Source: Methylocystis sp. (GTDB lineage: Bacteria; Pseudomonadota; Alphaproteobacteria; Rhizobiales; Beijerinckiaceae). From it: a DNA stretch of 60,920 nt. The notes under the pieces were generated by a model. The model searched no databases, was not told the origin of the DNA, and saw only the letters and a program-made list of their open reading frames with translations. Below, in pieces: positions 1 to 60,920 of the stretch (the stretch's first letter is position 1; each line of letters opens with the position of its first letter). A program made the translations under genes and the position numbers. Location: positions 1 to 60,920 of the forward strand of contig NZ_JAKFWS010000061.1 of assembly GCF_021731785.1 (NCBI RefSeq), in the 5' to 3' direction.

Positions 1-177
1 GAACTCAACCCGGTCGAGAACCTCTGGCAGTTCATGCGCGACAACTGGCTCTCCAATCGCGTGTTCAAATCATACGACGACATCGTCGACCATTGCTGCG
101 ACGCCTGGAACAAACTCATCGAACAACCCTGGCGCATCATGTCCATCGGTTTGCGCGACTGGGCGCATCGGTTCTGA
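1..177 (+). mobile_element. IS630-family transposase, 3' end (partial)
   Basis: The window opens inside an open frame that encodes about 58 residues and stops at TGA 175-177. It contains NPVENLW followed by RDNW, which resembles the C-terminal part of IS630/Tc1-type DDE transposases, where the last acidic catalytic residue sits in an N-P-x-E-x-x-W context. The 5' part lies outside the window. No clear terminal inverted repeat or TA duplication could be placed after the stop, so the right end of the element is not defined. The N-terminal end of a transposase of the same type sits at the other edge of the window. Confidence 0.8.
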
Positions 178-179
178 TC

Positions 180-770
180 AGCACAGGTTGGTATCAGCAG
201 GTCAACCGCAACCCGACCAATATCATGCTCGCTCGTCTCGCGGGCGCATTCGCGCCCGGCGGCGCCTCGCACTATTTCAGCGGCTTTTATGTCTACGGAC
301 AATGGTATCTGACGGGCGAGGAACGCGCCGCCGCCTATGACGTAACGAACAAGCTCGGCGCGAACTTCAATCAGATCACGATCAAGCATCCGATGAGCGC
401 GGGCGGCATTGGCGCAGTTGGGCTCGCGGCGCGCTACAGCGCGCTCAATCTCAACAGCGGACCCTATAGCGGATCAAGCCTGTACAACATGCTCGCCTAT
501 ACGACGCTCATCGCGCCCAATCCCCCCGCGGCTTCCTATATCGCCAACGCCGGCGTGGTCGGCGGCCGCCAGCAGAACGTCACCTTGGGAATTAACTGGT
601 ATCCCGAGAATGGATTTCATTTCCAGTTCAATTGGATCCATGTGCTGCAGGCCTCCGCGCCCTTTAACGATTACGCTCTATACGCCACGGGCGTTCCGGC
701 GCGACAGGGCCCCTACTACAACGGCGTCCACCCCGACCTCTTCGAGGCGCGCGCACAGGTCTATTGGTAG
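180..770 (+). pseudogene. Porin (phosphate-selective porin O/P type), C-terminal fragment
   Basis: An open frame without its own start runs directly out of the IS630 remnant and stops at TAG 768-770, giving about 196 residues. The sequence alternates aromatic and polar residues as in beta strands. It contains a segment reading GQWYLTGEER and ends with the aromatic pair YW, as expected for an outer-membrane barrel. The pattern fits the C-terminal half of OprO/OprP-like porins, which form trimeric anion channels. The missing N-terminal half, and the join to the IS remnant three bases after its stop, suggest that the insertion disrupted the gene. A rearrangement or assembly join at the repeat is the alternative. 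The family call is from residue pattern only. Confidence 0.65.
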
Positions 771-1390
771 GACGCCCCCGAAAAACGTCGGTCGCGACGC
801 CGGTCGGCCGACGCGACAAATTTGCAACGCTCGCCGAAATTCGTCGAAGCAGAGCGGAACACAACTTGATTTCACGTGTTGTTGGGGTGACGCTTCAGAC
901 TGGTTGTTCAGTGGTCCATCTCTAAAAAGGAGATTCCCCAATGACCACGAGAAAACTTCAACGACGAAGAAACGCCATCAGGACGCTTCTTCAAAACCTC
1001 GATACTCGGCCTTTCTGTGAGGACACGCTCCCGCAGTCGGGGGGATGGTTGAGCCATCCGCGGCCGAGGCTCTCACGAAACGCATCCGGCGCCGCCGGGC
1101 AAAGCGACCGCAGGTAAATTCATCGCAGCCCGGCCACCGGCGGGCGACTCTGTCGTCGGCTGAAGCGCCGGGATGCAGCGTGCGTTGACGCCGTTCTTTT
1201 GGAAAAACGCCCCGACCGTGGACGTAGCGGCGGGGCGTTGTGCGTTGGAGCGGAGACGCCGCGCTCGTCGTTGCCGAACTTTTATATTGCTAAAGGCGCG
1301 TTTCACCCAGGCGCGTCGCCTCGCCCCTATGCGATGATGTGGCGAATCTCGGTTAGAATGTCGTCCGATCACACGCATTGCGAGGGGACA
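771..1390. other. Intergenic stretch without a convincing gene
   Basis: This stretch lies between the porin fragment and the membrane protein gene. The small open frames in it look like chance frames in GC-rich DNA. The one clear structure is a hairpin with a U-tract that works as a terminator on the minus strand (1202-1238). The 150 bp to its right, up to the divergent plus-strand gene, could hold a short minus-strand transcript. Confidence 0.5.
1202..1238 (-). terminator. Orphan intrinsic terminator
   Basis: Read on the minus strand, ACGCCCCG (1238-1231) pairs with CGGGGCGT (1214-1207). CCG/CGG extends the stem past a one-base bulge, and five T residues follow (1207-1203). No minus-strand protein gene lies just upstream: the next one to the right ends at 3155 and reads away from it. 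The terminator may therefore belong to an unannotated small RNA. Confidence 0.55.
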
Positions 1391-2159
1391 GTGCTCCTAA
1401 AATTTTGGATGTCGCAGACGATGCCCGTCATGGCGCTCCTGCTTGCGGGCGCCATGTCCGCTCTCGCGCTTTTCCTGTGTTGGCTGAGTTTTGCCTCGCT
1501 TTGCAGCCCATGCGCAGGACTGGAAGGGCGTCGTGCCGCCCTTCGTAGGCGTTCCAGCGACGCTGTTCGGCCTGCTGATGACTTTCCTTTCGCAGGATGT
1601 CTGGGATGCAAATCGCCGCGCCCATCAAGCGGTCGCGCTGGAGCGCGAACAATTGGCGACCCTGTCCGCGCTCTCCAGCAATAATGGAATCGACTCCGAC
1701 GGCATCTTAAGCGCCATACATGAGTATGTAGAGGCCGTCGTCGGCCTTGAATGGCAAGCCATGGAGGCCGGCGGCCAATCCCCCGAAACCGAGGCGGCGC
1801 TCAACAAGCTCAACGCCGCGGTGAGCGGCGCGAAAATTGGACCGTCCTTTCAGCGCGCGCTCATCGACGCCGTGATTGGTCTGCGATCAGCGCGAGATCA
1901 GCGGCTCGCGATTGCGAGCGCCTTTACTGACGATCGCAAATGGGCGGCGGTGCTGATCATCGCCTTTATCACTCAAATCGCGCTTGCCGTGACGCACCTC
2001 GACCGTCCGAAGCCGCAGCTTCTCGCGCAGGCGATTTTTGCTGCTGCAGCGATCGTGCCGATATCGCTCGTCGCTTCGGTGAATGACCCCTATTCGCCGC
2101 CAATTGCGATAACGTCCGACCAGCTGGCGCAGTTGCTCGAGCACTTTCCTCATAAGTGA
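1391..2159 (+). pseudogene. DUF4239-like membrane protein, apparent frameshift near 1500
   Basis: GTG 1391 is preceded by GAGGGG at a good distance and opens a frame encoding a hydrophobic helix (LLLAGAMSALALFLCWLSF). The rest of the protein lies one frame over. That part has a second helix around FVGVPATLFGLLMTFL, a charged stretch of about 100 residues, and two C-terminal helices (VLIIAFITQIALAV, AIFAAAAIVPISLV). Removing one T from the run at 1500-1502 joins the halves smoothly as ..FASLAAHAQDWKG... The restored protein has the architecture of DUF4239/bestrophin-like proteins (helices at both ends, soluble middle), whose function is unknown. If there is no error, translation could only start at TTG 1491, without the first helix. 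The shift may be genuine or a homopolymer sequencing error. Confidence 0.55.
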
Positions 2160-2211
2160 CTGGGCGGAGACAGAACGCGTCGGCCGCCGGGCGAGGAGCG
2201 AGTCCAACCAT

Positions 2212-3045
2212 ATGACCGAAATCCAAAAAGTCGCCGGCACCGCTTTCGTCGTCGCCGAGTTTCGCAATGACGAGAACAAGGAAGCCCATCCGCTCTATCA
2301 CGATCCTTTCGTCCACCTGTTTCTCGATCGGGAATCAAAGAAGGCGGCGGATCGCATTTCGCAGTCTTTCCCGCCGATCAGGAACAATGTGCGTTTGAGG
2401 ACGCGCTACTTCGACGACCGGCTTCGTCTTCAGATCGACCAGGGATTCCGGCAGATCCTCATTCTTGGCGCCGGCCTCGACACGAGGCCGCAACGAATCG
2501 CGAATGAGGGCGTCGCCTATTTTGAAATCGACGCGCCTGAAACTCAGGCGTTCAAGAAGGCGAAACTCGAAGAAAATTCCGTCGATCCCAACACGACATA
2601 TGTCGGCGCCGATTATCTGACCGACGGCATGCTCGCTCTCCTACGACAGAGCGGATTGGATTTCAGCCTTCCCACGCACGTCATATGGGAAGGCAACACC
2701 ATGTATTTGGATCACGGCGCCGTCCATCGCATTCTGACGGACCTCATGAGCGCGATCGGGCGCTGCTCGACGTCCTTCGACTATTTCGCCGAGGCTGTGA
2801 TCCGAGACGAAACCGGCGATCCGGAAATCTCCAGCGTCGTCGCAAGATTCGCCGCGATGGGCGCGCCCTGGACTTACGGAATCGACGATCTGGCCGAACT
2901 CGCCGCCCGATGCGGCGCGAAAGTGCTTGATCGCGTCACGCTCGCCGACCTTCATCGAACGTACTGGCCGGATCAGCCGTTGGCGTCGCCGCTCTATGGC
3001 TATTATTCGCTGTGCACGGTCGAAAACGTTGTAGAGCGGGCTTGA
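2212..3045 (+). CDS. Class I SAM-dependent methyltransferase (LCM/PPM1-like)
   Basis: This 277-residue protein resembles the leucine-carboxyl-methyltransferase-like family, often annotated as TIGR00027 methyltransferases. The SAM-binding glycine motif LILGAGLDTR is followed about 23 residues later by YFEIDAPE, where the acidic residue would bind the SAM ribose. The THVIWEGNTMYLD segment is typical of this family. The natural substrate is not predictable. Related proteins in actinomycetes and proteobacteria act on small secondary metabolites or polyketides. The start at ATG 2212 has GAGGAG about 13 bases upstream. The gene stands alone between the membrane protein gene and the convergent murC. 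Confidence 0.8.
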   Translation: MTEIQKVAGTAFVVAEFRNDENKEAHPLYHDPFVHLFLDRESKKAADRISQSFPPIRNNVRLRTRYFDDRLRLQIDQGFRQILILGAGLDTRPQRIANEGVAYFEIDAPETQAFKKAKLEENSVDPNTTYVGADYLTDGMLALLRQSGLDFSLPTHVIWEGNTMYLDHGAVHRILTDLMSAIGRCSTSFDYFAEAVIRDETGDPEISSVVARFAAMGAPWTYGIDDLAELAARCGAKVLDRVTLADLHRTYWPDQPLASPLYGYYSLCTVENVVERA

Positions 3046-3154
3046 CGCGCCGAGGAAATCTAAGCCTCACCAATGAAAGAAACGGCGCAAACGACGTCGA
3101 ACTCACGCATCGTCGTTTCGTCGAACACGCCAATCGCGTCGACCGCCGCCCCCG

Positions 3155-4564
3155 CTACATCGTCCCGCCCGCCGCGAGTTGCTCCGGCAGCGCATACGCC
3201 CACTGCGTAATATTGCCGGCGCCGAGGCACACGACGTAATCGCCTTGCGTGACGATTTCGCGGATCATCGCTGGCAGCACTTCGGGCGAGGGCAATCCCA
3301 TCGCGCGCCGATGGCCGTGCGCCTTGATCGCCGAGACGAGCGCGTCGCGATCGGCCCCCGGGATCGGCTGCTCTCCCGCCGGATAGACGTCGGCGATGAT
3401 GACCACGTCGGCGTCGTTGAAGCAGGTGGCGAAAGCATCAAAAAGCGACTGCAAACGCGAATAACGATGCGGCTGCATCAGCGCGACGACCTTGCCTTTC
3501 GTCGAGGCGCGCGCGGCGCGCAGCACGGCGGCGATTTCGACCGGATGATGGCCATAGTCGTCGAAAATCTGCACGCCGTTCCATTCGCCGGTCTTGGTGA
3601 AGCGCCGCTTCACGCCGCCAAAGCCGGCAAGCGCCTTGCGGATTTGTTCGGGTGAAAGGCCGAGCTGATTGGCGACGGCGACCGCCGCCGTCGCGTTCAA
3701 CGCATTGTGATGGCCCGGCATCGGCAGGACGAGATTCTCGAGATAGATCGCCTGCGACGTTTTGCGGTCGCGCAAGAGCACATTGAACTTCGACACGCCG
3801 CCCTCAAGATCGACGTCGAGCAGACGCACGTCGGCCTGCGGATTTTCTCCATAGGTGATGACGCGGCGGTCCTCGATGCGGCCGACGAGCTCCTGCACGG
3901 TCGGATGGTCGAGGCACATCACCGCGAAGCCGTAGAAGGGAATATTCTCGACGAAGTTGCGGAAGGCTTCCTTGATGGCGTCGAATGTATGGAAATGGTC
4001 GAGATGTTCGGGATCGATATTGGTGACGATGGCGACGTCCGCCGGCAGTTTGAGAAACGTGCCGTCGCTCTCGTCGGCCTCGACCACCATCCAGTCGCCG
4101 GCGCCAAGACGCGCATTGGTGCCATAGGCGTTGATGATGCCGCCGTTGATGACGGTCGGATCGAGCCCGCCCGCGTCGAGCAGCGTCGCGACGAGCGAGG
4201 TCGTCGTCGTCTTGCCATGCGTGCCGGCGATCGCGACGCATTGCTTGAGGCGCATCAGCTCGGCGAGCATTTCGGCGCGGCGCACGACAGGCAGACGTTT
4301 TTCACGCGCCAAGACAAGTTCGGGATTGTCGCGCTTGATCGCGGTCGAGACGACGACGACCGCCGCGTCGCCGAGATTCTTCGCGTCGTGGCCGATGCTG
4401 ACCGTCGCGCCCTTTTCGACGAGACGCTTGACATTGGCGTTTTCGGCGGCGTCCGATCCCTGCACCTTGTACCCGAGATTGAGCAGCACTTCGGCGATTC
4501 CAGACATGCCGATGCCGCCGATGCCGACGAAATGAATCGGGCCCAACTCTTTCGGCAGTTTCAT
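3155..4564 (-). CDS. murC: UDP-N-acetylmuramate--L-alanine ligase
   Basis: MurC adds L-alanine to UDP-MurNAc in the cytoplasm, the first amino acid of the peptidoglycan stem peptide. At 469 residues it has the usual size. The UDP-binding Rossmann motif GIGGIGMSG lies near residues 14-22, the ATP-binding loop GTHGKT at 114-119, and the Mur-ligase segments [10 protein letters not shown] and NIDPEHLDH follow. An in-frame upstream extension exists, but ATG 4564 is chosen because the family begins close to this Rossmann motif. It starts 2 bp after murG stops. It is the last gene of the operon here. murB, ddl and ftsQ, which usually follow in related bacteria, are absent. Confidence 0.97.
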
Positions 4565-4566
4565 CC

Positions 4567-5676
4567 CTAGCTCCGTTTCGTAGCGCCTCTTCGCGCCACG
4601 TCGATGATCAGATCGGCGAGCCGATCGGCGGCGTCGGCGACGCCGACGCTCTTTGCGGCTTCGGCGCGCGCGGCAAGCTGCGCCGGCGCATCGATGAGGT
4701 CGCAAAGCCGCCGCGTCAAAAATTCCGGCGTGAAGTCGCTCTGCTGCACGGTTTCAGCGCCGCCCGCCGCTTCGAGAAAAGCGGCGTTCGCCGCCTGATC
4801 CTGGTCGAGCGCATGCGGCAGCGGCACCAACATCGCCGGACGTCCAATGACCGCAAGCTCAGAGACGGTCGACGCGCCGGCGCGGGCGATAACATAATGC
4901 GCCGCCGCGACCCGCGCCGGGAAATCGGCGAAAAAGGACGCAATCTCGGCGCCGACCCCGGCGCCGGCGTAACTCGCCTCAACCCGCTCAAGATCCTCGC
5001 TGCGCGCTTGTTGCACGACGGCGATTCTCGCCCGCAGGGCGTCGGGGAGCGCCGCGACCGCCGCGGGCACGATGTCCGCCATGACGCGCGCCCCCTGAGA
5101 GCCGCCGGCGACAAGCAGCCGGAACATTCCATCGTCGGACGACGGATAGGGAATATTGGCGGCCTCGAGCACATTGGGACGCACCGGATTGCCGGTGACG
5201 ACGACCTTGCCTTTAAGGGCTGGCGGCGCAACGAGCGTCGGCAGGCCGGCGGCGATCCTGTCGACGCGGCCGGCGAGGAAGCGGTTGGCCTTACCCATCA
5301 CGCCATTCGCTTCGTGCAAGACGCTCGGCACGCCGAGATAGGAGGCGGCAAGCAAGGGCGGCACGGTCGGATAGCCGCCAAAGCCGATCACCGCGGCCGG
5401 CTCGATATGTCGCAGCAGCGCCGCCGCCTGCGCCGTCCCGATGGCGAGGCGCGCGACCGCCTGCGCCTTGGCGAAGAGCGAGCCGCCGCGCGGCGTCCCG
5501 GCGGGGATCACATGCATCGCCCGCGCGGGAAAATTCCCGCCATAGCGGAGCGCGCGCTCCTCGGTGACGAGTTCCGCCGCCAAACCGCGCGCGGCAAGCG
5601 CATGGGCGAGCGCCTCGGCCGGAAAGAGATGGCCGCCGGTGCCGCCCGCGGCGAGGAGAATCGGCGAATCGATCAT
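4567..5676 (-). CDS. murG: UDP-GlcNAc:lipid I N-acetylglucosaminyltransferase
   Basis: MurG is a GT28 enzyme at the inner face of the cytoplasmic membrane. It transfers GlcNAc from UDP-GlcNAc to lipid I, making lipid II. The N-terminal acceptor-binding loop [10 protein letters not shown] is near residue 11. The second glycine-rich motif GGSQGAR and the nucleotide-sugar site around [11 protein letters not shown] are both present. At 369 residues it has normal length. It lies 13 bp after ftsW and 2 bp before murC, so all three are surely co-transcribed. Confidence 0.97.
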
Positions 5677-5689
5677 GCTGAGGCTTTTA

Positions 5690-6844
5690 TCACGCCGCGG
5701 CGGGAGCGCCGGTCGCGGCGAGCTCGCTCATCACCCTGGCCCGCGGCCGCTTGCGCGTGACGGCGAGCAGAAATCCCATGCCGAGCGACAGCGAGATGAG
5801 CGAGGAGCCGCCGTAAGAGACAAAGGGCAGCGTCATGCCCTTGGCTGGCATGAGATGCACGTTCACCGCCATGTTGATGCAGCTCTGCAGACCGAACAAC
5901 ATCACCAGCCCCGCTGTCGCAAAGCGGCAGAAGGGATCGCTGTTGCGCGCCGCCGAGAAGAGTCCCCGCACCACCACGAACGCGAAGACCGCGCCGAGCG
6001 CGATGCACACGAGAACGCCAAATTCCTCGCCGATGACCGCGAAGATGAAATCCGTGTGAGAGTCGGGCAGGATGCGCTTGATCGCCCCTTCGCCGGGTCC
6101 CCTGCCGAACCACGATCCGGCGATGAAACTCTCGAGCGCCGTCTCCGACTGAAAGTTGGCCGGCACGCCGGCGACCGGCGGCGGCGGCTCCAGAAACGTC
6201 TCGATGCGCGTATGGACATGCGGCACGAACTTGTAGGCGAGCAGCGCCGAAGCGCCGCCTAACCCGCCAAGTCCGACAACCCATATCCAGTGCAGGCCGG
6301 CCATGAAGAACAGCGCCGCCCAGACAATCGAAATCAGCATCGTCTGCCCGAAATCCGGCTGCAGCATCAGCGGCGCGATCGCGATCGGCAGCAGCAAAAG
6401 CGCGATGAGATTTCCGGGAACATCCTTGCGGCGCGCCCCTTCGGAGAACGCCCAGGCGACGAGCACGACAAAGGCGGGCTTGAGAAATTCGGAGGGCTGG
6501 ATGCCCAAGATCCATCGCTTCGCGCCCTTGACCTCCTGGCCGTAGAAAATTGTGGCGAAGACAAGCGCGAGGGAGACGACGAAAATCACCAGCGCGAGCC
6601 GGCGCACATGGCGCGGCGAAAGAAATGACGTGGCGACCATCACCACGAGCGCCGGCACAAGATAGATCGCCTGCTTGTTGACGAAGTGGAAGGTCGCCAG
6701 ATGCAACCGCTCCGCGACGGGCGGGCTGCCGGCCATGGCGAAGACGAGTCCGGCGACGATCAGCAGGGCTACGCTTGCAAGCAGCCAGCGATCGACCGTC
6801 CACGCCCAGTCCGAGAATGGCGTTCGGTGCGCGCGCGAGATCAT
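5690..6844 (-). CDS. ftsW: Lipid II polymerase FtsW (SEDS family)
   Basis: FtsW is a polytopic membrane glycosyltransferase that polymerises lipid II at the septum together with the transpeptidase FtsI. The 384-residue protein has about ten hydrophobic segments. It carries the SEDS signature near its C terminus ([18 protein letters not shown]) and the [10 protein letters not shown] segment conserved in FtsW/RodA proteins. Its position between murD and murG is the canonical one for FtsW rather than RodA. The start ATG overlaps the murD stop as ATGA. Confidence 0.96.
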
Positions 6845-8268
6845 GACAGCCCTCCTTTTCGCGCCGCGATGACGGCGGGAAGCCCCTCGACGAGGCCGCG
6901 AAAGGCATCGCCGCGCGCCTCGAAATTGGCAAATTGGTCATAGGACGCGCAGGCCGGCGACAGCAGCACGACAGGCTCCGGCGCCCCTCCGCCGAGCGCG
7001 TCGAGCGCCGCGCGCGCCGTCGCAGTGTCGAGCGTTCCGCAACGCTCGAAAGGCAGCGCCCCCTCCAGCACGCGCGCAAAATCGTCGGTCGCCTCGCCGA
7101 TCAGATAGGCTTTGCGTATCCGCGAGAAATGCGGCCGCAGCGGCTCGACGCCGCCCTCTTTCGATCGGCCGCCAAGAATCCAGTAGATATCGGTGAAGCT
7201 CGTCAGCGCCTTTTCGGCCGCGTCGGCGTTGGTCGCCTTCGAGTCGTTGACGAACAACGCGCGCTCGATGCGTCCGACTTCCTCCATGCGATGCGGAAGG
7301 CCAGGGAAGCTCAGCAGGCCGCTCGCAATCTCGTCGTCGTCCAGCCCGCACTCCCATCCGGCGGCGGCGGCGAAAGCGGCGTTTTGCGCATTATGCGCGC
7401 CGCGTAGCGCGCGCGCGCCTTGAAGCGAGCTGATCAGTTCGGCTTCGTCAGGCGGATGCCCTTGCTCGCGGAAGTAGACGCTGCGATCCTCGACGTAGAA
7501 TCCCCAATCGAGCGCGCGCTTCGCCGACACCGGCACGACACGCTTCTCGGGCGGCGCGGCTTCGGCCAGGCGCGCGCCGATCGCATGGCAATAGGGATCG
7601 TCGACGCCAACCAAGGCCACTTCCGCCGCCGCGACCAGCCGTTCCTTGATGGCGGCGTAATTTTCGATCGTGCCGTGGCGGTCGATGTGATCCGGCGTAA
7701 TATTGATCAGCACGCCGATCGTCGGCGCCAGCGAGGGCGCGAGATCGATCTGGAATGACGAACATTCGATGACGTGAATGCGATCGTCCGACGGCGGCTC
7801 GAGATCGAGAATCGGCACGCCGATATTGCCGCCGAGCTGAACGTCGCGGCCGGCCTCGCGCAAGATATGCGCAATCAGCGCGGTCGTCGTCGATTTGCCG
7901 TTGGTGCCGGTGATCGCGACAAACGGCGACCCGCCGGCGCGCGCCTCTCTTTCGCGGCAGAACAGTTCGACGTCGCCGATGATCTGTACTCCGGCGGCCT
8001 TCGCCGCCTGCACAACCCAGTGAGGTTCGGGATGAGTCAGCGGCACGCCGGGCGACAGGACGAGCGCGTCGAAGCCGCGCCAATCCGCCGCCGCGAGATC
8101 TTCGAGCGCTATGCCTTGCGCCACCGCTTTTAGGCGGCCCGCTTCGCCGTCGTCCCACGCAGCGACCCGCGCCCCGCCGGCAAGAAGCGCGCGGGCCGTC
8201 GAAAGGCCCGAGCCGCCGAGGCCAAAGAGCGCCACGCGCTTGCCATTGAAGGTCTCGACCGGCGTCAT
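6841..8268 (-). CDS. murD: UDP-MurNAc-L-alanine--D-glutamate ligase
   Basis: MurD adds D-glutamate to UDP-MurNAc-L-Ala. The 475-residue protein has the N-terminal uridine-binding motif [11 protein letters not shown] near residue 13, the ATP loop GTNGKSTTT near 125, and the Mur-ligase motif [10 protein letters not shown]. The C-terminal domain includes NDSKATN and LGGRSKEGG, which are typical of MurD. The start ATG 8268 gives the standard N terminus. A much longer upstream open frame overlaps mraY and is not used. mraY stops 2 bp before this start, and the 3' end overlaps ftsW. Confidence 0.97.
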
Positions 8269-8270
8269 CG

Positions 8271-9353
8271 TCACCTCAGCTTCAAGGTCGAGAGGCCCAT
8301 GAGGGCCAACACGAAGGCGATGATCCAGAAGCGGATGACGATCTGCGGCTCCTTCCAGCCCTTCTGCTCGAAGTGATGATGAATGGGGGCCATCAGGAAG
8401 ATGCGCTTGCCGGTGAGCTTGTAATAGACCACCTGGAGGATGACCGACGCACCTTCGATGACGAAAAGTCCGCCGACGATGACGAGGATGAATTCCTGCT
8501 TCACCGCCACCGCCACCGAGCCGACGAGACCGCCTAGCGCCAGCGAGCCGGTATCGCCCATGAAGATTTGCGCCGGCGGCGCGTTGAACCATAGAAAGCC
8601 CAGTCCTGCGCCGATGAAAGCCGAGCAGACGATGGTCAATTCGCCGACGCCGGCCACGTAGTTGACGCCGAGATAGTTCGAAAAGATCGAATTGCCGACG
8701 AGATACGCAAAGATCGCGAAGGCGCCGGCGGCGATCATCGACGGCACGATGGCGAGTCCGTCGAGTCCGTCGGTGAGATTGACGCAATTGCCCGCCGATA
8801 CGATGACGAATGCGCCAAACAGGACGAAAAATGGGCCGAGCGTGGCGACGTAGCCCTTCACCATGGGAATGGCGAGCTTCGTCATGTTCTCTCCGCCGTT
8901 ATGCATCAGCGCGTAGCAGGCGAGGCCGGCGATCAGAAACTCCAGCGCCAGTCTTAGCTTGCCGGAGAAGCCGGCGTGCGACTGCTTGGTCACCTTGAGA
9001 TAGTCGTCGTAAAAGCCGATGAGGCCGAAGCCGACCGTGACGAAGAGCACGATCCACACATAGGAATTGCGCAAATTCGCCCAGAGCAGGGTCGCAGCGA
9101 CCAGTCCCGACAGAATCATCAGGCCGCCCATTGTCGGCGTGCCTTTTTTGGTCACGAGATGCGAAGCCGGCCCGTCCTCGCGGATCGGCTGCCCCTTGCC
9201 CTGCTTGATGCGCAACGCGGCGATCACGCCCGGTCCGAAGAAGAAGACGAAGAACAGCGCCGTCGCCGCCCCCATGGCGGCGCGAAAAGTGATGTATCGG
9301 AAGACGTTTAGCGGACTATAAAGATACGAAAAGTCCGCAAGCAGCGTCAGCAT
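8271..9353 (-). CDS. mraY: Phospho-MurNAc-pentapeptide transferase
   Basis: MraY transfers phospho-MurNAc-pentapeptide to undecaprenyl phosphate, forming lipid I. It is an integral membrane enzyme of about ten helices, and 360 residues is typical. Conserved signatures are [31 protein letters not shown] and the C-terminal APIHHHFE histidine motif. These carry the magnesium- and substrate-binding residues of the family. It lies 9 bp after murF and 2 bp before murD. Confidence 0.97.
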
Positions 9354-9362
9354 CGTCTCTCC

Positions 9363-10781
9363 TCAATTCGCCATTTCGTGGGCCAACGCGGCTTTCAAGG
9401 CCGAAACGATCCGCGACATCCGCGAACCATTGGAGCCTTTGACCATCACCACGTCGCCGGGCCGAACGGCGGAGAGAACCGCCTCTTCCAGTTCCAGCGG
9501 CGTCGCCCGATGCGCGGCGCGCATCGAATCGGGCGCAGCGTAACTCAGGCGCGACATCAACGGCCCGGACGTGAATAGCAGATCAACCCTGGCGTCGATA
9601 AGGTCCTGGGCGAGCGCGGCATGCAGTTCGGCGGCCTGCGGCCCGAGCTCCAGCATGTCGCCCAAAACCGCGATCCGACGGCCGCCCGGCCCTGTCGGCG
9701 CGCCGCCAAGCAGCTCCAGCGCCGCGCGCATCGAGGTCGGGTTGGCGTTGTAGCTTTCGTCGATCAGCGTAAAGTCGCCGCCTGACGTCGATATTTTCTC
9801 TCGCCGTCCCCGTCCCGACGGCGGCTGGAAATCGGCGAAGACCGACGCCGCTTCCTCGAGATCCACGTCGAAAACGGCGCCGACGAGCAGCGCCGCGAGC
9901 GCGTTGACGGCGAGATGCCTGCCCGGCGCGCCGATACGGAAGCGCAGTCGACGCTCGAGAATCTGCGCTTCGACCAGAGCGCCTTCGCCATCCGGCGCGT
10001 AAGACAGGAGCCGCGCGTTGGCGCCTTCCGTCTCGCCAAAACTGACGACATGGCTGGCGTTCGGCGTCGCCGCCACGGCGAGACGCTCGTAAAAACCATC
10101 GTCGCGGTTGATGATCGCGACGCCGCCGTCGAGCCCCGAAAAGATTTCGGCTTTGGCGTCCGCAATCTTTTCGATCGAACCGAAATATTCAAGATGAACC
10201 GGCGCGATGCGGGTGACGACGGCGACGTGCGGTCGAACCTGGGCGACGAGCGCGGCGATTTCCCCCGCATGGTTCATGCCCAGTTCAAACACGCCAAAGC
10301 GCGTCTCCGCCGGCATACGCGCAAGCGTCAAGGGCACGCCCCAGTGATTGTTGTAAGACGCCGCTGAGGCATGCGTGTCGCCAAAGCGCGACAGCATGAG
10401 CCGGGTCATGTCCTTTGTCGACGTCTTGCCGACCGAACCGGTGATGGCGGTGATGAAGGCTTCGGTTCGTTCCCGCGCGCGCTGACCAAGCGATTCGAGC
10501 GACTGTTGCACGTCCCTGACGACGAAAAGCGGCCCTGCGCCGGAAAGCTCGCTCGCATGGGCTTCGTCGATCACCGCCGCCGCCGCGCCCTTCTCGAAGG
10601 CTGTCCGCACGAAGTCATGACCGTCGCGCGTTTCGCCCTTGATGGCGAAAAACAGGTCTCCGGGCTGAAGCGTGCGCGTGTCGATGGAAACGCCAGCGGC
10701 TTCGCGCGCAAGGCCGCCGCTGGCGCGCGCGCGCAGCGCACCGACCAGCGCCAATCCCGACCATAGCGGCCTCCCGGTCAT
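9363..10781 (-). CDS. murF: UDP-MurNAc-tripeptide--D-Ala-D-Ala ligase
   Basis: MurF attaches D-alanyl-D-alanine to the UDP-MurNAc tripeptide, completing the cytoplasmic stem peptide. The 472-residue sequence has the N-terminal SIDTRTLQPGDLFFAIKG segment, the ATP loop GSVGKTSTKD near residue 115, NHAGEIA, and the C-terminal VLGDMLELG motif. The start ATG overlaps the murE stop by four bases, implying translational coupling. Confidence 0.97.
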   Translation of the reverse strand: MTGRPLWSGLALVGALRARASGGLAREAAGVSIDTRTLQPGDLFFAIKGETRDGHDFVRTAFEKGAAAAVIDEAHASELSGAGPLFVVRDVQQSLESLGQRARERTEAFITAITGSVGKTSTKDMTRLMLSRFGDTHASAASYNNHWGVPLTLARMPAETRFGVFELGMNHAGEIAALVAQVRPHVAVVTRIAPVHLEYFGSIEKIADAKAEIFSGLDGGVAIINRDDGFYERLAVAATPNASHVVSFGETEGANARLLSYAPDGEGALVEAQILERRLRFRIGAPGRHLAVNALAALLVGAVFDVDLEEAASVFADFQPPSGRGRREKISTSGGDFTLIDESYNANPTSMRAALELLGGAPTGPGGRRIAVLGDMLELGPQAAELHAALAQDLIDARVDLLFTSGPLMSRLSYAAPDSMRAAHRATPLELEEAVLSAVRPGDVVMVKGSNGSRMSRIVSALKAALAHEMAN

Positions 10782-12232
10782 GGATGGTGCTCCTTTAGCG
10801 CCTGTGCGATCGCCTCATGATCGGAGAACGGCAAAACGCGCCCGCCGACGATCTGCCCGGTCTCGTGACCTTTTCCCGCCACGACGAGCGCATCGCCTGT
10901 TTGAAGTTCGGCGACGGCGCTGGCGATCGCCGCGCGCCGGTCCCCGATCTCGATGACATGCGCCGCGCCGCCGCGGGTTCCTTCGAGAATTTCTGCGCGA
11001 ATGGCGGCGGCGTCCTCGCTGCGCGGATTATCGTCGGTGACGATGGCGACATCGGCGGCGCGGGCGACGATTTCGCCCATCAGCGGGCGTTTGCCACGGT
11101 CGCGATCGCCGCCGCAACCGAAAACGACAATCAGGCGATTTTTTGTCAGCGGCCGCAAGGTGGCGAGAACCTTCTCCAGCGCGTCCGGCTTATGGGCGTA
11201 GTCGACGAAGATCGGCGCGCCCTTGTATTGCCCGACGCATTCGAGCCGGCCTGGCGCGCCTTTGAGCGCTTCGAGCGCCGCAAACACCCGAGAGGGGTCA
11301 TCGCCGCTGGCGATGGCGAGGCCGGCGGCGACAAGGGCGTTTGAGACCTGAAACGCGCCGGCGAGCGGCAGGTTCGCCTCATATTCAACGGCGCCATGGC
11401 TGAGCTGCAAGGAGGTGGCGAGGGCGGATGGCGTCGACGAATGGAGCTTGATCGCTTCGCCCTTGAAACCGACGCTGAAAATCCTGAGGCCGCTCTTGCG
11501 GCAAATGTCGATCACGCGCGAGGCGACGTCGCTGTCGGCGTCGATCACCGCCGTCTGGCCCGGGCGCATCAGCGTATCGAAGAGCCGCATCTTCGCGGCG
11601 AAGTAGTCCTCCATGTCGGCGTGATGGTCGAGATGGTCGCGCGAAAAATTGGTGAAGCCAGCGACGTCGACGCGCATCCCGTCAAGGCGGCGCTGATCGA
11701 TCCCGAGCGACGAGGCCTCCATCGCGAGATGCGTCACGCCGCGTCCCGCAAGATCGTCAAGGGTCTGATGCAGTTCGACCGGTCCGGGCGTCGTCAGCGC
11801 GCCGTAATGCGCGCCGTGCGAATCAACGATTCCAACGGTGCCGAGCGAGGCCGCCTCATGTCCGAGCGCAGCCCAGATTTGGCGCAGGAAGGCGACGACC
11901 GAGGTCTTGCCGCTCGTTCCGGTGACGGCGGCGATCGTCGACGGCTGACGCGGAAAGAAACGCGCCGCCGCAAGCGCCAGCGCCCGCCGAACGTCGTCGA
12001 CGACGATGAGCGGCAGCGGACATTGCGCGGCGCGCTGGGCAACGACGACGCAGGCGCCGCGCGCGGCGGCGTCGGCGACAAAGGCCATGCCGTCGCCGGC
12101 ATGGCCGGGTATTGCAAAAAATGCGAAGCCGTCGCGCGCCATTCGACTGTCGGCCGTCAGGCCGGCGATCTTGAGCCCGCGCAAGGCGGGCTCAAGATCT
12201 GGCGTCGCAAGCAGTTCCGAAAGCAGCATCAA
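10778..12232 (-). CDS. murE: UDP-MurNAc-tripeptide synthetase (meso-DAP-adding)
   Basis: MurE adds the third residue to the stem peptide. The 484-residue protein has TADSRMARDG near the N terminus, the ATP loop GTSGKTS, the segment FTNFSRDHLDHH, and DDNPRSED. The DNPR motif is the known signature of enzymes that select meso-diaminopimelate rather than lysine, as expected in a Gram-negative bacterium. The start is the first of two adjacent ATG codons and overlaps the ftsI stop by four bases. Confidence 0.97.
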   Translation of the reverse strand: MMLLSELLATPDLEPALRGLKIAGLTADSRMARDGFAFFAIPGHAGDGMAFVADAAARGACVVVAQRAAQCPLPLIVVDDVRRALALAAARFFPRQPSTIAAVTGTSGKTSVVAFLRQIWAALGHEAASLGTVGIVDSHGAHYGALTTPGPVELHQTLDDLAGRGVTHLAMEASSLGIDQRRLDGMRVDVAGFTNFSRDHLDHHADMEDYFAAKMRLFDTLMRPGQTAVIDADSDVASRVIDICRKSGLRIFSVGFKGEAIKLHSSTPSALATSLQLSHGAVEYEANLPLAGAFQVSNALVAAGLAIASGDDPSRVFAALEALKGAPGRLECVGQYKGAPIFVDYAHKPDALEKVLATLRPLTKNRLIVVFGCGGDRDRGKRPLMGEIVARAADVAIVTDDNPRSEDAAAIRAEILEGTRGGAAHVIEIGDRRAAIASAVAELQTGDALVVAGKGHETGQIVGGRVLPFSDHEAIAQALKEHHP

Positions 12233-14004
12233 TGTCCTCCGCCGCCGCGGGCCGGAACATTGGCATAGCCATATCCCAATTTGGCGAGGAGCGGGAAAGG
12301 CTGGTGCGGCGGCTCGAATCGCGGCGTAAGTCCGAGGATCGGACCGACGCGCTCGATGATTTCACCCGTCACCTGGCCAGCATTGTAGGCGGCCGTCGCA
12401 TAGCCGCCGGTTTCCGGCAGTCCCTGCGGTTCGTCCATGATGGTGAGGAACAGATATTTCGGCTTGTCCGACGGCGAGACGGCCATGAAGGTGTTAAACA
12501 GCCGGTTCTTCGAATAATGGCCGTTAATGACCTTTTCCGCGGTGCCGGTTTTGCCGCCGACGTAATAGCCAGGGACGTTCACCTTCCGCGCCGTGCCGAT
12601 TTCGGCGTTGAGACGCATGAGATAGCGCATCGCCTCGCTCGTCTCCGGCTTCACGACGCGTTCGGCGCCCGCCTTCGCGTCCTCCTCGCTGCGCTTGATG
12701 AAGGTCGGCGTGATCAGATAGCCGCCGTTCATCAGCGCGCCGACCGCCATCATCGCCTGGAGCGGCGCCACTGCGAGACCATGTCCGAAGGCGATGGTCA
12801 TGGTGTTCAGTTCTCCCCAGTTTTTCGGCACGATCGGCTCGGCGCTCTCCGGCAGTTCGGTGCGCATGCGGGTAAGCTGACCCATCTTGCGCAAGAACGC
12901 CTTGTGCCGCTCCACGCCTTGGCCCATCGCCATGCGCGCGGTGCCGACATTGGAGGAATAGGTGAAAACTTCCGGCAACGTGAGCGCGCGATTTTGCGCG
13001 TGATAATCATGGATCTTGAAGCGACCGAACGACAGCACGCCGCGCGCGTCGAGCCTTGAATTGAGATTGACCTTGCCGGAGTCGAGCGCCATTGCAATGG
13101 TCAGCGCCTTGAAGGTCGAGCCCATCTCGTAAACGCCGACGCTCATGCGGTTGATGTGGATCGGATCGAGCGCGTCCGTCGGCTTGTTCGGATCGTAGTC
13201 GGGCAGCGACGCCAGCGCGATCACTTCTCCGGTGTTGACGTCGAGGATCGCCGCGGCGCCAGCCTTCGCCTTGAAGTGCGTAACGCCCTTCTCTAGTTCG
13301 TCGCGGAGCGCATGCGTCGCGCGCATGTCGAGCGAAAGCGATACGGGCTTCAGCTCCTCCGGGGTCACGCCGAAGCCCGCCCCGTGCAGGTCGGCGAGCC
13401 CCTGCCCGTCGATGTATTTTTCGATGCCGGCGATGCCCTGATTGTCGATGTTGGCGAAGCCGAGCACATGCGCGCCGATCGGCCCATTGGGGTAGACGCG
13501 CTTATTTTCGGCGATCAATCCGACGCCTGGCAGTCCGAGATGAAACACCTCGTCGCGCTGATGCGGCGTGACTTCGCGCTTCACCCACACGAAACCTTTT
13601 CTGGACCCGAGCCGCTCGCGCAGTTCACGGGAGTCGAGCCCCGGCAGAACGGCGGTCAACAGTTCGGTCGCTTCATCCTTGTCGATGATGCGGCGCGGCT
13701 CGGCGAAGACCGACATCACCTTCACGTCGCTGGCGAGCACCTCGCCATTGCGATCGAGAATGTCCGGGCGCGAAGCCGCGACAGCCTCCGCAGCGGCGCG
13801 CCGCGTCGTCGCCGCTTCCGGCTTGAAGCCCAGATAGACGAGCTTGATGGCGATCACCCCATAGAGCGCCAGAAAGCCTAGCGCCGCGAGCCGCATGCGC
13901 GCCCCGCTCAACTCGAGACTTGTCGTAAACACCGCGCGCAGCAGCGCGCGCATTCGATGCGCTGGCGAAGGCGATGGTGGCGTGTCGCGCATGGTCTGGG
14001 TCAT
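12229..14004 (-). CDS. ftsI: Septal peptidoglycan transpeptidase (PBP3)
   Basis: FtsI is the septal DD-transpeptidase that works with FtsW. The 591-residue protein has a short cytoplasmic tail, one membrane helix (ALGFLALYGVIAIKLVYLGF), a pedestal domain with RPDILDRNGEVLA, and a penicillin-binding domain. Its three active-site motifs are STFK (nucleophile Ser, general base Lys), SSN, and KTGTAEKV. The first ATG overlaps the ftsL stop by four bases. A longer in-frame extension upstream runs through ftsL and is rejected. Confidence 0.96.
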   Translation of the reverse strand: MTQTMRDTPPSPSPAHRMRALLRAVFTTSLELSGARMRLAALGFLALYGVIAIKLVYLGFKPEAATTRRAAAEAVAASRPDILDRNGEVLASDVKVMSVFAEPRRIIDKDEATELLTAVLPGLDSRELRERLGSRKGFVWVKREVTPHQRDEVFHLGLPGVGLIAENKRVYPNGPIGAHVLGFANIDNQGIAGIEKYIDGQGLADLHGAGFGVTPEELKPVSLSLDMRATHALRDELEKGVTHFKAKAGAAAILDVNTGEVIALASLPDYDPNKPTDALDPIHINRMSVGVYEMGSTFKALTIAMALDSGKVNLNSRLDARGVLSFGRFKIHDYHAQNRALTLPEVFTYSSNVGTARMAMGQGVERHKAFLRKMGQLTRMRTELPESAEPIVPKNWGELNTMTIAFGHGLAVAPLQAMMAVGALMNGGYLITPTFIKRSEEDAKAGAERVVKPETSEAMRYLMRLNAEIGTARKVNVPGYYVGGKTGTAEKVINGHYSKNRLFNTFMAVSPSDKPKYLFLTIMDEPQGLPETGGYATAAYNAGQVTGEIIERVGPILGLTPRFEPPHQPFPLLAKLGYGYANVPARGGGGH

Positions 14005-14414
14005 GGCTTGTGTCGCTCTTGGCTTTGTCCCTGCGCTTTGGGCGTCGTTGTCGAGGCGCTGCCTGCGACGGGCGGCGTCGCCGGCATGCTCAATCCGAGC
14101 GAGTCGAGCTTCTGGCCGATGGAGTCGACGCGCGGCGATCGTTCGGGAAGCGATTGGGCGGCAACGATCTGGAGCGCGTCGATCTGCTTCATGCCCGGCA
14201 GATAGGCGTCGGCGAGCTGCTGAATGCGCTCGGCCCGGGTCATATAGGCCCATTCAGCGCGCAAAACCGCAATCGCGTCGCGTTCCTGCCGGATCTCGAT
14301 CTTGGTTTTTGTAATCTGCTCGGCGCGATAGCTCGTCTGATACTTGATCGAGTAAGCGTAAACCGCCGAACCGACAAGGGCGAGAATCGCAACGATGTTG
14401 AGGAAACGCAGCAT
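14001..14414 (-). CDS. ftsL: Cell division protein FtsL-like
   Basis: This small bitopic protein of 137 residues has one N-terminal membrane helix (residues about 5-23). A periplasmic stretch of about 60 residues follows, rich in E, R, K and L with heptad character, as in the FtsL coiled coil that binds FtsB and FtsQ. The C-terminal 45 residues are rich in Pro, Ser, Thr and Gln and look disordered. Sequence conservation in the family is poor, so the call rests mainly on topology and on the position between rsmH and ftsI. It overlaps rsmH by one base and ftsI by four. Confidence 0.88.
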   Translation of the reverse strand: MLRFLNIVAILALVGSAVYAYSIKYQTSYRAEQITKTKIEIRQERDAIAVLRAEWAYMTRAERIQQLADAYLPGMKQIDALQIVAAQSLPERSPRVDSIGQKLDSLGLSMPATPPVAGSASTTTPKAQGQSQERHKP

Positions 14415-15415
14415 CAGGCTTTTCCCTTGACGCGATCGGGCAGGCGAACGAGACGCGCGAGCCTTTCATCGGGGGGATAAGGCGCCGCCGCCGTGCGCAT
14501 CGCGTAGCGCAGCTTGGCCGAACGCGCGCGCGGATTGGCCGCCGTCTCGGCGTGCGTGGGCGTGATCGGCTGGCGGCCATCGCAGACGAAACTCGGCGCC
14601 GGCGGAACCGCTTCGCCGGGCAGGCGGCGCGATCCGGTTTCGCCGCGCCCGCTCCTTTCGGCGAGAAACTGTTTGACGATGCGATCCTCGAGCGAATGGA
14701 AGGTCACGACGACGAGTCGACCGCCTTCGGCGAGAAGCCGTTCGGCGCCAATCAGCCCATTCAGCAGTTCCCCAAGTTCATCGTTGACGGCGATGCGCAG
14801 CGCCTGGAAGCTTTTGGTCGCGGGATGAATGTCGATGGCGCGGTTGGGAGCGACGCGAGCGATCATCTCGGCCAGCGCTCTGGTCGTTTGAAAAGGCGCA
14901 ATCTCACGGTCGTGGACGATAGCGCGGGCGATGCGCCGCGCGGCGCGCTCCTCGCCGTAGAAATAGAAGATGTCGGCAAGCGTCTCTTCATCCGCTTCAT
15001 TGACGATGTCGGCGGCGCTGCGGCCCCTCCCCTCCATGCGCATGTCGAGCGGACCGTCGGCGCGGAAGGAAAAGCCCCGCGCCGCCTCATCGAACTGCAT
15101 CGACGAGACGCCGATGTCGAAGACGACCCCGTCGACCGGCGCGAAGCCTTGCGCGCGCGCGATGTCCTGAAGCTGCGAAAAACGCGCTTCGACAAGCGTG
15201 AGTCGTCCGCGCATCTCGTCGACGAGCGAACCGCCGGCCTTCACCGCCGTCCGATCGCGATCGAGCGCAAGCACGCGCGTATCCGGCTGCGCGAGTAACG
15301 CCCGCGTATAGCCGCCGGCGCCGAAGGTCGCGTCGATGTAGCGGCCTCCCGGACGAATGAAGAGAGCGGCCATCGCCTCATCGCGCAGCACCGGAATATG
15401 CGGCGCCGACGTCAT
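14414..15415 (-). CDS. rsmH: 16S rRNA m4C1402 methyltransferase
   Basis: RsmH (MraW) methylates N4 of C1402 in the decoding centre of 16S rRNA. It carries [13 protein letters not shown] at the N terminus, the SAM loop [25 protein letters not shown], and the C-terminal [13 protein letters not shown] motif. ATG 15415 is preferred because GAGGAG ends 7 bases upstream. An alternative ATG at 15421 adds two residues. The resulting length is 333 residues. It is the first gene of this operon, and the usual upstream partner mraZ is not present. Confidence 0.96.
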
Positions 15416-15726
15416 GATCATGCTCCTCATCCGGCGGCGCGCGACCCGAGGCGGCCGGCGCGACGATCCTGTGCGCCCGGCGAGCGCTAGCTCGTCGAGA
15501 CGGCTTGTTTGCGGCTGGGCGGTCTTGATCGACATGGAACCGCGGGGCGTTGGAAGCAGGCTGGTCGCCACGCGCCAATCTCGGCAACCGCCTTCATTAG
15601 GCTTTGTTATCGTTAAGGGAGCGTTTACGGTGGCGCGAATTTGGCGGCATCGAGGCGGCGCAAGCAAAATGACGCGGAGCGTCCCTGCCGCTAAGTTTGA
15701 TTGACGACAAAACAGGCTGTTTGAGC
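15416..15726. other. Intergenic stretch upstream of the cell-wall operon
   Basis: This 311 bp stretch separates rsmH from rnpB. Both lie on the minus strand, so it should hold the operon promoter. No convincing gene was found: frames here lack ribosome sites and family features, and no MraZ-like sequence is encoded. I could not pick out a sigma-70 promoter or direct repeats with confidence. Confidence 0.5.
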
Positions 15727-16105
<379 letters not shown>

Positions 16106-16113
16106 GTCACAAG

Positions 16114-16141
16114 GGATAGGCGCCCCGGCGACGGAATGCAA
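16114..16141 (-). promoter_or_regulatory. Possible rnpB promoter
   Basis: On the minus strand, TTGCAT (16141-16136) and CTATCC (16119-16114) are separated by 16 bases. The second box ends 8 bases before the predicted 5' end of the RNA. Spacing suits a sigma-70-type promoter, but both boxes match the consensus only partly. Confidence 0.3.
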
Positions 16142-16263
16142 GGAGGCGTCAAAACGTCGCCTTGGAAAGCTAAGCAATAGCCGCCATCTCAAAATTGGCT
16201 CTCGTTTGCAGACGGGCGCCGCAAAGGTCCGAAACTCAAAAATCAGCTAGGGGAGTAACAGTA

Positions 16264-16626
16264 ATGCTGGCACGTCGTTCGATTTTGGCCGCTTTGGCCA
16301 TCGCGGCCGCTTTTCTTGTGACGCCGCATATGGCGTTGGCGCAGAGTCGTAGCGAGCATCTGACTCAGGCGATCGACGAGACGAATGAGGCGATCAAAGA
16401 AGGCAAGCAGCATAACGCCTCCTCCTTCGCCGAGCATGCGCATAACGCCTGGGATCACGCCAAATCGGCGAGCGGTGAAGACCCCAAGGGCCATATCAAG
16501 ACCGCGATGAAGCATCTCAGTCAGGCGCTCAAGACCGCCAAGCGCACCCATCACGCGAGCCGGATTGACAAAGGCGTGCGTCATGCCGAAACCGCGCTCA
16601 TTCATCTGAAGGCGGCAATTCAATAG
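16264..16626 (+). CDS. SmbP-like small periplasmic metal-binding protein
   Basis: This 120-residue protein has a signal peptide with likely cleavage after the ALA near residue 26. The rest is helical and histidine-rich, with regularly spaced His pairs such as AEHAHNAWDHAK, MKHLSQALK, RTHHASR and VRHAETALIHLK. This matches the SmbP family, first described from an ammonia oxidiser, in which repeated His residues on helices bind copper and other divalent metals in the periplasm. ATG 16264 is preceded by GGGGAG. The gene lies divergent from rnpB and alone. Metal preference cannot be read from sequence, but copper buffering is plausible in a methanotroph. Confidence 0.8.
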   Translation: MLARRSILAALAIAAAFLVTPHMALAQSRSEHLTQAIDETNEAIKEGKQHNASSFAEHAHNAWDHAKSASGEDPKGHIKTAMKHLSQALKTAKRTHHASRIDKGVRHAETALIHLKAAIQ

Positions 16627-16856
16627 AGCGGCGAGACGCGATGCGCATCCTGCGCGTCGCGGCTCTCTCCTGCTGTAGCGGACAATTCTGCGAAGTCTTT
16701 CAGCGATCGTCGTCTCCATCCAGTCCCTCTCCGCCGCGAATGTCGGCGAGGCGCCGGCGAGCCAGGTTGGAACATTGTAAGCGTTTCACGGCTTAAAGCC
16801 CGAAGCCGCGATCAGCGCTTCCGATAAACGGCGCGCCTGGCGATAGGTGGTGCATC

Positions 16857-18113
16857 ATGCAGCAAAGCAGCGCCGATTCGCGCAAGCCTCGTGTCGTGAT
16901 CATCGGCGGCGGCTTCGCCGGGATCGCAGCGGCGCAGGCGCTCGCCGGCTCCGGCGCGCGCATAACGATTCTGGACAGCAACAACCATCATTGCTTCCAG
17001 CCCCTGCTCTATCAGGTTGCGACCGCGGCGCTCGCCGCGCCGGAAGTCGCTTGGCCGATTCGCCATATCGTGCGGCGCCAAAAGGACGTAACAGTGCTGA
17101 TGCTCACGGTCGAGGGCGTCGATACGGCGCGCAAAGTCGTAAAGACGGACAAATGCGAGATTGGCTATGACGTCCTCGTCGTCGCGACCGGCGCCACGCA
17201 CTCTTATTTCGGTCACAACTGGACGAATTTAGCGCCGGGGCTGAAATCCATCTCAGATGCGACGCTCATCCGACGCAGGCTGCTTCTCGCCTTCGAACGC
17301 GCCGAAGTCAGCGACGATCCCATCGAGCGAGAGAGACTGCTCACGTTCGTCATTGTCGGAGGCGGTCCGACCGGAGTCGAACTCGCCGGCGCGATCTCCG
17401 AACTTGCACGCAGAACGTTGCCACCGGAGTTTCGTCGAGCCGATCCAAGGAACGCGCGCATCATTCTGCTTGAGGCGGGCCGCCGCATTCTTGCAGGCTT
17501 TCCTGAACGGCTTTCGGATTACGCCCGCAATTCGCTCGAAAAAAACGGCGTTGAGGTGCGCACGGATACCTCGGTCGACCAGGTTTTCGAGGACAGAATT
17601 GTTACTGGAGATAGGGAAATTCGCGCAGGCGTCATTCTCTGGGCCGCCGGCGTCCGGGCGTCGCCCGCAGCGCATTGGCTGGGCGTTGAAAGCGACGGCA
17701 CCGGGCGCATTGCGGTGGGCGGGGATCTGACGGTTCCCGGCCTTCCTGATGTCTACGTCATTGGCGATCTCGCCCTTCTGATGGATTCCAACGGGGCGCC
17801 GGTTCCGGCGCTCGCCGCTTCCGCAAAGCAAATGGGCACATACGCCGGACACGCCATCCGGCTCCGCCTCGACGGGCGTTCTCCAAAAAAATCTTTTCGC
17901 TATCGGGATTACGGAACGCTGGCGACGATCGGCCGGAACTCTGCAATCGTCAAGCTGGGCCGACTGGAGCTGACGGGCTTCCCAGGCTGGCTCTTCTGGA
18001 GCGTGGTGCACATTTATTTTCTGGTGAATTTGCGCAGTCGGATATTCGTGGCGATGAGTTGGATCGCCACGTATCTGACGAGCAATCGAGGCGCGCGGAT
18101 AATCGCGCGCTAA
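16857..18113 (+). CDS. ndh: Type II NADH dehydrogenase (NDH-2)
   Basis: This single-subunit, non-proton-pumping NADH:quinone oxidoreductase of 418 residues has two dinucleotide-binding folds. The N-terminal FAD motif VVIIGGGFAGIAAAQAL is followed by the FQPLLYQVAT segment typical of NDH-2. The NADH-binding motif VIVGGGPTGVELAGAI is near residue 165. The FAD-closing motif VYVIGDLA is near residue 300. The C terminus has a hydrophobic and basic stretch (WLFWSVVHIYFLVNLRSR) that would anchor it to the inner membrane. It is monocistronic and convergent with the next gene. Confidence 0.93.
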   Translation: MQQSSADSRKPRVVIIGGGFAGIAAAQALAGSGARITILDSNNHHCFQPLLYQVATAALAAPEVAWPIRHIVRRQKDVTVLMLTVEGVDTARKVVKTDKCEIGYDVLVVATGATHSYFGHNWTNLAPGLKSISDATLIRRRLLLAFERAEVSDDPIERERLLTFVIVGGGPTGVELAGAISELARRTLPPEFRRADPRNARIILLEAGRRILAGFPERLSDYARNSLEKNGVEVRTDTSVDQVFEDRIVTGDREIRAGVILWAAGVRASPAAHWLGVESDGTGRIAVGGDLTVPGLPDVYVIGDLALLMDSNGAPVPALAASAKQMGTYAGHAIRLRLDGRSPKKSFRYRDYGTLATIGRNSAIVKLGRLELTGFPGWLFWSVVHIYFLVNLRSRIFVAMSWIATYLTSNRGARIIAR

Positions 18114-18134
18114 ATTTAAGACGGCCGGAACGGA

Positions 18135-18626
18135 CTAACTTTGCTTAATCTCCGAGTGGCCCAAGAGCGCACGAGACGCCATTGCGCCACCCGCCAAGCC
18201 GAGCGCGAGGGCGGCGAAGGCGGCGACCATCGACCGGTCCGACAAGGCGAGCTCCCAACCCGGCGTGATCCGCTTAGGCGCGGCGCCATAATCGACAGTG
18301 GCTGCGATTCCAGACATCATCGCGGCATCGCCGATCAGTTCAAGCGTTGAGCGGGGCGGCTGCATCGCAAGCCAGGCCTCAAACGGGAATGCCCAGAAGA
18401 TGGCCGACGCGTGGTGCGTCGCGTAACCCACAGCCGTGTGCGCGACGTCAACGTCGCGTCGGCCGCGCGATTTACGCCCCCAAAGCCAATGGCTCGTTGC
18501 GTTCGTCGGCTCCAGAGCGCCCTTGCCTTCGAGCTTCGCCAGCGCCGCGAGCGCTGCGGTGGAAATGAGACTTGCGACGCTTCCTGTCACAAGCGCAGAA
18601 AGACCGATGCGCGACCATTTTTCCAT
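18135..18626 (-). CDS. Conserved hypothetical membrane protein
   Basis: This 163-residue protein of unknown function has three or four hydrophobic segments: an N-terminal helix (ALVTGSVASLISTAALAAL), a central aromatic one (ASAIFWAFPFEAWLAM), and a C-terminal one (VAAFAALALGLAGGAMA). Between the first two lies a polar stretch with SHWLWG, and HTAVGYATHH provides a histidine cluster at the membrane boundary. ATG 18626 is preceded by GGAGG at five bases. The gene is convergent with ndh and divergent from priA. No catalytic motif is recognised. Confidence 0.75.
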   Translation of the reverse strand: MEKWSRIGLSALVTGSVASLISTAALAALAKLEGKGALEPTNATSHWLWGRKSRGRRDVDVAHTAVGYATHHASAIFWAFPFEAWLAMQPPRSTLELIGDAAMMSGIAATVDYGAAPKRITPGWELALSDRSMVAAFAALALGLAGGAMASRALLGHSEIKQS

Positions 18627-18725
18627 GAAAGCCTCCGTCGGGCGTTGCGCTACTCGAACCCCGGCGCAGCCCGCTTCGTTCCAAAAAAGTTCCGATTGGT
18701 ATCGGAAATGGATTAAGTCCTCGCC

Positions 18726-20969
18726 ATGAGCGCGGCGCAGCCCGAGGACGAAAGAGCGCGAGTCGTCGAGATTCTCGCGCCCGTCGCCATCGACACGGCC
18801 TATTCCTATCTCGCGCCGCCGGCGATGCGGCTTCAACCTGGCGACAGCGTCATCGCGCCGCTCGGCAAGCGGGAGGCCTATGGCGTCGTCTGGTCCGTCG
18901 ACGGCGGCGGCGCTCCCGGAGGCAATCTCAAGACCATCCGCGCGCGTCTCGACCGTCCGCCGCTTTCGCAAAGACTGCGCGACTTCATCGACTGGCTGGC
19001 GCGTTACACGCTCACGCCCCGCGGCATGGCGCTGCGGCTCGCGACGCGGGCCGCCGAAGACGCCGGACCGGAAGCGCCGCGCACGCTCTATCGCGTGAGC
19101 GGCGCCTCGCCCGAGCGATTGACGCCGACGCGCGCGAGGGTGCTCGCGGCGGCGGAAGGCGGCATCGCTTTCGCCAAGAAAGCGCTTGCCGAAGCCGCCG
19201 CCTGCTCGACCGGCGTCATCGACGCGCTCATCGACGAGGGCGCGCTGGAGGCGATCGCGGCGCCGCCGGAGCCGATCGCGCCGCCGCTCGATCCTCACTT
19301 CGCCGCGCCGGCGTTGGAGCCCGCGCAGCAGGAGGCCGCAAATGCGTTGACCGCGGCGCTTTCGTCGCAGGCGTTCAAGCCGTTCCTTCTCGAAGGCGTC
19401 ACCGGCTCGGGCAAGACCGAAGTTTATTTCGAGGCGATCGCCGCGGCCCTTCAGGCTGGCGGACAGGCGCTCGTCATGATGCCGGAAATTGCGCTCACGA
19501 CGCAATTTCTCGAGCGTTTCGCAGCGCGTTTCGGCGAGAAGCCGGCCGAATGGCATTCCGGCGTCAGCGCGCGCAAACGCGCGCGCATCTGGCGCGGCTG
19601 CGCGACCGGCGACGTGCGCGTGGTCGTCGGCGCGCGGTCGGCGCTATTCCTGCCCTTTTCGAATTTGCGGCTGATCGTCGTCGATGAGGAACACGAAGGC
19701 GCCTATAAACAAGACGACGGCGTCAGCTATCACGCGCGCGACATGGCGGTGGTGCGCGCGCGGATGGAGCAGGCGGCCATCGTTCTCGCCTCGGCGACGC
19801 CGTCGATCGAAACACGCGTCAACGCCATGCGCGGACGCTACGGCTATCTCCGACTCGATTCGCGTGCGCGCGCGCGGCTGATGCCGACTCTCGAAGCGAT
19901 CGACATGCGCAAGGAAGGTCCGCCCCGCGGCAGATGGATCGCGCCGCGGCTCGCTCTCGCGGTCAGCGAAACGATCGCGCGCGGCGAGCAGGCGCTGCTC
20001 TTTCTCAATCGCCGCGGCTATGCGCCGTTGACGGTCTGCCGGACATGCGGCCATCGCTTCCGCTGCGAACATTGCGACGCCTGGCTGGTCGAGCATCGTT
20101 TTCGCCGCGCGCTGATGTGCCATCATTGCGGCCATGTCGAGCGTCGTCCTGACGTCTGTCCCGAATGCGGTAGCGAGGATTCGCTCGCCGCCTGCGGACC
20201 CGGCGTCGAGCGCCTCGCCGAAGAGGCGGCGACGCTCTTTCCAAACGCCCGCATACTCGTGCTCTCGTCGGATTTTCCAGGCGGCGCCGACCGGTTGCGG
20301 CGCGAATTGGAAGAGATTGCGAAAGGCACCTTCGACATCGTCATCGGCACGCAACTCGTCGCCAAGGGCCACAATTTTCCTTATCTCACGCTTGTCGGCG
20401 TGATCGACGCGGATCTGGGATTGGGCAGCGGCGATCCGCGCGCCGCCGAGCGCACCTTCCAGCTCCTCAATCAGGTGACGGGACGCGCCGGGCGCGGCGA
20501 CAGTCCCGGCCGGGCGCTCATCCAGAGCTTTCACCCGTCGCATCCGGTGATCGAGGCGCTACTGTCGGGCGACGCGGAGCGCTTCTATGCGCAGGAGATC
20601 GCGGTGCGCGAGCGCGCGGGACTGCCGCCCTTCGGCCGTCTCGCCGCGCTGATCGTTTCCGCCAAGGACGCCGCCACGGCGGAAGCGCATGCGCGGGCGC
20701 TGGCGCGCGCGGCGCATGAACTGCCGCCATCGCCGCGCTACCGAGTCGCCGCACAGGGCGCCTGGCCGGAAGAACATGAGATCGCGCTGCTCGGTCCGGC
20801 GGAAGCGCCGATCGCGCTCATCCGCGGCCGCTACCGATTTCGGCTGCTCGCCAAAGGACCGCGGAACGCCGACATGCAAGCGTTCTTGCGAGACATGCTC
20901 GCCGGCGGTCCGAAAGAAAGGAACGGCGTGCGCGTGCAAGTGGACGTCGACCCGCAGAATTTCTCGTAA
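18726..20969 (+). CDS. priA: Primosomal protein N', replication restart helicase
   Basis: PriA reloads the replisome at stalled forks. The 747-residue protein has an N-terminal DNA-binding domain, then a superfamily 2 helicase core. Walker A is GVTGSGKTE near residue 225 and the DEAH-type box is VDEEHEGAYKQ. The helicase motifs LASATPS and GTQLVAKGHNFP are present. The zinc-binding region near residues 440-490 shows repeated CxxC pairs (CRTCGHRFRCEHC, CHHCG, CPECG). The start ATG lies 99 bp from the divergent membrane protein gene. Confidence 0.96.
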   Translation: MSAAQPEDERARVVEILAPVAIDTAYSYLAPPAMRLQPGDSVIAPLGKREAYGVVWSVDGGGAPGGNLKTIRARLDRPPLSQRLRDFIDWLARYTLTPRGMALRLATRAAEDAGPEAPRTLYRVSGASPERLTPTRARVLAAAEGGIAFAKKALAEAAACSTGVIDALIDEGALEAIAAPPEPIAPPLDPHFAAPALEPAQQEAANALTAALSSQAFKPFLLEGVTGSGKTEVYFEAIAAALQAGGQALVMMPEIALTTQFLERFAARFGEKPAEWHSGVSARKRARIWRGCATGDVRVVVGARSALFLPFSNLRLIVVDEEHEGAYKQDDGVSYHARDMAVVRARMEQAAIVLASATPSIETRVNAMRGRYGYLRLDSRARARLMPTLEAIDMRKEGPPRGRWIAPRLALAVSETIARGEQALLFLNRRGYAPLTVCRTCGHRFRCEHCDAWLVEHRFRRALMCHHCGHVERRPDVCPECGSEDSLAACGPGVERLAEEAATLFPNARILVLSSDFPGGADRLRRELEEIAKGTFDIVIGTQLVAKGHNFPYLTLVGVIDADLGLGSGDPRAAERTFQLLNQVTGRAGRGDSPGRALIQSFHPSHPVIEALLSGDAERFYAQEIAVRERAGLPPFGRLAALIVSAKDAATAEAHARALARAAHELPPSPRYRVAAQGAWPEEHEIALLGPAEAPIALIRGRYRFRLLAKGPRNADMQAFLRDMLAGGPKERNGVRVQVDVDPQNFS

Positions 20970-20992
20970 CGAATGTGACCGTCTCCGACGCT

Positions 20993-22078
20993 TCACCCGC
21001 CGACGACGCGGGCGACGATCTTCGCCGTATAGTCGACCATTGGAACAATTCGCGCATAGTTGATCCGGGTCGGGCCGATGACGCCGAGCGCGCCGATGAT
21101 CCGCCGTTCGCTGTCGCGCAGCGGCGCAGCAATCATCGACGAGCCCGACAGCGAGAAGAGCTTGTTCTCCGAACCAATGAAGATGCGCACCCCTTCGCCC
21201 TGTTCGGCGCGCTCCAAGAGGTCGATGACCTCGGTCTTCGTTTCCAGATCGGCAAACAGCAGCCGAACGCGCTCAAGATCAGCGGCGGCGGTCAGATCTT
21301 CGAGAAGATGCGCCTGACCGCGCACGATCAGCTGTCGCGATTCGCCCATCGCGCCCGCCCAGGTCGCGAGCCCCGCTCCGACCAGCCGGGCGGTGAGTTC
21401 ATCGAGCTCATTTTGTGCGGCTTGACGCGAGCTTTCGATGCTTGCTCTGGCCTCGGCGATCGTCCTTCCGGAAACGCGCGCGTTGAGATAATTGGCGGCT
21501 TCGGTCAGCGCCGACGCCGGAAGATCGCGCGGGACGGGTATCACCCGGTTCTCGACCGATCCGTCATCGGCGACCAAAATCACCAACGCCCGCTCGGGCT
21601 CGAGCCGAACGAAATCGATCTGCTTTAAGCGCACATTGTCCTTGGAGGCGACGACGACGCCGGCGACGCGCGTCAGGCCCGACAGCAAACTCGTCGCTTC
21701 GGCGAGAACGCCGGAGAAATCATGGTCTTTAGACGCCGCTTCGACTTCGGCGGCGATGCGCGCGCGCTCGTTTTCTTCGACATCGCCGATCTGCAGCATC
21801 GAATCGACGAAGAAGCGCAGGCCAAGCTCGGTCGGGAGCCGTCCCGCGCTGGTGTGCGGCGCGTAGATGAGCCCGAGTTCCTCAAGATCCTGCATGACGT
21901 TGCGCACCGACGCGGGCGACAGCGTCATCGGCAGAAGCCTGGCAAGGTTGCGCGAGCCGACCGGATCGCCGGAGGCTAGATAACTGTCGACGATCTGTCT
22001 GAAGATTTCGCGCGAGCGCTCGCTGAGCTGCGCGAGGCTCAACGCCGAAGGGTGGGCAAGCGGGAGATTGCGGATCAT
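20993..22078 (-). CDS. hrcA: Heat-inducible transcription repressor HrcA
   Basis: HrcA represses groE and dnaK-type operons by binding CIRCE elements and depends on GroEL for folding. The 361-residue protein has an N-terminal winged helix ([22 protein letters not shown]), [20 protein letters not shown], and a C-terminal ligand-like domain ending in [11 protein letters not shown]. The usual neighbour grpE is absent, and no CIRCE repeat was seen in front of the gene. It is convergent with priA. Confidence 0.95.
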
Positions 22079-22109
22079 TTCTCAAGAATATCGCAGAAGG
22101 GCCCCAACG

Positions 22110-22136
22110 AAAAAGCCCGGCCGCGAGGCCGGGCTT
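22110..22136 (-). terminator. Intrinsic terminator after the outer-membrane protein gene
   Basis: A 10-bp stem (AAGCCCGGCC / GGCCGGGCTT) with a four-base loop is followed on the minus strand by a run of T (22114-22110). It lies between the end of the outer-membrane protein gene and the start of hrcA, so it should isolate hrcA from it. Confidence 0.85.
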
Positions 22137-22161
22137 CGTCGACGCCGGGGAGGACAGTCGA

Positions 22162-22938
22162 TCAGAGGCCGAGTTCAGGCATGCCGATCAGCGCGCCGAT
22201 GCTCTTGACCTGATAATTGACGCCGATGCGGGCGATGTTCGTATCCAGGTAGTTGCCTGTGCCGGTGCGGTAAGTGAACGGGAAGGAAATGTTCGCGCTG
22301 GTAGCGCCTTTCATGCGGGTGAAGATATACTCGGCCTTGATGCTCCAATTGTCGAGGATGGCGTATTCGATGCCGGCGCCGATGGCGAAACCGCCCTGCC
22401 ACACGGACTGGCTGACGGGGAACAGCCCTCCCCACTGCTGGCCATAGGGGAGCACCTTGCCGTAGGCCAAGCCGCCGGTGATGTAGGGCAGAAACCGGCC
22501 GTACGCATAGCCGAAGCGCAGACGCTCCATGCCAAACCATTGCAGGCGGCTGCTGGCGCTGACGCCTCCAAAAAACGTACCCGTATTCGTCGCGCGAACT
22601 TCAGCGTAGTTGAATTCGCTTTCGTAACCGGCGACGAGGCCGTTGGCGAACACCCAGTTATAGCCGTTCTGGTAACCGACCAAATATCCGCTCGTGCCGA
22701 TCGAGCTCGACGTCGGAATCGCCAGGAAGGCCCCGGGCGTCAACAGGTAGACTTGCGAATATTGGCTGGAGACGCCGCCGGCGTAGGAGCCGCTGATGCC
22801 GATGTGGAAGCCGTCCCAGCTGAAGGCCGGCGGCGGCGGCGGCGGCGGAGCCTTGTAGCGGGGAAGATCAGCCGCCGAAACGGCGCTGGCCGCCAGCACT
22901 GACGCAAAGGCGCCAAACACATAGGATCTGAAAGACAT
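22162..22938 (-). CDS. Outer-membrane beta-barrel protein (Omp25/Omp31-like)
   Basis: This 258-residue protein starts with a signal peptide ending ASAVSA|ADLP. A proline-rich linker with a run of seven prolines follows, then an eight-stranded-type barrel with alternating aromatic and glycine residues (WDGFHIGISGSYAGG, LVAGYESEFNY, ERLRFGYAYGRFLPYITGG, WSIKAEYIF). This matches the abundant opacity-like surface proteins of Rhizobiales. ATG 22938 is chosen because GGAGG lies 8 bases upstream. A TTG five codons earlier would overlap that site. The C terminus ends ELGL rather than in an aromatic residue, which is unusual for BAM-inserted barrels. Confidence 0.85.
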   Translation of the reverse strand: MSFRSYVFGAFASVLAASAVSAADLPRYKAPPPPPPPAFSWDGFHIGISGSYAGGVSSQYSQVYLLTPGAFLAIPTSSSIGTSGYLVGYQNGYNWVFANGLVAGYESEFNYAEVRATNTGTFFGGVSASSRLQWFGMERLRFGYAYGRFLPYITGGLAYGKVLPYGQQWGGLFPVSQSVWQGGFAIGAGIEYAILDNWSIKAEYIFTRMKGATSANISFPFTYRTGTGNYLDTNIARIGVNYQVKSIGALIGMPELGL

Positions 22939-23097
22939 CTGAGGCGCCTCCAATAAGCTCGTCCTCTCGGGACGAACGGCAGTTTCGAAGGCAAAGTAAC
23001 ATTATCAATCCTAAGACGTAATTAGCGCCCTTGGTTGGAACGCCGTTTTTCCGGCGCCGTTGCCGATGGGCCACACCCACCATCAACATTCTGTTTT

Positions 23098-24372
23098 TCA
23101 ATCACAATTCGCAACGCAAGCGCTAATCAGCGCGGCCGTCAGCACGCCGAGGCCCGACTTGTAGGCGGCGAGCGAGAAACGTGACTCGTAATATCGGCGC
23201 GCCGAACTCACGCGACGCGCGGATTCGTCCAAAGGCGCGATCGCCGCCGCCCGGTTCAGCGCATCGGCGAATTCCGGAGCGGAATCGGCAATGACGACGC
23301 CGGGCAGACGCAACGCCTCCTCATCCATTCCCCGCATCGCCTGCGTGGTGGCGATCAGCGGCAGACCGCTCGAAAGCGCTTCGACCGACTTGATCGAAAG
23401 CCCGGTGCCGCTGATTGTCGGAAGCAGCGCGATACGCGCGTTCGCATAGACCGCGCCGGGATGATCGACTCGGCCCACAAACCAGTCTTTATGCGCGGCG
23501 TAATGCTCAGGCGCCTTTGAGCGCACGGCGACGTCGACATTGCCGACGATCTTCACCGCGACGCCCTGCGTTTTGGGCGCGACTTCGCGCAGGAACCAGA
23601 TCACGCTATCGACATTGGCGGCGTTGTTGCTCGCGACGAGAACGATGTCAGGCCCCCCGGGTCCGGTCGGCGCCTCGGGAATGGCCGGATACAGCAGCGC
23701 ATGCGCCTTCTCGGGCAGCAGAGCGCGAAAATCTCCGGCCTCCTGAGCGTTGAGATGCAACAGCAGATCGGCGCCGCGCATCGCTTCGAGTTCTCGCGCC
23801 AGCATCGACTCGTAGGTGGCGCGGGGAGAAAGCCAGGGCATCGTTTCATTGATCAGCGCGAATTGACGCGCCTGCAGATCATGCGTGTCGAGCAGGATCG
23901 GGGCAGTCCCGCGACAGAGCCGGCGCGCGATCGGCATCAGAAAAAAATGATTGCAGTGAACAAGATCGAATGTCGCGCCGTCGAGGGCGGGCGATACACG
24001 CGTGCGCTCGGCCATGCCGAGGCGCACCACCGCCTGATCGCCGTGGATATAGGGCCACAGCACATCGCGCAGAAAGCGCGGCGCGAACACCACGGAAAGC
24101 GGCGCGCCGCCATAATAGCGGGGACCGTCGTCAAGCTCCGGAGTCGCCTGATTGAACGCCTTCCATATCCAGTTCCGGCCTGGAACGAAGCCGGGGTCGG
24201 AACTGATTGCGATCGGAAAAACCTCGGCGCCCAGCGCGCGATAGGCGGCGACTTGGCCAAGTACGACGCGATAGGTGCCGCAGGAATGCCAAGCCGGATG
24301 GATGAGTGCGACGCGCCGGCCGCGAAGCGGACGCTCGGCGCACGCCGAGCGGTCACTTGATGAAGCGGTCAA
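23098..24372 (-). CDS. Glycosyltransferase, GT4-like (paralogue A)
   Basis: This protein of about 420 residues has a two-domain GT-B look. The N-terminal domain begins RVALIHPAWHSCGTYR and includes FDLVHCNHFF and LLDTHDLQARQFAL. The C-terminal domain has IALLPTISGTGLSIKSVEAL followed by SGLPLIAT, the nucleotide-sugar pocket with the E-x7-E-like arrangement of GT4. Donor and acceptor are unknown. The frame opens at TTG 24372, and the true start may lie a few codons inside. The next gene upstream is a clear paralogue, so the pair arose by tandem duplication. It probably works in synthesis of a surface polysaccharide. Confidence 0.8.
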   Translation of the reverse strand: MTASSSDRSACAERPLRGRRVALIHPAWHSCGTYRVVLGQVAAYRALGAEVFPIAISSDPGFVPGRNWIWKAFNQATPELDDGPRYYGGAPLSVVFAPRFLRDVLWPYIHGDQAVVRLGMAERTRVSPALDGATFDLVHCNHFFLMPIARRLCRGTAPILLDTHDLQARQFALINETMPWLSPRATYESMLARELEAMRGADLLLHLNAQEAGDFRALLPEKAHALLYPAIPEAPTGPGGPDIVLVASNNAANVDSVIWFLREVAPKTQGVAVKIVGNVDVAVRSKAPEHYAAHKDWFVGRVDHPGAVYANARIALLPTISGTGLSIKSVEALSSGLPLIATTQAMRGMDEEALRLPGVVIADSAPEFADALNRAAAIAPLDESARRVSSARRYYESRFSLAAYKSGLGVLTAALISACVANCD

Positions 24373-24471
24373 CCCGATCCTCCAGCTGGCGCACGCCGCA
24401 GCCTAATCCGACTTTGACCGTTCCGACAATCTTCCGGCGCGCTCTTTGAAGCGCCTGGAAAGTCGAGATGC

Positions 24472-25737
24472 TCAGAGCTCGGCCGCGACCGTCGCCAGCG
24501 CGCGCGCATAAGCCTCCTGGCTGAACGCCTCTTCATAGAGGCGGCGGGTGTCGCTTTGCTCCGGCACCGCCGCCTCGCCACGTTCGGCCCTCGCCTGGGC
24601 GTCGCGCCAAAGCTCCGCAAATTGCGCGGCGTTTTCAGCGAGCGCGACATTGCCCAATTTCGCCGGATCGACCTGCATGCCGCGGAACGCCAGAGGAGTC
24701 GCGACGAGCGGCGCGCCGCAGGACAGCGCCTCGACCGCCTTGATCGACAGGCCATGGCCTTCGACGGTCGGGAGCAGCACGCATCCTGCGTTGGCGTAAA
24801 TCGCGCCGATGTCATCGACCCGGCCTTTGAACAAAGCGCGGTGCGCTTCATAGAGACCTGCGTCGCGCCGCTTCACGCCGCCGTCGATATTGCCGTAAAT
24901 TGCGACGCGCGCATCGCCCGCCAACGGCGCGACCTCTTCCAAGAACCAGCGCAGACTCACGTAATTGCCGTAATTGTCGCTCGCGACGATGATGATGTCG
25001 CGTCCACGCGCCAGCGGGGCTGATGGCGCCGCCGGGTAGATCAGCGCGTGCCGAAGCTCCGGCAGCAGCTTCTGGAAATCGCGATGCTCCTCTTCATTGA
25101 GATGCGCGCAAAGATCTGCGCGCCGCATCCATGAGAGTTCGACCTCAAGCATGTCGTCATAGGTTGCATATGGCGGAATGAAGAACCCGCCCTTGTTGCG
25201 CAAGACATATTGGCGCGCCTGGATGTCTTGCGTCTCCAAAACAACCGGAACCTTACGCCCTCGCATCAGCGTCTCGACGAAAGGCAGCGTGAAATAATGA
25301 TTGGCGTGAACGAAGTCGATCGTTTCGCTCTCCAAGCCCGCAGGCGGCGGCGTGCGCTTGGCGAGTTCGATCAGCCACGACGCCTGATCGCCGTGGATCA
25401 GCCGCCACCAGCCATCCACGAGAAGTCGGGACGCCAGGGCGGAAGGCGGCGCGCCAGAATAGAAGCGGCGGTCCGCGCCGATGTCGTGCGAGGCGTTGAT
25501 ATAACTCAGCCAGCGCGCGCCGCGCGGCGGGCGAGGCGCAAGATCGTCCATCATCGCGATAGAAATGACGCGCGCGCCGAGCGCCTGATACGCGGCGATC
25601 TGACTGACGTTCACCTGATAGCTGCCGCAACTGTGCCAGGCAGCGTGAACGACGGCGACGGTCTTGCCGGCGAATGGCCGCGACTTTGCGCCTGGCGAAT
25701 TGGCCCGGTCTGTCGCGGATGGGGAAAGTTGGCTCAT
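24472..25737 (-). CDS. Glycosyltransferase, GT4-like (paralogue B)
   Basis: This 421-residue paralogue of the downstream gene shares the segments VHAAWHSCGSYQVNVSQIAAY, VHANHYFTLPF, LETQDIQARQYVL, AHLNEEEHRDF and LLPTVEGHGLSIKAVEAL. The order of domains is the same: an N-terminal acceptor domain and a C-terminal GT4 donor-binding domain. ATG 25737 (MSQLSPS) is preferred over an ATG 17 codons upstream because the extension is unlike the paralogue, but neither has a strong ribosome site. The two paralogues are separated by 99 bp and read in the same direction. Confidence 0.8.
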   Translation of the reverse strand: MSQLSPSATDRANSPGAKSRPFAGKTVAVVHAAWHSCGSYQVNVSQIAAYQALGARVISIAMMDDLAPRPPRGARWLSYINASHDIGADRRFYSGAPPSALASRLLVDGWWRLIHGDQASWLIELAKRTPPPAGLESETIDFVHANHYFTLPFVETLMRGRKVPVVLETQDIQARQYVLRNKGGFFIPPYATYDDMLEVELSWMRRADLCAHLNEEEHRDFQKLLPELRHALIYPAAPSAPLARGRDIIIVASDNYGNYVSLRWFLEEVAPLAGDARVAIYGNIDGGVKRRDAGLYEAHRALFKGRVDDIGAIYANAGCVLLPTVEGHGLSIKAVEALSCGAPLVATPLAFRGMQVDPAKLGNVALAENAAQFAELWRDAQARAERGEAAVPEQSDTRRLYEEAFSQEAYARALATVAAEL

Positions 25738-25892
25738 CGTGTCAGAGGTCGCGCTGCAACATGGCGGTTGTCTCAAATTCCTTATCAAAATCGAGCGCGT
25801 GGCCTCGCCGCTAAAGGCGTCCGGAATTGGCTCTTCGCTTCATACTGGGCTGCCTCTTGCATTTACCCGCCATTTTCAAATACATCCCCTAT

Positions 25893-26786
25893 ATGAGGCT
25901 TCGCTTCCCAAATCCAGTCTTATCGCCCGAGAGCGCGGCGGCGCCAAGCGGCGACCCGGTCGGACGTTACGGCGTCGCCATCGTCGGCAACGACAAGATC
26001 ATCGACTGGCTGCTGCCTTTTCTCGAAAGCTACCGAGACACCAACGCCTCATTGCCGCTTTATCTCATTCCCTATGACGACAATGTCGCCATGACGCGCC
26101 GCGCCGCTGAGATTTACGGCGCGCATTACGTCGACGAAGAGCCGACTGAAATTGACAAGCTCTCGCATGAACTTTACCCGGGCATCTTCAACGCCAATCG
26201 CCGCCGGTTGAGAAAACTTCAGGCGCTCGCTCTGCCGCTCGACGAAGTCGCCTATGTCGATGTCGACGTCATTCTGTTTCGCGACTTGGCGCCCCTGTTC
26301 GGCCGCCTAGAGAGCGGCAGGACGGAGTTCATCGTCGCCTCGCCGAGCTTCGAATATGTCTACAACGACAGGCGCGACCGCTATCCGTTTCTCAAGGATG
26401 CGCTGCTCTTCAATGACGGCTTCTGGGTCACCTCGAACCAGTATCTGAAGCTCTCGGACTTCATCGAGACAATCCGTGACGACGCCGTGATCTTCCACGA
26501 TGTGCGCAAGCGCGGCCAGCTTTTCGCCCAGCCGCTCGTCAATTTCGTCACCCACCGGCGCGGCGTCAAAATCGAGCTCTTGCCAAATGTGATCTCAGGC
26601 GCCTCGCACGAAAGCTTCTACAAAGCGCCGGGCGTCGAATTCCAGAACGGCAAGCCTGTCGACTACGAAGGCAAGGAGATCTATTTCGCCCATTGGGCGG
26701 GCGCGACCGCCCTGCCGAAAAGCGGCGTCTTCGACGAGGCGTGGACGCGATATTCGAAGGCCGCCTGGGCGAGGTTCAAGCAGTGA
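25893..26786 (+). CDS. Putative GT-A-fold glycosyltransferase
   Basis: This 297-residue protein resembles nucleotide-diphospho-sugar transferases of the GT-A fold. After an N-terminal VAIVGNDKIIDWLLPFLESY comes a segment with LRKLQALALPLDEVAYVDVDVILF, whose DVD is a good candidate for the metal-binding DxD. FNDGFWVTS follows and may form part of the acceptor site. The C terminus has IYFAHWAGA, like the His-containing metal ligand often seen late in such enzymes. ATG 25893 is proposed. A TTG 22 codons upstream would add a hydrophobic segment. The gene is divergent from the two GT4-like genes and belongs to the same glycan region. Confidence 0.65.
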   Translation: MRLRFPNPVLSPESAAAPSGDPVGRYGVAIVGNDKIIDWLLPFLESYRDTNASLPLYLIPYDDNVAMTRRAAEIYGAHYVDEEPTEIDKLSHELYPGIFNANRRRLRKLQALALPLDEVAYVDVDVILFRDLAPLFGRLESGRTEFIVASPSFEYVYNDRRDRYPFLKDALLFNDGFWVTSNQYLKLSDFIETIRDDAVIFHDVRKRGQLFAQPLVNFVTHRRGVKIELLPNVISGASHESFYKAPGVEFQNGKPVDYEGKEIYFAHWAGATALPKSGVFDEAWTRYSKAAWARFKQ

Positions 26787-26904
26787 CGACTGGCGCCTTG
26801 CATCGCGGCCCGTTTCGCGCCAAAGCGTCGCTTTTCCCTTTGCGCCGTACGACGCGGATGTTCTTTTCCGCTCGAAACGGCGAACGATAGAGCGGACGCT
26901 CGCC

Positions 26905-28074
26905 ATGCCGCGCCTGTTGTTCCTGTATCTGTTCAAGCGCATCGGGTTTGGCGTGCTCGTCGTGCAGTTCGCGCTCTCGATTCCCGTCGTCCTGTCCTAT
27001 CTGCTTTATCAGCTGCCGCCCGCCGCGGTGCGCGGCGGCCTCGTCATCCCGGCGCTGATCGGCGTGACCCCGACGGTAGCCTATGTGACGCTGCCGATGG
27101 CGGTCGGCGTCGCCACCGCGCTTGAGTTCGGCCGCATGGCGAGCGAGGGCATGATCGCCGTTCTCTATGCATTGCGCCTTTCGGTCTGGGCCATTTGTCG
27201 CCCGGCGGTGGCGTTGGCGGCAGGCGTCGTCGTCCTCGGCTATCTGCTCGCCAATTTCGCGGCGCCGCACTATTCGAGCGAAATGCAGGACGTGCTCAAT
27301 GTCGTGCGCAATTCTCTCAACCACCGGATGCTCGACGCCGCGCATTTCTACACTTTCGATAATGGCGTGAAGACGCTCTACATCGAGCGCTGGGAGACGC
27401 CCGACCTCGCGGTCAATTTGTTCGTTCGCCAGCTTTCTGTCGAAAAGATGCAGGAAGAGACGGTGACGGCGGCGCGCGCCGAATTTCGCCGGAATGAATC
27501 AGGGGTCATCGTCGCGCTCTCCAACGGCAGCATCCAGACGCGCTCATTGACCACAAACGACGTGCGCATCGCCAATTTCGACGAATACGCCATGGCCTTG
27601 CCGATGCAGGGCAGCACATCGCTGCCCGACCGAGGCTGGCGGGGGGTCTATGAACTGTCCGCCGGCGATTTTCTCGCCAATTACGCTGCGGCGAAACGCG
27701 ATCCGCGCCAACTCGGAGAGTGGACGGCCGAGGCGGCGAAGCGCTTCGGCGTGCCGACGCTCGCCATCGCCCATACGCTCCTCGCAATGGCGCTCGTCCT
27801 GACCTTCGGCAACATTACCGGCCGGCGCGGCGCGGCGGGCGGCCTCACCACGATCGCGATACCAGTCGTGCACATCGGCTTTCTGGTCGCGCTTGAATCG
27901 CTGCTGCGCATCAACGGATTGTTCGTCTTGCTGCTCGCCGCGCTGGCCGTCGCCGAAGTCGGCGCGTCCCTCTGGCTCATCGCGCGGCTCAATTGGAGCC
28001 CGAAGCCAAAGCGGCTGTTCGGCGGGCGCGCGTCTTCCGCCCCGCGAGACGCCTACGCGACGCCGCTCGCCTGA
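26905..28074 (+). CDS. LptF/LptG-family permease (YjgP/YjgQ)
   Basis: This 389-residue membrane protein has the layout of LptF/LptG: three N-terminal helices, a periplasmic beta-rich domain (about residues 130-270, including TLYIERWET and GVIVALSNGSIQTR), and three C-terminal helices. LptF and LptG normally pair with LptB2 to extract lipopolysaccharide from the inner membrane. Here only one family member is present and no partner is next to it. It may be a genuine LptF or LptG encoded apart from its partner, or a paralogue used for another glycolipid. Its 3' end overlaps the convergent ABC ATPase gene by 22 bp. Confidence 0.8.
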   Translation: MPRLLFLYLFKRIGFGVLVVQFALSIPVVLSYLLYQLPPAAVRGGLVIPALIGVTPTVAYVTLPMAVGVATALEFGRMASEGMIAVLYALRLSVWAICRPAVALAAGVVVLGYLLANFAAPHYSSEMQDVLNVVRNSLNHRMLDAAHFYTFDNGVKTLYIERWETPDLAVNLFVRQLSVEKMQEETVTAARAEFRRNESGVIVALSNGSIQTRSLTTNDVRIANFDEYAMALPMQGSTSLPDRGWRGVYELSAGDFLANYAAAKRDPRQLGEWTAEAAKRFGVPTLAIAHTLLAMALVLTFGNITGRRGAAGGLTTIAIPVVHIGFLVALESLLRINGLFVLLLAALAVAEVGASLWLIARLNWSPKPKRLFGGRASSAPRDAYATPLA

Positions 28075-28814
28075 CCCTCTTCGGCGTGCATTGCCTTACG
28101 GTAGTCGCCGATCACCTTCGCTGGATCGCCCGTCTCGCGCACGACGCCGCCCTCAAGCCAGAGCACGCGGTCGCAGAGCGCGGCGAGAAAGTTGAGATCG
28201 TGCGACACCATCAAAATGGTGCCGGTTCTGGCGAAGTCGGCGATGTATTTCTCGCATTTGCGCTGGAATATTTCGTCGCCGACCGATAGCGCTTCGTCGA
28301 CGATGAGCACGTCGGCCTTGGCGTAGGCGCAGATCGCGAAAGCGACGCGCGCAATCATGCCCATCGAATAGGTGCGCATCGGCTGTTCAAAGAAGGGCCC
28401 GATGTCGGCGAAAGCGGCGATGTCGTCGATGCAGGCATCGACCTCCTTGCGTGACAGCCCCAGAATCGCCGCCCCGATGCGGGCGTTTTCGCGCCCGGTC
28501 AGGAGCCCGTCGAAGCCGGAGCCAAGCGCCAGAATCGGCGCGATTCGGCCGGCGACCCTGAACTCGCCCTTCGTCGGCTGGGTGATGCCGCACAGAATCT
28601 GCAGAAGCGTTGTTTTGCCGGCGCCGTTGCGTCCGACGATGCCGACGCGCTCGCCCTTCTCTACCGTGAAATTGACGTCATGGAGCACCCATTTGTCCCT
28701 GTAGAACTTCTTCCACAGGCCAAACAGGATCTGTTTGAGCTGGTCGTTCTGATGCGCATAGAGCTGGAAAGCCTTGCCGACGCCCGCGCAAAGGATAGAG
28801 GGCTCAGATGACAT
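28053..28814 (-). CDS. Polysaccharide ABC exporter ATPase (Wzt/KpsT type)
   Basis: This ATP-binding subunit of an ABC-2 exporter for surface polysaccharide has Walker A GRNGAGKTT, the family-typical signature RTYSMGMIARVAFA, Walker B DVLIVDEALSVGD and switch histidine SHDLNFL. At 253 residues it lacks the long C-terminal carbohydrate-binding domain of Wzt proteins that recognise capped O-antigen, so it is closer to KpsT-type or short Wzt proteins. It overlaps the upstream permease gene by 11 bp. The pair would export a glycan made by the neighbouring glycosyltransferases. Confidence 0.9.
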   Translation of the reverse strand: MSSEPSILCAGVGKAFQLYAHQNDQLKQILFGLWKKFYRDKWVLHDVNFTVEKGERVGIVGRNGAGKTTLLQILCGITQPTKGEFRVAGRIAPILALGSGFDGLLTGRENARIGAAILGLSRKEVDACIDDIAAFADIGPFFEQPMRTYSMGMIARVAFAICAYAKADVLIVDEALSVGDEIFQRKCEKYIADFARTGTILMVSHDLNFLAALCDRVLWLEGGVVRETGDPAKVIGDYRKAMHAEEGQASGVA

Positions 28815-29640
28815 CGACGATGACCGATTTGTAGCGCATGAAGAATTGATAGCCGCCTATGAATACGGCGTAGGAGATCGCGACGAGCGCGAGATAGCCG
28901 AAGACGTTCGGCACGGTCCCGTCGAGCGCGACGCCCCGCAGCATCTCGATATAATCGCCGACAATATTCAGTCGTAGCCAGAGCGCCACCGATCCCGACA
29001 TGGCGGCGATCTGGTCCAGGCGATAAAAGATCGGCGTCGCGAACATCAGCACCGGCACGATCGAAGCCATGATATGGGCGACATCGCGTGTGAACGCCCC
29101 GAGCGCCATCAGAAACCACACGACGCCCAAAACGAACAGGAAGAACGGGGCGATGAGAAACGGCGTCAGCACGATCGTTAAGGGAAGCGTTCCGGCCGTC
29201 AACAATCGAAAGACGATATAGACCGCGAACGCTACGCCGCCATATGTGAACGCCCGGATGGTCGCCGTCCAGGCGATGGTTTCGCTGGGGAAAATCGACT
29301 TTTTCACGAAGTTGACATGCTCGTGCAAAAGCATTGGCGCGCGATAGGCCAGTTCGCTGAACACATTAAATGCAATGAGCCCGATGAAGATCGAGCTTGC
29401 ATAGTCGGTGACGCTGATGCCGGCGGAAAGCTGCGGAACCGTGACCGAGAACAGCGCCGTATAGGTGAGCAGCATGATGAGCGGCGCGAGCACCGCCCAG
29501 AGCGGTCCGAGCGCCGAGCCGCGAAACCTGGAAATGAATTCCCGCCGCACCACGGCGCGGATAAGCTCCCGATTGCGCCAAGCCCGTTCGAAGGGCGCGA
29601 CATAGGCGGGAGGAATCGAGGCGAGCAAGTGTCGACGCAT
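28804..29640 (-). CDS. Polysaccharide ABC exporter permease (Wzm/KpsM type)
   Basis: This ABC-2 type membrane subunit of 278 residues has six predicted helices. The N terminus has ELIRAVVRREFISRFRGSALG, a family-typical amphipathic stretch before the first helix. The segment with ARDVAHI-like sequence (AFTRDVAHIMASIVPVLMF) and the periplasmic FYRLDQI loop are also characteristic. ATG 29640 is chosen to give the usual N terminus, although AAAGG directly touches it. The ATPase gene overlaps its 3' end. Confidence 0.87.
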   Translation of the reverse strand: MRRHLLASIPPAYVAPFERAWRNRELIRAVVRREFISRFRGSALGPLWAVLAPLIMLLTYTALFSVTVPQLSAGISVTDYASSIFIGLIAFNVFSELAYRAPMLLHEHVNFVKKSIFPSETIAWTATIRAFTYGGVAFAVYIVFRLLTAGTLPLTIVLTPFLIAPFFLFVLGVVWFLMALGAFTRDVAHIMASIVPVLMFATPIFYRLDQIAAMSGSVALWLRLNIVGDYIEMLRGVALDGTVPNVFGYLALVAISYAVFIGGYQFFMRYKSVIVDVI

Positions 29641-29644
29641 CCTT

Positions 29645-29761
29645 TCAGGCTTGGACCGTGATCTCGAATAGCGCGGTGCGTCCGTTGAACACGAATGCGC
29701 AGTCGGGCGCTGGCGCGACCGGCGCGGCGTCGCCCGCATAGACCAGTTCAGCCTGCCTCAT
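29645..29761 (-). CDS. Possible small ORF upstream of the exporter permease
   Basis: A 38-codon frame starts at ATG 29761 and stops at TGA 29645-29647, four bases before the permease ATG. The peptide begins MRQAELVYAGDAAP and ends with an alternating hydrophobic stretch (FVFNGRTALFEITVQA). The near contact with the permease suggests translational coupling, but no family is recognised and no strong ribosome site is visible. It could be chance. Confidence 0.2.
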   Translation of the reverse strand: MRQAELVYAGDAAPVAPAPDCAFVFNGRTALFEITVQA

Positions 29762-29812
29762 GTCAATGGCGGCGCTCAACCCTCAAGGGGACGGGATGAA
29801 TATTCGAGCGCA

Positions 29813-31345
29813 ATGTCTTCGCAGGCGGCCATGGTGACTCGGCGGGAGGCGATCGCCGGGCTGGGCGCCGGCCTGGGCGCTTTGGGCGTGGGACTCATCC
29901 TGCCGGGCGGCGGAGCGGCGCAAGAGCAGCAGCCTTATGTGCTGGGCGATTGGACCGGCGACAGTTTCGCGCCGATGCACGCGATTCGTGACGGGCTGTC
30001 GCGCGCGCCGCTGCCGCCCCCGGAGCGGCGCGTCGACGTCGCCGTCATTGGCGGCGGGCTCGCGGGCCTCGCCGTCGCCTCGCTGCTCCAAGATCGCGAC
30101 GTCATCGTCCTGGAGCGCGAGCCGGAGCCCGGCGGCGTCGCCAAATCGAAGCGCTGGCGCGATGTCGACTATGCCCTTGGTTCTGCATATATCGTTGATC
30201 TTTCAGAGCCTTTCAGCAGATTCTATGATACGCTCGGTCTCGCGCCGCGACCGGTCAGCGCGCCAGTCGACAGGGCGCTGACAGGCGTCGCCGGCGAAGG
30301 CGATCCTCGGGACGGGAAGTGGCGAAGCGCCTATGACGACCTCAAAGCGCTCTTGCGCCGGCTCCGCGAAAGTCGGGACTTCCCCGGGATGCCGATCTCC
30401 GAGGCATCGGCGCCGGCGCTGGCGCTGGACAGGCTGTCGTTGTTCGATTTCTTGCGCGGCGAGCATATCGAGGCCGAACTTTTCGGTCTGATCGACGCCT
30501 ACTGCCTGTCGGCGCTCGGCGCGCCCGCCGACGAGATTTCAGCCTACGCCGGCGTCAACTTTCTCTCTGAGATCAATGCGCCCATCTACGCGTTCCCGGG
30601 CGGCAACGCCGCGATCGCCCGGGCAATGGCGGCCCGCATTTCAGGCGCCGGCGAAGGGCGCATCGTCACCGGCGCCGCCGTCTATGCGATCGAGCCGGCG
30701 GAGGGCGGCTACGCCCGCGTCGGCTGGTTCGACGCGCTTCATCCCGGCGAGCCCCGCTGCCTCGAGGCGCGATGGGCGGTCGTCGCGGCTCCCTACTTCT
30801 TCGCGGGCCGCATCCTGCGCGGGGTCGATCCGGCCGCGACGGCCGCAATGACGTCGCTGCGACAGGGAAGCTATCTCGTCGCCAACTGCTGCTTTGAGGG
30901 GCCTCCGCCGGAGCTGCATTACGACAGCTGGGCGCTGGGCGCGCAGAGCTTTAGCGACGCGATCAGCGCGACCGCCGTCCTTCCCGCCGCCGAGCGGCCA
31001 AAGGATCACAGCGTGCTCACCGTCTACGCGCCGTTTCGCGATCCGCGCGCGGGCCGCGCGCGCCTGCTCGCGGGCGATCGTGCCGCCCTCGCCGCGCCGA
31101 TCGTCGAAGAACTGCGACGCTTCCTGCCTGAGACGTTCGGCGCCGCCCGGCTTGTCGAAGCGCGGCTGACGCGCTGGGGGCACCATCATACGATCGCCGC
31201 GCCAGGGATCGTCGCGACGATGCGCGCTGTGCCCAAGCGCTTCGGCAATGTTTTGCTCGCGCATTCGGACGGACAGGGGATGCCGGCGGTGGAGAGCGCG
31301 ATCGTCGAGGCGCTGAGCGCCGTCGAGATCATCAAAAGGGGCTGA
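29813..31345 (+). CDS. FAD-dependent oxidoreductase, amine-oxidase-like, possibly Tat-exported
   Basis: This 510-residue flavoprotein has an N-terminal twin-arginine-like region (TRREAIAGLGAGLGALGVG) followed by a hydrophobic core and an alanine-rich cleavage site. The dinucleotide motif AVIGGGLAGLAVASLL is near residue 80, and LEREPEPGGVAKSKR is near 103, typical of flavin-containing amine oxidases and phytoene-desaturase-like enzymes. The C terminus has AHSDGQGMPAVESAI, the FAD-binding closing segment. The substrate is unknown. The gene lies back to back with the polysaccharide exporter and may act on periplasmic glycans or amines. ATG 29831 is an alternative start. Confidence 0.72.
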   Translation: MSSQAAMVTRREAIAGLGAGLGALGVGLILPGGGAAQEQQPYVLGDWTGDSFAPMHAIRDGLSRAPLPPPERRVDVAVIGGGLAGLAVASLLQDRDVIVLEREPEPGGVAKSKRWRDVDYALGSAYIVDLSEPFSRFYDTLGLAPRPVSAPVDRALTGVAGEGDPRDGKWRSAYDDLKALLRRLRESRDFPGMPISEASAPALALDRLSLFDFLRGEHIEAELFGLIDAYCLSALGAPADEISAYAGVNFLSEINAPIYAFPGGNAAIARAMAARISGAGEGRIVTGAAVYAIEPAEGGYARVGWFDALHPGEPRCLEARWAVVAAPYFFAGRILRGVDPAATAAMTSLRQGSYLVANCCFEGPPPELHYDSWALGAQSFSDAISATAVLPAAERPKDHSVLTVYAPFRDPRAGRARLLAGDRAALAAPIVEELRRFLPETFGAARLVEARLTRWGHHHTIAAPGIVATMRAVPKRFGNVLLAHSDGQGMPAVESAIVEALSAVEIIKRG

Positions 31346-31348
31346 GCC

Positions 31349-33178
31349 CTACTCCACCGTCACGCTCTTTGCGAGATTGCGCGGCTGATCGACATCTTTG
31401 CCCATGAAGGTGGCGACGTGATAGGCGAGCAGTTGCGCGGGAACGGCGTAAGCGATGACCGCGAACGGGCCTGCGACGCTCTCCGCCATTTCGATAAAGC
31501 CGGCGAGTTCCGCAGCCGCGGCGTCCCGCGCATGCGGCGATCCGATCAAGATCAGATGTCCGCCGCGCGCGGCGACCTCCTGGAGATTGGAAACGGTCTT
31601 CTCAAGACTCGCGTCCGGGGGCGCCAGCACGATCACCGGCATGGCGTAGTCGATGAGCGCGATCGGCCCATGTTTCAACTCGCCCGCCGCATAGCCTTCG
31701 GCATGGATGTAGGAAAGCTCCTTGAGCTTCAGAGCGCCTTCCAGCGCCAAAGGAAAGGCTGGGCCGCGTCCGAGATAAAGCACGCTCGAGGCGCGCGCGA
31801 CGTCGCGCGCCACAGGTTCGATCTGCGCCTCGCGCGCAAGCGCCTGCGCCATCTGCCCCGGCGCGGCGACGAGTTCCGCAACAAGTTCGCGTTCGCGCTC
31901 CTTGCTCAGCACGCCGCGCGCGCGGCCCAGCGCCAGCGCCAGACAGGCGAAGACCGCGAGCTGACAGGTGAAGGCCTTGGTCGAGGCGACGCCGATTTCG
32001 GGTCCCGCCAATGTCTGCGCCACCGTGTCGCTTTCGCGGGCGATCGTCGATGATTCGACGTTGACGATCGAGAGAATGTGCTGGCCGTGTTCGCGCGCGT
32101 AGCGCAGCGCGGCAAGCGTGTCGGCCGTTTCTCCCGACTGGGAGACGAGAATGGTTAGCCCGTTCTCGGGCAGCGGCGCCTCGCGGTAACGAAATTCGGA
32201 CGCGATGTCGATTTCGACCGACAGGCGGGCGAAGCGCTCCAGCCAGTAGCGCGCCACCAGACCGGCGTAATAGGCGGTGCCGCAGGCCGAAATGGTCACG
32301 CGCGACAGCGCCCTCGGATCGAATTTAAGTTCGAACGGCAGGCGCACGACACCCTCCGCGAGATCGAGGTAGTGCGCCAGCGTGCGGCCGACGACCTCCG
32401 GCTGTTCGTGAATCTCCTTGGCCATGAAATGGCGGTAGTTGCCTTTGTCGACCAGGAAGGAGCCGGCGAGCAGCGGCTGGAAGCGCCGCTCGACGGGCGC
32501 GTCGTTGGCGTCGTGGAAGCGCGCGCCTTCGCGCGTCAGCGTCACCCAGTCGCCCTCGTCGAGATAGGCGATGGCCGTCGCGAACGGCGCCAGCGCCAGG
32601 GCGTCGGAGCCCAGATAGACGCCTTCGTCGCTCCTGCCGACGGCCAGCGGCGAGCCGCGCCGCGCGCCGATGAGAAGATCGTTTTCGCCTTCGAAAAGAA
32701 AAGCAAGCGCGAAAGCGCCCTTGAGCCGCTTCAACGCCGCCGCGACCGCCGCTTGCGGCGTCGCGCCGTTGCGCAGCGCGTCGGCGACGAGATGGACGAC
32801 GGCCTCGGAATCCGTCTCGGTCGAAAAAACATGGCCCTTCGCCGTCAGTTCAGCGCGCAGCTCCCGGAAATTCTCGATGATGCCGTTATGGACCACGGCG
32901 ACGCGATCATTGGCGTGCGGATGGGCGTTGTTCTCCGTGGGGCGGCCATGAGTCGCCCATCGCGTGTGGCCGATGCCGACGGCGCCGGAGAGCGGCGCCG
33001 CCGCGAGCTTTTCTTCAAGATTCTTGAGTTTGCCGCTCGCCCGCAGGCGGGTGAGCCGCCCGTTCTCCAGCGTGGCGATCCCGGCGGAATCATAGCCCCG
33101 ATATTCGAGACGCTTCAGCGACTCGATAATCTTGCCGGCGACCGGAGTCGTTCCAATAATCCCCACAATGCCGCACAT
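31349..33178 (-). CDS. glmS: Glutamine--fructose-6-phosphate aminotransferase
   Basis: GlmS makes glucosamine-6-phosphate from fructose-6-phosphate and glutamine, the entry to amino-sugar synthesis. The mature N terminus is MCGIVGIIG, whose Cys is the glutaminase nucleophile after Met removal. GHTRWATHG and the NAHPH segment form the glutaminase site. Two SIS domains follow (TISACGTAYYAG, SQSGETADTLAA), and the protein ends NLAKSVTVE as in the family. ATG 33178 has GGAGG upstream. At 609 residues the length is normal. It follows glmU by 96 bp. Confidence 0.97.
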   Translation of the reverse strand: MCGIVGIIGTTPVAGKIIESLKRLEYRGYDSAGIATLENGRLTRLRASGKLKNLEEKLAAAPLSGAVGIGHTRWATHGRPTENNAHPHANDRVAVVHNGIIENFRELRAELTAKGHVFSTETDSEAVVHLVADALRNGATPQAAVAAALKRLKGAFALAFLFEGENDLLIGARRGSPLAVGRSDEGVYLGSDALALAPFATAIAYLDEGDWVTLTREGARFHDANDAPVERRFQPLLAGSFLVDKGNYRHFMAKEIHEQPEVVGRTLAHYLDLAEGVVRLPFELKFDPRALSRVTISACGTAYYAGLVARYWLERFARLSVEIDIASEFRYREAPLPENGLTILVSQSGETADTLAALRYAREHGQHILSIVNVESSTIARESDTVAQTLAGPEIGVASTKAFTCQLAVFACLALALGRARGVLSKERERELVAELVAAPGQMAQALAREAQIEPVARDVARASSVLYLGRGPAFPLALEGALKLKELSYIHAEGYAAGELKHGPIALIDYAMPVIVLAPPDASLEKTVSNLQEVAARGGHLILIGSPHARDAAAAELAGFIEMAESVAGPFAVIAYAVPAQLLAYHVATFMGKDVDQPRNLAKSVTVE

Positions 33179-33274
33179 GACGACCTCCAAAAGCGATCAT
33201 AGCAAGAGCGCCGCCAAAGCGGGATGGGCGCGGAGTTGACGTCGGATTTAGGTGAGCGGCTCAAATGCGCGACA

Positions 33275-34636
33275 TTATCGTTTCTCGGCCTTCTTCGCCG
33301 TCTGCGTCGCCCGGAATGTCATCGCCCAGCCGGCCTTCTCCATCTGCCGGCCGCGCGCCACCGCGAGCGAATCGGGGGCGATGTCCTTGGTGATGACGGA
33401 GCCGGACCCGACATAGGCGCCCTGCCCGATCGTCACCGGCGCTACAAGCGACGAATTCGAGCCGATGAAGGCGTTCTCGCCGATCGTCGTGCGATATTTT
33501 AAATAGCCGTCGTAATTGCAGGTGATGGTTCCTGCGCCAATGTTGGCGTTCGCGCCAACGTCGGCGTCGCCGATATAGCTCAAATGATTGACCTTGGCGC
33601 CATGCGCGACGGTGGCGTTCTTGATTTCGACGAAATTCCCGACCTTGGCTTTTTCGGCAAGCGTCGCGCCCGGCCGCAACCGCGCGAAGGGGCCGACGCT
33701 CGCGCCTTCGCCGACGCGCGCGCCTTCGAGATGCGAGAAGGAATGGATCACGGTGCCGTCGGCGATTTCGACGCCCGGGCCGATAACGACATGCGGTTCG
33801 ATCGTCACGTCGCGGCCGATCAGCGTATCGGCGGAAAGAAACACCGTTTCCGGCGCGATCATCGTCGCGCCTCCCGCCATGGCGGCGCGGCGCAGGCGCG
33901 TCTGCGCGACGGCTTCGGCCTGAGCGAGCTGGATGCGGTCGTTGACGCCGAGCACTTCGCTTTCGTCGGCGACGACGACTTTTGCGTCGCGTCCGTCGGC
34001 GCGCGCCAGTTCCACCACATCGGTGAGATAGAATTCGCCCTTGGCGTTTTGGTCGTCGATCCTTTCAAGCAATCGCAGCGCGCGGGCGCCGTCGATCGCC
34101 ATCAAACCGCCATTGCACAGCGTAACCGCGCGTTCTTCGTCGCTGGCGTCCTTTTCCTCGCGGATTGCGACGAGGCGCCCGGCGGAGTCGCGCAACAGCC
34201 GTCCGTAGCCGAAGGGGTCTGAGGCTTGAAAGCCCAAGACCGCCACGGCGGCGCCCTCGGCGATAGCGGCGCGCAACGCGCCGATCGTCGGCGCGGTCAG
34301 CAGCGGCGTGTCGGCGAAAAGCACAATCAGGTCGTCGCATCCCTGGGCGATGGCGCCGCGCGCGGCGAGAACGGCGTGCGCCGTGCCGCGTCTTTCGCTC
34401 TGGACGAACATTTCCGCGTCGGGGACGCAGCGTCGCGCTTCCGCGCTGACGTCGTCTCGTCCCGGGCCGACGATCACCGCGACCCGGCTGACGCCCGCTT
34501 TAAGGGCGCTCGACAGCACATTTGCGAGCATGGAGCGGCCGGCGACCTCATGCAGCGCCTTTGGGCGGTCGGATTTCATCCGCGTGCCTTCGCCGGCGGC
34601 GAGGACGATCGCGAGCGCGCTTCTTTCTGTAGGCAT
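33275..34636 (-). CDS. glmU: Bifunctional GlcN-1-P acetyltransferase / GlcNAc-1-P uridyltransferase
   Basis: GlmU makes UDP-GlcNAc for peptidoglycan and lipopolysaccharide. The N-terminal uridyltransferase domain begins with [20 protein letters not shown], with [12 protein letters not shown] following. The C-terminal left-handed beta helix has hexapeptide repeats and the acetyltransferase segments [11 protein letters not shown] and [11 protein letters not shown] 34636 gives 453 residues. A long in-frame upstream extension has no support. With glmS directly downstream, this is a UDP-GlcNAc supply unit beside the glycan genes. Confidence 0.96.
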
Positions 34637-34880
34637 CAGGCGCCCGGGGCTATACGTTGCGAAAGGAAACGGCGGAGCGGCGCCGCTTGAGCCGCGGTTC
34701 TGGCAGATTCGAGCGGCAGAGCGCAAGGCCGCGGCCTTCTCGCGCAGCCCCCAAAAACCTCCAAGAAAACCATTTTGTCTCCTCGCCTTTCTTGTATAGA
34801 GGGACTGTCGCCAGCCCAGCGCCGCAAAAAGGCTCAACCGCCCGTTCTGGACCGCTCGGATCGGCTTCCTTTGGTAGCTC

Positions 34881-36425
34881 ATGTTCGAACGTCGAGATGT
34901 TTTAAAAGCGGGCCTGGGCGCAATCGCGGCGGGAATCGCTCCGCCGCCGTCAAGCGCGGCGACGGCTGGCCCGGCGCCCAACCCGAAGGTTCCAGAGTCG
35001 GCGCCTTTTTCGCGGGACATGGTCGTCGAACTGGCGCGCGCTCTGGCCGCAAAGCCCTATATGCCGCCACGGACCGACCTGCCCGAGCCTTTCGCCAACC
35101 TCTCCTACGAACAGTTCGTGGGAATCAAGACGAAGCCGGATTCGGCGATTTGGCGCCAGGACAACGCCGGTTTCAGCATCGAGCCGCTTCACCGCGGCCA
35201 TATTTTTGCCGCCGCGGTCGACATCTACCTCGTCGAGAACGGCGCCGCCGCGCGGCTGCCTTATGAAAGGCGCCGCTTCGACTATGGCGCGATGCGTGTC
35301 CCCGACGCGCTGCCCGACCTGGGGTTCTCGGGTTTTCGGGTGCTCCACACGCAGCATGGCGACGCTGAAGCGGAACTCGCCATATTTCAAGGGGCAAGCT
35401 TCTATCGCGCGGTCGCGCGCGGGCAGAATCTCGGCGTGACGGCGCGCGGTCTGTCGATTCGGACCGCCGATCCGCGCGGCGAGGAGTTTCCGGCGTTTCG
35501 AAGCTTCTGGATCGAGAAGCCCGCCTTGGGCGACAACGCTCTCGTCATCCACGCGCTGCTCGATTCCCCGAGCGTCGCCGGCGTTTACCGCTTCACGCTG
35601 CGGCCGGGCGAAGCGACGCTCATTGACACTGAATTGACGCTCTACCCACGGACGGCGATCGATCATTTCGGGCTTGCCGGATTTGCGGCGGCTTCGCTGT
35701 TTACGCCGCTCGACCGCGCCAGGCCCGACGATTGGCGGCCGATGGTCGCCGACATCAACGGCATTCAGATGCTCACCGGCCAGCGGGAATGGCTTTGGCG
35801 ACCGGTATCAAACCGGGAAAGTTTGCAATTCTCCGCTTTCGTCGACACAAATCCGCAGGGCTTCGGCTCGCTGATCCGGCAGCGCGACATCGACGACTAC
35901 GACGACGACCAGCAGCACTGGGAGCGTCGTCCGTCGCTGTGGGTCGAACCGCTCGGCGAATGGGGCGATGGCGCCCTGCAGCTTGTGGAGATTCCCTCTG
36001 AATCCGAAGTCAACGCCAATATCGTCGCCTATTGGCGGCCAAAGACCGCTCTCGTCGCCGGTAAGGAGACGTCCTTCGCCTATCGGCAGTTCTGGTGCTG
36101 GGAGCCGCCGGCGCGGCCGCCGCTTGCGATCGCGGCGAGCGCGCGCTCCGGCCGCGGGCCGGTGGGCAAGCTCCGCCGTTTTGTTGTCGTCTTTTCCGGC
36201 GATCTATTGGCGGATCCGCAGCGCACGGCGCAACTCAAAGCGGCGTTGACGACCTCACCCGGATTGGCGACCAATATTCAGACCTATTTGAATGCGTCAG
36301 CGAAGTCGTGCCGCGTCGTTTTCGACGTTGACCCGTCCGGCGAGAACTACTGCGAGCTTCGGCTCGTTCTGCAGTCGGACGAGCGCCCGATCAGCGAGAC
36401 TTGGCTTTACCGATGGACGTCGTGA
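34881..36425 (+). CDS. opgG: Periplasmic glucan biosynthesis protein OpgG/OpgD
   Basis: This 514-residue periplasmic protein is needed for osmoregulated periplasmic glucan synthesis. The N terminus [16 protein letters not shown] is a twin-arginine-type signal, more like OpgD than OpgG. Family segments include [30 protein letters not shown] and [13 protein letters not shown]. The C-terminal domain has an immunoglobulin-like feel. It overlaps opgH by 13 bases, so the two are co-translated. Confidence 0.93.
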
Positions 36426-38641
36426 CTTTCGCCGCCTTGGACCACCCGCCGCCAGCAACGGAACGGAGAAGCGCCGATTCCGATCCCGCCGCCGCGCCGC
36501 CGACTCCTCCTGAAAGCCGGTTGTCGATGCCGGCGCAAAATCTCTTCAAGTTCGATCGGCGCCAGCGACGGAAAGCCGAGGCGCCATGGCTGTGGCGTAC
36601 GCCGTGGCTCGCGCGATTCTTGACATTTGGCGGCGGTTTCGCGCTGACCGCCTATGGCGCGTATCAAATGTACAAGGTCGTCGACGTGGGCGGCGTGACC
36701 ACGTTGAAGTGGGCGCTGCTGGCGTTGTTTGTGCTCAACTTTTCCTGGATCGCGCTCTCCTTCGCGAGTTGCCTCGTCGGTTTCGCCCTGCTGATGCGCC
36801 AACGCCGGCGCGCGCCCCTGCCGTCGGCGCTTGCCGAGACAACGGCCGTGGTGATGCCCATCTACAATGAGGCGCCAAGCCGGGTCTTCGCCGCCCTGCA
36901 GACCATCTACGAAGACGTTCAAGCAACGGGCCTTGGCGCGCATTTCGATTGGTTTTTCCTGTCCGACACGACTAATCCCGATATTTGGATCGCGGAAGAG
37001 CGCGCCTTCGTCGCCATCCGCCGGCGGCTCGGCCCGCAGGCCCGCATCTTCTACAGGCGGCGCGAAAAGAACACGGCGCGCAAGGCCGGCAATATCGAAG
37101 ATTTCGTCTCGCGCTGGGGCGGCGCCTATAAGCACATGGTCGTGCTCGACGCCGACAGTCTGATGACCGGCCCGACGATCGTGCAACTCGCCGCCGCAAT
37201 GGAGGCCGACCCCGACAGCGGCATCATCCAGACTCTGCCGCTCATCATCAATCGCAACACGCTGTTCGCCAGGGTTCAGCAATTCGCCGCGCGCATCTAT
37301 GGCCCCGTGATCGCGGTGGGGATGTCGGCGTGGATGGGCCGCGACGGCAATTATTGGGGCCATAACGCCATCATCCGCACCGAAGCCTTCGCGAAGCACT
37401 GCGGCCTGCCGGATTTGCGCGGCCGTCCGCCCTGGGGCGGCCACATCCTCTCGCACGATTTCGTCGAGGCGGCGCTAATCCGGCGCGCCGGCTATGCGGT
37501 CTACATGATGCCGACGCTCGGCGGCTCCTTTGAAGAAAGCCCGCCCTCGCTGATCGATTTGTCGATTCGCGACCGTCGCTGGTGTCAGGGCAATCTGCAG
37601 CATGCGCGCGTCTTGTTCGGCAAAGGCTTTCACTGGGCGTCGCGACAGCATTTTCTCACCGGCATCTTCGGCTATCTGACCTCGCCGCTGTGGCTCTTGC
37701 AGCTGCTCATCGGCATCGTAATCGTCTTTCAGGCGAGCTATTTCCGGCCGGAATATTTCACCGGCGAATTCGCGCTCTTTCCCACCTTTCCGCGGTTCGA
37801 CGCCGAGCGGTCGCTCGAACTCTTCGGCCTCACCATGGGCATCCTGCTCGCGCCCAAGGCGCTGGGCCTGATCGTCGCCATCGCCGAGCCGGAAACGCGC
37901 AAAGGCTCCGGCGGCGTGATCATGCTGCTGATCTCGACGGCTTTCGAAATCGTGCTGTCCGCATTGCTCGCGCCGATCATGATGCTGATTCAGACCGGCC
38001 ATGTGCTGCATATCGTCTTCGGTTTCGACACTGGTTGGGATCCGCAGCGACGCGACGACGGCTCCGTGCCTTTCATGGACATCGTCCGTCGACATTTCTG
38101 GCATGTTGCGCTCGGACTGCTGAGCCTTATCGCCGGCTTCATGATTTCGCCCTCGCTGGTCGCCTGGATGTCGCCGACAATCGCCGGCCTGGTGCTCGCG
38201 ATTTTGATTTCATGGGCCACGAGCCAACGTTGGCTCGGGCTGGTGCTCCGGCGCGCCGGCGCGCTGATCACGCCCGAAGAAACGACGACCCCACCGATCG
38301 CCAAGCGTGGCAAGGCGCTGACCAAGACGCTCGCGCGCGCCGGCGAAGACGACGTCAATGGTCTGCTGGCGATCCACGCCGACCCGGAGCTGCGCGAGCT
38401 GCATGAAAACTGGTTGCCGACTCGCCGGTCGCGGCAACGTGGACAAATCGGCGCGGATCGGGCCTTGGCTGAGGCCAAGATCGCCGACGCCGAGACGATC
38501 GAGGACGCGGTCAATTGGCTGAACCGCGGCGAGCGGCTCGTGGCGCTCTCCGACCGCGCGTTGATCGGCATGGTCGCGCGTCTGCCGCGCCGCGCCGAGC
38601 TCGCGGCCGCAGCACAGAGAACCGCGCGCGCCGCGGAGTGA
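36413..38641 (+). CDS. opgH: Glucans biosynthesis glucosyltransferase H
   Basis: OpgH is an inner-membrane GT2 enzyme that uses UDP-glucose to build the beta-1,2-linked glucan backbone exported to the periplasm. The 742-residue protein has two N-terminal helices, a GT2 domain with VVMPIYNEAPSRVFA, the metal-site LDADSLM, and RDRRWCQGNL matching the QxxRW motif. Several C-terminal helices follow. ATG 36413 lies inside the end of opgG. An in-frame TTG at 36401 would add only four residues. Confidence 0.94.
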   Translation: MDVVTFAALDHPPPATERRSADSDPAAAPPTPPESRLSMPAQNLFKFDRRQRRKAEAPWLWRTPWLARFLTFGGGFALTAYGAYQMYKVVDVGGVTTLKWALLALFVLNFSWIALSFASCLVGFALLMRQRRRAPLPSALAETTAVVMPIYNEAPSRVFAALQTIYEDVQATGLGAHFDWFFLSDTTNPDIWIAEERAFVAIRRRLGPQARIFYRRREKNTARKAGNIEDFVSRWGGAYKHMVVLDADSLMTGPTIVQLAAAMEADPDSGIIQTLPLIINRNTLFARVQQFAARIYGPVIAVGMSAWMGRDGNYWGHNAIIRTEAFAKHCGLPDLRGRPPWGGHILSHDFVEAALIRRAGYAVYMMPTLGGSFEESPPSLIDLSIRDRRWCQGNLQHARVLFGKGFHWASRQHFLTGIFGYLTSPLWLLQLLIGIVIVFQASYFRPEYFTGEFALFPTFPRFDAERSLELFGLTMGILLAPKALGLIVAIAEPETRKGSGGVIMLLISTAFEIVLSALLAPIMMLIQTGHVLHIVFGFDTGWDPQRRDDGSVPFMDIVRRHFWHVALGLLSLIAGFMISPSLVAWMSPTIAGLVLAILISWATSQRWLGLVLRRAGALITPEETTTPPIAKRGKALTKTLARAGEDDVNGLLAIHADPELRELHENWLPTRRSRQRGQIGADRALAEAKIADAETIEDAVNWLNRGERLVALSDRALIGMVARLPRRAELAAAAQRTARAAE

Positions 38642-38669
38642 CCGCGCTCATGATGAGGCTGGCCGGCGG

Positions 38670-39014
38670 GTGACTCGCATTTACAAAATCGTCTCGCGCG
38701 CCGACTGGGACGCGGCGGAAGCGTCTGGCGTTTTCAATGGCGCCGCGATCGACGTCGCCGACGGCTTCATTCACTTATCGACCGCCGAGCAGGTCGAGGA
38801 AACAGCCGCGAAATATTTCGCCGGTCGGACCGATCTGCTGCTCGTCGCTGTGGACGCCGCCGCGTTCGGCGATGCGCTCAAATGGGAGGTTTCGCGCGGC
38901 GGCGCGCTGTTCCCGCATCTTTATGCGCCGCTGCCTTTCGAGAAAGTCGCGCGCCTCGATCCGCTTCCAATAGGCGCGAACGGTCGACACGATTTCTCCG
39001 GCGTCCTTAAATGA
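38670..39014 (+). CDS. DUF952 family protein
   Basis: This 114-residue soluble protein resembles the DUF952 family. The segments [33 protein letters not shown] and [10 protein letters not shown] are characteristic. Its function is unknown. The start is GTG 38670, since no ATG lies in frame before the conserved N terminus. The stop overlaps the pyrD start by four bases, a coupling common in alphaproteobacteria. Confidence 0.88.
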
Positions 39015-40075
39015 TCGACGCCTTCGCGATCGCATCGCCGCTCCTGCGCCTGCTCGACGCGGAAACGGCGCATCGCGCGACGATCGCCAGCCTGAAATTA
39101 CTGCCGCCACGTGCGCCGCCACCGAACGATCCGCGTCTCTCGATTTCAGCCTTTGGGCTCGAATTTGCCAATCCCATCGGCCTCGCCGCAGGCTTCGACA
39201 AGAACGCGGAAGTCGCCGACGCGATGCTCGGTTTCGGCTTCGGCTTCGTCGAAGTCGGGACGCTGACGCCGCGCGCGCAGCCCGGCAACCCGCGTCCGCG
39301 CGCCTTTCGCCTCGTGGAGGATCGCGCCGTCATCAATCGCTACGGCTTCAACAATGAAGGCCATGCGCCGGCGCTGGCGCGCCTGTCAAAGCGCGCGCGG
39401 CGCGGAATTGTCGGCGTCAACATCGGCGCCAACAAGGACGCCGCCGACCGCGTCGCCGACTATGTCGCGGGCGTTCGCGCTTTCGCCGACGTCGCGAGCT
39501 ATTTCACGATCAACGTCAGTTCGCCCAATACGCCTGGGCTGCGCGACCTGCAGGAGCCGGACGCGCTTTCTGAACTGCTCGCGCATGTGATCGAAGCGCG
39601 CGACGCGGCGCGTATCAGGCGTCCCGTGCTCCTGAAAATCGCGCCCGACCTCACGCTGGCACAGCTTGACGGCATTGTGCGCGTCGCGCGCGAGCGGCGC
39701 ATCGACGGCATTGTCGTATCGAACACGACGATTACGCGCCCCGTGACGCTGCGTTCGCCATTGGTGAAGGAAAGCGGCGGCCTTTCCGGCGCGCCTTTGT
39801 TCGACCTCTCGACGCGCATGCTCGCGCAAACATTTCTACGCGTCGACGGGCAGTTCCCATTGATCGGCGTCGGCGGCGTCGACAGCACGGAAGCCGCGCT
39901 CGCCAAGATCGAAGCCGGCGCGACGCTCGTGCAGCTTTATTCCGCGCTCGTTTATGAAGGCCCCGGTTTGATCGCGCGCATCAAGCGCGGTTTGATCGAT
40001 ATTCTCGCGCGCGAAAACGGAGCGCTGTCGGCGAGTATCGGCGCGCGCGCGAAGGCGTTTTGCGGCGCGGACTGA
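39011..40075 (+). CDS. pyrD: Dihydroorotate dehydrogenase (quinone), class 2
   Basis: This enzyme oxidises dihydroorotate to orotate in pyrimidine synthesis and passes electrons to the quinone pool. The 354-residue protein has an N-terminal amphipathic helix for membrane association, as in class 2, then [14 protein letters not shown], the [15 protein letters not shown] segment carrying the catalytic serine, LLKIAPDL, and IGVGGVDS for FMN phosphate binding. It follows DUF952 with a four-base overlap. Confidence 0.96.
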
Positions 40076-40169
40076 AGCTCCTATGCGTCGGACTTCGTGC
40101 CGATCGCTGGCTTCCATATGACAGCGCTCGATGCTATCGAGCGCGCAACTCAACGAAAGAGGAACGACG

Positions 40170-40712
40170 ATGACCGACCATATCTGGCTGGCGACGGGCG
40201 AAGCGACGGTTTTGGCCAGGGACGGACAATATACCGACGCCATGCCGGAAGTGATGATCGGCAATGTCAAGGGCCCGGTTGGGCACGCCTTCGCCAGCAT
40301 GGCGGGCCAGGTCGCCGGGCATCCGCGCATGTTCGTCATCCGCGACCTCAATCAGCAGGTGCGGCCGGCGACAATGATGACCACCAAAATGACGGTCAAG
40401 TCGGAAGAGTATGTTGAGCTTCTCGGCGGCGTTGTGCAGGCGGCGACCGGCGACGCTATCGTCGATTGCATTGCTGAAGGGATTATCCCGAAGGATCAGA
40501 TCAACGAGCTGTGCATGGTCATCATGGTGTGGCTCGATCCGCGTTGCGCCAAGCACAAGAAGCTCGACAAGAAAGACCTCTATCGCACCAATTATGAGGC
40601 GACGAAGCTCGCGATCTCACGCGCGATAAAGGGCGAGCCGACGGCCGACGAACTCATCGCCAACCGTAAGAGCGTGCAGCATTACGCGCTTGAAGGCGTC
40701 TTCGACGACTGA
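40170..40712 (+). CDS. Formaldehyde-activating enzyme homologue (Fae-like)
   Basis: This 180-residue protein aligns with Fae, which joins formaldehyde to tetrahydromethanopterin in methylotrophs. The C-terminal half is close to Fae: AEGIIPKDQINEL, YNYEATKL-type NYEATKLAISRAI, KGEPTADEL and RKSVQH. The N-terminal half is diverged. Where Fae has AHIDLIIG with the histidine proposed to act in catalysis, this protein reads AMPEVMIG, so that His is Met. It is therefore better called a Fae-like paralogue than Fae itself, and may have another role or be regulatory. ATG 40170 is preceded by AGAGGA. Its 3' end overlaps the convergent DUF2063 gene by 31 bp. Confidence 0.8.
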   Translation: MTDHIWLATGEATVLARDGQYTDAMPEVMIGNVKGPVGHAFASMAGQVAGHPRMFVIRDLNQQVRPATMMTTKMTVKSEEYVELLGGVVQAATGDAIVDCIAEGIIPKDQINELCMVIMVWLDPRCAKHKKLDKKDLYRTNYEATKLAISRAIKGEPTADELIANRKSVQHYALEGVFDD

Positions 40713-41521
40713 TCTTCGCCGAGGACGCGTACGCCGATAATCATGCCGTCCTGAAACCAGCTCGACAGACATTGCGCCAGCCGTTCTGGCGCAATCTCTC
40801 CGGCCTGCTGAAAAGCGGTCATCTGACATATGTCGCCGAAGGCGTGGCCGGCGCGCGCTTCATTGAGCGCGACATATTCGTCGGGCTCTAGCGCATGATA
40901 GGCAGATTCGTAATTGACGCGCCACACCGCGGCATATTCAACCTCATCGCCCGCCGGCGGCGCTTCGACCTTGTCCTGCTCCTCCTCGCTGATCGCCGCG
41001 TCATAGGCCGCGATCGTGCCGGCGGCGAGTTCGAGCAAAGCAAGGCTCGGGTCGAAATCGAAGGCGAGCCTCGGCCAATCCTCCGGCGCGAATTCCGCCA
41101 GCGCCTGCACCGCCAACTGCGTTTCGTCAGGAGAGTCGAAAGCGTCGACCATCGCGCGCTCGAACAGCGCCATGGAAACGGCCGCAGCATCGTCGCGCCA
41201 GCGCGCGCTTTCACGCATGAAATCCGGCAGTCCGGTGGTAAAAAAGCGGGCGTTGGGATCGCGCGAGGGGCGCTGGTCGATGTAGTCGTCGACCAGCGCC
41301 TCGAACGCCTCATCTCCGAGAATCGCACGCAGGCCGGGGTGATCCTCGGAAACGAATTCAGCCAGTCGTATGCGGTAGCCGCTCTGATAGACGCCAAGCA
41401 GCGTCTCGGCAGTCGCGCCGCGCGGCGACAATCGCAATTTTTTCAGCAGCGGCTTGTCCGCCTCTCCGGAGCCGGCCAGCACGCGCTGCTGAAACAGTGA
41501 TTGGAAATCAACGAGCTTCAT
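40682..41521 (-). CDS. bufC: DUF2063 protein, bufferin partner (BufC-like)
   Basis: This 279-residue protein carries the N-terminal DUF2063 domain (LVDFQSLFQQRVLAG, VYQSGYRIRLAEFVSEDHPGLRAILGDEAF, PSRDPNARFFTTGLPDFM). Such proteins sit next to DUF692/MNIO enzymes and are thought to present the precursor peptide to the enzyme. The C-terminal half ends with a winged-helix-like region. The start overlaps the bufB stop as ATGA, so the two are translated together. The symbol reflects the buf gene order and not a tested function. Confidence 0.85.
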   Translation of the reverse strand: MKLVDFQSLFQQRVLAGSGEADKPLLKKLRLSPRGATAETLLGVYQSGYRIRLAEFVSEDHPGLRAILGDEAFEALVDDYIDQRPSRDPNARFFTTGLPDFMRESARWRDDAAAVSMALFERAMVDAFDSPDETQLAVQALAEFAPEDWPRLAFDFDPSLALLELAAGTIAAYDAAISEEEQDKVEAPPAGDEVEYAAVWRVNYESAYHALEPDEYVALNEARAGHAFGDICQMTAFQQAGEIAPERLAQCLSSWFQDGMIIGVRVLGEDQSSKTPSSA

Positions 41522-42363
41522 GCCGCGGTGAGCGCTCGCTCTTTTGAGATGCGGGCGTCGATGTCGCGCATATGCTGCAGCTCGTCGAGAAGATCCGAGA
41601 GCGGAGGAAAATTGTCGTCGCGCTCGATCATGGCGGAGACGTCGCCACAGCGCCGCCGCGCATGCTCGTAGAGCGCCCAGACTTCGTCGCAGACTGGCTG
41701 GTCATGTGTGTCGACGCGATGCGTCTCGTTATCGGTATGGCCCGCCATATGGAACTGCACGACGCGCTCGGCTGGAACGCCGTCGATGAACGCCACCGGA
41801 TCGAAGCCGTGATTGAAGCTCGAAACGAAAACATTATTGACGTCGAGCAGCAACAGACAATCGGCGCGCTCCGCCATTTCGCGAACGAACTCATGTTCGC
41901 TCATCTCGGAGTCGACGAAGGAAACGTAAGTCGAAGCGTTTTCGACGACGAGCTGGCGCTTGAGGAAATCCTGCACCCGCTGGATGCGCGCGGCGATATG
42001 GGCAAGCGATTCTCGCGTATAAGGAATCGGCAACAGATCATGGAGCGTGACGCCGTGAACGCCTGTCCAGGCGACGTGATCTGAAACCCATGCCGGCTGG
42101 ACGCGTTCGGCGAGCGCCTTCAACTGCCGCAAATAGTCGAGGTTAAGCGGATCGGTTGACGCAAGCGACATCGAGACGCCATGCATGACGATGGGATAAT
42201 CGGCGCGTATCCGCTCCAACATCGCCAGTGGCCGGCCGCCGGCGAGCATGTAGTTTTCAGAAATGATTTCGAACCAGTCGACCGGCGGGCGCGACGACAG
42301 GATCTCTTCATAATAGATCGGCCGCAGGCCCAAGCCGTAGCCAAGCGGCGGGGGCTTTTCCAT
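41518..42363 (-). CDS. bufB: DUF692 / MNIO-family peptide-modifying enzyme (BufB-like)
   Basis: This 281-residue TIM-barrel enzyme belongs to the multinuclear non-heme iron oxidative family, which modifies cysteines in ribosomal peptides. Likely metal-binding segments are visible: WVSDHVAW, VVENASTYV, LLLDVNNVFV, FNHGFD, VQFHMAGHTD, HDQPV and MIERDDNFPP. Relatives include MbnB of methanobactin synthesis and BufB of the copper-binding bufferins. The DUF2063 partner and the signal-peptide-bearing precursor favour the bufferin type. ATG 42363 is preceded by GAGGGGA. It lies 90 bp after bufA, with a hairpin in between. Confidence 0.9.
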   Translation of the reverse strand: MEKPPPLGYGLGLRPIYYEEILSSRPPVDWFEIISENYMLAGGRPLAMLERIRADYPIVMHGVSMSLASTDPLNLDYLRQLKALAERVQPAWVSDHVAWTGVHGVTLHDLLPIPYTRESLAHIAARIQRVQDFLKRQLVVENASTYVSFVDSEMSEHEFVREMAERADCLLLLDVNNVFVSSFNHGFDPVAFIDGVPAERVVQFHMAGHTDNETHRVDTHDQPVCDEVWALYEHARRRCGDVSAMIERDDNFPPLSDLLDELQHMRDIDARISKERALTAA

Positions 42364-42415
42364 GACGTGTTCCCCTCTCGGGCATCGCCGCTCATGCCGG
42401 AGCCGCATCAGCGTG

Positions 42416-42444
42416 GCGGGGACGACCATAGGCGCCGCCCCCGC
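42416..42444 (-). promoter_or_regulatory. Intercistronic hairpin between bufA and bufB
   Basis: GCGGGG pairs with CCCCGC around a 17-base loop that can pair further. There is no U-tract, so it is not a standard terminator. It may stabilise the upstream bufA message or lower read-through into bufB, giving more precursor than enzyme. Confidence 0.4.
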
Positions 42445-42453
42445 ACAAGGCGA

Positions 42454-42684
42454 TTACTTTGTGTGGCAGCGGCTCTTCATGTTGCAGCGGCCCTTGTGGT
42501 GGTGACACTGCGCCTTGTGGTGGCATTTGGACATGCCGCGGCAGCTGGACTTGCCGCCGCAATGGCTCTTGGCGTGGGTCGCCTTGGCGCCATGCGCATG
42601 GGCGGGCGCAACCGACGCGCCGCTCAAGGCAAGGGCGATGGCTGCGGCTGCGAGCGCCGGTCCTGAAATAATATTGGGTTTCAT
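42454..42684 (-). CDS. bufA: Cys/His-rich precursor peptide, candidate bufferin
   Basis: This 76-residue peptide has a signal sequence (about residues 1-30, ending VAPAHA). The mature part of about 46 residues is rich in Cys, His and Lys. Its six cysteines lie at 42, 48, 54, 60, 67 and 73, so they repeat every six residues with one seven-residue step. Many follow Lys, Ser or Arg (KSSC, MSKC, KAQC, KGRC, KSRC). It does not resemble the DUF2282 type of bufferin. Its position before a DUF692 enzyme and a DUF2063 partner makes it the likely substrate: exported, cysteine-modified and metal-binding. Direct thiolate/imidazole metal binding without modification is the alternative. GAGGAG lies 6 bases before ATG 42684. 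Confidence 0.82.
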   Translation of the reverse strand: MKPNIISGPALAAAAIALALSGASVAPAHAHGAKATHAKSHCGGKSSCRGMSKCHHKAQCHHHKGRCNMKSRCHTK

Positions 42685-43288
42685 TTTTCTCTCCTCTTAT
42701 ATCCCCCTCGCGATGAGGGGAAGTCGACGCTCTGGCCGCTCGCGCGGCGCATGCCAGCTTCTACTTAGCGCTCGCGGGCGTTGTGTCGGCCCCGGCGGCG
42801 CGGGAAGCAACAGCCCAACAGCATATTGCGCTGCTTCCTGCTTCCGCGACTGTGCCCCTGCGGATCAGCGCGATCCCGGAACGCAGTCCAAGCTTGGCCA
42901 CGCAGACTAAGCATGCGACTTCGATTCCGCCAGCAGTAAATTCGACGATACAGGCGCGCTCTCGCGTTATGTTTAATATATTAAATCAGTATATTAGTAG
43001 TATATTGCATTGCAATATCATGGTTTTGCCGCAGCTTTCCCCGCAACGGTTTCTGCTTCGAGCGCTTGCGGAGGCGGCGCGGCGCTGATAGATAACGCCC
43101 GCGCCGGAGATCAAGCCGGCGCATTCGCTTTGGTTTTCGACCTCGGGCCGCGCCGGCCAGTTCGTTTAGCGAACTTTTTCGTTCTCCCTCGCGTTTCAGC
43201 GGCGGAAGGACGCTCCGATGGTCGAGAGCCGAACTGCAACGCGAACCCTATGCCGGCGCCGCCCTTTCTGGGGCCTTCAGGAGAACAA
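42685..43288. other. Intergenic region between bufA and rpsA with an AT-rich palindrome cluster
   Basis: This 604 bp stretch separates the divergent bufA and rpsA. Near 42968-43020 the base composition drops to strongly AT. It holds a 14-bp perfect palindrome TTTAATATATTAAA (42972-42985), two direct copies of AGTATATT (42988-42995, 42999-43006), and ATATTGCA-T-TGCAATAT (43002-43018). Such clusters are typical binding places for DNA-bending or xenogeneic-silencer-like regulators. No protein gene is convincing here. Confidence 0.6.
42704..42720 (-). promoter_or_regulatory. Leader hairpin before bufA
   Basis: CCCCTC and GAGGGG form a six-base stem with a five-base loop, 7 bases upstream of the bufA ribosome site. 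In the transcript it could limit or tune access to that site. No known riboswitch is recognised. Confidence 0.35.
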
Positions 43289-45031
43289 ATGTCCGCTACT
43301 ACCGATCGCGTCCCCACGCGCGAAGATTTCGCCGCCCTGCTCGATGAAAGCTACGGCCAGAACGAAGCATTCGAAGGCTCCGTCATCAAGGGCCGGGTCG
43401 TCGCCATCGAAAAGGATGTCGCCGTCATCGACATCGGCCTCAAGACCGAAGGCCGCGTCCCGATCAAGGAATTCACCGGCTACGGGCGCGACCCTGCCCC
43501 GCAGGTCGGCGAAGAGGTCGAAGTCTATTTGGAGCGCGTCGAGAATGCGCTCGGCGAAGCCGTCATCTCGCGCGACAAGGCGCGCCGCGAAGAGAGCTGG
43601 GTGAAGCTCGAAAAAGCGTTCGAGACCAATGAAAAGGTCGACGGCGTCATCTTCAATCAGGTCAAGGGCGGGTTCACCGTCGATCTCGACGGCGCGGTGG
43701 CGTTCCTGCCGCGCTCACAAGTCGACATCCGACCGATCCGCGACGTCGGCCCGCTGATGAACGTGCCGCAGCCGTTCCACATCCTGAAGATGGATCGCCG
43801 TCGCGGCAACATCGTCGTGTCGCGCCGCACCGTGCTCGAAGAGAGCCGCGCCGAGCAGCGCCACGAGATCGTCGCCAACCTCGAAGAGGGACAGGTGATC
43901 GACGGCGTCGTGAAGAACATCACCGACTATGGCGCCTTCGTCGATCTCGGCGGCATTGACGGCCTGCTGCATGTCACCGACATCGCCTGGCGGCGCGTCA
44001 ATCACCCGTCCGAGGTGCTGACCATCGGTCAGACCGTCAAAGTGAAGATCATCAAGATCAATCACGAGACGCACCGCATCTCGCTCGGCATGAAGCAGCT
44101 GCTCGAGGATCCGTGGCAGGGCATCGAGGCGAAATATCCGATCGGCGCCAGGTTCCACGGCCGCGTGACCAACATCACCGACTACGGCGCTTTCGTCGAA
44201 CTGGAGCCCGGCATCGAAGGCCTCGTCCATGTCTCGGAAATGAGCTGGACGAAGAAAAACGTCCATCCCGGCAAGATCGTCTCGACGAGCCAGGAAGTCG
44301 ACGTGCAGGTTCTCGAAGTCGATCCGGTCAAGCGCCGTATTTCGCTCGGCCTCAAGCAGTGCCTGCAGAACCCATGGGAGGCTTTCGCCGAAAAGCATCC
44401 GGTCGGTTCGAGCGTCTCCGGCGAGGTCAAGAACAAGACCGAGTTCGGCCTGTTCATCGGACTTGATGGCGATGTGGACGGCATGGTCCATCTCTCCGAT
44501 CTCGACTGGAACCGCCCCGGGGAGCAGGTGATTGAGGATTATAAGAAGGGCGACGTGATCAACGCCCAGGTCCTCGACGTCGACGTTGAGAAGGAGCGCA
44601 TCTCGCTCGGCGTCAAGCAACTTGCCGGCGATCCCTTCGCTTCCGTGAGCGCCGAAGAAGGCGGCGAGCTGAAGAAGGGCGTCGTCGTCACTTGCGAAGT
44701 GATCGAGGTGAAGGACTCCGGCATCGACGTAAAGATTTCCGGCACCGATCTCACGACCTTCATCAAGCGCAGCGAGCTTGCCCGCGACCGCGCCGATCAG
44801 CGCCCCGAACGGTTCGCCGTCGGCGAAAAGGTCGACGCCCGCGTAACGCTTTTCGATCGCAAGGCGCGCAAGGTCTCGGTCTCGATCAAGGCGCTGGAAG
44901 TCGCCGAGGAAAAAGAGGCGATCGCGCAATACGGTTCGGCCGACTCGGGCGCTTCGTTGGGCGACATCCTCGGCGCGGCGCTGAAAGCCCGCGAAGAGAC
45001 GCCAAAGAAGGGCAAGAATTCCGAGGAGTAG
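43289..45031 (+). CDS. rpsA: 30S ribosomal protein S1
   Basis: S1 delivers mRNA to the 30S subunit. The 580-residue protein has six S1 (OB-fold) repeats: two degenerate N-terminal ones that bind the ribosome and four RNA-binding ones, each with versions of GxVxNITDYGAFVDLGGIDGLLH (in parts) and RISLGMKQL. The start ATG 43289 is preceded by AGGAG. A long in-frame extension to 43010 is not used because the conserved N terminus starts here. cmk, a frequent upstream neighbour, is not present. A strong terminator follows. Confidence 0.97.
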   Translation: MSATTDRVPTREDFAALLDESYGQNEAFEGSVIKGRVVAIEKDVAVIDIGLKTEGRVPIKEFTGYGRDPAPQVGEEVEVYLERVENALGEAVISRDKARREESWVKLEKAFETNEKVDGVIFNQVKGGFTVDLDGAVAFLPRSQVDIRPIRDVGPLMNVPQPFHILKMDRRRGNIVVSRRTVLEESRAEQRHEIVANLEEGQVIDGVVKNITDYGAFVDLGGIDGLLHVTDIAWRRVNHPSEVLTIGQTVKVKIIKINHETHRISLGMKQLLEDPWQGIEAKYPIGARFHGRVTNITDYGAFVELEPGIEGLVHVSEMSWTKKNVHPGKIVSTSQEVDVQVLEVDPVKRRISLGLKQCLQNPWEAFAEKHPVGSSVSGEVKNKTEFGLFIGLDGDVDGMVHLSDLDWNRPGEQVIEDYKKGDVINAQVLDVDVEKERISLGVKQLAGDPFASVSAEEGGELKKGVVVTCEVIEVKDSGIDVKISGTDLTTFIKRSELARDRADQRPERFAVGEKVDARVTLFDRKARKVSVSIKALEVAEEKEAIAQYGSADSGASLGDILGAALKAREETPKKGKNSEE

Positions 45032-45053
45032 AATTCCCCGGTCGTCAAATACC

Positions 45054-45084
45054 AGCCCGCGCCGAACGGCGCGGGCTTTTTTTT
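45054..45084 (+). terminator. Intrinsic terminator of rpsA
   Basis: A 10-bp stem (AGCCCGCGCC / GGCGCGGGCT) with loop GAAC is followed by eight T residues, 23 bp after the rpsA stop. Confidence 0.93.
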
Positions 45085-45222
45085 GCGCGCGCCACGCTCC
45101 TCTTGAAGGGAGGCCGAAGTCGCGCCTTACAAAACTTATCCCCACCCCCAAAACCTCGCCCATACTCGCCCCGCCTCGCCAACTGCAAGGGGCGTCGTCA
45201 CGGATCGGCGACGCTGGCGGGG

Positions 45223-45411
45223 ATGGTTAAGCGCAAGGCGACGATCCGCGACCTTGCGTCGGGTCTCGCGCCGCTGGCCGGGCCGCCGCCAGATGCGTGG
45301 CGGGCGCATGAGTTGCTCATGCGCGAAATGGCTGGGCTGGAGAAGTTAGGGCCGCACGCTGGGAACGACTACCGAAACGGGAAACGTCCCGCGGCACGAG
45401 GCGGCGCATAG
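45223..45411 (+). CDS. Hypothetical small protein
   Basis: This 62-codon frame starts ATG 45223 (MVKRKATIRDLASG) and is rich in basic residues, Ala and Gly. It has an amphipathic middle (ELLMREMAGLEKLG) and a basic end. GGCGGGG lies just upstream as a weak ribosome site. No family is recognised. It may be a genuine small gene or chance coding in GC-rich DNA. Confidence 0.35.
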   Translation: MVKRKATIRDLASGLAPLAGPPPDAWRAHELLMREMAGLEKLGPHAGNDYRNGKRPAARGGA

Positions 45412-45428
45412 GAGGCCCTTGCGACGCG

Positions 45429-45792
45429 CCCCTATCGCGCACAAGCGATAGGGGAAAGAAGCGGCGCCGTCTGGCGCCGTGTCCGGCAGAACGGCGTCCG
45501 CCATCCGGGGGCGTAGCGGCTGTCGGAAAAGGTGCGTCGCGGAAAAAGACCGTGTCCGGGATCGTCTCAATGACCCCGACCTATATTCTGCTTTTCACGC
45601 ACTCGGCCGAGTAACGGGGCCGAGGCGTCCCGGACCGCCCTTGCTCACCCGCGTCGAAAGACGATGGGAAATTTGGCGCTGCGCGACTCCACCCTCCCCT
45701 TTCGAAGGAGAATCGCGTTGCGTAGCAAAGCGGGATGGGGCACCAGCGCGGATGAATCCATAAGGAGAGACGCGGCGCGGCTTCGCCGCGTC
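45429..45792. repeat. Cluster of strong hairpins in a gene-poor stretch
   Basis: The roughly 500 bp between the small ORF and the next gene (45412-45912) hold three perfect inverted repeats. They are CCCCTATCGC/GCGATAGGGG (45429-45454), CGGCGCC/GGCGCCG (45462-45479) and GACGCGGCG/CGCCGCGTC (45769-45792). None is followed by a clear U-tract on the plus strand. A segment near 45690-45740 resembles the short interspersed repeat near 58440. I see no credible protein gene here. Confidence 0.55.
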
Positions 45793-45912
45793 AATCCTTT
45801 ATTCACCAAAACTCAATTCAGGCTGCGCCGTTAACCCCAACTTCCGAGGCGACGACGCAAACTCGGCGCGTTTTTCCATATGCGGCGCTGCAGGCCGCCG
45901 GAGTCGCGCCCC

Positions 45913-46827
45913 ATGAGCGTTGCCGAATTCGACCCGAGCGACAGGCACTACGCGCGCCCGCTACGCGCACGGCCGGCGGGCGCGCGCGCGGCGATCGGAA
46001 TGGGCGTCAGCGCGACGCTGATTCTCCTCGCGGCACTCATCTTTCTTCCACGCGAACCCAGGACTGCTGAACCGAAGAGCGCGCCGAAAATTGCGCCGCC
46101 GCGCGTCACGCACGCGCCGGGCAAGATCACCGCCAAGATCTCCGTTGACGCAATCGAGGCTTCGGCGCTGATGGCGAAACCCTTCAGCACATTCGATATC
46201 GCAGCGCCCCAATTTGCCAGGGAGAAAAAGACGATCGCTGCGCGCGACGGAGAGAAGGGCGCTGGCCGCATCGACACGATTTCAATCGGGCAGTTCGCGG
46301 CAGGCGCGCCATTCATGCGCGTCGACATTCATCAGGATATTACCGATGGTGAAAAGACGTCCGATTTCTTCCTAGACATGACGCGACACGCCGCGCAGGA
46401 GGGACTTAATGTCGCAAAGATCGGTCGGCCGAGCCCGCTCCTCGTCCGATTGGGTTCATTCGAGACGGCCGAAATACGATTGTCGCAACCTGCGTCCGAA
46501 GGCGTCGGCGCGAGCGAACGCAGCTGTCTCGCCACGCGATACGTCAATGGGACGCTTGCGCTCGAAATCGCCGGACTCGCATGCGGCCCGGCGGGAAGAC
46601 CGATTGACCGCGTCGCGCTCGGCTGCCTGCTCGACCGCATCAACTATACGGCGAGTCCGGACATGCCCGGATTGAATGATTTCTTCGCACAGGCGGCGGC
46701 GTCCCGTTCCATCGGTTGCGACAATTTCTCGCGCGATGACCTGACCGCGACGATTCCAGCCAAAAAGAAAGCCGCGCATCGCGCCCATTCCAGGACAACG
46801 CAAGAAGGCCCCCAACTCGCGCGCTAA
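45913..46827 (+). CDS. Hypothetical single-pass membrane protein
   Basis: This 304-residue protein of unknown function has a basic N terminus, one membrane helix (AAIGMGVSATLILLAALIFL, about residues 28-47), a Pro/Lys-rich linker and a soluble, probably periplasmic domain of about 200 residues. That domain has paired cysteines (RSCLATRY, LACGPAG, GCLLDR, GCDNF) that could form disulphides. The C terminus is Lys/Arg/His-rich. No family is recognised. ATG 45913 is chosen as the first Met before the conserved-looking start. Confidence 0.6.
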   Translation: MSVAEFDPSDRHYARPLRARPAGARAAIGMGVSATLILLAALIFLPREPRTAEPKSAPKIAPPRVTHAPGKITAKISVDAIEASALMAKPFSTFDIAAPQFAREKKTIAARDGEKGAGRIDTISIGQFAAGAPFMRVDIHQDITDGEKTSDFFLDMTRHAAQEGLNVAKIGRPSPLLVRLGSFETAEIRLSQPASEGVGASERSCLATRYVNGTLALEIAGLACGPAGRPIDRVALGCLLDRINYTASPDMPGLNDFFAQAAASRSIGCDNFSRDDLTATIPAKKKAAHRAHSRTTQEGPQLAR

Positions 46828-46950
46828 GCGCTTCGAGCCGAAGCATTCACCCTGAAGGCGAATTAATGGCGGGAAATGGCGGCGCCAATTCGCTTTTGCG
46901 AAACGATCCGCTATTATGATCCCTGGCGTTCAGTCCAAAAGGGGATCGTG

Positions 46951-47289
46951 ATGCGCAAAATTGAAGTGCTGTCGGCCGGGCTCGCATGTCTGGCGTTGTT
47001 TGCAGCGGGCGCCGCGCTCGCCAAGTCGCGCTATCGCGTTTCTTCGGACGACCCTTGTTGCGCTCGGGGCCCCATCGATATCCAGCGCCGCAGCTGGCTC
47101 GATCCAGGAACCCAGGCGCCGGTCGGCAGCACCAATCGCTACATGGTCCAGCAGACCTACCTCAATAACGATCCCATCGAGCGCAACCAGCGTAGCTGGT
47201 ATATGCAGGAAACGCTTCCGCAGCGGCCGCCCTACAACGCCGACATGATCGTCCCTTACGACGACGGTTTTTCTTTCCCTTGGCCGTAA
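46951..47289 (+). CDS. Hypothetical secreted protein
   Basis: This 112-residue protein has a clear signal peptide (VLSAGLACLALFAAGAALA, cleavage after ALA near residue 24). The mature part has a CC pair and two similar segments, QRRSWLDPGT and NQRSWYMQET, suggesting a short internal duplication. It ends in a Pro/Phe/Trp-rich tail (FSFPWP). ATG 46951 is preceded by AGGGG. The function is unknown. It may be periplasmic or surface-exposed. Confidence 0.65.
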   Translation: MRKIEVLSAGLACLALFAAGAALAKSRYRVSSDDPCCARGPIDIQRRSWLDPGTQAPVGSTNRYMVQQTYLNNDPIERNQRSWYMQETLPQRPPYNADMIVPYDDGFSFPWP

Positions 47290-47562
47290 GTTCAACCATT
47301 TCGAAGGAATCTTGACTTGCGGAGCGCTTTCCTTTAGCTCCCCACGAGCTTGACGCGGACCCTTCGCGCCAAGCAAGCACCCGTGGCGTTTGCAGCAAAC
47401 GCCTGTCGGCCGGTCGACGGCAGAGGAGGGCGCGTTCTTGATGCCCCAGCGGCGCCGGGGCGGCGAGAGACGCGGTTCGAGATGACGCCCAGAGCGCAAG
47501 GCTCCGGGCGATTTTCGTCTTGTCGCCTCTCTCGCCCTAACGCGAGCAAAAGAGGACGAAAA

Positions 47563-48180
47563 GTGACGAAACGCTCAGAAGCAAAACATAAGCTGGACCG
47601 CCGCCTAGGCCAGAATATCTGGGGCCGGCCGAAGAGCCCGGTCAACCGCCGCGAATACGGCCCCGGGCAGCATGGTCAGCGCCGCAAGGGCAAGCTCTCG
47701 GACTATGGCACGCAGCTCAAAGCCAAGCAGAAGCTCAAGGGCTATTACGGAAACATCTCGGAAAAGCAATTCCGCAAATATTATGCAGAGGCGATCCGCA
47801 TGAAGGGCGACTCGGGCGACAATCTGATCGGCCTTCTGGAGCGGCGACTCGACGCCATTGTCTATCGCGCGAAGTTTGTTCCGACGGTTTTCGCTGCGCG
47901 CCAGTTCGTCAATCACGGCCATATCCGCGTCAACGGCAAGCGCGTCAACATTCCGTCCTATCAGGTGAAGGTCGGAGACGTGATCGAGGTGAAAGAGGCC
48001 TCGAAGCAGGCTGTGACCGTTCTTGAGTCGGTTCAGCTCGCCGAACGCGACACGCCGGAATTCTACGATGTCGACCATTCCAAGATGATCGCGAAGCTCG
48101 TTCGGGTGCCGCACGCGACAGAAGTGCCCTATCCGGTGCAAATGGAGCCGAACCTCGTCATCGAATTCTATTCGCGGTAA
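47563..48180 (+). CDS. rpsD: 30S ribosomal protein S4
   Basis: S4 is a primary 16S rRNA-binding protein. The 205-residue sequence has the conserved [12 protein letters not shown] start, [29 protein letters not shown], and the S4 RNA-binding domain [22 protein letters not shown] (in parts). The start is GTG 47563 with AGAGGA upstream. A longer open frame upstream lacks family similarity. The gene stands alone, as often in alphaproteobacteria, and ends with a terminator. Confidence 0.96.
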
Positions 48181-48207
48181 CCTCGGCGCGCAGGAATTTC
48201 GCGAAAG

Positions 48208-48233
48208 CAGCCGCTCCGAGCGGCTGTTTTTTT
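48208..48233 (+). terminator. Intrinsic terminator of rpsD
   Basis: An eight-base stem (CAGCCGCT / AGCGGCTG) with a three-base loop is followed by seven T residues, shortly after the rpsD stop. Confidence 0.92.
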
Positions 48234-48355
48234 GTTCGCAATTCTTGACTGGGGAAGCGCGATCGGAAAGTCTAAGCGCAAGAAGCCGTCACCGCTCGCG
48301 CAGCCAACAAAATAAGACGGTCGGAACGGCAGGGGAAACGACAAGGGAGAGGCGC

Positions 48356-48559
48356 TTGTCCGGGCTGTCAAAGAAGCCGCCGCAAAAGAAAGAACGCAGT
48401 CAGCGTCCACTCTGGATAGCGATCGGCGGCCTGTTGGTCAGCGTTCTCAGCTACACCATGAAGGACCTGCAAATCGGCGACGTCGTTTTCTGGTTCGGCG
48501 TCGTTCTCGCATTTCTCGGCGTGCTCTACTGGTTCATTCAGCCGAAACACGGACTGTAG
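48356..48559 (+). CDS. Hypothetical small two-helix membrane protein
   Basis: This 67-residue protein has a basic N terminus (KKPPQKKERSQRP) and two hydrophobic segments (LWIAIGGLLVSVLSY and VVFWFGVVLAFLGVLYWF). TTG 48356 is proposed because GGGAGAGG precedes it, and no ATG exists before the first helix. An upstream extension in the same frame is basic and has no ribosome site. No family is recognised. Confidence 0.5.
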   Translation: MSGLSKKPPQKKERSQRPLWIAIGGLLVSVLSYTMKDLQIGDVVFWFGVVLAFLGVLYWFIQPKHGL

Positions 48560-48655
48560 AGTCCTGTCCGCGGCTTCTCGTCCGGGCCAGATTTGATTTG
48601 CCACAATTACCGAAGACGTTATGGTCTTCCGCGTCGCAACCGTTATGGACCGCAC

Positions 48656-49306
48656 ATGCCCCTTGCCTTTATGCCCCGTCGCCGTTTTCTTGTGGCCGCC
48701 GCCTGCGCGCTCTGCGCCGCTGCGCCCGCCTATGCCGACAAGTCGCCTTCCGGCAAGGTTTCGGTCGACGAGCTGATGGCGCCGAACGCCCTCCCCGACG
48801 TGGTGGAGGGCGCGGCGAGCGCTCCGGTGACGATCGTCGAATATGCGTCGATGACTTGCAGCCATTGCGCTGCGTTCCATCACGACGTCTATCCCGAGCT
48901 GAAAAAGAATTATATCGATACCGGCAAGGCAAAATTCATCCTGCGCGAGTTCCCGCTCGATCCGCTGGCGACGGCGGCTTTCATGCTGGCGCGCGAACTC
49001 GGCGACAAGCGCGATGCGGCTGTCGATCTCCTCTTCTCGCAGCAGAAGAACTGGGCCTTTTCAGATAAGCCGCTCGACGGACTGGCAAATGTGTTGAAAC
49101 AGACTGGGCTCGGCCAGGAAAAGTTCGAAGCGGTGTTGAAGGATCAAGCGCTTTACGAAAATGTGAACAAGGTGCGAAATCGCGCCGCCGAGAAATTCGG
49201 CGTCAACTCTACGCCGACATTCTTCGTCAATGGCGACAAATACAGCGGCGAGATCGGCGTCGAGGACTGGGACAAGATCATCCAATCGAAAATCGCCGCG
49301 AAGTGA
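48656..49306 (+). CDS. DsbA-family thiol-disulphide oxidoreductase
   Basis: This 216-residue periplasmic protein has a signal peptide (PRRRFLVAAACALCAAAPAYA), then a thioredoxin fold with an inserted helical domain. The active site is CSHC in VEYASMTCSHCAAFH, and the cis-proline loop is GVNSTPTFFVNG. This is the DsbA/DsbG-like group common in Rhizobiales (com1-like), probably involved in disulphide formation in exported proteins. It could act on the cysteine-rich secreted proteins nearby, but that is a guess. ATG 48656 gives the proper signal peptide. Confidence 0.88.
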   Translation: MPLAFMPRRRFLVAAACALCAAAPAYADKSPSGKVSVDELMAPNALPDVVEGAASAPVTIVEYASMTCSHCAAFHHDVYPELKKNYIDTGKAKFILREFPLDPLATAAFMLARELGDKRDAAVDLLFSQQKNWAFSDKPLDGLANVLKQTGLGQEKFEAVLKDQALYENVNKVRNRAAEKFGVNSTPTFFVNGDKYSGEIGVEDWDKIIQSKIAAK

Positions 49307-49331
49307 TGACGCCGGAATATTTCTCGCCTCG

Positions 49332-49937
49332 CTAAAACGCTGTCCGCCGCTCCAGCGCCGCCGCAAGCGTGCCTTCATCGAGATAATCGAGTTCGCCGCC
49401 GACCGGCACGCCATGGGCGAGCCGCGTCACCTTCACGCCTGACGACGACAGCGCGTCGGCGATGTAGTGCGCGGTCGTCTGTCCATCGACCGTTGCGTTG
49501 ACCGCAAGCACGACTTCGCCAGTCCCCTCTCCGCGCACGCGCGCAACGAGGCTCGCAATGGCGAGATCGTCCGGGCCGACGCCGTCTAGCGGCGACAACA
49601 CGCCGCCGAGCACGTGATAGCGCGCGTTGAGCAGGCCTGCCCGCTCCAACGCCCAGAGGTCGGCGACCGTCTCGACGACAAGCAGGATCGTCCCGTCGCG
49701 GCGCGCGTCGCGACAGATCGTGCACGGATCGCTGGTATCAATATTGCCGCACACCGAGCAGGCGACGATGCGCTCATGCGCGACGCGCATCGCCTCGGCG
49801 AGCGGCGCGAGCAGTTCTTCGCGTTTGCGGATGAGATGCAAGACCGCGCGCCGCGCCGAGCGCGGACCGAGTCCCGGCAACTTCGCGAGCAGCTGCACGA
49901 GCTTTTCGATTTCGGGGCCGGCGACTTTTTCAGCCAT
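49332..49937 (-). CDS. recR: Recombination protein RecR
   Basis: RecR works with RecO and RecF to load RecA at gaps. The 201-residue protein has the N-terminal helix-hairpin-helix [19 protein letters not shown], a zinc finger ([16 protein letters not shown]) and a Toprim domain ([28 protein letters not shown]). It is the last gene of the ffs-dnaX-ybaB-recR set and follows ybaB by 165 bp. Confidence 0.96.
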
Positions 49938-50033
49938 GGCCGGATCAAACGCCTCATGAGGTTTCGCGTCATGCCCACGCTTGTCGCGGGCGTGAACGCC
50001 GGAGCGCTACGTATAAAAGCAATCTTTGGACGG

Positions 50034-50073
50034 CGTCATTACGTGGATGGCCGGCTCGAGGCCGGCGATGACG
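50034..50073. repeat. Palindromic intergenic repeat between ybaB and recR
   Basis: The outer arms CGTCAT/ATGACG (50034-50039, 50068-50073) enclose the inner palindrome GCCGGC-tcgag-GCCGGC. This is the look of a short interspersed palindromic element. It lies within the transcribed region between two co-directional genes. Confidence 0.55.
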
Positions 50074-50102
50074 CAAGACACGGCGGCGACGTCGAAGCCA
50101 TC

Positions 50103-50426
50103 TCAAAATGGCAGCTTCATTCCCGGCGGCAGCGGCAGGCCGCCGGTCAGCGCCTTCATCTTCTCGGCCATCGCGTCCTCGGCTTTGGCCCGCGCCTGCA
50201 TATGCGCCGTGAGGATCAAATCTTCGAGAATTTGCTTCTCTTCCGGCTTCAACAGACTCGAGTCGATGGAGACGCTCCTCATCGAGCCCTTGGCGGTCAG
50301 CACAACTTTCACCAACCCACCGCCCGCCTCGCCTTCAACGACGGTCTGTTCGAGCTCCAATTGCGCTTCGGCCATCTTGGCCTGCATCTGCTGCGCCTGC
50401 TTCATCAGGCCCATGAAGTCCATCAT
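50103..50426 (-). CDS. ybaB: Nucleoid-associated protein YbaB/EbfC
   Basis: This 107-residue DNA-binding dimer has MMDFMGLMKQAQQMQAKMAE at the N terminus, a GLVKVVLTAKGSMRSVSID core and a helical C terminus. It is the usual neighbour of dnaX and recR. It starts at ATG 50426, overlapping the dnaX stop (TGA 50425-50423). A second ATG at the next codon is equally possible. Confidence 0.94.
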   Translation of the reverse strand: MMDFMGLMKQAQQMQAKMAEAQLELEQTVVEGEAGGGLVKVVLTAKGSMRSVSIDSSLLKPEEKQILEDLILTAHMQARAKAEDAMAEKMKALTGGLPLPPGMKLPF

Positions 50427-52267
50427 TGCGCTTCTCCGTCGTCTTCCTCGATTGGCGACGCGTCATCATAAAGCGTTTCGGCGGACGCCGCGCCCTCGTC
50501 CCTGCCCCGCACGGCGACGATCTGCGCGCCCGGAAAACGCGCGAGCACGCTCGCCACCAGCGGATCGGATTCGAGAGAGGAGCGGCGCCTGCGCTCTTCC
50601 GCTTCGCGCTGCTCCTTGAGAGTCGGCGCGCCGCCCGAGGCGACGATCGACACCATCCATCGCTCGCCGGTCCAAGCCTGAAGCTTCTGCATCAAAGTCG
50701 AAGCCAGTTCGCGCGCGCCGCCGGGCGCGAGCTCAAATTCGATCCGCCCGGGCTCAAATCGCACTAGCCGCACTTCGGATTCGAGCCCGATCTTGAGGCG
50801 CATGTCGCGCTTCTGCGCGGCAAGCGCGACAAGCGCGTCGAAGCTCTCGATGACCACTCCCGGAACTGGGGCTGCAGACGGCTGAGGCGTTGCGGGACGC
50901 GGCGCCGCCGCGAGTTGTGAACCGCCGCGCGTCGGCGAACCGCTGGCTCCCGCCGGCCTTGCGCCTTGTGGCGAAATGGATGCTTCAACGGCGCCAGGAG
51001 CGCTTTCGCCAAAACCCAGACGCCGCAGCGCCTCCGCCGGCGTCGGCATGTCGGCGGCGTAGGCGAGCCGCACGAGCACCATGTCGGCGGCCGCCAGCGG
51101 CCGCTGCGAGCCACGCAATTCCTCGACGCCCTTCATCAAGATTTGCCAGGCGCGGGTCAGCGCCGGCACGGAAAGGCACGCGGCGGCGTCTTCGCCGCGG
51201 CGTTTTTCTTCGGGCGTCAGCGCGGCGGAATGCGCGGTCTCCGGCGCAAGCTTAAAGCGCGTCGCGAGATGCGTGAATTCTGCGAGTTCGAGCAGCACCT
51301 GCGCCGGATCGGCGCCGCCATTATACTGATCTTCGAGAATGCCGATCGCCGTAGAGATGTCGCCCGACATCGCCGCGTCGAACAGGTCGATGACCCGCGC
51401 CTTGTCGGCCACGCCGAGCATCAGACGCAGATCCTCGGCGACGATCGCGCCGCCCGCGGAATGCGCCGCCCCATAAGCGATCGCCTGATCGAGCAACGAC
51501 AGCGCATCGCGCGCCGAGCCCTCCGCCGCGCGGGCGATCATCGCGAGCGCTTCCGGCGCGATGGCGACGCCCTCGGCTTTGCAAACGCCGAGCAGATGAT
51601 CGGCAAGTAGTCCGGCGTCGATGCGGCGCAGATCGAAGCGCTGGCAGCGCGAGCGCACCGTCACTGGCACCTTGTCGATTTCCGTCGTCGCGAAAATGAA
51701 CTTCACGTGCTCCGGCGGCTCTTCGAGGGTCTTTAAGAGACCGTTGAAGGCGGCCTTTGAGAGCATATGCACTTCGTCGATGATGTAGACCTTAGTGCGC
51801 GCCATCACCGGACGGTACCGGGCGTTGTCGATGATCTCGCGGATGTCGTCGATGCCGGTGTGCGAGGCGGCGTCCATCTCCAGCACGTCGACATGACGCG
51901 AGTCGATGATCGCTTGGCAGTGAACGCCAAGCTCCTCCATATGGATTGTCGGCTGATTGATCGCGGGCTGGCCGTCTCGCGCCGGCAGCTCGTAGTTGAA
52001 GGCGCGCGCGAGGATGCGCGCGGTCGTGGTCTTGCCGACGCCGCGAACGCCGGTGAGCAGATAGGCCTGATGAATTCGGTTGAGATCGAACGCGTTTTCA
52101 AGTGTGCGCACCATCGGCTCCTGGCCGATGAGGTCCACGAAGGTGGTCGGTCGGTATTTGCGCGCGAGCACGCGATAGGCCGAAGGCGGCGCCTGTTCGG
52201 CGCCAAAAAGCGAAGGCCCATCGTCGGGCGCCAGCGATGGCCTCGGCGGATCGTGCTCGTGGTCCAT
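50423..52267 (-). CDS. dnaX: DNA polymerase III subunits gamma/tau
   Basis: DnaX is the clamp-loader ATPase. It has LARKYRPTTFVDLIGQEPMVRTL near the N terminus (in parts), Walker A GVRGVGKTTTARILA, Walker B IIDEVHMLSKAAFNGLLKTLEEPP (in parts) and sensor regions. The zinc module that normally holds four cysteines is degenerate: only one Cys (GVHCQAII) remains in that segment, as seen in many Rhizobiales. The C-terminal tau region is long and Ala/Pro-rich. ATG 52267 is proposed. ATG 52273 and 52324 also lie in frame, the last abutting the SRP RNA gene. Confidence 0.94.
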   Translation of the reverse strand: MDHEHDPPRPSLAPDDGPSLFGAEQAPPSAYRVLARKYRPTTFVDLIGQEPMVRTLENAFDLNRIHQAYLLTGVRGVGKTTTARILARAFNYELPARDGQPAINQPTIHMEELGVHCQAIIDSRHVDVLEMDAASHTGIDDIREIIDNARYRPVMARTKVYIIDEVHMLSKAAFNGLLKTLEEPPEHVKFIFATTEIDKVPVTVRSRCQRFDLRRIDAGLLADHLLGVCKAEGVAIAPEALAMIARAAEGSARDALSLLDQAIAYGAAHSAGGAIVAEDLRLMLGVADKARVIDLFDAAMSGDISTAIGILEDQYNGGADPAQVLLELAEFTHLATRFKLAPETAHSAALTPEEKRRGEDAAACLSVPALTRAWQILMKGVEELRGSQRPLAAADMVLVRLAYAADMPTPAEALRRLGFGESAPGAVEASISPQGARPAGASGSPTRGGSQLAAAPRPATPQPSAAPVPGVVIESFDALVALAAQKRDMRLKIGLESEVRLVRFEPGRIEFELAPGGARELASTLMQKLQAWTGERWMVSIVASGGAPTLKEQREAEERRRRSSLESDPLVASVLARFPGAQIVAVRGRDEGAASAETLYDDASPIEEDDGEAQ

Positions 52268-52343
52268 CTGCATCCATCCGGCGACAGACGAGCGACGAAC
52301 AGCGCGATTGTTGCGCCACGCCATCCGTTGCTCGCCGAAAGAG

Positions 52344-52440
52344 GTGGGAGGCTGAACGAAGACCCGCCCAAGCTCGTTAGGGCTGCTTCCTTCCGGACCT
52401 GACCCGGTTGGCGAGTGAAGCGTCCACCGCCAACCTCCCG
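52344..52440 (-). ncRNA. ffs: Signal recognition particle RNA (4.5S type)
   Basis: This small SRP RNA pairs with Ffh for co-translational targeting. On the minus strand, the invariant apical loop region GGTCAGGTCCGGAAGGAAGC lies near 52405-52380. The 5' GGGAGG and 3' CCTCCC ends (52439-52434, 52351-52346) close the long helix. About 97 nt is typical. Its position just upstream of dnaX on the same strand is the conserved arrangement. Confidence 0.93.
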
Positions 52441-52687
52441 GCCCCTATGTGGCAGACGAGGCCTTGGGATGCAAGACATAGCATCGCATCGTCCGCAGGG
52501 CTGCGGCGGAGCCGGCAACAAACCGGAAGTCATGCCGAAGCGGCGCGTTGGGGGCCGGGACGGCGAAATAGGAGAAGCCGCCTGGACCACGGCCTTTGCT
52601 TTGGGACGTTCACCTTTCGCCCGGAGCAGGGGTGTCGCTGGCGCGGCGCACTTGCTAAAGAGAGCGCAAATTTCGAGGGATTTGCGC

Positions 52688-53833
52688 TTGAACGCCGTCA
52701 CCCCCACCTCAGCAGAACGCGACGCCTCACGCCTGGCGGCCATCCTTGCGCATTTCGCGCGGGAAGGTTTCGCGCGCTGCGAGCCTCGACTCCTGCAGCC
52801 AGCGCATGTCTTTCTGGATCGCTCCGGAGAAGATTTCCGCGGCCGGCTTTATCTGACGAGCGACGGCTCAGGCGCGGAATTCTGCCTGCGGCCCGAATAT
52901 ACAATCCCGGTCTGCCTCGATTATCTGGGCTCCCCCATGGCGGGCCAGCCAGCCGCATATGCTTATGGGGGCGCGGTCTTCCGCGCGCCTGAGCGTGGCG
53001 CGACCGGCCATGGCGAGTTCCTTCAGGCGGGACTCGAGAGCTTCGGCCGCCAGGACCGCGAAGCCGCGGACGCCGAGATTCTCGTCGCTGCGCTGGAAGC
53101 CGCCGCCGCTGCGGGCGCGACGGCGCTCAACGTCCACATCGGCGACGCGGGGCTCGTCGCCGCCTTTCTCGAAAGGCTCGACATGCCGCCCGTCTGGCGT
53201 CGGCGTCTCGCCGCCGGCCATGCCCGCGGCCAACGGATCGCCGATATTTTTGCCGCGCCGAGGCGCAACGGCGGGTCGGAACAGTCCGGCGTTCTCGCGG
53301 CGCTGACGAAAGCAGACCCGGCCGACGCGCGTCGGCTCGTCGAGGATCTGCTCTCGATTGCGGGCATCGTTGCCGTCGGCGGGCGGAGCGCAGCTGAAAT
53401 CGCCGAGCGCTTTCTCGACCAGGCGACGCTCGCCGACGGCGCCGGCGTTTCCGAAGAGACGCGCGCGCTCGCCGAAGCTTTTTTTGCAGTTGAAGGCGCG
53501 CCCAAATCGGCGTCCGCGGCCATGCGGAAGCTGGCCGAAGCAGCGCGGCTGGACCTCTCCGCCGCGCTCGACGCTTTCGACACGCGCGCCGACGCTATCG
53601 CGGCGCGCGGCCTCGCGGTCAATGCGATGCGCTTCTCGGCGAGCTTTGCGCGCCATCTCGACTATTACACCGGCTTCGTGTTCGAGGCGCGCCACAGCGA
53701 CGACGGCGAACCGGTGATCGGGGGCGGACGCTACGACCGCCTGCTCAAAACGCTCGGCGCAGCTTCGGACACACCGGCCGTCGGCGCCGCCATCTGGATC
53801 GACCGTCTTTCGCCCGGCGCGGGAGAAGCATGA
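52688..53833 (+). CDS. hisZ: ATP phosphoribosyltransferase regulatory subunit
   Basis: HisZ is a catalytically inactive histidyl-tRNA-synthetase-like protein needed by short-form HisG in the first step of histidine synthesis. It keeps class II synthetase-like segments: [37 protein letters not shown] and [12 protein letters not shown] 52688 is chosen because GAGGGA lies about 9 bases upstream and the product (381 residues) starts near the conserved region. The open frame extends much further upstream without similarity. It overlaps hisG by four bases. Confidence 0.9.
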
Positions 53834-54804
53834 TGTCGCCGGCACAAAAACTCATCGTCGCCTCCCCTTCAAAAGGCCGGCTGCAAGAGAACGCCGCGGC
53901 CTTCTTCGCGCGCGCCGGGTTGGAGCTGACGCAAGGACGTGGCGCGCGGGATTATCGCGGCGCGGTCGCCGGAGTCGAAGGCGCGGAAGTCGCCTATCTC
54001 TCCGCTTCCGAGATCACGCGTCGGCTGGCCTTGGGCGAAGCGCATCTCGGCGTGACCGGCGAAGACTTAGTTCGCGAGGAAATCGCCGACGCAGAAATAA
54101 CGGTGGAGCTTCTCGCCCCGCTCGGCTTTGGCGCCGCCAATGTCGTCGTCGCGGTTCCGCAAGCCTGGATCGACGTGCGCTCCATGAGCGATCTCGCAGA
54201 TGTCGCCGACGGATTTCGCGCACGCCACGGTCGCGGACTGCGGGTCGCGACTAAATATGTGAACACGACCCGGCGCTTCTTCGCCGCGCACGGCGTCTCC
54301 GACTATCGGATCGTCGAGAGCTCCGGCGCGACCGAAGGCGCGCCCGCCGCTGGCTCCGCTGATCTCATCGTCGATATCACGACCACCGGCGCGACGCTCG
54401 CGGCGAATGCGCTGAAGGTGATCGAGGACGGCGTGATTTTGCGCTCGCAAGCCAATCTCGTCGCCTCGCTGACGGCGCCTTGGAGCCGGACCGCGCGTGA
54501 AGCGGCGCGCATCATTCTTTCGCGCATCGCCGCGGAAGAGGAAGCGCGCACGACGCGCGAAGTGCGTGCCAGTCTGCCCGCTCTGAGCGAACAAATCCAA
54601 AGAGAGGCTGAAGCGAACTTCGGCGCAGAATTACGTATTAAGGACAGCCGCTCGGCGAGTTTCTCCTGTCCGGCGACCAAGGTCGCCGCGCTCGCCGATT
54701 GGCTGATCGCTCAAGGCGCCACAAGCGTCACCAGCGCCGGGCTCGACTATGTCTTTCGGGCGGAGAACGCCTTATGGAGCAAGCTCGCGGCGCGGCTTGG
54801 GTGA
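53830..54804 (+). CDS. hisG: ATP phosphoribosyltransferase catalytic subunit
   Basis: HisG joins ATP and PRPP, the committed step of histidine synthesis. The 324-residue protein has [11 protein letters not shown] at the N terminus, [24 protein letters not shown], and the PRPP-binding loop [16 protein letters not shown]. It depends on HisZ, encoded just upstream with a four-base overlap. It carries the C-terminal extension seen in alphaproteobacterial HisG proteins. The first of two adjacent ATG codons is annotated. Confidence 0.94.
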
Positions 54805-54808
54805 GACG

Positions 54809-54897
54809 TTCGTCATTGCGAGCCGGAGGCGAAGCAATCCAAAAGGCGCGCGGCGATTGCTGGATTGCTTCGTCGCTGCATTCCTCCCAATGACGAA
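54809..54897. repeat. Interspersed palindromic repeat downstream of hisG
   Basis: The outer arms TTCGTCATTG/CAATGACGAA (54809-54818, 54888-54897) and inner arms GAAGCAATCC/GGATTGCTTC (54831-54840, 54862-54871) are both perfect. The TCATTGCGAG..GAAGCAATCC text is typical of dispersed palindromic elements in alphaproteobacteria. It lies between the convergent hisG and the deacetylase-like gene, where it may also act as a bidirectional terminator. Confidence 0.8.
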
Positions 54898-54911
54898 CTG
54901 AAGCGGCCTGA

Positions 54912-55931
54912 TCACGCTTCCATCAATGCGCCGACATGCGCTGCGACGCTGCGCGCAAGATCTTCCGGGCGATAACCGCCTTCGAGCAGCGAGACGACGC
55001 GACCCTTGCAGCGTCGCGCCGCGATCTCCAACACCCGCAGCGTGACGTCCCTGAAATCGTCGGCAATCAGCCGCAATCCGCCGAGCGGATCATGCAGATG
55101 GGCGTCGAAGCCGGCGCAGAGAATGACGATATCGGGCGAAAAATCGTTGAGGCGCGGCAGAATCCGAGACACAAGCGCTTCGCGAAATTGCGCGCCGCCG
55201 TCGCCCTTGGCGAGCGGCGCGTTGACGATATTGTCATAGGAGCCGGTTTCGCTTATCGCACCCGTGCCAGGATAGAACGGCATCTGATGCGTCGATGCGT
55301 AAAGCGCGCTTGGATCGCTCCAGAAGATTTCCTGCACGCCATTGCCATGATGCACGTCGAAATCGACGATCGCGACCCGCGACGCGCCATGAGCCGCGCG
55401 CGCATGCAGGGCGGCAATAGCGGCATTGTTGAAGAAGCAAAATCCCATCGGCGTATGGCGCGTCGCATGATGTCCCGGCGGCCGCATAGCGACGAAAGCG
55501 TTTTTGGCGTGGCCGCCCATGACCGCGTCGACGGCCGCGATCGCCCCGCCGGCCGCGCGCGAAGCGGCCTCTTGGGTGGCGCCGTTCATGGCGACGTCTG
55601 GGCCAATGCGTACATATCCGTTCGCTGGCGCCGCCGTCGCGAGACGCGACAAATGTTCGGAACTGTGCGCCCGCAGCAGCGCCTCTTGCGACGCTAAAGG
55701 CGCTTCGGCGCGCAAGAGACCCGCAAAGCGCGCGTCGTCAAGCGCGCGCAGAACGGCGCGGAGACGCTCCGACCCTTCGACATGGGCTGGACCCATGTCA
55801 TGCGCGAGCGCCGCGGGATGGGTGACGAGCAGGGTCGAAGTCGTCGCCGCTCGCGCGCGCAAGCAGGCAAGGCTTGCGCTCGCGCCGGCGATTGCCGCTC
55901 GGCGCGTGAAGGCGGCGTTGCGTCCCGGCAT
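54912..55931 (-). CDS. Histone-deacetylase-like amidohydrolase, possibly Tat-exported
   Basis: This 339-residue zinc-dependent deacetylase of the HDAC/AcuC/acetylpolyamine amidohydrolase superfamily has visible active-site motifs: MRPPGHHATRHTPMGFCFFN (general base His pair), DFDVHHGNG (zinc Asp/His), and SAGFDAH-type LCAGFDAHLHDPLG. The N terminus, FTRRAAIAGASASLACL with a following AAA-type stretch, looks like a twin-arginine signal, unusual for this family. It would place the enzyme in the periplasm. Substrates may be acetylated polyamines or small amides. No ribosome site stands out before ATG 55931. Confidence 0.85.
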   Translation of the reverse strand: MPGRNAAFTRRAAIAGASASLACLRARAATTSTLLVTHPAALAHDMGPAHVEGSERLRAVLRALDDARFAGLLRAEAPLASQEALLRAHSSEHLSRLATAAPANGYVRIGPDVAMNGATQEAASRAAGGAIAAVDAVMGGHAKNAFVAMRPPGHHATRHTPMGFCFFNNAAIAALHARAAHGASRVAIVDFDVHHGNGVQEIFWSDPSALYASTHQMPFYPGTGAISETGSYDNIVNAPLAKGDGGAQFREALVSRILPRLNDFSPDIVILCAGFDAHLHDPLGGLRLIADDFRDVTLRVLEIAARRCKGRVVSLLEGGYRPEDLARSVAAHVGALMEA

Positions 55932-56067
55932 GTCGCGTCCAATCGATACTTCAGACGCCTAGCATAGGATCGCTTGAGAAGCGTGTCAGCCTGTCTTGGA
56001 TTGGACAGCAAGAAACGCATTGCGGCGATCGTCGATAAGGGGATGATGCGCGAAGAGGACCAGGAAC

Positions 56068-57129
56068 ATGACCGAGGCACATTCGCTCGAACTCGACGAC
56101 GCGCGCTGGGCGGCGGTTGTCGCGCGCGATTCGCGCCAGGACGGCGATTTCTATTATTGCGTCGAGACGACCGGCGTGTATTGCCGCCCGTCCTGCCCGT
56201 CTCGGCCGGCGAAACGCGCCAATGTCCGCTTCTGCGCGACACCGGCGGAAGCCGAGGCGCAAGGGTTTCGTCCGTGCCGTCGCTGCCGGCCTAATGCGCC
56301 GTCGCAGCAGGAACGGGACGCGGACAAAGTCGCCTGCGCCTGCCGAATGATCGAAGGCGCCGAGGTCCCGCTGACGCTTGGGCAGCTGGCGCGCGCCGCG
56401 GGGCTTAGCCCATATCACTTCCATCGACTGTTTTCGCGCATCGCCGGCGTCACGCCCAAGGCCTATGCTCAGGCGCATCGGCGCGCGCGCTTGCACGACA
56501 AACTCATGAAAGTTCAGACAGTGACCGAGGCGATCTACGATTCTGGCTATAATTCGAGCGCGCGCTTTTACGCGACGGCCAAGGAAACATTGGGCATGTC
56601 GGCAAGCGCCTATCGCGCCGGGGCGCCGCGCGAAACGATCCGCTTCGCCATCGGCCAATCGTCTCTCGGCGCAGTGCTCGTCGCCGCGAGCGCAAAAGGC
56701 GTTTGCGCCATTTCGCTCGGCGACGACCCCGAAGAACTGCTGCGCGATCTGCAACGTCGATTTCCGCAAGCGACGCTCATCGGCGGCGACGAGGCGTTCG
56801 AGCGCTATGTCGCCGCGGCGGTGGGGATGGTCGAGCGGCCTCAATCGCCCTTTGATCTGCCGCTCGACATGCGCGGCACGGCCTTTCAGCAGCGCGTGTG
56901 GGCCGCGTTGCGCGAGATTCCGGCGGGAGAGACGGCAAGCTACGCCGAAATCGCACGGCGCATCGGCGCGCCGAAAGCGACGCGCGCGGTCGCGGGCGCC
57001 TGCGCCGCAAATCCGGTTTCGGTCGCGGTTCCCTGCCATCGCGTCGTGCGTAGCGACGGCGCCCTTTCCGGCTATTACTGGGGCGTCGCGCGCAAGCGCG
57101 AACTGCTGGCGCGGGAACGCACGTCCTAA
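56068..57129 (+). CDS. ada: Bifunctional transcriptional activator / O6-methylguanine-DNA methyltransferase Ada
   Basis: Ada repairs methylated DNA and, once methylated, activates the adaptive response. The N-terminal zinc domain has the four-cysteine set TGVYCRPSCPSR, VRFC and FRPCRRCRP, with the methylphosphotriester-accepting Cys. The AraC-type helix-turn-helix region follows (LAGLSPYHFHRLFSR-like). The C-terminal domain carries VPCHRVV, whose Cys accepts the O6-methyl group. The length of 353 residues matches full Ada. ATG 56068 has AGGAC/AGGA upstream. Confidence 0.95.
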   Translation: MTEAHSLELDDARWAAVVARDSRQDGDFYYCVETTGVYCRPSCPSRPAKRANVRFCATPAEAEAQGFRPCRRCRPNAPSQQERDADKVACACRMIEGAEVPLTLGQLARAAGLSPYHFHRLFSRIAGVTPKAYAQAHRRARLHDKLMKVQTVTEAIYDSGYNSSARFYATAKETLGMSASAYRAGAPRETIRFAIGQSSLGAVLVAASAKGVCAISLGDDPEELLRDLQRRFPQATLIGGDEAFERYVAAAVGMVERPQSPFDLPLDMRGTAFQQRVWAALREIPAGETASYAEIARRIGAPKATRAVAGACAANPVSVAVPCHRVVRSDGALSGYYWGVARKRELLARERTS

Positions 57130-57141
57130 ACGAGCGTCGCG

Positions 57142-57837
57142 CTATTGTTGAAGCGCCGCATATTCCTCGTTGATCGTGTCGTGCAGCTCTTTCCAAAGAG
57201 AATTGATGCGCACGTCCGGTCCCCAATTGTAGACCGCTTTGGCGACCTCCGCGATCGTCTCGTTAATCGGCTCGCTTTCGCCCGTTTCCAACTCCGAAGC
57301 AAAAAGCTTGGGCGGCGCATCGCCTTTCCAGGCGTCCCAATGTTCATTTGAATAATTCGAGACGCCGCGCAGCGCCGCGAGCAGTTCCGGGGCATATTTG
57401 GCGAATCGCCGGTGCAGAGGGCCGTCCGCCCTTTCTGCGCGATAGGCGTCGCGCACCGCGAAATAGCGCACGTGCTGCAGTTCATGCGCGAGACAGCATC
57501 CAAGTCGGGCGTCGCTCATGTTCGGGTCGCAATAGATTTCAATGCGGCCGTCGGGAAAGGACTGTCCCTCCGAAGTGAAGCTCTGGCCGAGATAGTCGAA
57601 AGCCCGCGTCTGCGGGCTGAGCGTCACCTTGCCGACGTCATAGCCGAATTCGCGGCAGAGCGCTGCGAGCTTTTGCTGCTTCTTCTTAAATTTCGCAGAG
57701 GTCTCATCGTCGCCAGTCCCCGCCTTTGGCGCAACGGCGCCTTGCTGTACGCGCCGAAAGAAACCGAGCCAGCGGCGCAGAACGGACAATGCGCCGAATG
57801 TCCGTGGCTCATCTCGCGCTGTTGAACGGCTCTTCAT
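57142..57837 (-). CDS. Putative zinc metallopeptidase-like hypothetical protein
   Basis: This 231-residue protein carries HELQH (residues 118-122) within CCLAHELQHVRYF, the HExxH zinc-binding motif of zincins. A Glu-rich region downstream (ETGESEPINETIAE) could supply a third ligand. No known family is recognised. The N-terminal 45 residues are basic. ATG 57837 lies inside the last codons of the upstream gene (29-bp overlap, different frame), so the two are probably co-expressed. The start is uncertain, because no ribosome site is clear. Confidence 0.65.
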   Translation of the reverse strand: MKSRSTARDEPRTFGALSVLRRWLGFFRRVQQGAVAPKAGTGDDETSAKFKKKQQKLAALCREFGYDVGKVTLSPQTRAFDYLGQSFTSEGQSFPDGRIEIYCDPNMSDARLGCCLAHELQHVRYFAVRDAYRAERADGPLHRRFAKYAPELLAALRGVSNYSNEHWDAWKGDAPPKLFASELETGESEPINETIAEVAKAVYNWGPDVRINSLWKELHDTINEEYAALQQ

Positions 57838-58291
57838 GCGTAATGACCCAATCGAACTCCGGATGCGCCGCGGCGACATGCTCCCACCATCGCCGTCCGT
57901 CCGGCAAGCGCGGCGAAAGATCATTGACCCTGAGCCGTCGGAACGCGTCCGGCCGCGCCTTCGCCCCGTCGAGGACAGCCTCGACCATGGCGCGCCCCAG
58001 GCCGCGCTGCAGAGAATTGATCTGTTCGAAAACGAGCGATGGCGGCTCATAGGCGCCGGCGAGCAGCAGCGCGATTCCGGACGCCTCGGTCCCGTCGGGC
58101 GTGGTGATGAGTTTTGGCGAGGTCGAGGCTTTGATTTCAAAGAACCCGCGGCCGTATTGTCGCGAATCGACGAACAGGCCGAGGGCCGCAAGGTTGCGGG
58201 AGATCGCTTCCGCGATTGCCAACGCCGCCGGGTCGGGCTGTTGAGCCTCCGGCTTTCTCCACCAGAATCGCCAAACCTCCCAAAAAGCCAT
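57809..58291 (-). CDS. Hypothetical protein
   Basis: This 160-residue soluble protein has a Trp-rich N terminus (FWEVWRFWWRKPE), a central region with RQYGRGFFEIKAS and SLVFEQINSLQRGLG, and a C-terminal segment WWEHVAAAHPEFDWVI. No family is recognised. ATG 58291 is preceded by GGGAG. Its 3' end overlaps the putative zincin gene by 29 bp, suggesting a two-gene unit with related functions. Confidence 0.65.
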   Translation of the reverse strand: MAFWEVWRFWWRKPEAQQPDPAALAIAEAISRNLAALGLFVDSRQYGRGFFEIKASTSPKLITTPDGTEASGIALLLAGAYEPPSLVFEQINSLQRGLGRAMVEAVLDGAKARPDAFRRLRVNDLSPRLPDGRRWWEHVAAAHPEFDWVITHEEPFNSAR

Positions 58292-58327
58292 CAAGCAGAT
58301 CTCCCTCGATCCAGTGTTTGGCGCGAG

Positions 58328-58480
58328 ATACCTTCCCCTTGTGGGGAGGTCGGCGGTCGCAGGCAAGTTTGCGCAGCCTGCGTAAACTTGGCGTCGGGAC
58401 CGCCGGGTGGGGGTCGCTTCACGATATGACCCCACCCGACCCCGCTTCGCGGAGCCACCCTCCCCGTAAAGGCGAGGGAT
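58328..58480. repeat. Structured interspersed repeat upstream of hemW
   Basis: Nested inverted repeats are visible: GGCGGTC/GACCGCC (58350-58356, 58396-58402) around AAGTTT/AAACTT (58363-58368, 58382-58387) with CGCAG/CTGCG inside. C-rich and G-rich patches follow (CCCCACCCGACCCCGCTTCG). This looks like a dispersed palindromic element common in Rhizobiales intergenic DNA. It fills most of the gap between the hypothetical pair and hemW. Confidence 0.65.
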
Positions 58481-58556
58481 GCGCAACGCCCAGCCTTCAA
58501 CCGATGGCCGGGCTCGTCCGCCGTGCCCTTCCCGCCGTTCCGTGCGATAAAGGGCC

Positions 58557-59726
58557 ATGGCGACACCGATTCGCAACGCTTTCGACCCGGGCTTTGGGGT
58601 TTATGTCCACTGGCCGTTCTGCCTGTCGAAATGCCCTTATTGCGATTTCAACAGCCACGTCCGGCGCGGCGACGTCGACGAGGACCGCTTCGTCGAGGCC
58701 TTCAGCGCAGAGCTTGCGCATCGCGCCGCACTGACGCGCGGGCGCGAAGTCCGCTCGATTTTCTTTGGCGGCGGCACGCCCTCGCTGATGTCGCCGTCAA
58801 CGGCCCAGGCGATCCTCTCCCAGATTTCGAGCCATTGGAGCCTCGCCAAGGACTGCGAGATCACGCTCGAGGCCAATCCGACAAGCGTCGAGGCCTCGCG
58901 CTTTAAGGGCTTCAAGGCCGCCGGCGTCAACCGTGTCTCGCTCGGCGTGCAAGCCCTAAACGATATCGACCTTCGCGCACTCGGCCGCCAGCATTCGGTC
59001 GCCGAAGCCCTGATGGCGCTCGACGTCGCCAATTCGGTCTTCGAGCGCACATCTTTCGATCTGATCTACGGCCGTTCCGGCCAGACCCCCGCCGCCTGGC
59101 GAAAGGAACTGGAGCTGGCGCTCGCGCGCGCGCCCGACCATGTCTCGCTCTATCAGTTGACGATCGAGCCGGACACGATGTTCGAGCGCATGGTCAACGC
59201 CGGCAAGATGACGTTGCCGGGCGCCGACGTTCAGCGCGCGCTCTGGGACGTGACGCAAGAGGTCACCGCCCGCGCCGGCCTGCCCGCTTACGAAGTCTCC
59301 AACCACGCGCGGCCCGGCGCCGAGTGCCGGCACAATCTGGTCTATTGGCGCTATGGCGAATATGTCGGGGTCGGTCCCGGCGCGCATGGGCGGGTGGTCA
59401 CGCCGCGCGGACGGCGCGCCCAGGCCGCCGAGCGGCATCCCGAGATGTGGCTCACCTGCGTCGAGACCGAAGGGCACGGCCTCATCGACGACGAGTTGCT
59501 CTCGTCCGAGCAGGAAGGCGACGAATTCCTGCTGATGGGGCTTCGGCTGCGCGAAGGCGTCGATCCCCAGCGCTATTTCCTGCTGACCGGCAAACGCCTG
59601 TCGCAGTCGCGGATCAGCGAACTCATCGGCGACGGGCTCGTCGAATTTACTCGCGAGAACCGGCTGCGCGTCAGTTCGGAAGGCTTCCCGGTGCTCGATG
59701 CGGTGGTCGCCGACCTCGCGGCTTAG
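58557..59726 (+). CDS. hemW: Radical SAM heme chaperone HemW
   Basis: HemW is a radical SAM protein that binds heme and delivers it to acceptors. It was long annotated as coproporphyrinogen III oxidase-like. The 389-residue protein has the iron-sulphur motif CLSKCPYC (CxxxCxxC), FFGGGTPSLMS, and SLYQLTIEPDTMF. The C-terminal HemW domain is present. The Cys that follows CxxC in true HemN is not conserved here, which favours HemW. rdgB, a common upstream neighbour, is absent. ATG 58557 fits the family start. Confidence 0.93.
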   Translation: MATPIRNAFDPGFGVYVHWPFCLSKCPYCDFNSHVRRGDVDEDRFVEAFSAELAHRAALTRGREVRSIFFGGGTPSLMSPSTAQAILSQISSHWSLAKDCEITLEANPTSVEASRFKGFKAAGVNRVSLGVQALNDIDLRALGRQHSVAEALMALDVANSVFERTSFDLIYGRSGQTPAAWRKELELALARAPDHVSLYQLTIEPDTMFERMVNAGKMTLPGADVQRALWDVTQEVTARAGLPAYEVSNHARPGAECRHNLVYWRYGEYVGVGPGAHGRVVTPRGRRAQAAERHPEMWLTCVETEGHGLIDDELLSSEQEGDEFLLMGLRLREGVDPQRYFLLTGKRLSQSRISELIGDGLVEFTRENRLRVSSEGFPVLDAVVADLAA

Positions 59727-59758
59727 CGAATTCTCCGAGATCGCCAGTCAGGAACCGT

Positions 59759-59791
59759 GACCGGCGCCGCTACGAATAGACGGCGCCGGTC
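59759..59791. terminator. Strong hairpin between hemW and pmoC
   Basis: A perfect 11-bp stem (GACCGGCGCCG / CGGCGCCGGTC) with an 11-base loop lies between the convergent hemW and pmoC ends. It lacks a T-run on either strand, but its place suggests bidirectional termination or message-end protection. Confidence 0.5.
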
Positions 59792-59823
59792 GCGAGATTA
59801 TGCGGCTGATGCGCAGCGCAAAA

Positions 59824-60596
59824 TTAGCGCTTGTACAACTGCGCTAGCGCATCGGCGCCGAGGAGTTCGCGAAGACGGCCCAGGATCAGCAGCACGACGC
59901 CAAAGACTGCAAGCGACATCCAGCCGAAAAAGACGAAGCCCCAATGCAGCGGACCTGCAAAGCCTTCATCCATCGACCAAAATGTATGGCCCCATTCATT
60001 GAATCCCACATTAGGGATGGTCATGAAGACGCCGACGACGAGCACCACGAAGGCGAGAGAATAGCCCTTTGCGAAAATGGGCAGGCGCGTCTTCGCATAG
60101 AAGAACGCGCCCAGCCCGATGACTGCAAAAAGCGGATATGCAATATAGAAGGTGATGATATTGCTCGGCGTGAAATCCGTATCGCGCACGGCGGTCATGT
60201 GCCAGACAGCCGTCTGCTCCGAAAAGAAGCTCAGACCCCAAAACAGGGCGAGCGAAAAAACAACCAGCCACTGGACCAGATAAATCAGCCGGCGCATTTC
60301 GGCTGAAGGGCTCAGGCTCGCCAGATCTCGGTCGCGCGTGCGCCACATAAAACCGACGATGCCGACAGCGCCGAGGCAGGACGCAAGAATCGCAAATTGC
60401 AGCAGGCCCATCCAATAGAGCTGAAAGTCTGGCGAGAATGAACGAGGCCAACGCTCCAGGCGAAGACTTGTTCATAGAGACGCAGGATCGCCACGAAGAG
60501 CATCAGCGCGCCAACGCCGATGAGAAGGGGCTTCGTGTCCAAGATTGGTTCGGCGCCCGCGGCGGCGGAACGGGTTTCGGCTTTTGTCATACTCAT
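59824..60596 (-). pseudogene. pmoC: Orphan particulate methane monooxygenase subunit C, frameshifted
   Basis: PmoC is the membrane subunit of the copper-dependent methane monooxygenase. Codons from ATG 60596 (GGAGA upstream) read into AEPILDTKPLLIGVG and LRLYEQVFAWSVGL, typical of PmoC. The frame then breaks. Adding one T (plus strand) between 60442 and 60443 restores GLDSFSPDFQLYWM and continues to the stop at 59824, giving about 257 residues, the normal size. Later segments RDTDFTPSN and NEWGHTFW are clear PmoC signatures. Two expected CuC-site ligands are changed: Asp to Thr (codon 60213-60211) and His to Asn (60162-60160), while the middle His (60201-60199) remains. The CuD-type Asn, His and His (NEWGH, PLHWGF) are kept. 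No pmoA or pmoB follows. It may be a decaying extra copy. Confidence 0.88.
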
Positions 60597-60695
60597 GATT
60601 GTCTCCAAATGTCTGAGCTGTCGGGGGCTTTAGCGCCCTCCTCAAGGGTCTGTTGCGCGCGAAGTCGCGAGCCGTGTTGATGACGGCGGCAGACT

Positions 60696-60748
60696 AGTGC
60701 TCAGATTCCTTGAATCCGCTCATATGCGGTGGATTCCGTCGGAGCACT
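60696..60748. repeat. Imperfect inverted repeat between pmoC and the IS630 gene
   Basis: Outer arms AGTGCTC/GAGCACT (60696-60702, 60742-60748) and inner arms GAATCC/GGATTC (60712-60717, 60731-60736) surround CATATG. The left arm follows a TA dinucleotide. It could be part of the IS630 left end, an older miniature element, or a regulatory site of the pmoC promoter. The other end of the element lies outside the window. Confidence 0.5.
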
Positions 60749-60798
60749 GCTGCGTTTATACACTTGTTCAGCGATTTGCTGAACGAGATAGGTTGATC

Positions 60799-60920
60799 AT
60801 GGCGGCTCCACGTCGAGTGATCGAGTTGGCGTTTACGGAGAGCGACCTGGCGGAGTTAATGAGGCTTGCGCGTTCGCGGACAGAACCGGCGAGCCGGGTC
60901 GAACGCGCGCGGATGCTCCT
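60799..60920 (+). mobile_element. IS630-family transposase, 5' end (partial)
   Basis: An open frame starts at ATG 60799 and runs off the window after 40 codons. The product begins MAAPRRVIELAFTESDLAEL and contains RTEPASRVERARMLL, the N-terminal helix-turn-helix region typical of IS630 transposases. It may be the same element type as the 3' end at the left edge. Confidence 0.75.

Follow-up and report, generated by a model that had tools for sequence, protein, structure and literature searches.

A Bufferin-Type Operon with a Putative His-Rich Offshoot of Buf2 Precursors in Methylocystis and a Possible One-Enzyme, Many-Precursor Arrangement

Introduction

Methanotrophs have a high need for copper in methane oxidation, yet they must survive the metal. 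The locus described here raises the question of what is made from a small Cys-rich peptide encoded directly ahead of an MNIO (DUF692) enzyme and a DUF2063 protein, and whether this enzyme pair serves that peptide alone. The window, that is, the whole stretch of DNA that was analyzed, comprises 60,920 nucleotides of a Methylocystis genome (assembly GCF_021731785.1, contig NZ_JAKFWS010000061.1). A sequence-only reading had assigned the locus to the bufferins and the host to the methanotrophs. The second assignment agrees with the genome: a match to PF02461 (AMO/pMMO subunit) on contig C17 identifies the organism as a methanotroph, and its named relatives are Methylocystis. Among the literature matches listed, there was no paper on the precursor or on bufferins in Methylocystis, and the word Methylocystis is absent from the main text of the bufferin study PMC12452194.

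The Operon and Its Precursor Peptide

The three genes lie on the minus strand, a detail missing from the sequence-only reading, in the order bufA-bufB-bufC, with a DUF2063 partner, as in bufferin operons in the wide sense. The open reading frames and their Pfam and NCBIfam matches bear out the whole trio that had been read from the DNA: a signal-peptide-bearing Cys peptide (bufA, 42454..42684, 76 aa), a DUF692/MNIO enzyme (bufB, 41518..42363, 281 aa from its likely start), and a DUF2063 partner protein (bufC, 40682..41521, 279 aa). The ATGA coupling of the DUF2063 gene is likewise present, with bufC overlapping the MNIO frame (41518-42429). The listed bufB frame starts at 42429. The likely start is the ATG at 42363, which is preceded by GAGAGGGGAA, because the open frames of several relatives, 285-290 residues long, stop short of the first ATG. 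The neighbors of the operon, a formaldehyde-activating enzyme and a dihydroorotate dehydrogenase, have no evident link to it. No copper regulator site was identified for the operon. A plasmid search with the precursor gave no match; in PHROGs, the precursor and BufC had no match, and BufB had one at chance level. An AT-rich stretch upstream of bufA is conserved in an upstream alignment that does not include locus L071 of genome G036; it could be part of the promoter of the divergent rpsA gene.

The precursor has Cys at positions 42, 48, 54, 60, 67, and 73, exactly as first read, which gives gaps of 6,6,6,7,6. Residues 1-30 (42595..42684, minus strand), up to an AHA site, form a Sec signal peptide and presumed leader; the signal was read from the sequence and its conservation, and the cleavage site was placed by eye. 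The core (residues 31-76; 42457..42594, minus strand) contains 9 His and 8 Lys among its 46 residues. When six Cys were placed at random in 46 residues, the gaps fell within 1 of one another in 117 of 200,000 trials; therefore, the spacing in the precursor is not due to chance. Canonical Buf2 precursors, too, have nearly evenly spaced Cys. The residues that follow the core Cys are, in order, G, R, H, H, N, and H, so that a basic residue (R, H, H, H) stands after four of the six and no Cys-Lys motif is present. The proposal that each Cys sits in a repeated context is borne out only in part: there are two CHH units in the window and three in some relatives.

All six Cys are invariant in eight aligned peptides of this type, here called W6. 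Comparison with 15 orthologues gave dN values of 0.036-0.11 and dS values of 0.20-0.56 for the core, and 0.016-0.065 and 0.23-0.89 for the signal stretch; these figures come from short stretches, are rough, and do not cover L071 (G036), which the sequence pattern missed. Purifying selection acts on both the leader and the core of W6.

Between bufA and bufB lies a GC-rich hairpin (42416..42444, minus strand) with an 11-bp stem and no T-run. Its folding energy has a z of -2.67 against dinucleotide shuffles. Against mononucleotide shuffles, values of -2.0 or lower were found for 17 of 19 distinct W6 stretches and for 28 of 35 canonical ones. In 14 orthologues, the hairpin is 97.4% paired, with no excess over shuffled columns and no compensatory, two-sided change (one comparison used 14 of the 15 near sequences, with L042 left out). 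It may raise the level of the precursor over that of the enzyme. A stem-loop in the 5' UTR (42685-42732) reached a z of -1.34.

The Modifying Enzyme and Its Partner

The window MNIO scores 376 bits with the NCBIfam model MNIO_BufB (NF050167; cut-off 310), which also accepts the Buf1-type enzyme encoded on contig C63 of the same genome, and 368 bits with Pfam PF05114 (cut-off 25). Together with the DUF2063 partner, this score upholds the bufferin gene set claimed at the outset. In PMC13097082, MNIOs of Cys-Lys precursors are described as having an Asp next to the catalytic Asp, and those of the Lys-Cys group as having a Phe. The window BufB reads IERDDNF at this site and has the Asp of the Cys-Lys (BufB2) enzymes. 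The second Asp is found in 40 of the 41 distinct BufB2-type sequences, with Glu in the remaining one (L016). At the same site, the Buf1-type enzyme of the same genome reads IEWDNEI, without the Asp. In a quick tree of BufB (12 of 36 inner branches starred and 15 open; L016, L021, L024, and L121 left out), the enzymes of the genus that adjoin W6 or its nine-Cys relative fall together in a single supported group (28 rows), set apart from the enzymes beside canonical BufA2 genes.

BufC matches PF09836 (DUF2063) with 59 bits (cut-off 27.2) and reaches 21 bits with the HvfC model NF050145, below its cut-off of 142. Its predicted structure is of low confidence (mean pLDDT 57.7). The top three Foldseek matches of this model are two TglHI entries (chain A, which we take to be the partner TglI) and 3DEE, with E-values of 0.0027-0.04, none of which reaches 0.001. 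A PDB sequence search with BufC gave three matches with E-values of 0.14-0.69, taken as chance.

Relationship of the Precursor to Buf2 Bufferins

The precursor had been called unusual on account of its regular Cys. This ground does not hold: in PMC12452194, Buf2 bufferins are precursors with a signal peptide, 90% of which have six conserved Cys, and six Cys at a spacing of about six residues are a hallmark of this published family (BUF_6/12Cys). The evenly spaced Cys are thus an already known trait. The description as unusual stands on other grounds, namely, a shifted Cys register, the lack of Cys-Lys, a His-rich core, and the loss of the C-terminal tail. It is also unusual that canonical BufA2 genes elsewhere in the genome have no BufB2-type enzyme of their own.

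With the NCBIfam BufA2 model (NF050166), the precursor scores 25.4 bits (E 1.2e-5), below the cut-off of 60. Its Cys gaps of 6,6,6,7,6 differ from the canonical Buf2 register of 6,6,7,6,14. The former are found in all 12 distinct W6 cores; this set lacks L071 (G036), whose peptide has the same Cys spacing. Gaps of 6,6,7,6 and then 14 (13 in one case) are found in all 36 distinct canonical cores, which were chosen by a motif that favors typical BufA2. Multiple Cys-Lys motifs, which characterize the Cys-Lys group in PMC13097082, do not occur in the W6 core of the window.

Nevertheless, a joint alignment of nine W6 and BufA2 peptides has five invariant Cys columns, and in it W6 resembles a BufA2 to which one Cys hexad has been added and whose C-terminal tail is missing. 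The homology of the two cores was weighed with a profile of canonical cores, to which four of the 12 W6 cores were compared. The result for the window core is borderline: its score was reached by 19 of 500 shuffles in which the Cys were fixed. For three W6 cores, 246, 330, and 355 of 500 such shuffles reached the score. Against full shuffles, the window core outscored 500 of 500, and the three others outscored 448-478. With Cys fixed, the score was reached by 46-70 of 500 shuffles for nine-Cys cores (four of seven tested) and by 31-121 of 500 for three cores of the neighboring genus g66. Homology of the W6 core to BufA2 cores is therefore no more than plausible from these comparisons. The predicted signal peptide resembles that of BufA2, and the precursor looks like a divergent, lineage-specific, His-rich offshoot of Buf2.

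Distribution of W6 and Its Relatives

Conservation of the precursor beside bufBC in relatives had been proposed as a test of the bufferin reading, and the precursor passed it: of 39 genomes in the genus, 22 have W6 immediately ahead of bufB. Full-length W6 peptides score 139-150 bits, and all 22 are directly upstream of a BufB2-type gene. In the other 358 genomes of the family, precursor matches do not exceed 49 bits. A contig scan confirmed 15 loci among 38 pattern matches; two of these 15 match the C-terminal half only. By title, the 15 belong to Methylocystis (10), Alphaproteobacteria (3), Methylocystaceae (1), and Hyphomicrobiales (1). M. rosea SV97 and strain B8 are among the carriers of the locus. 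Elsewhere in the genus there is a nine-Cys relative, which either stands alone or forms a tandem with W6 and is often preceded by a two-Cys ORF with a signal peptide. A six-Cys relative is present in the genus g66.

When 61 genomes were searched with the whole peptide, 96 matches were obtained. Canonical BufA2 genes account for 53 of them, and another 41 adjoin a BufB2-type gene. The two matches in neither class start at query residues 13 and 35. The presumed leader is the part that W6 and BufA2 have in common. For Buf1, according to preliminary evidence noted in PMC12452194, the recognition sequence includes the signal peptide.

Orphan BufA2 Genes and Maturation in Trans

The genome under study encodes three canonical BufA2 precursors above the cut-off, on contigs C63, C5, and C26, with no BufB2-type gene in the 1 kb to either side of any of them. 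In all, 48 of 61 canonical BufA2 genes lack a BufB2-type neighbor at this distance. If BufB2-type enzymes are defined by at least 63% identity to the window enzyme, canonical BufA2 and such an enzyme occur together in 30 of 37 genomes, are both absent from seven, and never occur singly (kinship ignored). Five of the seven genomes with neither are only 64-81% complete, and two further genomes of the genus (G061 and G062) have both. In the wider family, all 59 genomes with BufA2 also match the BufB model, to which Buf1-type enzymes match as well.

In 19 of the 30 genomes, the present one included, every canonical BufA2 gene lacks a BufB2-type neighbor at the 1-kb limit, and the sole BufB2-type gene is found at the locus of W6 or its nine-Cys-like relative (beside W6 in 17 genomes and beside the nine-Cys-like type in G010 and G011). 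Orphan BufA2 genes together with a sole BufB2-type enzyme at this locus suggest one maturase for several precursors. Cases in which several bufferin genes are accompanied by one enzyme pair have been raised in general terms in PMC12452194, with maturation in trans or unmodified orphans as the two options. From gene content, the simplest reading is that the orphan BufA2 precursors are probably matured in trans by the window type of BufBC; the alternatives are that the orphans stay unmodified or that they depend on a Buf1-type enzyme.

These alternatives would leave the local precursor as the only substrate of the window BufBC, which appears unlikely, although it has some footing in the genome itself. 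Contig C63 bears a Buf1 operon with a DUF2282 precursor (87.7 bits), BufB, DUF2063, and DoxX, next to a divergent ECF sigma factor and NrsF. Its Buf1-type BufB is a potential maturase of one canonical BufA2, whose gene is 1.9 kb away. However, this enzyme lacks the second Asp. Moreover, the 100% complete genome G010 keeps a canonical BufA2 gene about 1.5 Mb away from its single MNIO, which is encoded at the locus, and in G203, of the same family, two canonical BufA2 genes lie away from both its one BufB and its one distant MNIO. The genome under study contains other MNIO genes as well: one on contig C20 adjoins a TIGR04222 membrane protein, and one on C29 (446 bits with TIGR04159) is part of an MbnB/MbnC pair above the cut-offs, a separate methanobactin locus.

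Proposed Mechanism and Its Alternatives

From the observed gene set, family matches, conservation, residue patterns, and co-occurrence, we infer the Cys modification, its chemistry, the metal, and the action in trans. BufBC would recognize the Sec-targeted precursor partly through its conserved signal/leader. BufB would then oxidize the core Cys, most likely to 5-thiooxazoles. The Arg or His after four of the six Cys could take the place of Lys at the Asp of BufB, and the His-rich core may supply further metal ligands. The product would reach the periplasm through Sec and bind excess copper there. The same BufBC probably matures canonical BufA2 encoded elsewhere, in trans. A probability of about 0.72 is assigned to this reading of the locus as a bufferin-type operon with a Cys-oxidized, copper-binding product and an enzyme pair that probably also acts on BufA2.

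The bufferin part of the reading is favored because BufB exceeds its cut-off and has the Cys-Lys-type Asp, W6 stands upstream of bufB in the genus, 94 of the 96 precursor matches are BufA2 or adjacent to BufB2, and purifying selection is evident. The part on trans maturation is suggested by the co-occurrence of BufA2 and BufB2 and from the single MNIO of G010. What weighs against the reading is the BufA2 score of 25 versus 60, the shuffle tests, the lack of Cys-Lys, and the proximity of the C63 BufB. A bolder version is put forward tentatively: the window BufBC may be a hub maturase, in which a shared leader guides the modification of the local His-rich and the scattered BufA2 precursors. The evolution of the core would be uncoupled from the enzyme in this case, and the local core might have diversified (nine-Cys, W6) into a mixed thiooxazole/imidazole periplasmic chelator alongside methanobactin.

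It could be asked whether W6 is an ordinary BufA2 that has merely diverged and whose function is nothing new. The five aligned Cys columns and the same type of enzyme speak for this, but the altered spacing and the loss of Cys-Lys and of the tail are seen without exception in the 12 distinct W6 cores, all 36 motif-picked canonical cores retain the three features, and the two forms coexist in the genus, which makes simple divergence distinctly unlikely. There is still less to be said for the view that W6 has ceased to be modified and is a metallothionein-like peptide of the periplasm, rich in His and Cys, which keeps its leader by descent. Such a peptide would agree with the lost Cys-Lys motifs and with a core whose homology to BufA2 cores is unproven, but 22 of 22 W6 genes are located just upstream of an MNIO gene, and the invariance of the six Cys also argues against it; this explanation is regarded as improbable. 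Least probable is that the MNIO carries out some other chemistry, or that the metal is not copper but, for example, gold or mercury, with participation of His side chains. The 9 His of the core and the MerC fusions and gold-induced bufferin operons described in PMC12452194 would allow this, but it runs counter to the link of this type of BufB and DUF2063 so far to 5-thiooxazole and copper in PMC13097082.

The most interesting point of the bufferin reading is that one enzyme pair may act on many precursors. Should a common leader indeed allow a single BufBC to serve several of them, the question raised in PMC12452194 would become testable, and such a case would also show how far a thiooxazole-type MNIO tolerates Arg or His in place of Lys after Cys. 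In addition, MbnB/MbnC, the Buf1 operon, the three canonical BufA2 genes, and the W6 offshoot are all encoded in a single genome, so that peptides of copper uptake and copper buffering are open to side-by-side study.

Comparison with Known Systems

The window shares a Sec signal peptide, six nearly even Cys, the bufABC order, and a BufB with the Cys-Lys-type Asp with the Buf2 systems (BUF_6/12Cys; NF050166). Its precursor differs from theirs in a score below the cut-off, the 6,6,6,7,6 register, the absence of Cys-Lys and of a C-terminal Cys tail, and its richness in His. With Buf1 (DUF2282), it has in common the bufferin operon and a BufB above the same NCBIfam cut-off. The precursor was correctly held not to be of the DUF2282 type, as it has no such Pfam match up to an E-value of 1, and the enzyme motif is ERDD in the window versus EWDN in Buf1.

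Methanobactins (MbnABC) are also MNIO-modified Cys peptides tied to copper, but they employ another MNIO branch and another partner, and their precursor has no Sec signal. The early view that the locus is not methanobactin-like is sustained by the window MNIO, which scores 80 bits against an MbnB cut-off of 325 (TIGR04159). Finally, the EGKCG captophorins (oxazolin, fontiphorin, bulbicupramide) likewise combine an MNIO with DUF2063 and have several Cys, probably converted to 5-thiooxazoles. The EGKCG/oxazolin type was considered for the window and rejected, as the translated precursor contains no EGKCG repeat; according to PMC13097082, the enzymes of this type have Phe where the window BufB has Asp.

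Surroundings of the Precursor Gene

Between rpsA and bufA, an AT-rich stretch (window positions 42967-42998) that may belong to either gene is conserved in close relatives, and a promoter-like match overlaps it. A hairpin lies at 42416-42444. Across all the types of bufferin precursor, many of the genes likewise have a hairpin on their 3' side, with sequences that are unlike one another.

In several relatives, the bufferin locus opens with a signal-peptide ORF containing two cysteines (extracted loci L053:516, L055:531, L060:789 and L062:699, the last two on the minus strand, with similar cases in other loci), which often carries KCGGKNGCPA followed by a Lys/Pro/Ala tail; none was seen 5' of bufA among the window ORFs. 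In L053 and L055, a nine-Cys precursor and then a precursor of the window's six-Cys type stand in tandem 5' of bufB, which is perhaps a step toward the origin of the six-Cys type.

Related Genes in the Same Genome

A Buf1 operon (DUF2282 precursor, BufB, DUF2063, and DoxX) is located on contig C63 (L095:633-4672), with genes for an ECF sigma factor and NrsF divergent from it and a canonical BufA2 gene separated from its MNIO by 1.9 kb. Orphan canonical BufA2 genes on C26 (2944-3168; L097) and C5 (45155-45385; L096) are distant from every MNIO found in the genome. The MNIO on C20 (with neighbours, L098:1179-3503) misses the BufB cut-off (241 vs. 310 bits) and is flanked on one side by a TIGR04222 membrane protein (86 bits, cut-off 43) and on the other by a protein of 197 aa for which the family search returned no match. 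On C29 (L099:2277-3663), MbnB (446 bits, cut-off 325) and MbnC (286 bits, cut-off 185) exceed their family-model cut-offs. Bufferins and methanobactin machinery coexist in this genome.
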